Of a DNA stretch of 47,243 bases, positions 1-47,243 are shown piece after piece; position 1 is the first letter of the stretch, and every line of letters begins with the position of its first letter. The notes beneath the pieces are model-generated. The model did no database searches. It saw nothing but the letters and a program-made list of their open reading frames with translations, and had not been told where the DNA came from. Source of the stretch: Nitrososphaeria archaeon (GTDB taxonomy: Archaea; Thermoproteota; Nitrososphaeria; Nitrososphaerales; JARVJX01); contig JARVJX010000003.1 in assembly GCA_029775995.1 (NCBI GenBank), forward strand, positions 1 through 47,243, written 5' to 3'. The translations under genes were made by a program, and so were the position numbers.

Positions 1-212
1 TGCTATACTCCTTAGATATGAACCTGAATAATGCAGGAGGGCTAGAGGATCTTATCTTGCAAAGCACCTTATTCCTCTTAAAGATCTTAGCCTCCTTAAC
101 CATCCTCACAAGGTAATCCAGTCCACCCATAGAGTATGGAGAGAGGGAAATAGAACAAAAAGCCTAAGGTTAAATAGAATATACAGAATGAGAACGTTAT
201 CTTGACAATCCC
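1..212 (-). mobile_element. Decayed transposon/IS remnant (5' part of a transposase), truncated by window edge
   Basis: Clear nucleotide similarity, same orientation, to ~46790-46995 at the other end of the window (shared blocks ctccttaga..., ggatcttat, aaggtaat, catagagta, cctaaggt, gagaacgtta..ttgacaatccc). Confidence 0.55.
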
Positions 213-339
213 TACATATTAAATAATAAAACATTTATAATATATATTGATTTTTCTACTTTTTAAAAAGAGGCTGGAGGCTTCACTTTGTTACCTCTTT
301 ATGTTAAAGCTTAAATTAAGAGCTAAAGAAGCTTATTAT

Positions 340-873
340 ATGAACTTAAAGGAGAAGATAAGAAGCATACCAGACTTCCCAAAAAAGGGCGTAGTATTCA
401 GGGATATAACAACCCTATGGAAGGACCCTCAAGCCTTTAAGTTTTCCACCGATGAGTTAACAAGTTACTGCAAAGCTAAAGGTGCTGAAGTAATAGCGGG
501 TATAGAAGCTAGAGGATTTATAGTAGGCGCTCCTATTGCTTACAAATTGGGAATAGGTTTTGTACCTTTAAGAAAGTTAGGGAAATTGCCCTATGAGAAG
601 ATTCAAGAAAGATATCTTTTAGAGTATGGAGAGGATGGTATAGAGATTCATAAGGATGGAATAAAGAGAGGACAGAGAGTTGTTATAGTGGATGATTTGT
701 TGGCTACTGGGGGTACAGCCTTAGCTTCTGTAAAGCTCATTGAATCGCTAGAAGGAAAAGTAGTGGGTTTAGCCTTTATAGTAGAGTTAGAGTTTTTAAG
801 AGGGAGAGATAAATTAAAGAATTACGATGTATTTAGCTTAGTTAAATATAAGTCTGAGGATGAAGGTTTATGA
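340..873 (+). CDS. apt: Adenine phosphoribosyltransferase
   Basis: PRPP-binding motif VVIVDDLLATGGTA, FRDITTLWKD, IEARGFIVGAPIAYKLG. ATG at 340 (MNLKEKIRSIPDFPKKG) is the better start than the TTG of the ORF track. Confidence 0.93.
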   Translation: MNLKEKIRSIPDFPKKGVVFRDITTLWKDPQAFKFSTDELTSYCKAKGAEVIAGIEARGFIVGAPIAYKLGIGFVPLRKLGKLPYEKIQERYLLEYGEDGIEIHKDGIKRGQRVVIVDDLLATGGTALASVKLIESLEGKVVGLAFIVELEFLRGRDKLKNYDVFSLVKYKSEDEGL

Positions 874-2474
874 TTCGGGAAGCAATAGCTGTAATCACAG
901 CTGCTCTTTCTACTAACAAAATTTGATAATCCTACAAAATTCATTATAGAATAAAAGGAATTTCTCCCATGAACTCTCTTAAGGTAAATCCCATACATAA
1001 TAAAGGATAGCATCTGAACTATGGGCTTTATATTCTCTGCCCAAAAACTCAGATTTCTCTTCCAACATTCCATAATGAATTCCCATTGAAGGGGTGTTAA
1101 ATTATTTAAAGTGGCCCTTTTCTTATTTTTTAATATGGCTTCTTCTAAAGGGATGAAAAGTAAAGGAACATAAAAGACTTTACAATCCTTTATCCTATCT
1201 AAAAGCTCTAAGGTAGCTATAACGTCTTCATCCTTCTCTCCTGGCAATCCTACTATAAAGGTATACATAGGGTACCAAAAATTATCGTTCATTATTCCAG
1301 TACCCTCTACAACAAGCTCAGGCCAACTCTCTATAGGAAAAGGTAAGGCTTTTCCATTCATATAACGCTTCATGATTCTTACACTTCCAGATTCTATACC
1401 TACATCGATTCCTATGTAAGGCGTACCATTTTTTCTATAAAAGGATTTTTCAATTATTATGGGTGTTATCTCCTTTAAAAGTTGTTTATCAGCTACTACA
1501 GGAGCTAAAGATGCATGGGATATACCAATTCTTTTTACTTTCTCATGCTTAGCTATGGCTTTTAAGAGTTGGGCTATCTTTTCTCTATTTGGATAAAAAA
1601 AGTTTCTTGCATCAGTTCCATATAATAATACATCCTCACTAACTAAAAAAACCATATCGTTACCAGAGCTCAGGTTAACTTCAACTTCTTTCATGATATG
1701 CTCTATAGGAAAATCGTACTTTGTTCTATAATCAGGAGAGCAGAATTGACATCTTCTCCCACAACCTCTCATTATTTCAACGGTTCCAAAGCTTGCTGCA
1801 TTTTTTATTAAGGGTATCTTTTCGTAATCATATACTTTCTTTGTTCTAATATATTTAGGAAGCTTTTCTCCTCTTAAAAGCCTTTTAATTATAGGAATTA
1901 GCTCTAAATCACATTCTCCAGCTATAAGCAAATCTATACCCAATTTATCCTGCATTTTAGAATCTCTAATTTGCCATACTCCAAAGCCTCCTACTATCTT
2001 CTTCGCTTTACTTCTCCTTAAAGCTGGATGATTGAAGAGCCTTAAAAATTCTATTTTATTTACACTTTCCCCTCCAAAGCTGATAAGGGAATTGTAGGTA
2101 GTGCTTACGTAGGCTAAACCTAAGGGGTCCATGGTAGATACTCCTATGAGCTCAGTTTTATCACCTACGAAGAGTTCTAAGTTGTCTGGATGGGCCACTA
2201 CAACATTATCCTCCCCAAACTCATCCATAAGTAAGCTCTCAATTTTTCTTAATCCATAGGGAGCATATTTAGCACTACCATCCTCTTTACTCTCAGGTTT
2301 TATATAATTGTAGAGGAAAGGCTTAACTATAGCATAGGGGAAAGTGCACATCATAGCTCTCATATTACTGTTACCAAAGGTAGCCATTTCAGCTCTAGAG
2401 GCTGTTAATACAATTTTCTTACCGTTTTTTGTAGGCTCTCTTAACCCCTTATTAAAAAGAGTAAAGAAGCCCAT
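822..2474 (-). CDS. Radical SAM protein with N-terminal B12-binding-like region (paralog A)
   Basis: CGRRCQFCSP (CxxxCxxC) radical SAM motif; N-terminal region with VGVSTMDPLGLA and GGFGVWQ; similar to the adjacent 2487-4055 product. Confidence 0.8.
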   Translation of the reverse strand: MGFFTLFNKGLREPTKNGKKIVLTASRAEMATFGNSNMRAMMCTFPYAIVKPFLYNYIKPESKEDGSAKYAPYGLRKIESLLMDEFGEDNVVVAHPDNLELFVGDKTELIGVSTMDPLGLAYVSTTYNSLISFGGESVNKIEFLRLFNHPALRRSKAKKIVGGFGVWQIRDSKMQDKLGIDLLIAGECDLELIPIIKRLLRGEKLPKYIRTKKVYDYEKIPLIKNAASFGTVEIMRGCGRRCQFCSPDYRTKYDFPIEHIMKEVEVNLSSGNDMVFLVSEDVLLYGTDARNFFYPNREKIAQLLKAIAKHEKVKRIGISHASLAPVVADKQLLKEITPIIIEKSFYRKNGTPYIGIDVGIESGSVRIMKRYMNGKALPFPIESWPELVVEGTGIMNDNFWYPMYTFIVGLPGEKDEDVIATLELLDRIKDCKVFYVPLLFIPLEEAILKNKKRATLNNLTPLQWEFIMECWKRNLSFWAENIKPIVQMLSFIMYGIYLKRVHGRNSFYSIMNFVGLSNFVSRKSSCDYSYCFPNHKPSSSDLYLTKLNTS

Positions 2475-2486
2475 ATATACTCAACA

Positions 2487-4055
2487 TTATTTTGGTAAAG
2501 ATTTAGAAAAATTTTCAGGAATATCTCCAAATCTCTGTTTTACTAATCCCTTTAGATAGCTTAGTATGGCTCTAACCCCTAACTTTCCTATACTTACCGT
2601 TATTAGCTTAGCTAAGGGACTGAAGGTCTTTGGTTTTATAACATCTCTAAGCCTTTTATCAAACTGTCTAAGATTGTAAAGCCAACATTTATAATATAAC
2701 TCTAATTGAAGTTTGCTTATATTTTTAAAGGTTACATTTCTACTTGGCTCATCGTAATCCACATATAATAGGGGAGCCATTAAGCAAGATAGTTCATTTT
2801 TAGCTATATCTTCAACCAATTGTATAGTTTCCTTTGTATCATCATCCTCTTCCTTTGGAAAGGGTCCTTTAATATCGTGGTTAGGTAATATTATTAAAGT
2901 GCAGCAAGGATAAATGTAATTTTGGTTAAGTATTTTTATTCCCTCTTTAACTACCCAAGGCCACTCTTCTACAGAGAAAGGCTTGGTCTTATAGGCTAAC
3001 CAGTATTTCCCAATTTTTGGTGATGCAGTTTCAACCCCTGGCTGAACCCCTAACCATTTGCTAGGGCTCAAATTGTTAGCTTCAGCCATATACTCTATTA
3101 CCTTAGGGTCTGCTACTACTGAAGATAAGGTAAAGTGGGTTGTACCAATGGTTCTAAAATTTAAGGCTTTCATAGCAAAGAATAGCTCCTTTATGGCATC
3201 TCTGTTGGGTATGTAATCACTATTATCACAAGCATATAAAAGCATCTCATCTGAGTGTAACCAGAGGTAATCAAAACCTACCTTCTTATTTACCAGGGCT
3301 TCTCTCGTTAATCTATCGATGGGAAAATCTCTCTTCATCCTCTTATTAACATCACAAAAGGGGCAACCTCTTCCACAACCCCTCATAGCTTCTATAAGGG
3401 AATTTACGGTAGCACCAACAATTTCTGGAATCTCTTCGATGGTTCTTGTGTAAGCCCTTATGAATTCTGGAGCACTACCATCCTCTATAGCCTTAAAAAT
3501 TTGGGGAGCCTTAGAATCCACTTCTCCTTCAACTACATGGTCAATTCTATATTCCGATTTTTTATCTTTATATTTCTTAAACTGCCAAGCCCCAGAGCCT
3601 CCAAGCACCAACTTAAATTTATATCCTTTCTCATCCCTAATTTTATTAATTTTATATATAAGCTCAGCAAACAAATATGCGTTATATGCTATACTATTTC
3701 CTGATTTTAAAGCTGAAGTAACAGGTCCTATCCCTAAAGGGTCCATAGTTCCTACACCTACTATCTTTGTTTCAGGGGTTATAGCCTTCTCAATATACTC
3801 AGGGTGAGCCACAAATACTTCTTCCCTTTTATAACCATCCCTTAAAAGGGAAGCTTCAACTCTCCTTACACCGCATTCAGCCATTATGGCTTCCCCTGTA
3901 TTTGGGTTTGCTGGAACAACGGGACAAAAGATGTTATACAAAAATCTTGGTATCTTCTCATAAGGACCACAGGATAAAAAACCAAAGACGTAATTCCCCC
4001 TAAAATTACTCATTAAGCTTCTATCGTTAACTAAGACTACTCTATTATCCCCCAT
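2487..4055 (-). CDS. Radical SAM protein with N-terminal B12-binding-like region (paralog B)
   Basis: CGRGCPFCDV motif; VGVGTMDPLGIG and GGSGAWQ shared with paralog A. Confidence 0.8.
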   Translation of the reverse strand: MGDNRVVLVNDRSLMSNFRGNYVFGFLSCGPYEKIPRFLYNIFCPVVPANPNTGEAIMAECGVRRVEASLLRDGYKREEVFVAHPEYIEKAITPETKIVGVGTMDPLGIGPVTSALKSGNSIAYNAYLFAELIYKINKIRDEKGYKFKLVLGGSGAWQFKKYKDKKSEYRIDHVVEGEVDSKAPQIFKAIEDGSAPEFIRAYTRTIEEIPEIVGATVNSLIEAMRGCGRGCPFCDVNKRMKRDFPIDRLTREALVNKKVGFDYLWLHSDEMLLYACDNSDYIPNRDAIKELFFAMKALNFRTIGTTHFTLSSVVADPKVIEYMAEANNLSPSKWLGVQPGVETASPKIGKYWLAYKTKPFSVEEWPWVVKEGIKILNQNYIYPCCTLIILPNHDIKGPFPKEEDDDTKETIQLVEDIAKNELSCLMAPLLYVDYDEPSRNVTFKNISKLQLELYYKCWLYNLRQFDKRLRDVIKPKTFSPLAKLITVSIGKLGVRAILSYLKGLVKQRFGDIPENFSKSLPK

Positions 4056-4375
4056 CTTTACCTTATCCTCCTCCTTATTATTTAATTTTTATCTTTATTC
4101 ATTAAGTTGTATGCATTTGTTAATGTTAAATCATAAACAATTTAGAATAAAAAATCTATGCAAAAGTTCTAATTTTCCAAGCCTTTACAAATTAAACCCT
4201 TGGGAAAGGCAGTTAAAGATTTACCTTCCCATGGCTGATGAGGCAGAGCTAAAGGAAAGTAAAAGGATAGTTTAAGTAAGCCAATGGAATTATGGAGAAT
4301 ATAATACATTATGGTTATTAGCTTCTCATGAGATTCTTTATGTAAATATGTAAAAATCATTCCTAAGCTATCTCA

Positions 4376-5170
4376 TCATGCCCTTTTAATACTCTCTATC
4401 ATAGCTTCTATGTAATAGTCAAAGAAACGAATAAAACCCTTTCTATAGTAAAAGATTCCTATTATAAGGTCGAGAGGTAAAAGAAAGATTTTTCCTGCAT
4501 TTCTTATTCCAGACTCAAGAATCCCTATCTTCTCACCACTTATTTTTATAACCCTTATCTTCATGATATATTTACCTGGAGTCTGACCTTTATAGGCTTC
4601 TATTAGGGTAATAAAAATGTATATTGCGAAGAAGATGTGGGCATATAATTCTACCATTCTGAAAATAATCTCACCTATCATAGGTATATGCTCAGGATGA
4701 AATAACCAAGGATGAAATTCATAGATTTTGCTAAAATGAAGAATTGATTCTTGTAAGGTATTTAATAAAATAGGATCGAAGAAGACTCCTGAGAAGATGA
4801 AGAAAATTAACGCATCTATAAGAAAGGCTGCTATCCTTCTCATGACTAACTCTCTAGATAAGAGAGGTTTCTTTACCAATAAACTGCTTGAGATTTGCTC
4901 AGCTTTTTTAACTTTGTAAATTATTTCTACGGCTATCTTTCCCTTTGGTGATAAAATGTATGTTCCCTTTTCGGTTCTTTGAAGGAATCCAGAAAGCTTC
5001 TTTAAATGAAAATTTAGAGTTCCCTCACCTATCTTAAGGATGTTAAGAATATCTGTGTAAGATAGCTCTATCTTATCATATAGTTGAAGAAGTATCCATC
5101 TCCTAACATCATGGTCTAGGGCTTCAAAAAAATTCTTTTCTTTTATATCTTCCTCTGATTCTTCTACCAT
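4376..5170 (-). CDS. wHTH (ArsR-like) transcriptional regulator fused to RDD-family membrane domain
   Basis: N-terminal winged helix (LDHDVRRWILLQLYDKIELSYTDILNILKIGEGTLNFHLKKL), C-terminal RDD-type membrane domain (RRIAAFLIDALIFFIFSG..., GQTPGKYIMKIRVIK). Confidence 0.75.
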   Translation of the reverse strand: MVEESEEDIKEKNFFEALDHDVRRWILLQLYDKIELSYTDILNILKIGEGTLNFHLKKLSGFLQRTEKGTYILSPKGKIAVEIIYKVKKAEQISSSLLVKKPLLSRELVMRRIAAFLIDALIFFIFSGVFFDPILLNTLQESILHFSKIYEFHPWLFHPEHIPMIGEIIFRMVELYAHIFFAIYIFITLIEAYKGQTPGKYIMKIRVIKISGEKIGILESGIRNAGKIFLLPLDLIIGIFYYRKGFIRFFDYYIEAMIESIKRA

Positions 5171-5290
5171 CTCTATGATTAGAAAAGGTTACGTATTATA
5201 AAAGCAATTAGCCATATATGACTACTATAATTGTGTTAAAGGTATAATTTAAATAGTGTCAATTTATAAAATTACAAATGGAAACGCTAT

Positions 5291-5316
5291 TTTTTAACGA
5301 TTTTAATAGTTAAAAA
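5291..5316. promoter_or_regulatory. Perfect inverted repeat TTTTTAAC-N10-GTTAAAAA, candidate operator
   Basis: 8-bp perfect palindromic half-sites in the divergent intergenic region between the wHTH-RDD gene and the first cupredoxin gene. Confidence 0.4.
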
Positions 5317-5350
5317 CCCTTAAATTAGCTAATTTCCTAAATAAGAGGGG

Positions 5351-5902
5351 GTGAGAAAGGTGGGTTTAAGCAAGGTATCGCCTTCTTTTTCTATCGTAGC
5401 ATTAGCAGTAGCCATCATAGCTATTATCTTGGTAGGAATTACAATGATGCAACCTTTAGGGCAAGTTCAGAAGATCCAAAAGTTTACCATCATAGTGGGT
5501 GAAGGAGAGATTATACAGGAAGCAATAGAGGATAAGGCTACGGGAGAGATCAAACTTGTATCTGAGGAGAAAGGTGGGGAAGAAACACTAACAGGTGAGT
5601 ACCATCGATGGGAACCAAATGTTTTAGTGGTAAAGAAAGGAGATAAGGTAGAGCTTACTGTAAAAAACCCTAGGAAGCATGCCCATTCATTTGTATTGCC
5701 AGCATTTGGTGTAGATACTGGTAGGATCCCAGGAAAAGCAGAGCAACCCGATGAAGGTAAGCGAACAGTAACTGTAACCTTTACAGCAGACAAAGCGGGT
5801 GTATTCCCATTTATATGTGGTATACCCTTTGATCATAAAGCAGGAAACTGTGACCCGGACCATGCACGCATAACAGGGTATCTAATAGTGTTGGAAGGAT
5901 AG
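5351..5902 (+). CDS. Membrane-anchored cupredoxin-like copper protein
   Basis: N-terminal TM; WEPNVLVVKKGDKVELTVKNPRKHAHSF ... FPFICGIPFDHKAGNCDPDHARITGYLIV. Confidence 0.75.
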   Translation: MRKVGLSKVSPSFSIVALAVAIIAIILVGITMMQPLGQVQKIQKFTIIVGEGEIIQEAIEDKATGEIKLVSEEKGGEETLTGEYHRWEPNVLVVKKGDKVELTVKNPRKHAHSFVLPAFGVDTGRIPGKAEQPDEGKRTVTVTFTADKAGVFPFICGIPFDHKAGNCDPDHARITGYLIVLEG

Positions 5903-5905
5903 GTA

Positions 5906-6538
5906 ATGAACACTAGAAAAGGTTCCTCACTTTTAAAAAGTGAAAAAATTAGAAAAAGTAAAATTGGGGCTGGAAATCTGCTTCCTGCTATAGCCATAAT
6001 AATTGCTATCCTTTCAGCCCTTATGGTCTCTTTTAGCTCTCAAGCAGAATTAGCCGTATTAAAGAACGATATAAAAGCCCTTGAAGCTGAACTTGGCATT
6101 TACAAAAACAAAGTTGATATAATAACAAAGTCTATAGAAGAGAAAGTAACTACCATACCTGCCCCTGAGCATGAACATGAAGAAAGTAAAGAAAGTGAGC
6201 AACTTCAGCCTACAGTAGAGTTTATGCTCCAAACAGCCTTTACTGATGGAAGTTTTAGCTTCCTAGGGATGGGAAGTAACATCAATGAAGTAAAGAACCC
6301 TACACTTTATGTTACTCATGGGGCTGTAGTTAAAATAGTTATAGAAAATGGTGATGGTATAGAGCACGATTTTGTGATAGAGGGGCTAGATGTTCATAGT
6401 AAACATATTAGCATGAAAGGTGAAAAGACCTCAGTAATCTTTAAGGCTGAAAGGGAAGGAGAGTTTTATTATTATTGTAGTATACCTGGGCATAGAGAGC
6501 TTGGTATGGAAGGAAAGATAGTTATAGAGGAGAAATAG
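5906..6538 (+). CDS. Type-1 copper cupredoxin with N-terminal TM/coiled-coil
   Basis: EHDF ... YYYCSIPGHRELGMEGKIVI (C-x4-H-x4-M type-1 Cu ligand loop). Confidence 0.8.
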   Translation: MNTRKGSSLLKSEKIRKSKIGAGNLLPAIAIIIAILSALMVSFSSQAELAVLKNDIKALEAELGIYKNKVDIITKSIEEKVTTIPAPEHEHEESKESEQLQPTVEFMLQTAFTDGSFSFLGMGSNINEVKNPTLYVTHGAVVKIVIENGDGIEHDFVIEGLDVHSKHISMKGEKTSVIFKAEREGEFYYYCSIPGHRELGMEGKIVIEEK

Positions 6539-6624
6539 TATAAAAGAGAATTAATAATACATATATAGGTAGCATGGTTTCTGTTATGAAATTCATTCCT
6601 TTTTATAAAGGAGGCATAAATTAA

Positions 6625-6927
6625 GTGAACTCAAAGGAATTGGTTTCTCTTCAGGAATCTTTGCTAGGCTATTTTTATAATGCCATAGAAAATTTAGAGA
6701 GCCTAATTCAAAGTGGAGAGAAAATAATAGATACTCTAAATAAAAAATCGAGGAACGAATATGAATCAAAAGATAACTCTCTACAAGCTATACTAACTTT
6801 AAATTGGGAAAGAAATATAGACCAACTAAGGGCTACTCTTAAAAGATTAAAGAAAATAATAATACAAGAAGAAAGGAGATTACATAAGCTCACAGAATAC
6901 AGTGAAAGGATGGAGGAGGTTCCTTAA
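6625..6927 (+). CDS. Small coiled-coil hypothetical protein
   Basis: 100-aa ORF (GTG start) in operon context, overlapping the next gene by 26 bp. Confidence 0.45.
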   Translation: MNSKELVSLQESLLGYFYNAIENLESLIQSGEKIIDTLNKKSRNEYESKDNSLQAILTLNWERNIDQLRATLKRLKKIIIQEERRLHKLTEYSERMEEVP

Positions 6928-7774
6928 CATGACCTTGCCAGTAACAGATGAGCAGGTACAAAAGAAGGAGAGTCAAAATAAAGAAATAAAAAGGAAGTAT
7001 TCATCTTCAGAAATATTCTTTATACTTGCCCACGATCTTAGAAAGGATATACTATGCTTGATTCATGATAAGGTTGAGGTTAGCTACTCAGAAATCTTAG
7101 CAACATTAAATATAGAAGATGGTCTTTTGAATTTTCATTTAAGGAAGATGAAGCCCTTGGTAAAGTTAACTAGAGAAGGAACTTATACTTTATCAGAAAA
7201 AGGTAAGCTTGCTTATTCTATGCTATGTGTTGCTGAGGATAAGTTAAGAGGGGAATATCCTCTTAGAAGCTTATCTAAAGATCCTTCAATTTATAAGAAG
7301 CTTTTTTTAAAAAGGTTATTGGCTTTTCTTATAGACTTTATAATTTTGTTCTTCTTTACCATGGTATTTCTAGATGAACATTTTTGGCATTTTATTAATT
7401 CTCTGGTTACCCTGAGTATAACTTATATGGATATATTGAGCCTTTTATACGATATTTATCATAATCATGCCCACTTATTCTTTTTAGGGTACGTTATCTT
7501 CACCTTGTTGGAAGCCCATTCAGGCCAAACCCTTGGAAAATACTTTTTGAGGATTAGAGTTGTAAAAATAGAAGAGAGACGCTTAACACTCATGGACTCA
7601 GCCATAAGGAATTTAGGAAAGGTCTTCCTCTTACCATTAGATTTGCTATTAGGTTTTCTTTTCTACTACAAATTAGGATATATTAAATTCTTTGACTTTT
7701 TAATAAAAGCAAAGGTAGAAGAGGCAATAGCAATAAACAAATCAACTATCCTTAAAGAAGAGCATTTTCTATAG
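6902..7774 (+). CDS. wHTH (ArsR-like) regulator fused to RDD-family membrane domain (paralog of 4376-5170)
   Basis: HDLRKDILCLIHDKVEVSYSEILATLNIEDGLLNFHLRKM and KRLLAFLIDFIILFFFT..., GQTLGKYFLRIRVVK. Translation likely starts at MTLPVTDEQVQ or nearby. Confidence 0.75.
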   Translation: MKGWRRFLNMTLPVTDEQVQKKESQNKEIKRKYSSSEIFFILAHDLRKDILCLIHDKVEVSYSEILATLNIEDGLLNFHLRKMKPLVKLTREGTYTLSEKGKLAYSMLCVAEDKLRGEYPLRSLSKDPSIYKKLFLKRLLAFLIDFIILFFFTMVFLDEHFWHFINSLVTLSITYMDILSLLYDIYHNHAHLFFLGYVIFTLLEAHSGQTLGKYFLRIRVVKIEERRLTLMDSAIRNLGKVFLLPLDLLLGFLFYYKLGYIKFFDFLIKAKVEEAIAINKSTILKEEHFL

Positions 7775-7886
7775 AAAAGAAATTTTATTTCCGCTAAAAA
7801 TTTTTATTTCTTTAATTTTTTGTTTTATTCAAAATTCTAATTCTCAAAATTCCTTAAATTACTTTTTATTTTTAAAAATAAGGGTA

Positions 7887-8381
7887 ATGAAGATGATAGC
7901 TAAGGAAAAAGATGAGACTGAAAGGGAAGAATCAGAAGAATTGTTCTTTTCAGCGGTTAGATTGGCTATGAAATCGGCTAAAGAATTGTGTGGTCTTGAC
8001 CCAAAGGAAAAAAGAATTACTTTAAAAAGGCTTGGGTACGAACTCGGTCATTCTGCTTCTAGGTACTTAAAAGCTACTACTATGGAAGAACTGATAGATG
8101 AGCTTTCTTTAATTTGGAGTTCCTACAGTTTAGGGCAATTAGAACTTTTCTCCTTAAAACCGTTGATTTTGGATATTTACGATTGTTATGATTGTTTAGG
8201 CAATAGGTATGGAGTTGGTGTTACCCTTTGTCCCTTTAAGGAGGGCTTTCTAAAGGCTATATTAGAGGACAAACTTGGACTAAAAAATGAGATAGTTGAA
8301 ATAGAGTGCTGTGGAACCTTTCAAACTCACTGTAAATTTGAAATTAAGACTAAAGAATTTGAAGGAGGTAATAAATTTTGA
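7887..8381 (+). CDS. V4R (4-vinyl reductase / hydrocarbon-binding)-like protein
   Basis: C-terminal CPFKEGFLKAILEDKLGLKNEIVEIECCGTFQTHCKFEIK resembles V4R domains. Confidence 0.5.
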   Translation: MKMIAKEKDETEREESEELFFSAVRLAMKSAKELCGLDPKEKRITLKRLGYELGHSASRYLKATTMEELIDELSLIWSSYSLGQLELFSLKPLILDIYDCYDCLGNRYGVGVTLCPFKEGFLKAILEDKLGLKNEIVEIECCGTFQTHCKFEIKTKEFEGGNKF

Positions 8382-8842
8382 AGAAGATATCACATTATAT
8401 TCTCTTTTCTATTCTGTTTTCTCTTATTTTGATTATAGGTATTGGGAATGTTTATGCATCTCAAAGTAGGGTAATTGATATAAGAGCTAGTCAATTTAAA
8501 TTTGAACCAGGAAGAATAATAGTAAACCAAGGGGATACTGTAACTTTTAAAGTAAAAACCTCAGATGTTACACATGGCTTCTATATTGATGGTTATAATG
8601 TAGATAAAGAGGTAAGACGAGGAGATGAGGTCACAGTAACTATTGTAGCCGATAAAGTTGGTAAATTTAAGATACGTTGCTCCATAACCTGTGGAGCTCT
8701 TCACCCCTTTATGATTGGTGAATTTATAGTAGAGCAAGGGGGAGTAAACTATGTTTTCTTATCTTCAGCAGTAGGAATAATTTTAGTCGGAGTCTCTACA
8801 CTGCTCTTTATATGGAGGAGAGATTATGAGTATCAAGCTTAG
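8378..8842 (+). CDS. CuA-domain cupredoxin (COX2/NosZ-type), signal peptide plus C-terminal TM
   Basis: RCSITCGALHPFM = C-x3-C-x3-H-x2-M binuclear CuA loop; upstream His in VTHGF; C-terminal hydrophobic helix. Confidence 0.78.
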   Translation: MKKISHYILFSILFSLILIIGIGNVYASQSRVIDIRASQFKFEPGRIIVNQGDTVTFKVKTSDVTHGFYIDGYNVDKEVRRGDEVTVTIVADKVGKFKIRCSITCGALHPFMIGEFIVEQGGVNYVFLSSAVGIILVGVSTLLFIWRRDYEYQA

Positions 8843-10283
8843 CCAAATTAAAGGCTTTCTCAACAGCTTCCTATTACATAAGGGAACCTTTGATTTACTT
8901 CAGATTGACCTAATTAAACGCTTAGTTAAGCATAGAGCTTTTCAATTTGCTGTTATACTTCCAAATCTCTTCTTCTTCTGGCTTATCATATTAACAGGTT
9001 TCTTTGGCTCTCCAGTAGGTAACATGAACCTTTCCATAACCTTTGTGTGGATGCTCTGGTGGTTTGCCCTAATAGCCCTTTTAGTGCCCCTCTTCTCTAG
9101 GCTATGGTGTACCATTTGCCCAATACCATCCTTTGGTGAATGGATGCAGAGAAAGGGATTTATAAGAAAAAAGGAAGATTATAAACCTCTAGGCTTTAAT
9201 AAAAGTTGGCCTGTAAGGTTCAGAAATATATGGCTTCAAAATCTCGGTTTCCTAATCCTCGCTACCTTTAGTGTCTTACTAGTTACTAGACCTATAGTAA
9301 CTGGAATTATCCTTGCTATACTGATCATCTTAGCAAGTGTATTAGCTATATTTTATGCAAAGAGAGTCTTCTGTAGATACATATGCCCCGTGGGAGGATT
9401 CCTTGGACTCTTCTCTATGTTTTCATCTATAGAACTAAGGGTTAAGAAAAAAGAGCTCTGTGTACACCATTTTAGTAAAGAATGTATAAAAGGGTGTGAA
9501 ACAAGTTATGGGTGTCCTTGGTTCGAGTATCCTGGAAGTATGGAGAGAAATAACTTCTGTGGTTTATGCTTTGAATGTGTTAAAGCTTGCCCCTTTAATA
9601 ATATAGCTTTAAACTTAAGGTCCTTTGGCAAAGATATATTAGCAAAAGTGGGAAGGTCTTTAGATGAAGCTTGGAAAGCCTTTATCATGCTAACTTTAGC
9701 TATCCTTTACATATTGGTTATGCAGGGACCTTGGGGTTGGATAAGAGATTTAGCTAATGTATTCTACTCACCATCCTATGGCTTTGCTCTAAATGGGATA
9801 GAAGGTTTTTTGCTATATGCAGGTTTATTTTGGGGTACTTCCCTAGGATTAACGCCTGTAACTTTTTTAGGATTCTCTTACCTATCAAAAGCTTTTTCTA
9901 AGGCTAGTCTCCCTTTAAGGAGGCTCTTCATAGATTTCTCTTATGAGCTAATACCTTTAGCTTTGGGAGCTTGGATAGCCTTCAGCATACCCATAATTAT
10001 GGTAAATTGGTCCTATATAGTGAACACATTGTCAGACCCTTTTGGTTGGGGTTGGAACCTCTTTGGAACAAAGGAAATTCCTTGGACTCCCATTACCCCA
10101 GAGTTTATACCGTATCTTCAAGTGCTTATAGTAACCATTGGGTTATTCTATTCTATAAAATTGGGCTTTAAGTTATCAAGCCAGCATTTCTTGGAAAAGA
10201 ATTTAGCACTAAGGGCCTTCATACCTCAATTAGCCTTCTTGATAGGGACTTCTATACTCTTAGCATGGTTGTTTGTGGGGTGA
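8826..10283 (+). CDS. NapH/NosR-like membrane polyferredoxin (4Fe-4S)
   Basis: LWCTICPIPSFGEW, CRYICPVGGFLG, CGLCFECVKACPFNNIAL; multiple TM segments. Confidence 0.82.
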   Translation: MSIKLSQIKGFLNSFLLHKGTFDLLQIDLIKRLVKHRAFQFAVILPNLFFFWLIILTGFFGSPVGNMNLSITFVWMLWWFALIALLVPLFSRLWCTICPIPSFGEWMQRKGFIRKKEDYKPLGFNKSWPVRFRNIWLQNLGFLILATFSVLLVTRPIVTGIILAILIILASVLAIFYAKRVFCRYICPVGGFLGLFSMFSSIELRVKKKELCVHHFSKECIKGCETSYGCPWFEYPGSMERNNFCGLCFECVKACPFNNIALNLRSFGKDILAKVGRSLDEAWKAFIMLTLAILYILVMQGPWGWIRDLANVFYSPSYGFALNGIEGFLLYAGLFWGTSLGLTPVTFLGFSYLSKAFSKASLPLRRLFIDFSYELIPLALGAWIAFSIPIIMVNWSYIVNTLSDPFGWGWNLFGTKEIPWTPITPEFIPYLQVLIVTIGLFYSIKLGFKLSSQHFLEKNLALRAFIPQLAFLIGTSILLAWLFVG

Positions 10284-10686
10284 AAAATTGGATAGGACAG
10301 AATTATTAGCTATAATTTTGGTTGGTGCCATACTAATAGGAACTCCCTTGGTTATATATTACTATCAAGTTAACCGTGTGATAAAAATAATGAATTATGA
10401 GAAAGAAATTGAAATAGCTGCAAATACCTTTGAAAATGGGAATTGGTTCCCTGATAAGATAGTTGTAAAGAAGGGAGAACCCATTAGGCTTATAATATAT
10501 GGTTCAGATGTTGCTCATAGCCTTACCATACCGAAATTAGGTATAGATAGTGGGATTATAAAGCCAGGTCATATAAAAGTTATAGAATTTATTCCAGAAG
10601 AGGAGGGAATATATGAAATTTACTGTGGAATACCCTGTGGCTCCTTTCACTCATTTATGATAGGTAAGCTCATCGTGGTGAGATAA
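10273..10686 (+). CDS. CuA-domain cupredoxin with N-terminal TM anchor
   Basis: YCGIPCGSFHSFMIGKL = C-x3-C-x3-H-x2-M; DVAHSLTIPKLG. Start is TTG/alternative near 10288. Confidence 0.78.
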   Translation: MWGEKLDRTELLAIILVGAILIGTPLVIYYYQVNRVIKIMNYEKEIEIAANTFENGNWFPDKIVVKKGEPIRLIIYGSDVAHSLTIPKLGIDSGIIKPGHIKVIEFIPEEEGIYEIYCGIPCGSFHSFMIGKLIVVR

Positions 10687-10687
10687 A

Positions 10688-11155
10688 ATGAAAGAAGAGA
10701 AAATATATGCTAGGCTTGTCAAAGCTGGTGGCAGAAATTATGTAATTTATGCTTCTAAGTCAAGTTTAGAAAGGTTTGGTAAAGAAGTTCACCAAGAAAA
10801 GGGTTATAGGTTTTATGTTGAGGAGCAAAAAAATGAAATAAAAATTAAAAGTATAGATAATATCGTTTTGCTACCCGATGAGCAATCTTGGTCTACTTTC
10901 TTTCCTTTCGAATTCTTCCTACTTGGCAATAAAAGAAAGATTGCTCATGTAATGGATAGTATAACTCAAAAGCTTAGAGCAGGAAATAGCCTAGTAAATT
11001 GCTTTTATAAGGGATGTAGAAATCCAGCCTCTTTTTATGCTGAAACCCCAGAAGGATGCTGGTATGCCTGTAGTGAAGCACATATGAGTAATTATCTCAT
11101 TAAAGAGGGTTTTATCACCAAGGAAAACCTTAGGCAAATCAAGATAAACCTTTAA
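10688..11155 (+). CDS. Hypothetical protein with putative C-terminal Cys/His metal site
   Basis: CFYKGCRNPASFYAETPEGCWYACSEAHM at C-terminus; directly follows the CuA gene. Confidence 0.6.
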   Translation: MKEEKIYARLVKAGGRNYVIYASKSSLERFGKEVHQEKGYRFYVEEQKNEIKIKSIDNIVLLPDEQSWSTFFPFEFFLLGNKRKIAHVMDSITQKLRAGNSLVNCFYKGCRNPASFYAETPEGCWYACSEAHMSNYLIKEGFITKENLRQIKINL

Positions 11156-11300
11156 GAACTCAAATTTTAGTGGCTAAGCTTAACTAGAAATACATTTTAG
11201 CTTTAGTTCCAGCTCTAGAGCCAAGCAAAGAATATGATTTGAAGATGATTTGAAGAAAAATCTAGATCTCAGAAGTTAGTCTTAATCTGGTAAGGGTTAA

Positions 11301-12266
11301 CTAAGCTAAATGCGTGAAGCCTCTTCTCTCAATCTTAAATTTTGTTTTACCATCATAGTAAAATACCTTTGGTTCACCTTTTTCAACTCTTCCTATAGGT
11401 ATAACCTTAACTTTTAGCTTCTTACCAATTCTTCTTATCTCTTCAAAATTTTCCTTCGAGGCTGTAGCTACCATTTCATATTCCTCACCTCCATAAAAGA
11501 TCAGCTCTTTAGGATCTATTTTATTGAGCTCTGCAAAACTGTAAATCTCTTCGTTAGCAGGGAAATAATTTAGAACCATGGAAACGTTATTTGCCTCAGC
11601 TAATTGATATAAAGATATAGCTAATCCATCGCTAGAATCTATGGAAGAGCTCATCAAATCCCTCTGATTTAAAAGGATACCAAAGTTTAGCTTAGGCTTA
11701 GGCTTAGTGAAGGCTTTTAAAGCCTTCTCTTTAAACTTATCCTTAGCCTTTAAATTATAAAGCATAATTTTTAAGCCTGAGCTACTATAACCAAAGTAAT
11801 CAGATACAAATATAACATCCCCCTCTCTAGCTCCTTTTCTACTTACAACTTTATCAGAAATACCCAATAGAAAGGTATCAAAGATGAATTCTTTAGCTTC
11901 ATTCGTGTCTCCCCCAATGATCTTTATACCAAACTCTCTTTCAACCATTTTATACCCTTTAACTATATCTCTTATATCTCTATTTTCTATACCTCTTGGT
12001 AAAGCTATGGAGGTTAAAGCTAACATAGGTTTTACCCCTTTAGCTGCGAAGTCACTAATACATGAGACTATACTCTTTCTAGATGCTAGGAATAAAGGGA
12101 AGCCCTTTGGAAGATCTGTGCTTTGCACCAGCATATCACAGCTAATTACAATTCTTTTACCTTCATAAAGAAACCAATTTACATCATTACCTCTTTCAGA
12201 AAAATTTTTGTTTAAGCTTCCTAAACTTTTAGTTATCAGATCTATTATTTCTCTTTCATTCATCAT
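11301..12266 (-). CDS. thiL: Thiamine-monophosphate kinase
   Basis: GNDVNW, DMLVQSTDLP, DFAAKGVKPMLALTSIALP, GGDTNEA, SSIDSSDGLA motifs. Confidence 0.88.
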   Translation of the reverse strand: MMNEREIIDLITKSLGSLNKNFSERGNDVNWFLYEGKRIVISCDMLVQSTDLPKGFPLFLASRKSIVSCISDFAAKGVKPMLALTSIALPRGIENRDIRDIVKGYKMVEREFGIKIIGGDTNEAKEFIFDTFLLGISDKVVSRKGAREGDVIFVSDYFGYSSSGLKIMLYNLKAKDKFKEKALKAFTKPKPKLNFGILLNQRDLMSSSIDSSDGLAISLYQLAEANNVSMVLNYFPANEEIYSFAELNKIDPKELIFYGGEEYEMVATASKENFEEIRRIGKKLKVKVIPIGRVEKGEPKVFYYDGKTKFKIERRGFTHLA

Positions 12267-12318
12267 AAAGGTAAAAGGTTAAACCCTATTAATTTTTAAT
12301 TTATTGGGATATGGATTA

Positions 12319-12391
12319 GCCCCGATAGCATAGAGGTTAATGCGGCTCCCTCGTAAGGAGCAGATCGGGGGTTCAAGTCCCCCTCGGGGCT
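12319..12391 (+). tRNA. tRNA-Thr (anticodon CGT)
   Basis: Cloverleaf by eye: acceptor GCCCCGA/TCGGGGC, D arm GCAT-AGAGGTTA-ATGC, anticodon arm GCTCC-CTCGTAA-GGAGC, T arm GGGGG-TTCAAGT-CCCCC, discriminator T. Confidence 0.95.
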
Positions 12392-12639
12392 TACTTTTTT
12401 AATTTTTACCCTCTTTAAATTAAATTCTCTTACTATCTTTAGTTTAGAGATATAGGTTAATGGGCAAATAAGGATAGAATGATAAGTTTCTGAGTAGAAG
12501 GTTCCTAGAAATATTAATTTCTCTGTTAATCCTCAGATAGGGAAGAAAATGTAATTACATTTAGGAAAGTCAAGAAAATAAAGAATCATTAAAGTTATTA
12601 GCAAGAAAGAAGGATAAAGGTTAGAGGAGCAAAAGAGCC

Positions 12640-13452
12640 ATGGAACAAATATCTGAAAAGATTACGAGTTTACTTAACCCTAAAAGTAGAGGAGGTAGAA
12701 GTAGGCAGCAGATTTTACTTTATCTTCATAAAATTGAAGCACCTACTCCTTACTCTATAGCAAAGGATGTATTTGGGGATTGGCTCAAGTTTTATCCAAC
12801 AGTACAATACCACCTAAATCTACTAAAAAGGGTAAATTTGATAAAAGTAGAAGCTGAGGATAAAAGCACGAATAAGGTTCTTCTAACTTCTTTAGGTAAA
12901 GAAGTGGCCCAAAGAATAGCAAAGGAGATTGAGCAATCTAAGAAGGAAAAGATTCTCAAGGAAATAAAAATTCTCTTGGGAGAAGAAGAAATAGATGAGA
13001 AGATCATGGAAGAAGGGTATAAAATTCTTACTGATAAGGTTATAGATGCCTTAGTTAGGATTTTAACCTCTAAGCCCCTAGCGGACCTTTTGCCAAAACC
13101 TGTGAGGAGGTTTGAGGATATAGACCCCATTAGTATATGTGTGGTTTTAAGCCTTTATGAGGATGAGGTAAAGTTTGAGACTGTAAAGGATAAAAAGACT
13201 TTAAAAGTTATTGAGCAATTGAGCTATTTATTACCCCAAGATAAAAAGGCTAAAACTATACAATTACCCATTTTATCCCTGGTTAGAGAGCTTGGTGTTA
13301 AAGAAGAGTTAGACAAGTTGGTAAGATGGATAAATAAGGTTAGGAAGAGAATGATAATATGTAAGCATCTTGATTACTGGGTATCATCGATAGCCAATGC
13401 CGTTAAGCTTCATGGTTTGGTATCGGAAATAGCTTCCTCTCAAAAGAAGTAG
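12640..13452 (+). CDS. Winged-helix DNA-binding protein
   Basis: RGGRSRQQILLYLHKIEAPTPYSIAKDVFGDWLKFYPTVQYHLNLLKRVNLIKVE wHTH; helical C-terminal part unknown. Confidence 0.6.
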   Translation: MEQISEKITSLLNPKSRGGRSRQQILLYLHKIEAPTPYSIAKDVFGDWLKFYPTVQYHLNLLKRVNLIKVEAEDKSTNKVLLTSLGKEVAQRIAKEIEQSKKEKILKEIKILLGEEEIDEKIMEEGYKILTDKVIDALVRILTSKPLADLLPKPVRRFEDIDPISICVVLSLYEDEVKFETVKDKKTLKVIEQLSYLLPQDKKAKTIQLPILSLVRELGVKEELDKLVRWINKVRKRMIICKHLDYWVSSIANAVKLHGLVSEIASSQKK

Positions 13453-13525
13453 TAAAGAAACTCATCTTTAACCTTTTAAATTTTTACACAGATGGTTTTT
13501 ATTAAAAATTATATAGATGTTAGGG

Positions 13526-14386
13526 TTAAAATCTATAGCCCTTCAACTTTTTTAATAGCAGCTCATCAATAAAGTAGTTATCAAAGAGAGCATAGTTTGG
13601 TAAAACACGCTTCTGATACAAAGACTCATCCATTACTTCAGCTTCTTTAAAGGCTAAAGCCCTTCTTCTACAATTGGAGCAATAACCACAGTGAAGTAAA
13701 ATTTCTTCTTCGTATAAAGGATGCTTTACCCATTCATGCACATTTGTATAGCAAGAGAAGGTGTATATCCATTTAACCCCCAACAAATCCCCCAATCTTA
13801 TAATTGCATGTTTATCTAAATTTATAAAGGGAGCATAAATTTTATAATCACCAAAGTGAGTAGCTATGGCTGATACTCTATTCATTTCCTCTATAAATTC
13901 AGGGGTATTATCCTTCATGGGAGCTGGTGTTTCCCTTCTAATACCAATATAAACATCATAAATTTCTCTGCCTTTAGATGTGATATATTTATTTAAATCT
14001 ATACTCTCAGCTACAGCTAAAGCTATAGTTATTAATTGCAAATTTCTTACCACATCCCACCACCAAAGAATCCTATCCTTTGCTTCATCCTTATTGTTTA
14101 ATTTGTCTATGGGTGTCTCTGGTATTGGTTCTTCTTTAACTAATTTACTAGTTGATAGCTTTCCTAACCACCTTATATCAAAGGTTTTAAGCTCTAAGCT
14201 ATAGCCTAACTTTAATAAATGCTCTACACTCTTCTCAACCCCAAATCTCTCCATATCCACCATTCTCTGACCATAATCTACATGTATTGCAATCGTATGC
14301 TTAGGCTTCATCACTTTAGTAACATAGTAAAGTAAGGGTATGCTATCGGCTCCTCCAGATGTTAGAACTATAGCACCTCTATCCAT
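13526..14386 (-). CDS. queC: 7-cyano-7-deazaguanine synthase-like (QueC/ExsB family)
   Basis: LTSGGADSIPLLYYV PP-loop, HVDYGQRM, CGYCSNCRRRALAF; overlaps queE by 1 nt. Confidence 0.85.
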   Translation of the reverse strand: MDRGAIVLTSGGADSIPLLYYVTKVMKPKHTIAIHVDYGQRMVDMERFGVEKSVEHLLKLGYSLELKTFDIRWLGKLSTSKLVKEEPIPETPIDKLNNKDEAKDRILWWWDVVRNLQLITIALAVAESIDLNKYITSKGREIYDVYIGIRRETPAPMKDNTPEFIEEMNRVSAIATHFGDYKIYAPFINLDKHAIIRLGDLLGVKWIYTFSCYTNVHEWVKHPLYEEEILLHCGYCSNCRRRALAFKEAEVMDESLYQKRVLPNYALFDNYFIDELLLKKLKGYRF

Positions 14387-15084
14387 TATAATCCTCTCCT
14401 ATTTCCGTAAATTAGTATATGTAGCCTAGGAGAGAATCTGAAACCCCTTTTTTTGCATTCCTCAATTAGCCATTCACTCCTCCTATTCAAGGTTTCTGTA
14501 TTGGTACCTTCAGGCATCAAAATCACTTTTTCCCTTTTTATAGAGAAGAGCTTGATGATCTCTCCTACTTCATCTAAATCCTTTCTCTCACATATAACAA
14601 ACTTAAAGTAGGTTTTATCTTTTGAGGTAAAAAGCTTCAAAACCTCTTCTTTTAATCTTCTTCTCCCTTCAATCCCACTATTACTAAGCTTAGGAGAAAG
14701 GTTAAAGCAATCTATCAAATCTAGAAAATCTTTTAATGGTTTTATGGTACCATTACTCTCTACTTCGATATAATAGTCCATTTCTTTAAGTCTCCTTATG
14801 AGCTTCAATAAAGAGTTTTGATGTATCAAAGGCTCCCCTCCAGTGATAACCAGATGCTTACATGGATACTTTGCTATCTCATAAATCAAATCTTCTGGGC
14901 TTAAATTAAAGTAATCAATACCTTCTTTAGCTTTAGATTGATTCTCCCAGGTGTATTTTGAGTCACACCAGCAACAGTTCAAGTTACAGTAATAAGTACG
15001 AAGAAATACAGCTGGTTTTCCTATATTTATCCCTTCTCCCTGAATGCTGTAAAAGATTTCTGATACTGGTATAAGTCCTTGCAC
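14386..15084 (-). CDS. queE: 7-carboxy-7-deazaguanine synthase, radical SAM
   Basis: SEIFYSIQGEGINIGKPAVFLRTYYCNLNCCWCDSKYTW, VITGGEPL. Confidence 0.92.
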   Translation of the reverse strand: MQGLIPVSEIFYSIQGEGINIGKPAVFLRTYYCNLNCCWCDSKYTWENQSKAKEGIDYFNLSPEDLIYEIAKYPCKHLVITGGEPLIHQNSLLKLIRRLKEMDYYIEVESNGTIKPLKDFLDLIDCFNLSPKLSNSGIEGRRRLKEEVLKLFTSKDKTYFKFVICERKDLDEVGEIIKLFSIKREKVILMPEGTNTETLNRRSEWLIEECKKRGFRFSPRLHILIYGNRRGL

Positions 15085-15136
15085 AATAAGCCTAAGAATT
15101 AGAAGGTAAAAAGTTTAATAATTGTAAAGAGAAGAT

Positions 15137-15514
15137 ATGAGTGTGAAGGTATTAAATTCCGCAGAGATTAAGAAGGTTATATACGCTCAATTGGAGCCAA
15201 AGGAGGATATGTATAGAGCTATAGTTAAGTTAGTGGAAGAAAATGATGTAAATTTTGGATTTTTGGTAGCTTTAGGCACTGTCGAGAGATTAAGGATAGG
15301 TCATGCTAAGCCTGATAAAACCTTTACAGAGATAATCGTAGATAAACCCTTAGAAATATCTACAGCCTTTGGGAGAATTTGGAGGGATGAAAAGCCTCAA
15401 GTTCATGTGCATATTACTGCTGGGGATAAAGAGGGTAGAGCCTATGCTGGTCACCTTTTAGAGGGAAGTCCAGTAGCTATCTTAGCTGAAATAATGATCC
15501 TTAAGGCTTTATGA
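15137..15514 (+). CDS. PPC/DUF296 domain DNA-binding-like protein
   Basis: VNFGFLVALGTVERLRIG ... VHVHITAGDKEGRAYAGHLLEGSPVAILAEIMI. Confidence 0.75.
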   Translation: MSVKVLNSAEIKKVIYAQLEPKEDMYRAIVKLVEENDVNFGFLVALGTVERLRIGHAKPDKTFTEIIVDKPLEISTAFGRIWRDEKPQVHVHITAGDKEGRAYAGHLLEGSPVAILAEIMILKAL

Positions 15515-15908
15515 TCTTTTCCTCTAAAGTTTTATAATCCATGGCAATGCTATATCCAGCTTCTTTTAATCCTGGAGATAGAAAGAAGGCGATTTGAAGC
15601 TCCCTTCTACCTGTATTTGTAACACAGTGATGAGTATTTGCCGGTATATAAATTACTTGCCCTCCCTTTATCTTCATAGGCTTTCTCTCCTCACCAACAA
15701 ATACTGTACCTTCTCCCTTTAGCACAAAGTAGATTTCCTCTGATTGGGGATGAAAGTGAGGATACAATCCCTCTCCAGGCTTAAAGACTCCTAAAGCTAC
15801 TACCTGATTTTTTGTTCCTTCTTTATCGTTAGTAATAACAGGTTTTATAGGCCCCCCCAATATTTCCTGAATCTTTATCTCTTTTACATTAAAGACTTTT
15901 ACACTCAT
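15501..15908 (-). CDS. Cupin-domain protein
   Basis: PGEGLYPHFHPQSEEIYFVLKGEGTVFVGEE...YIPANTHHCVTNTG. Confidence 0.88.
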   Translation of the reverse strand: MSVKVFNVKEIKIQEILGGPIKPVITNDKEGTKNQVVALGVFKPGEGLYPHFHPQSEEIYFVLKGEGTVFVGEERKPMKIKGGQVIYIPANTHHCVTNTGRRELQIAFFLSPGLKEAGYSIAMDYKTLEEKIIKP

Positions 15909-15960
15909 ACCCTCTATTTAAAAGGATAAGTATATAAATTTAACACCTTTAGACTAAGGT

Positions 15961-16827
15961 GTGCAACAATTAGGCTTCATTGGATTAGGAGCTATGGGAG
16001 GCCCTATGTCTAAAAATCTCTTAAAGAAGAATTATAGCCTTTTAGCTTACGATATAGATGAGAGAGCTTTAAGGGAAGCAGTTAATGCAGGTGCCCTAAA
16101 GGCAGCTTCTGTTAAAGAAGTAGCTGAAAACTGTGAGATTGTACTTTTATCTTTACCTACTTCTGAAGTGGTAGAGGAAGTTTGCCTAGGCTATGATGGA
16201 TTGGTTAGAAACATGAATAAAGGTATAATCGTAGATATGAGCACTACTGATATAGCCATAACAGAAAATTTAGGTAAAAAATGTAGAGAAAAAGGTTTAG
16301 AGTTTCTAGATGCTCCTGTTAGTGGTGGTCCTGAAGGAGCTAAGGCTGCTACCCTAACTATAATGGTGGGAGGTAAGAGGGAGGTTTTTGAAAGATGCTA
16401 TGAAATTTTTAAAGCTTTAGGAAAAGAGATCCATTATATTGGGGAGATAGGCTCAGGTCAGAAGATAAAGTTGGTAAATCAGATATTGGTAGGAATTCAC
16501 TTTGCAGCTACAGCTGAGGCTGTATTCTTTGGAGTTAAGTTAGGATTAGACCCTAACATAATCTTTGAAGTTGTTTCAAAAAGTGCAGGCAATTCCTTTA
16601 TCTTTAATAAATCTTTACCTCAGATAATAAAAAAAGATTATAACACAGGATGGAGAGTTAGATTAACCCATAAAGATTTATGGTTAGCCCTTAAAGCTGG
16701 AGAGAAATATAACATACCTTTACCTTTAAGTAGCTTAGCAGCAAATTTGCATAATTCAGCCATGGCTAAGGGTTTTAAGGATTTAGATCCTGCTTGCTTA
16801 ATACAAATTTTTGAATCTATGAGTTAG
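15961..16827 (+). CDS. 3-hydroxyisobutyrate dehydrogenase-like NAD(P)-dependent oxidoreductase
   Basis: [52 protein letters not shown]. Confidence 0.9.
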
Positions 16828-16837
16828 GTGTTGGAGC

Positions 16838-17218
16838 ATGAGTGAGGAAGAAAAGTGTGCTGAGTTATCCTATATTTATGGAGGGATCACTTTAAGCCCT
16901 AAGCCTCCTCCTAAATTTGGTGTAGCTATTAGAGTAGATGTAGGTTATATGCAAGCTGCTGTGAATGGACCTATAGAGGGTAAAGATCATTTATTGTGGC
17001 AATATTTAGCCATTGTAAAGCCTGAATTAGTAAGAATTACTTGCACTTTAGGTAATATATCGGTAACAAAGCAAGTAGAGGCAAAGGCTGGTGAGTTAAA
17101 TATAGTTAACTTTTGCTTTGGAAAGCCAGTTATTTCTCATCCCTTAAGCACAAAGTTTATTGAAGGAGAGAAGAGAAAGCCAAAAAAAGAGAGGGGAAAG
17201 ATAGATCAAAGAGTTTAA
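16838..17218 (+). CDS. Hypothetical protein
   Basis: 126-aa ORF collinear between two metabolic genes. Confidence 0.6.
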   Translation: MSEEEKCAELSYIYGGITLSPKPPPKFGVAIRVDVGYMQAAVNGPIEGKDHLLWQYLAIVKPELVRITCTLGNISVTKQVEAKAGELNIVNFCFGKPVISHPLSTKFIEGEKRKPKKERGKIDQRV

Positions 17219-17219
17219 G

Positions 17220-18080
17220 ATGATAGTTCACTTAGCTGATTTGAGCTTTTTTGAACCCATATGCTCTCTATATTTAATAAAGGGAGAAAAAATTGCTTTA
17301 ATAGATGCTGGACCCTCTACAACAGCTTCTCAAGTCCTTAAGAGCCTATATGAAAGAAGTATAAGCCCTAAAGATATAGAATATCTTATAGTTACCCATC
17401 CTCATCTTGATCATGCTGGTGCCTCTTCTCTTTTATTAAAAGAGATGGGTAAGGCTAAGGCTATAATTTATTATACGGGCTTAAAGCACTTTCTTAATCC
17501 TGAAGCTTTGATAAATTCGGCTAAATTGGCTTTGGGAGAAGCCTATAATTATATGGGAGGTATGGAAGCCCTAAATGAGGATAGAATAATTACCGTTAAA
17601 GATGAAGAAGAATTAAGTTTAGGAAGCTTACAGCTAAGATTTCTTTTTTCCCCTGGACATGCTCCTCACCATATGAGCATCTTCGAAGAAAACTCAAAGG
17701 TTTTATTTCCTGCCGATTCTTACTGTGTATACTTTCAAGAAAGTGGGGGTTTGCTCCCTCAATCCCCTCCCCCTCACTTTGATCTTGAAAGAGTTTTATC
17801 CACTTTAAGAAAGCTGAAAGATTTAAATCCTAAGGTCCTTTGCCTTCCCCATTTTGGGAAAGTTTCTGAAAACATAGCAGAATTTACCGATAAGAATATA
17901 CAAAGGTTTGAAGAGTGGAGAGAAATTTTAAAGGGGCTTATCAATCAAGATTTCGATTACATCAAGAACTACCTATTAGGTAAATATGATAAGGAGCTTG
18001 GTATAATTAAGAGAGCAAAATTAAGATATCTTCTTTTCGATATGCATGTAAAAGGTTTTCTTAATTACCTTACTATATAA
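17220..18080 (+). CDS. MBL-fold metallohydrolase
   Basis: THPHLDHAG (HxHxDH), SPGHAPHHMSIF, FPADS. Confidence 0.9.
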   Translation: MIVHLADLSFFEPICSLYLIKGEKIALIDAGPSTTASQVLKSLYERSISPKDIEYLIVTHPHLDHAGASSLLLKEMGKAKAIIYYTGLKHFLNPEALINSAKLALGEAYNYMGGMEALNEDRIITVKDEEELSLGSLQLRFLFSPGHAPHHMSIFEENSKVLFPADSYCVYFQESGGLLPQSPPPHFDLERVLSTLRKLKDLNPKVLCLPHFGKVSENIAEFTDKNIQRFEEWREILKGLINQDFDYIKNYLLGKYDKELGIIKRAKLRYLLFDMHVKGFLNYLTI

Positions 18081-19193
18081 AGTAAGAAAGAATGGAATAT
18101 GTCTGAGCCAAAAAAGTTAGATAGAAGAAAGTTCGTATATGCTGGATTAGGTGCTGTAATAGTTGCTGTAGGAGGATTAGCTGCATATTTTGCCACTAGA
18201 CCTCCTGAAAAGGTTGTAGAAACTGTAGTTCAAACTCAAGTACAAACACAAGTGCAAACGGTAGAGAAGCTGTTGAAAGAATAATAACTCAAACTATAGA
18301 AAGACCTGTTGAGAAGACCATAGTAACAACAGTAGTTGGTACACCTACCACTATAGTAAGGACTGAAACTTTAAGGGAAACAACAGTTCAGACTGTTGAG
18401 AAGCCTATAGAAAGGACCGTTATCCAGACTGTTGAGAAGCCTCCGCTAAAGAAGGAACCTGTGACCCCCACCATCTGGGATCCTGAAGATATATTTCCAC
18501 CTATTAGTGGGACAAGAGTAAGCTTAGCTTCCGATCCTTTTGGTGTTCATCTTGGGAGAAAAGATTATATCTGGGAGTTTAGAAATGAAATACCAACGAT
18601 TATGCAAAGAGCCCATGATATGGGCATTAACTGGATAAGAGTCCATTTTGATTGGACGAAAATAGAAACATCACAAGGTGATTACAACTGGGAAATTACA
18701 GACGATTTTGTTAGCCGAGCTGAAAACTTAAGTATAAGCTTACTTGTAGACATCGAAGGCTATCCTGATATGGCACTTTATAATGAAAGTGAAAAAGCTA
18801 CAAAATATAATGACTTTGTAAGAGCATTTGTGCAGCGTTATAAGGATAGGGTAGATTAGTGGAAAATAGAAAATGAAGTGCTTGCAGAAAACAGTGGTTT
18901 TGGGCCTGATAAGATGAATGAGTTTGTTCAGATATTACAAGCTGCTTACAAAACAATCAAAGCTGAAGATCCCTCTGCGAAGGTGGTTCTTTCTGGCTTT
19001 GGGTCAAGTAAGCTAGATCAGATTTTCTATTCTGAGAAAAAAGGTCCGCAGGCTCGTGAAAAGATCATTAATCTCTTTAAGCTTGCTAAAAACTTTTATG
19101 ACATTCTAGATATACATCTTTATCATAATCCTGATGATGTAGGAGGAAAAATTGAGCTGGCTCAACGATTAATGGAAGAAGCAGGCTATTCAG

Positions 19194-20066
19194 TGAACTC
19201 ATTGCAAAACTATTTAAGCCTTCTTCTTTTATACTTTCTTTATGGAGTTTCGTGAGATTGGTGATTGTGAGTGGGAGCTTATTAGGTCTTTGCTTCCTCC
19301 TAGGGCTAGGGTTGGTAGGCCTAGGATAGATGATAGACGTGTTTTGAACGTATTTTATATGTGCTTGTTACTGGCTGTAGATGGATGGATGGATGGATGG
19401 ATATGCCTTGTAGGTATGGGCATTACTTAGCAGCCTTTAGGAGGCTTAAGAGGTGGATGGAGCTAGGTGTTTGGAAGCAGATACTTAATGCCCTTATATC
19501 TAAGGGTTATTCTACTGGTAAGCTAAGCCTTGATAAAGTTGCCTTTGATAGCACGACTATAAAGGCTAGGAAAGGGGGGAGCTTGTAGGCTATGATGGAT
19601 ATAAGCATATTAAGGGTACGAAGATTCATGCTGTTGTATCATCTGAAGCCCTACCGCTACGTATTCAAGTAGGACCTGGTGATGAGCATGACTCAAAATA
19701 CTTCATAAAGCTCCTTGAAGGTGTGAAGGTTAAGCATGGTAGGGGTAGGTCTAGGAGTAGACCTAAAGAGGTTACGGTTGATTCAGCATATGATGCTAAG
19801 GAGATTAGAGATTACCTCAAGCGTAGAGGAGTGAAAGCAAACATAGATGTCGATCCAAGGAATAGGCGTAAGCCCAAGCATGGAAGACCATATAGACTCG
19901 ATAAGAAGTCATATAAGAGTATGAGGAGCGCTGTTGAAAGATTCTTCGCATGGATAAAAGCATTCAGAAGATTATCCATAAGATATGAAAGACTAGCATC
20001 AAAATTCCTAGTATTCATACAAATAGCATGCATAATAATATACCTAAGGGTTTTGCAATGAGTTCA
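19194..20066 (+). mobile_element. IS5-like insertion sequence
   Basis: Perfect 17-bp inverted repeats TGAACTCATTGCAAAAC (19194-19210) / GTTTTGCAATGAGTTCA (20050-20066) bound an IS5-type transposase. Exact IS boundary within the repeat is uncertain because flanking target bases contribute. Confidence 0.8.
19242..20061 (+). pseudogene. IS5-family transposase, two frameshifts
   Basis: LIRSLLPPRARVGRPRIDDRRVLN, TGCRW..MDMPCRYGHY, DSTTIKARKGG, VTVDSAYDAKEIRDYLKRRG, ERFFAWIKAFRRLSIRYE. Apparent 1-nt losses at ~19358 and in the G6 tract ~19575. Confidence 0.85.
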
Positions 20067-20882
20067 ATAATAAAACCTATCTGGATTGGCGAAACAGCTG
20101 GCCCTGACTTAAGATACTGGGATCCTGATTTTGATAAAGATCAAGATGACGATTCACAAGACTTTCCAGCTAATGAAGGTGAGAGAGAGAGAAGTAGTGC
20201 AAAGAATAATTATGGCTTTATCTTTTGGTAAGGAAGAGGTGAAAAGAGTGGCATGGCACAAATTCTGGCTTCAAAGAGAGAAAACAGACCATTTAATGTA
20301 TACTGCATTAATAGATCCAAATCTAAATCCAACAAATTTATTTTATGCTTACAAGCACTTAATAAACAAACTTGAAGACGCACAAGAAATGGAAAAAATT
20401 AATCTCGGAAGTGAGGTCGTTGCATTTCACTTTATAAAGCCTGACAGAGATCTTTATGTGTTATGGAGTGCTGTTCCAAAAAAGAACGGTAAGAAGAAAC
20501 TTAGGCTTAGATCAATTTGAGCGAGTTTCTATTACAGATGTGACAGGAAAGAGTATTGAAAACAAAGGAGAAATTGCTATTGGAACAACAGCAGTTTATA
20601 TAGAAATTCTAAAGTAGTCTCTAAATTTAGTGGATAAGATTACATAAAAAATTCTTAACTTGTCCTGGTAAATATTAGAGTAAAATAAAGCGTTCCAAAA
20701 ATTTTGCTCTTATATTAGCTTGATTCTAATAGTATCGTTAATCACTCTTCTACCCCTTCTCATTTCAACTTTTTCATGACAACCTTACGCAATTCCTCCT
20801 GGAAAAATGTTACCGTTATAAGATACAAAGATTATCCCATCTACATCAAGCATGGGTTTAAGGGATATGGTAGATTCATATA

Positions 20883-21740
20883 CTAAGGCATCTTTTGAAG
20901 AAATCCAAAACCAAAGGAAGAGTCTGGACCACAACCTATCGTTAATCCTACATTTATGAGCCATCTCGCTGAATCGTCCAACTCAGTAAACTTATACTCC
21001 ACTATTCCTGTGTATCCTTTGAAGAGGGTTTTCTCGCTTCTTATGGATCTTCTTTCTAATTTATGTTTGTGTGATGAGTAATTAATTATATCACCTTTAC
21101 ATTTAAACTCAGGGACCTCTTCACCACTCCCATATTCGTTTACGAAGCCTAGGAGCCTATTCCTAATAAGGAATAGGAGCCTTTCAGCTTTTGGTGGGAA
21201 AGGCTTGCTTGTTAAGGGTGTTCTGAATCCTATCTTTAATCTATCTTCATCATAGGGAGGTATATCCTTCACATCTATGCTCGAAAGATTGTTTAGAATT
21301 AGATTTGAGCCATCGTATACTAACCTCTTTGATATTTTACATTTAATGCTACTGATTTCGAATCTGCTTTTGTTATAGTGCCTCTCACTTCCTAATCCCA
21401 TCTTTCCAAGTATATTAATTCCAAGGATCAGCTCTGGTAAAAATTTTATGTATTCGCCAAAGAAGAAGACATCTAAATCTAAGGTAGCATCTTTCTCCAC
21501 TTTCAAGGCTTTTCCGAAGAAGGGAGGAACCAAGAGCACAGGTTTTGGAGGCTTTGAATAGCCCCTCTTCCTCACCTCTCTCATATACATGTGGTAAAAT
21601 AGGGAATCGGTTTGTTCATGGTGAGTGATCATCTTTAGGCTTTGGCCTAAGCCACCTCTAAACATAGAGCCCATCCAGTAGGGAAGTAGAGCTTCGGTGA
21701 TGAAGTGAAGGTGAAGGGTAATGATGGATACTTTAAGCAA
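20883..21740 (-). CDS. cas6: CRISPR pre-crRNA endoribonuclease Cas6
   Basis: RAMP fold, C-terminal Gly-rich loop IGCGPDSSFGFGFLQ; PYWMGSMFRGGLGQSLK; next to CRISPR arrays. Confidence 0.8.
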   Translation of the reverse strand: MLKVSIITLHLHFITEALLPYWMGSMFRGGLGQSLKMITHHEQTDSLFYHMYMREVRKRGYSKPPKPVLLVPPFFGKALKVEKDATLDLDVFFFGEYIKFLPELILGINILGKMGLGSERHYNKSRFEISSIKCKISKRLVYDGSNLILNNLSSIDVKDIPPYDEDRLKIGFRTPLTSKPFPPKAERLLFLIRNRLLGFVNEYGSGEEVPEFKCKGDIINYSSHKHKLERRSIRSEKTLFKGYTGIVEYKFTELDDSARWLINVGLTIGCGPDSSFGFGFLQKMP

Positions 21741-22301
21741 AGTTTTCTATCAAAGATAGCTTATTAACATTTTTAACCTTATCTTTTAGAAGGTTTTCTT
21801 TTAATCCTTTATGAGTGAAAAATTAACTTTTTCAAGTTTAGTATGGGGGAAAAGATGAAATGATTTTTCTTAGTGTCCAAGTCTAGACACTTCAAGTCAA
21901 GGAAAAACTAGAAGAAGCCTTGAATAACCTTAAAGAGGCCTTGAGCCTTATAAGAAAGTTTATTTTACATTTAAAAATCTTCTCCTACAACGGTGAGCGT
22001 CGAAACATGCAAAAACTTCCCCACTATTAGACTGCCAAGTAATTAAGCCTTTCCAAAGCTAGTTTGAAATAGTGGGCAGAAAAGGAAGCCATGTAGATTA
22101 AAACACCAGCCAAAATATTATAATAGTGTCTATATACCGTAAATAAAGAGGGAAACGTAGGTCAATTAAAGACGGTCAAGATATCTCGATGAATTCCAAA
22201 TTTCTAAAAATGAGAACAAAAATTTGTTGTAGATAGTTTTATCGGTAAATTTGCGATGAAATCCTCACATCATAAGAGATTGTTAAAGAGTTAAAGCACA
22301 G

Positions 22302-22652
22302 CTAATCCATAGGAGCTGGGTATTCTACCTTCCCTGTAACTGGGTCTACTCTTATTCCTAGGCCTTCAAGTGTTGAAACTCCGAGTAATGGTTCTGGTAT
22401 ATCCATTATGGCTATATTAAATATTCCTTCCCTTTACATAATCTTAATATAAGCCAACGAGATGCTTGCTTCAACCATACGTTTATCTGCTAACATGAGT
22501 TTCATCTTTACTGCGGATTTGATGCCCAATTCCTTGGCCAGTTCTGGCGGTATCCTTGTGTAGAATGCTCCTGTATCAGTTAGAAAATCAACCTCTTTAA
22601 TCATCTTCTGATCTGCTGAACCAAATGAACACCTGAGCCTAACTAAGCCCAA
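22302..22652 (-). pseudogene. Clan AA (retropepsin-like) aspartyl protease-like protein, frameshifted
   Basis: VDFLTDTGAFYTRIPPELAKELGI (DTGA) in ORF 22434-22652; continuation in another frame reads IFNIAIMDIPEPLLGVSTLEGLGIRVDPVTGKVEYPAPMD* ending at 22302. Confidence 0.7.
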
Positions 22653-22781
22653 CTATGACACTATTGATAAAAGGCTATACATCCCTAAAAGTTTAACGCT
22701 CTGCCCTAAAAGATTTCTATGTCTTACTCAAGATAAAATTTGAAGTTTCTAATGAGGCGATAACCTAACCCTCGTGCTAAG

Positions 22782-24739
22782 CTTTCAATCCTCATTTTAT
22801 GAGTCTATCTATTGAAACGGAGGTGGGTTAATTAGAATGGTTCTCTTTACGATAACTTTCAATCCTCATTTTATGAGTCTATCTATTGAAACCCTATACT
22901 AGTTTTATTGGAGAAAAGAATGCGATATACTTTCAATCCTCATTTTATGAGTCTATCTATTGAAACTGTGCTTGATAGTTGCTTGGCAACATTAGAAAGT
23001 AATCTTTCAATCCTCATTTTATGAGTCTATCTATTGAAACAAATTTACCAGGAATATCTGAACCTGTAGGATACCTTCTTTCAATCCTCATTTTATGAGT
23101 CTATCTATTGAAACGGATACGATTGGATAGATGTCTTCTGGGGGTTAACCTCTTTCAATCCTCATTTTATGAGTCTATCTATTGAAACGTTCACTATGTG
23201 GGTGCTTCGGCATGAGCATGAGTACTTTCAATCCTCATTTTATGAGTCTATCTATTGAAACTCCCGAGAATAGACAGCTCACTCCACCCGCCCGGGCCCT
23301 TTCAATCCTCATTTTATGAGTCTATCTATTGAAACAACTAATAGAGACTTTGGCTCCAATCATAGTATTCATCTTTCAATCCTCATTTTATGAGTCTATC
23401 TATTGAAACATTAATAGAACCTAGATGCCTACTAAAGGCTTATATCTTTCAATCCTCATTTTATGAGTCTATCTATTGAAACCGCAGGAACAAATATCAC
23501 TCCACCAGCTGATTTAATAACCCTTTCAATCCTCATTTTATGAGTCTATCTATTGAAACAAAGAAGAGCCGATGCTCCAAAAAATTTACCAAAATACTTT
23601 CAATCCTCATTTTATGAGTCTATCTATTGAAACTTTTGGAGAGAGCTAAAGAATACTTCTCTCAGCAGCTTTCAATCCTCATTTTATGAGTCTATCTATT
23701 GAAACTTAATCCCCTCATAATATGGCTTTATTAAATGCATAATCTTTCAATCCTCATTTTATGAGTCTATCTATTGAAACCTGTGGCTCTTTCACTAACA
23801 ATAAGATTTTATCTTGCTTTCAATCCTCATTTTATGAGTCTATCTATTGAAACAGAGAAGCAAAAGGGGCTATAGTCTTTGTCAAAATATCCTTTCAATC
23901 CTCATTTTATGAGTCTATCTATTGAAACAATTTTGTCCCAGATTTCTTTGAGCGTAATTTATCACCTTTCAATCCTCATTTTATGAGTCTATCTATTGAA
24001 ACTAAACTTATGCTATTTAGATTAGACTGAATTATATCTTTCAATCCTCATTTTATGAGTCTATCTATTGAAACGGAGACGTTAGAGAGGGAGAGAGTCC
24101 CCACGTGGCTGTGGGCTTTCAATCCTCATTTTATGAGTCTATCTATTGAAACTAAAGGCTGCATTTTGTACGAGCGAGAAGAGTTTGACTTTCAATCCTC
24201 ATTTTATGAGTCTATCTATTGAAACAGAGGTATATAGTTATCTGAGTTTATATCTTTTAGTCTTTCAATCCTCATTTTATGAGTCTATCTATTGAAACGG
24301 GGCCTCTTTCCTATACTCCTATTTCCCCGCCCTGGCCTTTCAATCCTCATTTTATGAGTCTATCTATTGAAACATCATAAGCTCCTGGCTCTACTTGAGG
24401 AATAGTAAACTTTCAATCCTCATTTTATGAGTCTATCTATTGAAACTCATTGGTGTGTTTGGCTTCCCCAAAACGGGGAAGTCTTTCAATCCTCATTTTA
24501 TGAGTCTATCTATTGAAACAACTGGTATGCTAAGTTTAATGAAGGAATTATTTAATCTTTCAATCCTCATTTTATGAGTCTATCTATTGAAACCACAAGT
24601 GCAAAAAAATGTTCAAAAAGTAGAGAAAACTTTCAATCCTCATTTTATGAGTCTATCTATTGAAACACTTTTGGCAAGCCCGTTTTGTGGGTACTTGTTC
24701 CACTTTCAATCCTCATTTTATGAGTCTATCTATTGAAAC
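22782..24739 (-). CRISPR. CRISPR array 1: 27 repeats / 26 spacers, 37-bp repeat (leader-oriented GTTTCAATAGATAGACTCATAAAATGAGGATTGAAAG)
   Basis: Direct count of repeat CTTTCAATCCTCATTTTATGAGTCTATCTATTGAAAC (+ strand) at 72-78-bp spacing; leader at the right end. Confidence 0.98.
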
Positions 24740-24867
24740 CTACCCCTTGCCATCCTCCTATAGGAAAAAGGGGTTTAAAAATTGTTCGTTTTTATCTGAT
24801 TCTGTGAACATCAAAAAATCTAAGGGGGGTATATAAAGAAGTTCACAAAAATTTCAGATTAAAGGCA
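24740..24867 (-). promoter_or_regulatory. CRISPR leader of array 1
   Basis: 128 bp, exact inverted copy of 28033-28160. Confidence 0.85.
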
Positions 24868-25261
24868 ATATACGTTGGTAGGATAGGCTATTTCTTATTA
24901 TCCCCAAGATAAGCGAAGCATTTGTAATAAAAAAGACCTTCCTATTGTTAAGTTAAAAAATTTGCTTTATGGCTTAGCTTTATGGATTAATTACGATTTT
25001 TGCTCTCTTTATCCTATTTCAGCCTTTAAGATAAAGTTTTGGAAAGAACTTAAAGTAGCGGAATGAAAATAGGAACAAGTATAAAAGAGGGTTAACCACA
25101 GAGCTAAAATCATTTTAAGTGTTTAACAGTAAAGGGTTTGAGAGTATCACAACTTAATAGAGATGGTAAAAGCCACATATCCCAATTCTTAACATATACA
25201 ATTAATTTATCTCAAATTTTATGCTGAAAGGTAAATAAAGCACACCTATCTTAACCTATGT

Positions 25262-25546
25262 ATGCTCACGCTAGTAATTTATGATATCTCAGATGATAGA
25301 GATCGCTCTAAACTTGCTGAGCTTCTTATGAATTATGGGTTAGAGCGAATTCAATATAGTGGCTTTAAGGGGATGCTCAATACCCATGACCGTTTAATGC
25401 TTGCTAAAGAGGTTAAGAGATTTGTGAAGGGCGATAGGGATAGCATCTATTTGATCAGGTTGTGTAGAGAGTGCGCAAGCTTATGCCAAATAATCTCAAA
25501 AAAGGAGATAGTTTTAGTGAATGAATCTGATGTAAAGATCCTTTAG
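25262..25546 (+). CDS. cas2: CRISPR-associated endonuclease Cas2
   Basis: MLTLVIYDISDDRDRSKLAELLMNYGLERIQYSGFKG. Confidence 0.93.
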   Translation: MLTLVIYDISDDRDRSKLAELLMNYGLERIQYSGFKGMLNTHDRLMLAKEVKRFVKGDRDSIYLIRLCRECASLCQIISKKEIVLVNESDVKIL

Positions 25547-25555
25547 GGTGATTTA

Positions 25556-26440
25556 ATGTATTTTCTATCTGAGCTTGAGCATAAACTCCTCTTGAATAAG
25601 ATTTTACCTCAGGCTAGACAGGTAGGAGTAAGCCCTGAGTTAAGAGGTTGGAATTGGCATCAACCTCCTCTTAAGCCCTACTATGATGATGTGAAGGTTC
25701 CCATGTACGCTGTTTGCTCAAAGTATTGTCCTACAAGCAGGGATGTATTTTTAAATCAAGTTGAGAAGGCAAAGCCAATACTGAATGAGAAGGTTACTTT
25801 AGGCAAAATCCTTCATGGAGTGGTAAGCGATGTACTTCTAGGCTTCATAGATAGATCTGAAATAGATTTTGAAGAATGGTGGAGCAAGATCAGGTGGGAG
25901 GGTATGTATGGTGATAGAGATCTTTTGAAGAAGAGGGCAAAGCAGCTTTGGGATTATGTTTTAATAGTATGTAAAACTCATTATATAACTCACTCAGCTA
26001 TTCAGCCCTATTCTTCAGAGCGAGACTTATATGCCTCATCCATACCTTTCCTTATTGAGCATAAGATTTCAGGAGAGCTTCTTGGTTTAAGTGGCTTACT
26101 AAGTATAGATTGTTATGATTATTTAAAATGCATAATGTTCGATCTAAAGGTGGATGATAAGCAAGAGGATTGGCATAGGCTCTTTCCAGTAGGCTACGCT
26201 ATAGTATTTGAGAGTGTTCATGAAGTTCCTGTAGATGTATGCTGTGTCATATACGTAAGTTTCATAAGAGATAAGCTTGTAATCAAGAAGGATCTATTTT
26301 TTGCAAACAATGAACTTAGGAGCTGGTGGTTAGAAGAAAGAGATAAGAAGCTTCAAATAATAGCCTTAAGAAAGGATCCAGGTATACCTAACCAATGCCC
26401 TGAAGATTGCATCTATTATAAGTTCTGTAGAGGTGAGTAA
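25556..26440 (+). CDS. csa1: Csa1 (Cas4-family, type I-A adaptation protein)
   Basis: ELRGWNWHQPPLKPYYD..., KYCPTSRDVFLNQV, C-terminal Cys pairs NQCPEDCIYYKFCRG; between cas2 and cas1. Confidence 0.85.
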   Translation: MYFLSELEHKLLLNKILPQARQVGVSPELRGWNWHQPPLKPYYDDVKVPMYAVCSKYCPTSRDVFLNQVEKAKPILNEKVTLGKILHGVVSDVLLGFIDRSEIDFEEWWSKIRWEGMYGDRDLLKKRAKQLWDYVLIVCKTHYITHSAIQPYSSERDLYASSIPFLIEHKISGELLGLSGLLSIDCYDYLKCIMFDLKVDDKQEDWHRLFPVGYAIVFESVHEVPVDVCCVIYVSFIRDKLVIKKDLFFANNELRSWWLEERDKKLQIIALRKDPGIPNQCPEDCIYYKFCRGE

Positions 26441-27467
26441 GGTGAAGAGGTTAGTTATAGATGGATTTGGGAAGTATGTTGGTGTGAAGGGAGAAAGGAT
26501 AGTGGTTAAAGAGAATAGCTCAGTAATTTATCAGGTTCTTCCAAGTGAGCTTAGACAGGTCTTGATTACTGGGAAAGGTACCATAAGTTTCGATGCGATA
26601 AATATTCTCTCTAAAAACGGTGTAGATATTGTCTTTGTGAATAAGAGTGGTGAGCTTACTGCTCGTTTATCTCCTCTAGAGTTCAGAACCGTTTTAACGA
26701 GGAGGGAACAATATTACGCTTATAGAGATAAGAGATCTGTAATACTTGCCAAGGAGTTCGCTCTATCAAAGTTGAAGAACCAATACGCTACACTTGGAAC
26801 CCTTGCAAAGAGGAGAAAAGAGACAAATCCAGAGGCTTCTGATTTTATCTTGAATCAGAGGGATATGATCTATGCTAAATTGCTTGAGCTGGAGAAGATT
26901 AAAGGTGATAATATAGATTCTGTAAGAGAAGTTATCATGGGCTTAGAGGGAGCTGCATCAGCATCTTACTGGTCAGCCTTAACAGCCATTATATCTGATG
27001 AATTTGGTTTTAAGGGTAGGTCTGGTAGATACGCCACTGACCCTGTGAATGCTTTGCTCAATTACGGTTATGGCGTATTGGAGGGGGAGGTTTGGAGGGC
27101 TATTCATTTTTCAGGGTTAGATCCTTATGGAGGTTTTCTTCATGCTGACAGGCCTGGGAAACCTAGCATGGTGTTAGATTTGATGGAGGAGTTTAGACAG
27201 CAGATAGTAGATAAGATTGTTATTAAGCTACTTACAAAGAGGGAAGTTAAGCCCGAAGATTTCACCATTCAAGAAGGCTCATGCATCCTTAAGGATAATA
27301 CTCGAAGGATACTTTTAAGGGAGCTTCTTGAGAAGTTTGAGGAGTATATATCTTTAGGTGATGAGAAGGTAAGATGGTGTGATTTAATCCTAAATCAGGC
27401 TAGGAAGGTAGGTAGTTATTTAAGAGGCGAGATAACAAAATATGAAGGCTTCTGGCTCCGATGGTAA
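26433..27467 (+). CDS. cas1: CRISPR-associated endonuclease Cas1
   Basis: LEGAASASYWSAL, DPVNALLNYGYGVLEGEVWRAIHFSGLDPYGGFLHADRPGKPSMVLDLMEEFR. Confidence 0.96.
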   Translation: MSKVKRLVIDGFGKYVGVKGERIVVKENSSVIYQVLPSELRQVLITGKGTISFDAINILSKNGVDIVFVNKSGELTARLSPLEFRTVLTRREQYYAYRDKRSVILAKEFALSKLKNQYATLGTLAKRRKETNPEASDFILNQRDMIYAKLLELEKIKGDNIDSVREVIMGLEGAASASYWSALTAIISDEFGFKGRSGRYATDPVNALLNYGYGVLEGEVWRAIHFSGLDPYGGFLHADRPGKPSMVLDLMEEFRQQIVDKIVIKLLTKREVKPEDFTIQEGSCILKDNTRRILLRELLEKFEEYISLGDEKVRWCDLILNQARKVGSYLRGEITKYEGFWLRW

Positions 27468-28041
27468 GTTTCTAATAGATGTATGGGATATAACTCAATA
27501 CTATTATTGCCCAAGAAAGCTATATTTTCTAAGGACTTTAAAGGTTCCTGTAACTTTGAAGAGGAAGATGGAGGAAGGTAAGGAGGAGCATTTGAAGGAG
27601 ATTAAAAGAATGAAGGAGAGGAAAGATATTTTTTCTTTACCTAAGAGTGAAGTTAAAGGAATTCATTACAAGCTTCAATTAGAGAGTGAAGAATTGGGCT
27701 TAGCAGGACAAGTTGATTTAGTTTTAGAGTTAAGCAATGGGGATATGGTACCTGTAGAGATCAAATATTCAGATTATATGGAAACTTTTATTGGAAGGAA
27801 AAAGCAGCTTATTGCCTATGCCATTCTTCTTGAAGAAAACTTTAAAAGATCTGTTAAGCAAGGAATCCTTTACTACCCAGTTCAGAATAAGCATATAATT
27901 TTAGATATAAGCTATGAAGAAAAAAAGAATTTGATTAAGGATATAAAGAGAATAAGAGAGAGCATAATTTCTGAAAGGATTCCTAGAAGAGTTGATTCTT
28001 CAAAATGTGGTTACTGTGAAGTAGCTAGATACTGCCTTTAA
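27442..28041 (+). CDS. cas4: CRISPR-associated exonuclease Cas4
   Basis: DVWDITQYYYCPRKLYFLR, GQVDLVLE...VPVEIKYSD, KCGYCEVARYCL. Confidence 0.92.
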   Translation: MKASGSDGKFLIDVWDITQYYYCPRKLYFLRTLKVPVTLKRKMEEGKEEHLKEIKRMKERKDIFSLPKSEVKGIHYKLQLESEELGLAGQVDLVLELSNGDMVPVEIKYSDYMETFIGRKKQLIAYAILLEENFKRSVKQGILYYPVQNKHIILDISYEEKKNLIKDIKRIRESIISERIPRRVDSSKCGYCEVARYCL

Positions 28042-28160
28042 TCTGAAATTTTTGTGAACTTCTTTATATACCCCCCTTAGATTTTTTGATGTTCACAGAA
28101 TCAGATAAAAACGAACAATTTTTAAACCCCTTTTTCCTATAGGAGGATGGCAAGGGGTAG
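28033..28160 (+). promoter_or_regulatory. CRISPR leader of array 2
   Basis: 128 bp identical in inverted orientation to 24740-24867; contains TGTGAAC (28053-28059) / GTTCACA (28091-28097) inverted repeat and a TATA-like TTTTTAAA near 28118-28125. Confidence 0.85.
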
Positions 28161-29976
28161 GTTTCAATAGATAGACTCATAAAATGAGGATTGAAAGAAT
28201 AAAGGCATAGGCAACGGCTTCATCAGAAGCCTTTCGATAGTTTCAATAGATAGACTCATAAAATGAGGATTGAAAGCAAGGACTCCCCTTTGGGGAGCGC
28301 CTCTCATACGGGTTGTTTCAATAGATAGACTCATAAAATGAGGATTGAAAGAATTGACAGTCTTCAGCTTCATGCTCATGCTCAACTAGTTTCAATAGAT
28401 AGACTCATAAAATGAGGATTGAAAGTTATACGTTGATGTTCATCTGGCTTTATTTTTGTTGTTTCAATAGATAGACTCATAAAATGAGGATTGAAAGTTC
28501 TCTATGAAAGCAAGAACCCCGTCTTTGTAGACGGGGGTTTCAATAGATAGACTCATAAAATGAGGATTGAAAGGAAGTTCAAGTAGTCCATTTACGCTTC
28601 GACCCCATCGTTTCAATAGATAGACTCATAAAATGAGGATTGAAAGTTAGATAGCTAGAGCCGTTGGGGGTAGCATAAGCTGTTTCAATAGATAGACTCA
28701 TAAAATGAGGATTGAAAGTGATCTTGTTGACTCATTGCACTACCTCTACTACTCGAGTTTCAATAGATAGACTCATAAAATGAGGATTGAAAGTCTTTCT
28801 TCTTCTCCCTATCCATCTTTTCGTCATAATTGTTTCAATAGATAGACTCATAAAATGAGGATTGAAAGAGGGTTTCCGTCCATATCCAGTGGTAGTAAAA
28901 CCCGAAGTTTCAATAGATAGACTCATAAAATGAGGATTGAAAGTATCTGAGCAACAGCGTTAACTTCAAAAGTATTGCCTAGTTTCAATAGATAGACTCA
29001 TAAAATGAGGATTGAAAGAATATACATACCTTAAATTCTTTGGTAGCATCCAAGGTTTCAATAGATAGACTCATAAAATGAGGATTGAAAGTTCAACCAC
29101 GTCACCCGAACAAGTCGCTTATCGTTGGTTTCAATAGATAGACTCATAAAATGAGGATTGAAAGTAGGAAGTCTGCAGGTGAGAGCTTAAGCATTGGAAG
29201 TGTTTCAATAGATAGACTCATAAAATGAGGATTGAAAGAGAGGCCACTCTCATCATCCCTCCAGTAAAGGAGGTGTTTCAATAGATAGACTCATAAAATG
29301 AGGATTGAAAGTCTCTAACATATGAGATAGTGTCAAATGTTAATAACAGTTTCAATAGATAGACTCATAAAATGAGGATTGAAAGTTTTTATCCCGAATA
29401 TTCACCCTTTTCTACCTTATAAAGTTTCAATAGATAGACTCATAAAATGAGGATTGAAAGTGCTCTGGTTGACTCATGGCACTATCTGTAGTACTGTGTT
29501 TCAATAGATAGACTCATAAAATGAGGATTGAAAGGTACACTCAAGGTAAACTTTTCTTTTTTGATATTTTGTTTCAATAGATAGACTCATAAAATGAGGA
29601 TTGAAAGTTAAGCATGCTCTTATCAGTGGGTAGATGTGATAATGTTTCAATAGATAGACTCATAAAATGAGGATTGAAAGTATCCTATGGTTATAAGTGG
29701 AAACTCCCCCTTTAATGTTTCAATAGATAGACTCATAAAATGAGGATTGAAAGCAGTTGTTCTTTTGCAGATTGGACGTCTGTGTTGGACGTTTCAATAG
29801 ATAGACTCATAAAATGAGGATTGAAAGACAGGTATGAATGTTGGTAGGCTCTTTGCTTTTTCTTTGTTTCAATAGATAGACTCATAAAATGAGGATTGAA
29901 AGGTAATAACGATTTGCCCAAGCTTCAGCTTTTTCGTAAGTTTCAATAGATAGACTCATAAAATGAGGATTGAAAA
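28161..29976 (+). CRISPR. CRISPR array 2: 25 repeats / 24 spacers, 37-bp repeat GTTTCAATAGATAGACTCATAAAATGAGGATTGAAAG
   Basis: Direct count; last repeat (29940-29976) ends ATTGAAAA instead of ATTGAAAG. Confidence 0.98.
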
Positions 29977-29977
29977 T

Positions 29978-30694
29978 TTAACTCATACCTATTATTCGAA
30001 GAAGAGCCTCTTTTGAGATCAACCACTTCAGGCTCTTTATAGGCTCATAGATGTAAATTAGAGGAATAAGATACTGATTAGCCAGCTCATAGTAAGCTAT
30101 AGTTGCTGGTTTTGTTGCTGAGGTGCAATCTAATATTACTAAGTACTCCGTAAGTAGACTCTCTAACTGTGGTCTAACCTTCCTTTTAATAGCATCTATA
30201 TCCACAATCTCATTCTCATAGCATATGATCCATTGATAGGGCAACTTTAGTTTCTCCCATTCTTCAAAGGCATCGGTTGAAGTTGTAACATAGATTAGCT
30301 TTGGGCGATAACCTTCTTTTTCTAAGAGTTCTATTGCTACTTGAGGCTCAGGAGCCTTCTTCCCATCTCTCCTACCCAAGAGACCTATGTATGCTACTTT
30401 ATCTCGAATTTCTTTTGATTGATAGATAAAGCAGAGAGGAGTCTTGTATGTGAGCCTATAGGTTCCCTCTACTACCCTCTCAATAACACCATCTTTTTCA
30501 AGTACATTAAGATGGTGAACCAGCACATTAGCCTTAAAGCCTGTAGCTCTCTCTAATTCAGAAAACTTTCCAACCCCACCCTTTTTAGCTAACTCTGCCA
30601 CAATCTTCTTTCTCTTAAGATGCTTTAAGGCAACCCCATAGTTCGGTACCTTGGCAAGTTCAATTTTTTCAATATTCTTGAATGGATAATTCAT
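29978..30694 (-). CDS. wHTH + C-terminal CARF-like domain regulator (Csa3-like functions, inverted domain order)
   Basis: N-terminal wHTH LKRKKIVAELAKKGGVGKFSELERATGFKANVLVHHLNVLEKDGVIERV; C-terminal Rossmann-like VAYIGLLGRRDGKKAPEPQVAIELLEKEGYRPKLIYVTTS ... YLVILDCTSATKPATIAYYELANQYLIPLIYIYE. Confidence 0.62.
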   Translation of the reverse strand: MNYPFKNIEKIELAKVPNYGVALKHLKRKKIVAELAKKGGVGKFSELERATGFKANVLVHHLNVLEKDGVIERVVEGTYRLTYKTPLCFIYQSKEIRDKVAYIGLLGRRDGKKAPEPQVAIELLEKEGYRPKLIYVTTSTDAFEEWEKLKLPYQWIICYENEIVDIDAIKRKVRPQLESLLTEYLVILDCTSATKPATIAYYELANQYLIPLIYIYEPIKSLKWLISKEALLRIIGMS

Positions 30695-30751
30695 TCAATT
30701 GAACCTCCACTTCAATACTCTTTATAATAGCGACTAATATTAGCTTTACTG

Positions 30752-31615
30752 ATGATAAACTTAAAAGTATTAATTAACTCATTAAAATCGGAGGATTTTA
30801 GAAGTAAAAATACTAGCTATCTAAGGGGCTATCATAGTAGATCTAAGGATAATTTACTCCTCTTGCCCGTTTCAGCTATAACCGATTACTTTCGTTGCCC
30901 TAGGTGTGCATATTTAAGGCATGTGTTACATATTCCCCTTGCCAATAATCAAAGTGTAAGGGGGCTTTTATACCATCGGGCTTACGAATGGTTCTTCTCA
31001 AAGGAAGAAATGTTTGTATCAATGTTGTTATATCATTCCTTTGAGTTTATACTTCAAAGATTTGATGATCTAATAGCAGAGCTAGAAATGGAGCTTAAGA
31101 ACAACTTTCAGCCCATATACAAAAGGATGAAATTAGACTATACATCAGATTGGATTGAGTTAAAGGAAATCCTTAAGCAGAAATTTAAGAAATGGTTAGA
31201 GCAGAAGAAGCTAATTTTAAGGGATTTTGAGAAGGGGAAATTTATACCTGAAAGGAAGTTTGAAGTGTTTCTCTCATCCCCTACATTAGGGGTTAGGGGA
31301 AAGATAGATATGATTGAAGATACGATTCCGATAGATATAAAAACTGGGAAAGCACCTACTATAGGTGTAAAATTGGAGCATGCATTACAGCTAGCTTGGT
31401 ATGCCCTGCTAATGGAGTATCGATTCAATATAGATGTGAATTTTGGTGAAGTGTATTATGCTCAAGTAGATGAGCTACGCACTGTAGCTTTAGACTCAAA
31501 GTTAAGGATGCTGGCCTTTGAGGTAAAAGATTCAGCACAGGAGGCTTTTAAGAAATTCATCCCACCAGGGGGATCCTGTATATACTGTAAATTATATACT
31601 AGAAAGGAGGGGTGA
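30752..31615 (+). CDS. Cas4-like PD-(D/E)XK exonuclease (second copy)
   Basis: VSAITDYFRCPRCAYLRHVL, GKIDMIEDTIPIDIKTGKAP, QLAWYALLMEY, GGSCIYCKLY: Cas4-type core with two Cys pairs. Confidence 0.75.
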   Translation: MINLKVLINSLKSEDFRSKNTSYLRGYHSRSKDNLLLLPVSAITDYFRCPRCAYLRHVLHIPLANNQSVRGLLYHRAYEWFFSKEEMFVSMLLYHSFEFILQRFDDLIAELEMELKNNFQPIYKRMKLDYTSDWIELKEILKQKFKKWLEQKKLILRDFEKGKFIPERKFEVFLSSPTLGVRGKIDMIEDTIPIDIKTGKAPTIGVKLEHALQLAWYALLMEYRFNIDVNFGEVYYAQVDELRTVALDSKLRMLAFEVKDSAQEAFKKFIPPGGSCIYCKLYTRKEG

Positions 31616-31621
31616 TACCTT

Positions 31622-32416
31622 ATGGGCAGGGTTCATATAATCACCGTAGGTGCAAGCTTAGTAAGTAATGCGGCAAGTCAAGCTGGAGTGAGAGAGATCT
31701 TGAGTGGTATGGTAAGACCTGAGGAGATAGAGAAAGGATTGGTGTCAGGGATTATAAACAAGAACGAGCTTCAGAAAAGGTTATTGCACTTCTTGGAGAA
31801 TAAGAGGGATGCTGCTTGTGCAGAGCTGGCTACCATATGGACTTTTCTTAACAAAGGGAAGGTTGACCAAGCTTACTTACTCTACACAGACACAGAAATT
31901 GGTGATGTGTGCTCAAACGCTCTTCAATCCTATTTGAAGAAGCAAGGGGTTAATGTAATAAGAGATGTGATCAAAGGATATAGAGATGAAACATCCTTTC
32001 AGCTCGAAGGACTGCCCAACCTAGCCTTAAAAACCTGGGGACTCATAAGGAAGCACAAAGACCATGATAAGGTCTACGTGTGTGCTACAGGAGGGTTCAA
32101 ACCCGAGACTTCCATCGTTACCTTGATAGCCAATCTTCAAGGCGTTCCAATATACTATAGACATGAGACCTTTAAGACACATGTAGCCATACCTGCTTTT
32201 CCTATTGAATGGCGTTATAAGTTGATGGAAAGGTTCTCTGCACCCATCATGGAGCTCATTAACAAGAGGATGAGCAAAGACGATTTTTATAAGAAGTTCG
32301 GTATAGAATTGGCCGAGCAGATGGAGGATGATTATTGGCTCATAAAACAGATCGATGGTTACTATGAGATATCTTCCATAGGTAGGCTTCTTTATCATGT
32401 AATGTTTGGAGGTTGA
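31622..32416 (+). CDS. APE2256-family CARF protein, candidate ring nuclease (Crn1-like)
   Basis: HIITVGASLVSNA, LLYTDTEIGDVCSNAL, VCATGGFKPETSIVTLIANLQGVPIYYRHETF, C-terminal wHTH-like tail YWLIKQIDGYYEISSIGRLLY. Confidence 0.75.
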   Translation: MGRVHIITVGASLVSNAASQAGVREILSGMVRPEEIEKGLVSGIINKNELQKRLLHFLENKRDAACAELATIWTFLNKGKVDQAYLLYTDTEIGDVCSNALQSYLKKQGVNVIRDVIKGYRDETSFQLEGLPNLALKTWGLIRKHKDHDKVYVCATGGFKPETSIVTLIANLQGVPIYYRHETFKTHVAIPAFPIEWRYKLMERFSAPIMELINKRMSKDDFYKKFGIELAEQMEDDYWLIKQIDGYYEISSIGRLLYHVMFGG

Positions 32417-33362
32417 GATGATGAGCGTAAAGGAGCAAATTATAAGTCCCTATAAGGTTTCTGAACTGGTTCTTATTAGAGCCATTACCAATCTTCATCC
32501 TGGTGTAGGGAGGACAGGAGAAATTGTTGACCTACCAGTCCAGAAGGACAACCTCGGCTTCCCCATAATATACTCATCGAGCCTTAAAGGAGCCTTGAAG
32601 AGCACACTCTGGCAGTTTCCTGAAGTAGACAGAAATGTTGTGAAGGAATTATTCGGTCCTGAGCCTGAAGATGGCGAAAAGTTCATGTCAGCTATAGCCA
32701 TACTTGATGCTTTCACAGTTGCGTTCCCAGTAAGGAGTCTAGAAGGGGTCTATGCCTTCACGACCTCTCCCTTGTTACTTAAGCGCTTCAGCGAATACTT
32801 GAAGATTATTGGGGATACATATAATTATGTAGAGAAGTTATCAAATCTATCGATAGGAGACGGCATATGTCAAACATCTAAAAAGGCTATAGATCTCCTT
32901 AGAATCGAGGCCCTGAATAACAGATTCGTCATCAACGAGGAGATAGATGTAAAATACATAACTGATCAATCTAATAATATTGAGGAGCTCGAAAAACTCT
33001 TTGATATAGAACAAGGGAGGCTCATCCTACTTAGCGATGACGATGCGCTAAGAGCTCTGGAGAGATCCTTGGTTAGGGTGACCCGAATAGCTGTTAATAG
33101 GGAGAAGAAGACCGTCAAAGGAGGTGCGTTATGGACTGAGGAATATATCCCATGTAACACAGTCTTCGCTACAGTATTCCTGTATTCTAAGGCTAAGAAA
33201 TCTGAGAACGTCTTACAAAAAGAAGATGGCGTCAAGAATAAGCTTCATGAACTACTCAATAAAACGAGAAACTATCTGATCATAGGAGGTAACGAAACCA
33301 TTGGAAGAGGTATAGTGAAACTGGAATTCAAGGAGAAAAAATCCGAGGAGAAAAAAGCGTGA
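32406..33362 (+). CDS. cmr4: Type III-B RAMP protein Cmr4
   Basis: AITNLHPGVGRTGEIVDLPVQKDNLGFPIIYSSSLKGALKS; ...IGGNETIGRGIVKL. Confidence 0.92.
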   Translation: MEVEMMSVKEQIISPYKVSELVLIRAITNLHPGVGRTGEIVDLPVQKDNLGFPIIYSSSLKGALKSTLWQFPEVDRNVVKELFGPEPEDGEKFMSAIAILDAFTVAFPVRSLEGVYAFTTSPLLLKRFSEYLKIIGDTYNYVEKLSNLSIGDGICQTSKKAIDLLRIEALNNRFVINEEIDVKYITDQSNNIEELEKLFDIEQGRLILLSDDDALRALERSLVRVTRIAVNREKKTVKGGALWTEEYIPCNTVFATVFLYSKAKKSENVLQKEDGVKNKLHELLNKTRNYLIIGGNETIGRGIVKLEFKEKKSEEKKA

Positions 33363-33832
33363 AGATTATGAGTACAAGCGATCATGTACTGAATGCAATA
33401 AGGGACTTTGAGTATCTGTTGAGCTCCTTAGAGAAGAAAGAAGAGAGCGAAGTAGGCAAGAGCTTTAGGAGCAGGTGTAGAGAGCTACCTAGCCTTATAG
33501 AGGATGTGGGCTTCGTTCCAGCCATTAGCTTCTGTTATGCAAAGGCGAGTAAAGCTACTTATGAGAAGGTAAAGAACATGCTGAAAAACGGAGGTAAGAT
33601 CGATGATAATAATCATATGGAGAAGGGCTACGGCATCTATCTCTACTTCGTGCTAAAAAGGCTGAAGGACCTTAAGCTGATAAAAGAGGCTTATTTAGAT
33701 GAGCCGATCAAGGCTTTAGAAGAACTCGGAGAGGGAAAACAAAGAGTAGCAGGTAGACTTCTCAGGCCTTACATAGTTGAGATGAAGAAATTGTCTGAAG
33801 CGGTATTTGAGGCTGAAGGCGAGATACGATGA
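33359..33832 (+). CDS. cmr5: Type III-B small subunit Cmr5
   Basis: Helical 157 aa, SFRSRCRELPSLIEDVGFVPAISFCYAKA; 4-bp overlaps with neighbours. Confidence 0.85.
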   Translation: MKIMSTSDHVLNAIRDFEYLLSSLEKKEESEVGKSFRSRCRELPSLIEDVGFVPAISFCYAKASKATYEKVKNMLKNGGKIDDNNHMEKGYGIYLYFVLKRLKDLKLIKEAYLDEPIKALEELGEGKQRVAGRLLRPYIVEMKKLSEAVFEAEGEIR

Positions 33833-35250
33833 GCACTTGGCTACTGATTCAGGAAAAGATAGCAGTAAGAGATTGGATAGCAGAAATAAAGTTAACGAAC
33901 ACTACACCAGTAAGAATAGGGGGTTATAACGCAAAGCCATTTAGCAACACACTTAATCTGATGGAGGAACCACGCACACAGAGCATAAAAGGTCTATGGA
34001 GATGGTGGGCGAGAGCGATACTGGCCGGTGCGGTTCTTCGTAGCGAAAGATCATTGGCCAAAAGCCTTGGTGACATAAATAAGGATGTATCTCGACTTTT
34101 AGGCAGCATAAACGCCAGTTCGGAATTCTTCATTCAAACGACCTTTAAGCTTAATGGTGTTTCCTATATAGAATCACGTGAGCTAGAGAACGTACCTAGA
34201 GTAAAATTAGTTACAATGGGGTTAACTAACGATGAGAAGAGGCGGATTGAACGATATTATAGGAGCTTAAGCTTAAGAGTTGTCATCGGAGCTAGGAAGA
34301 GTATCGAAGAAGATAATAAGGATGCTGCCATGTTCGCTCTCTCCTCTCTCATAATTAGTTTGATATTCAGCGGTATCGGCTCGATCACCACGAGAGGGTT
34401 TGGGAAACTGAAAATCATCGATATAGAACCAAGAAGCCCAACTTTGAGAAACGAGGTTGATAATCTCGGCCAATTATTAAAGGAATTGTATCAGCAAGAC
34501 AGCGAGCAGGGCATAACCAGGAAGCTGAAGGATTTGATCTCAGTATCTCTAGGATATGCGTCAGACTATATGTCTTTAGGAAGAGTAGCAACAGGCATCA
34601 AGATAAGTAAGATTCCTTTATATTCTGCGCTTCTGTTAGACTGTGATCCTGAAATCTTCCGTTTGGAGACCATCTGTATATCAAGACGAAATCCACAGCA
34701 GATACTAGAATGCTTAGGCAAGTCAACTCTAAAGTCAGAATGGAAAAGAAAGAAACATCTACCATTAAAAAGCTCTGGGAAAACTTTGCATACATGGGTT
34801 TTAGGGTTACCTCGTTATCAAGAGCCCTTCTACGAAGTGGATGGAAAACGTGAAAAACAACTAACAGGATATATTCTTGATAATAAAAAGGAAAAACGTA
34901 GGCACTCACCAATCGGGTTTACTATATTGGAGTGTTCTGGCGGTCTAGCTTTAGTCATATATGGGTTCTTAACATCAGAATTTGCAGAGATGTTAAAAGG
35001 TCATAATACTCTAACCCTACAACATGTTGGAGTTCATACTACAGGATCTTCCCTCAGAGGAGTTATAGGCAAATTAACAAGCATAAAGCGAACCAACGTT
35101 TACGATGATTTAAGAGCACACGGTGTCTCCTTCCCAGACAGGTCTCAACAGATTAACAACGCTTTATCTGTTGATTATGTCTATAAGAACAGCTTTGATG
35201 CAGCATGGGATTTCGTCAGACAGATAATCAGGGATGGTTGCTGCAGATGA
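33829..35250 (+). CDS. cmr1: Type III-B RAMP protein Cmr1
   Basis: IKLTNTTPVRIGGYNAKPF...TQSIKGLWRWWARAILAGA, GSITTRGFGKL. Confidence 0.9.
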   Translation: MSTWLLIQEKIAVRDWIAEIKLTNTTPVRIGGYNAKPFSNTLNLMEEPRTQSIKGLWRWWARAILAGAVLRSERSLAKSLGDINKDVSRLLGSINASSEFFIQTTFKLNGVSYIESRELENVPRVKLVTMGLTNDEKRRIERYYRSLSLRVVIGARKSIEEDNKDAAMFALSSLIISLIFSGIGSITTRGFGKLKIIDIEPRSPTLRNEVDNLGQLLKELYQQDSEQGITRKLKDLISVSLGYASDYMSLGRVATGIKISKIPLYSALLLDCDPEIFRLETICISRRNPQQILECLGKSTLKSEWKRKKHLPLKSSGKTLHTWVLGLPRYQEPFYEVDGKREKQLTGYILDNKKEKRRHSPIGFTILECSGGLALVIYGFLTSEFAEMLKGHNTLTLQHVGVHTTGSSLRGVIGKLTSIKRTNVYDDLRAHGVSFPDRSQQINNALSVDYVYKNSFDAAWDFVRQIIRDGCCR

Positions 35251-36152
35251 AGTATGAGGAGCTTCAGAGAGTAGAAGCTGCTGCAAAGAGGCCAAATCTT
35301 TGGAGTTACGTATCAATTATTGGTTCAAAGTTGCTGTTAGATAAGGCTAGAGAGGTGACTGTAGAAGAAAGAAAGAGAAAGCTGTTAGAGTATATTGTTC
35401 GGCAGGCTGATATACACAATGACAAAATCGATAGAACACTTAAAGTTATAGAAGATGCGCTTAACGGTTGTGGCTATGAATTGAGAAGAGTGAAGCTCAA
35501 GACTATATCTAGAGGCCTTATAGGAGGATCAGAGACTTTTGGTGAGATACCATTCGAGGTGGGTTTATACTTCGACCCTATATTAAACATCCCCTACATA
35601 CCTGGCTCCACCATCAAGGGAGCTGTCCGCTCAGCTACCTTCGACTTACTACATAGGGAAAAACTAAGTGCAGGTAGGTCTGATAAAGAAGCTGGAAAAG
35701 AGGCTGACGATGAATGCATCAGGATCTTTGGAGGGCGTATAGGTGAGGATCATAGCACAGGGCTCGTAGGGTTTACTGATGCATATCCTATTGAGAAAGG
35801 TGAGAAGGGTTATCTACTCTACCCTGATGTAATGTCCCCCCATTACACGGATGGTACAGCCACAGAGCTGGATGTCTCCCCTACACCCATAATTTATCTT
35901 ACCATCGCACCAGGAACCAAATTTCAGTTCTACCTCTTCTTCAGAAGAGAAAGAGGGAGTGGGGAAAAGAAAAGGAAGCTCACTATAAGGGATTCTCAAG
36001 ACTCCGATCTCGCTGAAACTCCGGTTCAAGATCTCACTAAATTGGGTATCTTAGATCTTGGATTACTCTATGCCTTCTGTAGAGGTGTAGGAGCTAAGAC
36101 ATCTGTAGGTTACTCTAGATTCGAGATCTTAAGCTATGAAACGGTGAGGTGA
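35247..36152 (+). CDS. cmr6: Type III-B RAMP protein Cmr6
   Basis: SRGLIGGSETFGEIPFEVGLYFDPILNIPYIPGSTIKGAVRS, FCRGVGAKTSVGYSRFE. ATG at 35247 overlaps the cmr1 stop (ATGA), preferred over ORF-track start 35205. Confidence 0.88.
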   Translation: MKYEELQRVEAAAKRPNLWSYVSIIGSKLLLDKAREVTVEERKRKLLEYIVRQADIHNDKIDRTLKVIEDALNGCGYELRRVKLKTISRGLIGGSETFGEIPFEVGLYFDPILNIPYIPGSTIKGAVRSATFDLLHREKLSAGRSDKEAGKEADDECIRIFGGRIGEDHSTGLVGFTDAYPIEKGEKGYLLYPDVMSPHYTDGTATELDVSPTPIIYLTIAPGTKFQFYLFFRRERGSGEKKRKLTIRDSQDSDLAETPVQDLTKLGILDLGLLYAFCRGVGAKTSVGYSRFEILSYETVR

Positions 36153-36156
36153 TTGT

Positions 36157-39100
36157 TTGGGAGAGAATCTCTTCCTTTCAAAGATCTTCCTTTCTAAGAC
36201 AGCTTGCCTGTTCCATGATCCTCCAAATAAAGCTTGGCTTCTCAAAAGTCATAAGGATCATAAGGAGGAGGCAAGACGCATAGCTATTAGTGTATTAGAG
36301 AATACTTGCCTTAAAGATGCTACAGAACGAATGGAGGAGATCGCAAAGCCAGCTGACATGTTAGCTTCAAGTGTTGACAGATGGCTACTGAGCAAGCTCG
36401 TCGGTGAAGAATACCATCTATTTCCGGTGAGTGAGATTAAACTCAAGAACATCTTTAACCCTAAATTTTCTCAAAAGGTTAATGGAGAGCAGCCTTCTAC
36501 AGATAAATTTATCAAAGATTTAAAGGGGCTCATCGAGCCTATAACTGATATTAGGCTTGCTTACCATATACTATACGCCAGCTATGAACCTGTATGGATA
36601 CAACAGAAGCTTCCAGCCGGTCCTGCAGATACTAGGGCACCATCCCACAGCGTTTTTGATCATAACTATGCTACTGCATCAATTATGAACTGGCTCCTAG
36701 AAAAGAAGGAACCTAAAGGGATACTGTTATACATAGACCTAGGAGGGCCACAGAGGTTCATATCGAGCTCCAGGAAGCTCAGCGACCTCTGGCTATCGAG
36801 CTATCTTGCTTCTGCACTTGCTTGGAGCGTATTCTGGATTTTTGTAAAAGCTCTAGGCCCTGATGTTATGGTCCTACCTACATGTAGAGGAAATCCATTT
36901 TATTACCATAGCTTAATCTCAGAGCTAACTCGAAATGGTGTTAATGAAAATGTAATAGAAAAGATCAAAAAAATATCAGGCGAATTCGCTGGATATGACC
37001 CAGATAAGGACAAGATACCGAGGTATGCAGTAGTACCAGTCACAGCTACATTCATGCTACCGGAGCTAGAGCAATTGAAGGAACTTGATGACTTCAAGGA
37101 GATTGAAGTCATCAAGGGAGCCGAAGGTCTAGAGGAATTCGTGAAGAATAAATATCGAGAAGTATGGAAAAGCGTCTACGACAAAGTTATTGAAAAGTGT
37201 AAGGATTTAAAGAGCGAGCTAGACAATATGGCCATTAAAGCTGAAGAGCTCTTAAATGAATGTAAGGAATTTGGGTTTGAGACAACTCCTCCACTACCCA
37301 TCAGGGTCATAGCCCTACACACCAATAGGCTTCATGAGCTGGGCTTGGAGGAGGATGAGCGCTACAGCCTATACCATTACATGTTCAAACTTTTAGGTTA
37401 CGAGGAAGATAGGAGGAAGCTCTACAAATTTAGGCCTGAGGAGGATCTGAAGCTTTTTGAGATGACCTCACAGTCCATCAGAACTTGGCCGAAGGAGGCT
37501 TCTAAGGGCTTCGAGTATTGTAGCGTATGTGGCTATTTACCAGCAATTATAATCCTTCCTTCAGATGAAGACGAATACAAGAAATACTTGAGGATGGAGC
37601 TTGAACCTATTTTTGGAATGGGTGAAAATCTTTGCCCTTATTGTCTAATTAAGAGGCTTATGAGTATGAGCAAGATACTTAAATCAGTTATGGATGAGCT
37701 GCTAGGGGAAACTCCACAAGAGCTACCTCAATTTAGATTTCCATCGGTCTCTGACATCGCACTTATGCCGTTCAAAAAATCATTTATTACCAATGCTACA
37801 AAAATTGACAATAATCAAGAGCTGGCTAATGAGCTAGCTAAATGGATCGAGGAAATCTGGAAAGAATTTGCAGAAAAAAGAATATCTCTAATGGGTAGAG
37901 AACCAATAATATCTATTGAAAGCAAATTAGCAGAGAGTATTAAAAAACTGAAGACTGATAAATTAAAGGGAGATCTTGAAGAGATACTATTTATGGATGC
38001 TGAAGCCTGCTTCTTAAGGACATATAAATTTAAAAAGGACGAGAGAGAGGAATATTACACTCCGAGAAGAGATTGGCTAAAACTAAGAGAGAGAATTCAT
38101 AAGGATGAAAGAATGGCGATGTATATGAACTTAAAAAAGGAAAAAATCGAGGATCTGAATACTTACTATGCCATTATAAGGTGTGATGGTGATAACTTAG
38201 GCAAGATCATACAGGGTAAGGTCGAGGAGGGCTTCAGGATCACCATAAAAGACTACCTTTGCAATGTGTTAGAAGGGCCTGCGAGAGAAGTGGTGGAAGC
38301 CATAGCAAATAACGAGTATGAACGGGCAAAAAAGATATGCAAAGAACATAAGGTAGGGGAGATCGACAAGAAAGTAAATGACATATCGATGCTCATCTAT
38401 AAGCTTCAGGATAAGCAAGATATTATAATTTCACCATCATACCATTCAACCCTCAGCAAGGCCTTAATGGCCAATGCCATTAGAGATAAGGAGATAATCG
38501 ATAAGCACGATGGTTTAACCATTTATGCTGGAGGAGACGATCTCCTAGCCGTAACTCCTGTCAAGAATTCCTTAAGTGCCGTTCAAAAACTAAGAGAGAA
38601 GTTCAGCTTTCCATCAGCAGAATATAAGGGCTTTGATATAAAAGATGGCTACTTAATACCATCCTTGGCTACTGCTAGCAGAAGCTTCTCCATATACCTC
38701 ACCCACTATATGTTCCCACTGTATACAGCAATCAGTAGATCTGCTGAGTTACTAGATTCCATAGCTAAAGAGTCAAGGTGGATAATAGATGCGGAGAGGA
38801 GGGAAAAAGATGCGCTCATCCTTTCATACAGCCCAAGAGGTGGCGAGCGCTACTCTCTACTACCCCTTTCAGACGTTAAGGCTCCAGATCAGAATCTGGC
38901 TAAAAGTCTCAAGTATATCGATGAGCTTGTCTTGCAGATAGAGAAGGAGAGAGACGGATTCTCGTCATCATTAATATATGATCTATATAGCAATCTTCAG
39001 ACGATCAAACCACTTATCGATAAGAATAGTGAAGCTTTGTTAAAAAGGCTAATAGAGAGGATCTTCGAAAGAAACTGTGAAATCCAAGATAAGCAGCTAC

Positions 39101-39246
39101 GTAAGAAAAAGGCTGAGGAATGGGCTCGAAAGCTAATAGAAGATTATGATGTATCAGGTAGAGTAGACCATGGCGTTCTACCTTTCCTGGAGCAGTTCTT
39201 TTTGGCCCTAATGCTCTATAGGTCTGGCCTGAGGGGTATGGAGTAA
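36157..39246 (+). CDS. cmr2: Type III-B large subunit Cmr2 (Cas10)
   Basis: N-terminal FHDPPNKAW...ADMLASSVDRW, Zn-site CSVCGYLP...CPYC, palm RCDGDNLGKIIQG and intact YAGGDDLLAV. Confidence 0.95.
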   Translation: MGENLFLSKIFLSKTACLFHDPPNKAWLLKSHKDHKEEARRIAISVLENTCLKDATERMEEIAKPADMLASSVDRWLLSKLVGEEYHLFPVSEIKLKNIFNPKFSQKVNGEQPSTDKFIKDLKGLIEPITDIRLAYHILYASYEPVWIQQKLPAGPADTRAPSHSVFDHNYATASIMNWLLEKKEPKGILLYIDLGGPQRFISSSRKLSDLWLSSYLASALAWSVFWIFVKALGPDVMVLPTCRGNPFYYHSLISELTRNGVNENVIEKIKKISGEFAGYDPDKDKIPRYAVVPVTATFMLPELEQLKELDDFKEIEVIKGAEGLEEFVKNKYREVWKSVYDKVIEKCKDLKSELDNMAIKAEELLNECKEFGFETTPPLPIRVIALHTNRLHELGLEEDERYSLYHYMFKLLGYEEDRRKLYKFRPEEDLKLFEMTSQSIRTWPKEASKGFEYCSVCGYLPAIIILPSDEDEYKKYLRMELEPIFGMGENLCPYCLIKRLMSMSKILKSVMDELLGETPQELPQFRFPSVSDIALMPFKKSFITNATKIDNNQELANELAKWIEEIWKEFAEKRISLMGREPIISIESKLAESIKKLKTDKLKGDLEEILFMDAEACFLRTYKFKKDEREEYYTPRRDWLKLRERIHKDERMAMYMNLKKEKIEDLNTYYAIIRCDGDNLGKIIQGKVEEGFRITIKDYLCNVLEGPAREVVEAIANNEYERAKKICKEHKVGEIDKKVNDISMLIYKLQDKQDIIISPSYHSTLSKALMANAIRDKEIIDKHDGLTIYAGGDDLLAVTPVKNSLSAVQKLREKFSFPSAEYKGFDIKDGYLIPSLATASRSFSIYLTHYMFPLYTAISRSAELLDSIAKESRWIIDAERREKDALILSYSPRGGERYSLLPLSDVKAPDQNLAKSLKYIDELVLQIEKERDGFSSSLIYDLYSNLQTIKPLIDKNSEALLKRLIERIFERNCEIQDKQLRKKKAEEWARKLIEDYDVSGRVDHGVLPFLEQFFLALMLYRSGLRGME

Positions 39247-40304
39247 TGGCTGAGGCTGTATCAATAAGTTTCAGGATAGTTGAGCCTATGATGTTTCGTG
39301 GCCCAGGGGAGTTCGATCCCTTCGTTAGGGGCACCTACAGTAGAGCTATGACTTTAGCAATGCCTTCCCCCTCGACGGTAGCTGGAACCCTAGCAACCTA
39401 TTGTATTTCAGAATTAGATAGACCTGCATCCAGCTCCGGAGAATGGCTTGAACAATACCTTAGCATTTTAGGAGATATAAAAATAAGAGGGCCCTTGATT
39501 AAGCTGAACCATGAGCTGATGGCTGAAGACAAAATATCTGGGGGCTTCCTAACAATGGAGAAGATAAGGGAAAAGTGTAAAAAAGAATGGAAGAGGCTGA
39601 GTCAGAAGCCTAATTCATTAAAGCAGCTAGATGAGTATCTGAAAAGAGAAGAGTTTAAGCCTAGTGTTAAAGTGGGAAAGAATGTAAGGGTTGGCGTTAG
39701 GTTAGAGGCGAGAGAAGGAATCCCTATGAAAAGGGTAATGGAAGGCTTCCTATACGGTGCTGAATACCTCGACTATATAAGACCTAGAGGCAAGGAGACC
39801 AGAGAGACCTCTGTGGAGATTATGGCAGAGGTCAGAGGAAGGCTTGTTGAAAGCCTATCTTTAGCCAGAGGGCTACCGGTCAAATTCGGTGGGGAGGGTA
39901 GAGTGGCCTTCTTCTCCCTCCAGCAAGGAGGGAAGATTTTGGATGCAATTAGAAAGCAGTTTTGGGATGGTCAAGAGAAGCACCATGGGTTCTTGGCTCT
40001 ATATTTAGCTACTCCAACCCTCTTCAAGGGAGGTAAAAGAGTAGAAGAATACGTGAAAGAGTGGGTAGAGAACATGAACTACAGGCTTGTAGGCATCAGT
40101 GGGGAATCTACAGTACTTGGTACTGGATTCATGATAAGTGCGAGAAGGAGGAAGCCTATTTACACCTCGTTAAATCCAGGCAGCATCATATTCCTAGAGG
40201 GCCTCTTTGATCTTCTGGAGATATATCGAAATAAAGCCTTTGGTGAGGCCAGCATGTTAGGTTATGGCACCCTCATACCCATACCAATCACCAATCGTGT
40301 CTAA
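39246..40304 (+). CDS. cmr3: Type III-B RAMP protein Cmr3
   Basis: FRIVEPMMFRGPGEFDPFVRGTYSRAMTLAMPSPSTVAGTLATYC. Confidence 0.9.
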   Translation: MAEAVSISFRIVEPMMFRGPGEFDPFVRGTYSRAMTLAMPSPSTVAGTLATYCISELDRPASSSGEWLEQYLSILGDIKIRGPLIKLNHELMAEDKISGGFLTMEKIREKCKKEWKRLSQKPNSLKQLDEYLKREEFKPSVKVGKNVRVGVRLEAREGIPMKRVMEGFLYGAEYLDYIRPRGKETRETSVEIMAEVRGRLVESLSLARGLPVKFGGEGRVAFFSLQQGGKILDAIRKQFWDGQEKHHGFLALYLATPTLFKGGKRVEEYVKEWVENMNYRLVGISGESTVLGTGFMISARRRKPIYTSLNPGSIIFLEGLFDLLEIYRNKAFGEASMLGYGTLIPIPITNRV

Positions 40305-40468
40305 GATGCTGAAGATGTTGTTAGCAGCATGGAGTATGCAATTCTTATGCCTTAATGGTAGCTCTGAGGCATACCAGTCAGGCTCGGTTTGCACGTTAAG
40401 AGCTATTCTGATTAGAGGATGAAGAGCAAGTGATTTTGGAGAACATTATTAAATTTATTAAATGACCC

Positions 40469-40690
40469 CCTAATATACCCTTTTATTCAGTTCTTTGCCA
40501 GTTTCCAGTAATGGATTTATATAATCAAAGGAGGCATTAAAGTTCAGTTTGGCCCTATTGACTACGGTTATAGGTAGACTGATGGCTACTTCAACGTTAC
40601 CTTCACCATCAACTCTAACAAACATACTGGAAAGCTTCCCTGTGAAGCTATATACAAATTCTTATCATCGAGTGGCCTAGATACATGCCT
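40469..40690 (-). pseudogene. Decayed gene remnant downstream of helicase remnant
   Basis: Minus-strand reading EFVYSFTGKLSSMFVRVDGEGNVEVAISLPITVVNRAKLNFNASFDYINPLLETGKELNKRVY*; upstream reading (RLSGIKIRRHVSRPLDDK) is in another frame. Confidence 0.45.
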
Positions 40691-40949
40691 CCTTATTTTT
40701 ATGCCTGAGAGCCTTGTAGTCAACCTACACGATCATTCTTCTCGATTAGATATACTTCTAAAATCTCCTGAAAAAATTAGGCAATAATTTTATCAAAGGT
40801 TAGAGGTGCTGATACCCTCGATCAATAATAATCTGAAGACAGTCCTAGCTCAATCTCAAGGTGAGTATAAGAGCAGGGATAAGACAGTTACAACGATATT
40901 TGAGAACACCGTCACAAATATACCTTCATTTATGTTTTTTCAACTTCTA

Positions 40950-41048
40950 GGCTGTGGCAGAAAAGTTCATTTTAGTTTAAATTTTATGATAACTTAACAG
41001 TCTACTCTTTCATAAAAGAGACGATAAAGTAGCTTTTCTGCCACAGCC
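40950..41048. mobile_element. 99-bp MITE-like element with perfect 16-bp TIRs (GGCTGTGGCAGAAAAG)
   Basis: GGCTGTGGCAGAAAAG at 40950-40965 and CTTTTCTGCCACAGCC at 41033-41048; no coding capacity. Confidence 0.75.
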
Positions 41049-42001
41049 CGCATCTATGTATCCTATGTCTATTCCTACCTCCAACGTAGTCGTTGCGACA
41101 CAGTAGAACTCGCGTTCACTCTTCATAGCCATCTCTATCTCTCCTCTTGCCTACACTTATGCTCTAGTGATGAACTTCTACTTTATCGCTTGGGAGAATC
41201 TTCTTCAAGTCTCTTGCAAACTCCTCCGTTCCTTTCCTACTGTTGCAGAAAAATAATGCCTTCAATACCATCCTCGCCCTAAACCTTTGTATTAAATCGT
41301 TTACGCCTGCAAGTCTGTTAGAGAAATCTATAAGCTCATACTCTATCTCACTAGGTTTATCGACTTTTACTACATTAAACTCTGAGAGGTATCTACTGGC
41401 AACATCACTAGGATCTACAAGAGTAGCTAGGATGACAGACATGGGGTTAATTCCTCTTAAGCTAAGTCGCTTCAAGAGAAGGCGTAGCTGGTCTCCTCTG
41501 TATGTGCCGTCCAACAAGTGTAGTTCATCTAGGACAATAAACTTCAAAGTTTCAAACACTACTGGATGCCTACACATCAATGAATCAAGAGATTCAGGGG
41601 TGGTTATGACGATGTTCTCTGGACATCGAGGTCAAAATTAGGCCTGTCCCCAGTCTTTATTGAGACGGTAAGCCTACATCTTGAAGCGGATCTCTGAGAC
41701 GTTATAGGTCATTTGCTAATGGACGGGTAGGAGTAACGTAAACTATTCTTAATCCCTTAACTGGTTCACTACTACTAAGTAGCAACTCAGCTAATGGGGC
41801 TACAACGGCCTCCGTCTTCCCGCTTGCGCTGGGTGAGCAGAGAACAAGATTCTTCTTATTATCGAGTAATTTGGGTATTACCTCGATCTGCACTGGTAGA
41901 AGTCGCCCGAATCGTGAGAAGAAAGCTGTCCACGTGTTAGGTAGCCTCTCCTTAATGGCAAGACCCTTTTGGATCTTATCTGATTTATCTTGGGATGCCA
42001 A
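41049..42001 (-). pseudogene. DExH/Lhr-like helicase remnant, frameshifted and truncated at the MITE
   Basis: LCSPSASGKTEAVVAPL (motif I), VTPTRPLANDL, IVITTPESLDSLM (readable across frames at ~41600), VLDELHLLDGTYRGDQLR (DExH), YCVATTTLEVGIDIGYIDA up to ~41049. Confidence 0.8.
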
Positions 42002-42433
42002 GATCGCTCACAGATTTTGAAGGATAAAAACGTGCGTAATCTAGGATTTCTACTATCGATTTGATGAACCGACGAAGCGGCTCCATTTTGCCTACTATTG
42101 AATAGATTTCTTGTTCTATACTCTTACGTGTCTTCCATATATAGGCTACCTGATAGAGTCTACAAATCTCTCGGATTATCTCTCGCCTCCCTTCTTCTGA
42201 TAAAGGCTCTAGGTGGAGCCGCTGTGAACCAATCAGTAGGTCATCTATTGCTTGTGGAACCACTGTGAACGCTATAACAAGTTTTACAAAGGAGGGAAGT
42301 TTATAGGCATATCTAATATGTTGGGCGTGGGGGTGATAGATCAAGTTTGTTTCCTCGCCCCTGTAAACATCGCGCGGAACAACCTCCTCTTGGAGCAGTG
42401 AATAATCGTTGTTGGCTACTAAAGATGCTATAG
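41985..42433 (-). pseudogene. 5'-truncated AAA/P-loop ATPase-like remnant
   Basis: Reading AIASLVANNDYSLLQEEVVPRDVYRGEETNLIYHPHAQHIRYAYKLPSFVKLVIAFTVVPQAIDDLLIGSQRLHLEPLSEEGRREIIREICRLYQVAYIW; no upstream start; abuts helicase remnant. Confidence 0.5.
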
Positions 42434-42533
42434 CTCAAAGTAAAACTGTATTTCTCAAGCTTTCAACGAATGGCTTTGCATCTATGGAAGATAGAATTAC
42501 TGTAGTTTTAGATGATGTTATAGATTAGTTATT

Positions 42534-42845
42534 ATGAGCGAAGATTCTCTAAGAGCAAACATAAAAGCGTTATACGATTATCTTATTAACTATTTAAACA
42601 GAGAGGAGCATTCTCTTCTACACCAAAATGTGATGGCTAAATGGGGGATGGCTCGTTATGGTATTTCTAGATGGAGTATAGCAAACAATACATCATCGTT
42701 AGTTTTAGATGCTCTATATCTAACATCAAGAAACGATTTCGAACTAACGAAGGAGGGTAAGGGAATAAGGTTACTATCACCATCAGGAATAAGGTATCCT
42801 TTAGCAGTAGATGACCATGGAAATATAATGGTAAGGAGGGTTTAA
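42534..42845 (+). CDS. Hypothetical protein
   Basis: 103-aa ORF, 1-nt overlap with next ORF. Confidence 0.5.
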   Translation: MSEDSLRANIKALYDYLINYLNREEHSLLHQNVMAKWGMARYGISRWSIANNTSSLVLDALYLTSRNDFELTKEGKGIRLLSPSGIRYPLAVDDHGNIMVRRV

Positions 42846-43045
42846 TGCAAGAAAATTTATACAGAGCAAGTAAAAGGGTAATATATTCTTTGGATGGTTT
42901 AAATTTCTCAGATGTATCTGATAATGTTATTGAGTTTGAGGTTGTTTTAAGAGAGTTAAAGGCAGGTTTAAGCTCCTTCAGAATAAAATTGCAGGATACT
43001 GATAACAATCTATCCTTAGCATTACCCTTTCCAAAAAAGGTTTAA
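42845..43045 (+). CDS. Small hypothetical protein
   Basis: 66-aa ORF translationally coupled to the previous one; might be truncated. Confidence 0.4.
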   Translation: MQENLYRASKRVIYSLDGLNFSDVSDNVIEFEVVLRELKAGLSSFRIKLQDTDNNLSLALPFPKKV

Positions 43046-43198
43046 ACTCTTTATGGGAAATTAGAGTGAATAATGCTGTATTGATTTATGGTAGAGCTGA
43101 ATACCTTGACTTCAGCTTGATGAGCAGGGAGATGTTTTAACAATAGTAGGGTAAAAAAATAAAGGGTAGGGGCTATTTACCTACCCCAATAGGGTGGG

Positions 43199-43360
43199 GT
43201 TAAAGAGGAAATAAGGTAATCTTTTTAGACAATTGTAATATTTAACCAAGTTCCCTATAGCTTGTTAAAGAGGAAATAAGGTAATCTTTTTAGCCTTCAA
43301 TAACGGCTAATTCAACACCTTCAACATCGAGTTAAAGAGGAAATAAGGTAATCTTTTTAG
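43199..43360. CRISPR. Orphan mini-array: 3 repeats of 30 bp (GTTAAAGAGGAAATAAGGTAATCTTTTTAG), 2 spacers (35, 37 nt)
   Basis: Identical repeats at 43199-43228, 43264-43293, 43331-43360 with dissimilar spacers; repeat unrelated to arrays 1/2. Confidence 0.8.
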
Positions 43361-43369
43361 AAAACCTTT

Positions 43370-46297
43370 CTAAGTTACAGTAATTTCTAAGTAATGCCAT
43401 TCAACTATCCCATTAACATTTATCAAAAAGCCTAGAAGGATTTTATCTCCTTCTTCAATAAGGAGCAACCTACCTTTATACTCACTCCATTTATTCAAGA
43501 AACCTAATAAAGAAGATTCAACTTTATCCCATTCAGCCTCATCTGTAAAACTTAATTTTTCTTCAAGGAAGGAGATTTGTGGAGAAATAGCTGTAGGCTT
43601 TAAAGGGGTAACTTGCTCTCTATTCAATAAATCAAAAATTTTCTCTAGCTTCTCCTCTCTAGCTAACTTCGCAATTTCTCTAGCTTCCTTTATCCCTACT
43701 AACTCTGCTAAGTAGTTTCTGAAGGCTTCTTCAGAAGTAGGGGCTACTTTAGATAATCCTACATAGTAGTTGCCTGTAAAAGCTGCTCCTACTACTGCAA
43801 CTGCACCCATTTCTGTTACCACACCTCCTGCTCCAGCTGTGTAAACAGGTATAAAGTAAACATCCTGCTCTCCAACCCTATAAAGAATTATTTCTCCAAT
43901 TCTAGGATTCCTAAGCAAGGTTTTAAGTTGAGCAAACTCAGCATTCTTTTCTAAAGCCTCTAGCACTGCTGTAGGACCTAAAAGTTTAGTTGGAGAATCT
44001 AAGGGTACTTGATAAAAGATCATTTTACCAAACTTTTCATCGTAATCATTGGTAACTACCATATATCCAGCTAAATTTCTACCTCCTGCCCCTCTAAGCT
44101 CAAGAGATAATAATCCCAAGTAAGTGAGTTTCTCAAAGCCAGGAGGTTTAGCAAATATATAGTAAGTGTCTAAGCCTTTAGGAACCTCATAGAATTCTTT
44201 ACCTACTATAAAGGTCCCAGGATCCTTTACATGATAAAAATCATACATACTAACCCTCCATTCAAAGAGTTCAGGAGGGTATCTTATCTGATTCTTTAAC
44301 CATTTTGGAACATCCGTTTCAACCATATCGCTGTAAACCTTTTTGAAAAGCTCTGAAAAGTAATCTTTCCCAATAACTATTATTCTAATATTTCCATTGT
44401 AAACATCTATAAGGGCATAACCTATCAATCTTAAAAGGGGGTTATTATTGCTCCAAGGAACCTCATTTGTATCTAGCTTTATAATTAAAGGCATTAGCCA
44501 ATAGGTTTTTCCTTCCTCAGGATCATTTACAGGTATCATATCCACTCTACTACCAAAAAGCTCATACTGAAAGTAGGGAAAGAGTAATTGTATTCTATCG
44601 TAAACATCCCTATACCTTATTATATGTATGGATTTTGAGGAGTAAGCTAAAAGAAAGTTAATTTCAAAGAGCCAGCTTAGAGGAGGGGGTATAGTTATTC
44701 CTCCCTTTCCCTTATAAAAGGTCCCTCCTATCTCTTCACTCTTCTCTCTATCAGCTGGGAAGGCAGCCCAGACCCTTGAAAATAATCCTCCCTCACCATA
44801 ATATATGGTTCTTTGGCTGAAAAATCTACTCGTATTTTGAACGGTTCCTGTATGGGCATCTAACATAAGAAAGCCCTGTGGTACATTGGTGTAAAATAAA
44901 TGCTCAGCATACCATCTATCCTCAGGTCTAACTGTTGGAGGTAAAAGCAACTTCATAGAAGCACTCCAGAACAAAGTATTATCAAATCTCAAAATATCAC
45001 TATCTTGAAAATCTAAATAGGGAATGAGTCCTATTTCAGGTTTAAGCTTTGAAAAGGCAGCATCCCAATCCCAGAGCCTTATTTTCTTAAGTAACTCCTC
45101 GTTCTCTCTAATTATTTTCTCAATATCTGTAGGCTTGATAGATTGCACACCAAAAGAATAAATCCTTTCTTCTACTTCATCCAATTGAGCTAGTTCTCTA
45201 TTTACAGAAATTTGCTGGGTAACATAGGGGCCTAACCACTCTAACTTTCTCGCATCAGCTATACTATTATTTACAGCGATTATGGAGCCTATAATTAAAA
45301 CTATTATCAAAATAGATAAAAGTCTTAAAGTTATCACCCTCCTAGTAAAGCTGAAGAATACCCTTCTAACATCCCTTAAAGCAAAGATACTGAATAAAAC
45401 TCCAGTAGCTATTAACCCAATTATAACGTATTTGGTGTTGTAGTCTAAGTTACTTGGGAAGAAGGAGTTTAGAGCACTCCAAAATAATGCAACCGCGATT
45501 AATCCTTCTATTATACCTACTCTCCATACAACATTTCTGACACCTCCTCTTAACTCATCAGCTGTAGGCATAACTATTCTAACTATTTGAGTAATACCAA
45601 AGAGCAGAAAGAGTCTTATAGAAAGAGCTCCAAATATAGGACCTACTATCAAGGTTAGAGTAGGAAGCATGGGTATTACATTTTCTTTAGCGTAATTCAT
45701 ATCAAAGGGAGGGGTTAAAAAAGGTAGGTAGAGGAGCCTCCATAAGGATAGAGAATTAGGATCCCATCCTTGAAAGGATGCAATAGTTACCATACCAAAG
45801 ATCACATTTCTGAAGAGCATTATACCAACCAAAACTTTTGTAATCTGCCAAAGAACGAATTTCCTGTAAGATAGTCTGAAGTTATTAAAATCAAAGTATT
45901 CAGGTGGTATGACTTCTAAGTTTCCTCTCTCTCTAACTATCTTTAAAGCTAACCTTATTATCCACCACACTATGGACCTCCTATTTTTAAAATCTATTCT
46001 AAAGAAGGCTACTAGGGCTAATAGAAATCCTCCTACTAATTCAAAGTATATGGGTCTTAGGTAAAGCTCTCCAAACTCTAGGATATTAAGATAGAAGGTT
46101 AAAAATTGAGCTATAAATATGAAAATAATTATTAGAAGTATTAGGGCTAGAAAAAGGAGTCTGACCCTCTGTAAGGGTTGAGTACCTCTAGAAGGAATGG
46201 TTGGGGGTTCTTCAAAATAGTTCAAACTATAAAAAATGATAATAAAAAGTATATAATATTTGCTATTTAGAGAATTGAAATTGGCAAGATAAGTCAA
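43370..46297 (-). CDS. UPF0182-family (COG1615-like) membrane protein
   Basis: Multiple N-terminal TM segments and soluble region with WYAEHLFYTNVPQGFLMLDAHTG, WLKNQIRYPPELFEWRVSMYDFYHVKDPGTFIVGKEFYEVPKG. Confidence 0.75.
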   Translation of the reverse strand: MTYLANFNSLNSKYYILFIIIFYSLNYFEEPPTIPSRGTQPLQRVRLLFLALILLIIIFIFIAQFLTFYLNILEFGELYLRPIYFELVGGFLLALVAFFRIDFKNRRSIVWWIIRLALKIVRERGNLEVIPPEYFDFNNFRLSYRKFVLWQITKVLVGIMLFRNVIFGMVTIASFQGWDPNSLSLWRLLYLPFLTPPFDMNYAKENVIPMLPTLTLIVGPIFGALSIRLFLLFGITQIVRIVMPTADELRGGVRNVVWRVGIIEGLIAVALFWSALNSFFPSNLDYNTKYVIIGLIATGVLFSIFALRDVRRVFFSFTRRVITLRLLSILIIVLIIGSIIAVNNSIADARKLEWLGPYVTQQISVNRELAQLDEVEERIYSFGVQSIKPTDIEKIIRENEELLKKIRLWDWDAAFSKLKPEIGLIPYLDFQDSDILRFDNTLFWSASMKLLLPPTVRPEDRWYAEHLFYTNVPQGFLMLDAHTGTVQNTSRFFSQRTIYYGEGGLFSRVWAAFPADREKSEEIGGTFYKGKGGITIPPPLSWLFEINFLLAYSSKSIHIIRYRDVYDRIQLLFPYFQYELFGSRVDMIPVNDPEEGKTYWLMPLIIKLDTNEVPWSNNNPLLRLIGYALIDVYNGNIRIIVIGKDYFSELFKKVYSDMVETDVPKWLKNQIRYPPELFEWRVSMYDFYHVKDPGTFIVGKEFYEVPKGLDTYYIFAKPPGFEKLTYLGLLSLELRGAGGRNLAGYMVVTNDYDEKFGKMIFYQVPLDSPTKLLGPTAVLEALEKNAEFAQLKTLLRNPRIGEIILYRVGEQDVYFIPVYTAGAGGVVTEMGAVAVVGAAFTGNYYVGLSKVAPTSEEAFRNYLAELVGIKEAREIAKLAREEKLEKIFDLLNREQVTPLKPTAISPQISFLEEKLSFTDEAEWDKVESSLLGFLNKWSEYKGRLLLIEEGDKILLGFLINVNGIVEWHYLEITVT

Positions 46298-46386
46298 GTC
46301 TGATCTCTAGTTTGTAGGTCCCTATTGACAAACTTAGGAACTCATTTGATGATATTAGGCTCTAAAGGGGAAATTATAGAAGGCCT

Positions 46387-46995
46387 TTAGCTTTTTCTTA
46401 TCTTCTCTTCAACTTTGAGAAACCAATCTAGGCCATTCCTCCTTTCTCTTTTTACTTGCCCATAATTTAATCCTAGCCTCTTCCATCTATATACCATTCC
46501 ATGATCTTGATCATCATGAGTTATTTTCAAAGTAAAGAACTTGATGGATAAAGAGCTAAGCATAGCATCCCATGCACTTCTTTTGTATAATACTCTTACT
46601 GCAAGGACCTCTCTTGTATCCAAATCCGTGCTATACATACATAGGCTTGATCACCCTGAAGCTTATTTTTGGGTTTCATCTATGGCTATAAATTTCCATT
46701 TCCTCTAACTATAAGGCTCCTTCAATAAGATTCTTAAGATGGTACCATTCTATAAAAGCTTCCTATTTGAAATCTCTCCATTTGGCTAAACTCCTTAGAG
46801 GAGCCTGAATAGGGCATAAGGGATGAAAGGATCTTATGTAAAGGAACCTTATTTTATTTCTCTTGAAGACCTTCTCCTCCTTCACATCCTCAAAAGGTAA
46901 TCTAATTCACTCATAGAGTAAGAGGAGAATAAAAAGAATAAAAACCTAAGGTCAAACAGACTAAACAAAATGGAGAACGTTACATTGACAATCCC
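46387..46995 (-). mobile_element. Decayed DDE transposase/IS remnant
   Basis: ORF 46387-46638 reads DTREVLAVRVLYKRSAWDAM...DQDHGMVYRWKRLGLNYGQVKRERRNGLDWFLKVEEKIRKS (transposase C-terminal style); upstream part is homologous to window start 1-212. Confidence 0.55.
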
Positions 46996-47243
46996 GGAAG
47001 GTGCTGTTAACTCAAGGTCTAACCTTTGTTATTCGCAAGAGACTTTTGTATGAACTTGACAATAGCTTCTAAAGTCTTTAGCTTCCAGAGTCTTGGAGCC
47101 TTATGTAAAGAGAAGACTTTATAGAATTGACTTAAAATTACGCTCTTGCCTCCTTAGTGAATGATAAGTTATTTACTTCCTCTTCCGATTTTCATATATG
47201 GTTGGGAGTATACGTTTATCCTTAACCATTATGGATGGTGAGG

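Follow-up and report, generated by a model that had tools for sequence, protein, structure and literature searches.

How two CRISPR arrays on either side of one adaptation operon came to possess the same leader, and why the leader lying away from cas4 nevertheless ends on what look like the last codons of that gene, are the questions raised by a locus in a Nitrososphaeria archaeon. We address them from a contig stretch of 47,243 nucleotides, here called the window, and from comparisons with related loci across the phylum; the window genome is the sole member in the family-level comparison.

Anatomy of the paired locus

Array 1 (22782..24739, minus strand) reads away from the adaptation operon and comprises 27 identical repeats with 26 spacers, while array 2 (28161..29976, plus strand) comprises 25 repeats with 24 spacers. 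Their 37 bp repeats are identical, except for the final base of the last repeat of array 2, and the arrays have no spacers in common. Within array 2, spacers 8 and 18 are 83% alike over 35 nt and possibly have related targets. Between the leaders lie, all on the plus strand, cas2 (25262..25546; TIGR01573, PF09827), the Cas4/Csa1 gene csa1 (25556..26440; TIGR01896), cas1 (26433..27467; TIGR00287, PF01867) and cas4 (27442..28041; TIGR00372), each matching its family above the curated cut-off (for Csa1, taken as the marker of a type I-A adaptation module, 170.5 bits against 103.35). A stretch of 394 bp (24868..25261) with no listed open reading frame of at least 80 amino acids separates leader 1 from cas2. 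A Cas6-like gene precedes array 1. At the other end, the last repeat of array 2 adjoins the stop codon of a gene for a Csa3-like CARF-HTH regulator (29978..30694, minus strand; PADLOC CARF 4.8e-14, Csa3 3.5e-6), the junction lying within 29940-29980. A Cas4-like nuclease, a ring-nuclease-like CARF protein and a Cmr module are also encoded near array 2, and a scan of the window genes flanking the arrays found the effector genes beside them to be Cmr (III-B).

The cas2-side leader 1 (24740..24867, minus strand) and the cas4-side leader 2 (28033..28160, plus strand) were described in the initial annotation as exact reverse complements, and direct comparison bears this out at 128/128 positions; this 128-bp block has only these two copies in the whole 1.89 Mb assembly. 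When the first repeats are included, the exact inverted identity extends to 165 bp (24703-24867 and 28033-28197), beyond which there is a mismatch at 24868, matches at 24869-24871 and then no similarity. The annotation was also right that leader 2 overlaps the 3' end of cas4, by 9 bp, the final codons TGC CTT TAA (28033-28041) lying inside the inverted repeat, and that a mirror of this end (24859..24867, minus strand), reading TTAAAGGCA, stands in leader 1 just before similarity stops.

Such perfect identity could have been created by an assembler that duplicated one leader, given that the assembly is fragmented into 184 contigs and that the repeat may exceed short-read length. We regard this as very improbable: the two copies lead into separate arrays whose spacers differ, their unique flanks differ as well, and equivalent pairs are found in single-contig genomes. 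The assembly may have placed the operon between the repeats in the wrong orientation; since the tail is on the operon side, such a misorientation would neither remove it nor change the conclusions.

The arrangement itself is not unusual, having been published for Sulfolobus and being common in this phylum. In S. islandicus REY15A, the leaders of two CRISPR loci are identical over 206 bp and inverted relative to each other (PMC9456107). Like these type I-A paired loci, the window has opposed arrays whose identical leaders face an adaptation cassette with csa1, cas1, cas2 and cas4 between them, and it belongs with the paired Sulfolobus-type CRISPR loci, a layout already known. It differs from REY15A in placing cas2 first, in its leader and repeat sequences, including the repeat length of 37 bp, in the overlap of a leader with the cas4 end and in its neighboring effector genes, which are of the Cmr (III-B) type. 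The Sulfolobus-style twin-leader layout is thereby extended to an archaeal lineage outside Sulfolobus, in which the gene order differs.

A conserved dyad and its candidate regulator

Each leader contains a 43-bp dyad, GTGAAC-N31-GTTCAC, which encloses a TATA-like box (24804..24846, minus strand, in leader 1; 28054..28096, plus strand, in leader 2). The pattern GTGAAC-N28..34-GTTCAC occurs at two sites in the window genome, both in the leader pair (the reversed control gave 0), and likewise at two sites, both in its leader pair, in G012, the closest relative found with the operon. The 43-nt span is common to seven genomes, across which the arms covary, with 52 of 63 arm matches, a value reached by 4 of 5040 permutations. 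The box lies inside the dyad in the window, G012, Methanosuratincola petrocarbonis, G464 and G420, and is less clear in G003 and G219; a second leader pair of the window genome, on contig C96, has other arms around a similar box. Closer to the repeats is a weak stem-loop, CCCCTT..AAGGGG (28126..28158, plus strand; z = -2.0), with the same sequence in leader 1. Scanning for sigma-70 promoters gave no useful information, as is to be expected in an archaeon.

The Sulfolobus leader is reported to combine a distal motif bound by Csa3a with a proximal stem-loop bound by Cas1 (PMC9456107). By analogy, we predict that the 43-bp dyad is the functional core of the leader and a putative regulator site, for which the product of the Csa3-like gene is a candidate binder; a Csa3-type regulator would plausibly sit on the dyad around the TATA-like box. 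The weak proximal stem-loop resembles the Cas1 site reported for Sulfolobus and may help dock Cas1. On the same model, the two opposed arrays, both presumably active, would share the single cassette cas2-csa1-cas1-cas4, with identical leaders allowing one Cas1-Cas2 complex and one regulator to serve both. Spacer uptake by both arrays from this machinery would fit, if only indirectly, with their different spacers and identical repeats. The covarying, leader-specific dyad is in this way defined as a candidate site for a regulator.

Leader pairs across the phylum and their concerted evolution

We inspected 21 further loci of the phylum. At csa1 or the adaptation genes, nine of them show leaders in an inverted pair of 216-556 bp that is 90-100% identical, and G604 has an additional, looser pair. 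G012 (contig C38) has the same cas2-csa1-cas1-cas4 operon and, as in the window, an inverted leader pair whose 43-bp dyad has the same arms and is identical between the copies; unlike in the window, the adaptation operon does not lie between the two leaders, the arrays are short and the repeat sequence is another. The G012 copies share an identical 54-nt core, and their similarity ends 4 nt past the dyad. Read from the leader, the repeat of this contig (L202) is GATTCAAT...CAGAAAC, apparently opposite to the orientation that is usual among the relatives. In G003 and G219, as in the window, a leader directly follows the cas4 stop, the dyad beginning about 5 to 9 nt further on, and the repeat is related; in contrast to the window, no second leader was found on their cas2 side. 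Further repeats of related kind occur elsewhere in these genomes, on C7 of G003 and on C53 and the end of C3 of G219.

The second inverted pair of the window genome, on C96 (L064 9520-10680), is unrelated to that of the window and lies beside a second cas1; its copies are 97% identical over 145 bp, with similarity ending at the dyad, and its arrays span L064 8310-9556 and 10644-15175. A remnant array of few repeats (L064 6173-6376) is also near this second cas1, and on C99 (L063 4873-4931) a single degenerate repeat, with a proximal stretch resembling a leader, follows a radical-SAM-like gene.

Are such leaders more alike within a genome than between orthologues, as expected under gene conversion? 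Measured within a fixed frame of 160 bp, identity within pairs was 0.96-1.0 in eight re-measured loci, whereas identity to other species did not exceed 0.81. Looser pairs were those of G604 (0.82) and G624 (0.63), and in G565 and G714 re-measurement yielded no inverted pair; the window pair (0.86) and C96 (0.77) score low in this frame for the sole reason that the block shared by each pair does not fill 160 bp. In a quartet formed by G525 and G634, two genomes of one genus that both have the pair, taken as orthologous from gene order only, 32 informative sites group the leaders by genome, 0 by orthology and 0 across. Thus, the usually far higher identity within pairs than between species, together with the grouping of 32/32 sites by genome, indicates that the leaders evolve in concert. 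A literature search on gene conversion, concerted evolution and inverted duplication of leaders found nothing on the point; the present comparison documents the concerted evolution of CRISPR leaders directly, by counts of sites.

A probable cas4 tail and the direction of copying

The initial annotation had proposed that leader 1 retains a fossil of cas4, and the evidence supports this. Cas4 ends in Cys-X-stop in the window and in six relatives (G012, G472, M. petrocarbonis, a second Methanosuratincola, G464 and G420), which places the stop of the window cas4 at its native position; in G003 and G219 the end is Cys-Trp-Thr-stop. Further, the identity of the window pair runs 21 bp past the dyad, whereas base-by-base alignment of the G012 and C96 pairs shows similarity ending at the dyad or at most 4 nt from it. 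A native cas4 stop and a 21-bp segment that is not common to the G012 and C96 copies together suggest that TTAAAGGCA on the cas2 side was probably copied from the end of cas4, and the same unshared extension argues for one copying tract rather than selection alone. If one mismatch is allowed, the cas4-like tail reaches 12 of 13 nt, to position 24871 (ATAcTGCCTTTAA versus ATAtTGCCTTTAA). No convincing longer remnant of cas4 was detected upstream of cas2, the best score of 28 being matched by 8 of 300 shuffles. The exact part of the tail is 9 bp only, and is a rare but small marker of polarity; judged on the sequences at hand, a cas4 tail is most likely present in the cas2-side copy.

Could TGCCTTTAA instead serve a function within the leader and match the cas4 end by coincidence, its identity being due to purifying selection only? 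It is identical in both copies, and one relative shares a 6-mer: in the cas2-side leader of M. petrocarbonis, GCCTTT lies about 23 nt distal of the dyad. We considered this AAAGGC as a conserved motif that would refute a cas4 origin and dropped it, as G464, G420 and both G012 leaders are without it and as this one match to TGCCTTTAA in the relatives' leaders has P = 0.13 by shuffling. With TGCCTTTAA also lying distal to the conserved dyad, and the similarity of the G012 and C96 pairs stopping at or near the dyad, we find a functional origin of the segment improbable.

The annotation further suggested that leader 2 is the ancestral, cas4-abutting copy, and this is not supported. Among relatives with a single array at the operon, G003 and G219 do have a leader abutting cas4, but M. 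petrocarbonis, G464 and G420 have the array only on the cas2 side. Parsimony on array placement was given up as a means of settling the ancestral side, because trees of Csa1 and Cas1 did not resolve the order of the cas2-side and cas4-side clades. The three relatives with only a cas2-side array are also compatible with copying in the reverse direction, whereby an old cas2-side leader was joined to the 3' end of cas4 through TGC microhomology and supplied CTT TAA. The GCCTTT of M. petrocarbonis fits this too, as does the distance from dyad to repeat, which by eye is about 64 nt in the window, as in the leaders of these three relatives, and about 47 nt in the cas4-side G003 and G219. Yet the foreign sequence would then have had to supply a stop at the conserved Cys-X-stop position, a coincidence with a chance of about 0.07, and the three bases past the mismatch match as well. 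Moreover, the leaders of G464, G420 and G012 are without the segment, and the window repeat is most like those of G003 and G219, whose array is on the cas4 side. Copying from the cas2 side is on balance unlikely, though less so than a functional origin of the segment.

We therefore return to copying from the cas4 side. With a probability of about 0.7, the locus is a Sulfolobus-type pair of CRISPR arrays whose leaders were copied one from the other by a tract that ran into cas4, the cas2-side leader having been written from the cas4-side one. Inverted duplication or conversion would have produced one leader from the other, and a tract passing beyond the leader into the end of cas4 would have left 9 to 13 bp of cas4 tail on the cas2 side. 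That the present cas2-side leader was written from its cas4-side counterpart is what these sequences make most likely. The proposal of the initial annotation that leader 1 arose by inverted duplication from leader 2 stands as regards direction, which the cas4 tail favors; as regards process, a recent duplication and the conversion of an older pair are inseparable here.

Across archaea, we tentatively suggest that leader pairs may be repeatedly rewritten from one copy, with tracts entering cas4 leaving tails that mark the direction, as would be the case here and, weakly, in G494; if so, cas4 tails would let one read off which way leaders were copied. G494, of the same phylum, resembles the window in having an inverted leader pair (478 bp, 97.5%) that overlaps a Cas4 stop, the shared block crossing it by 6 nt, an AT-rich extension that constitutes weaker evidence than the tail in the window.
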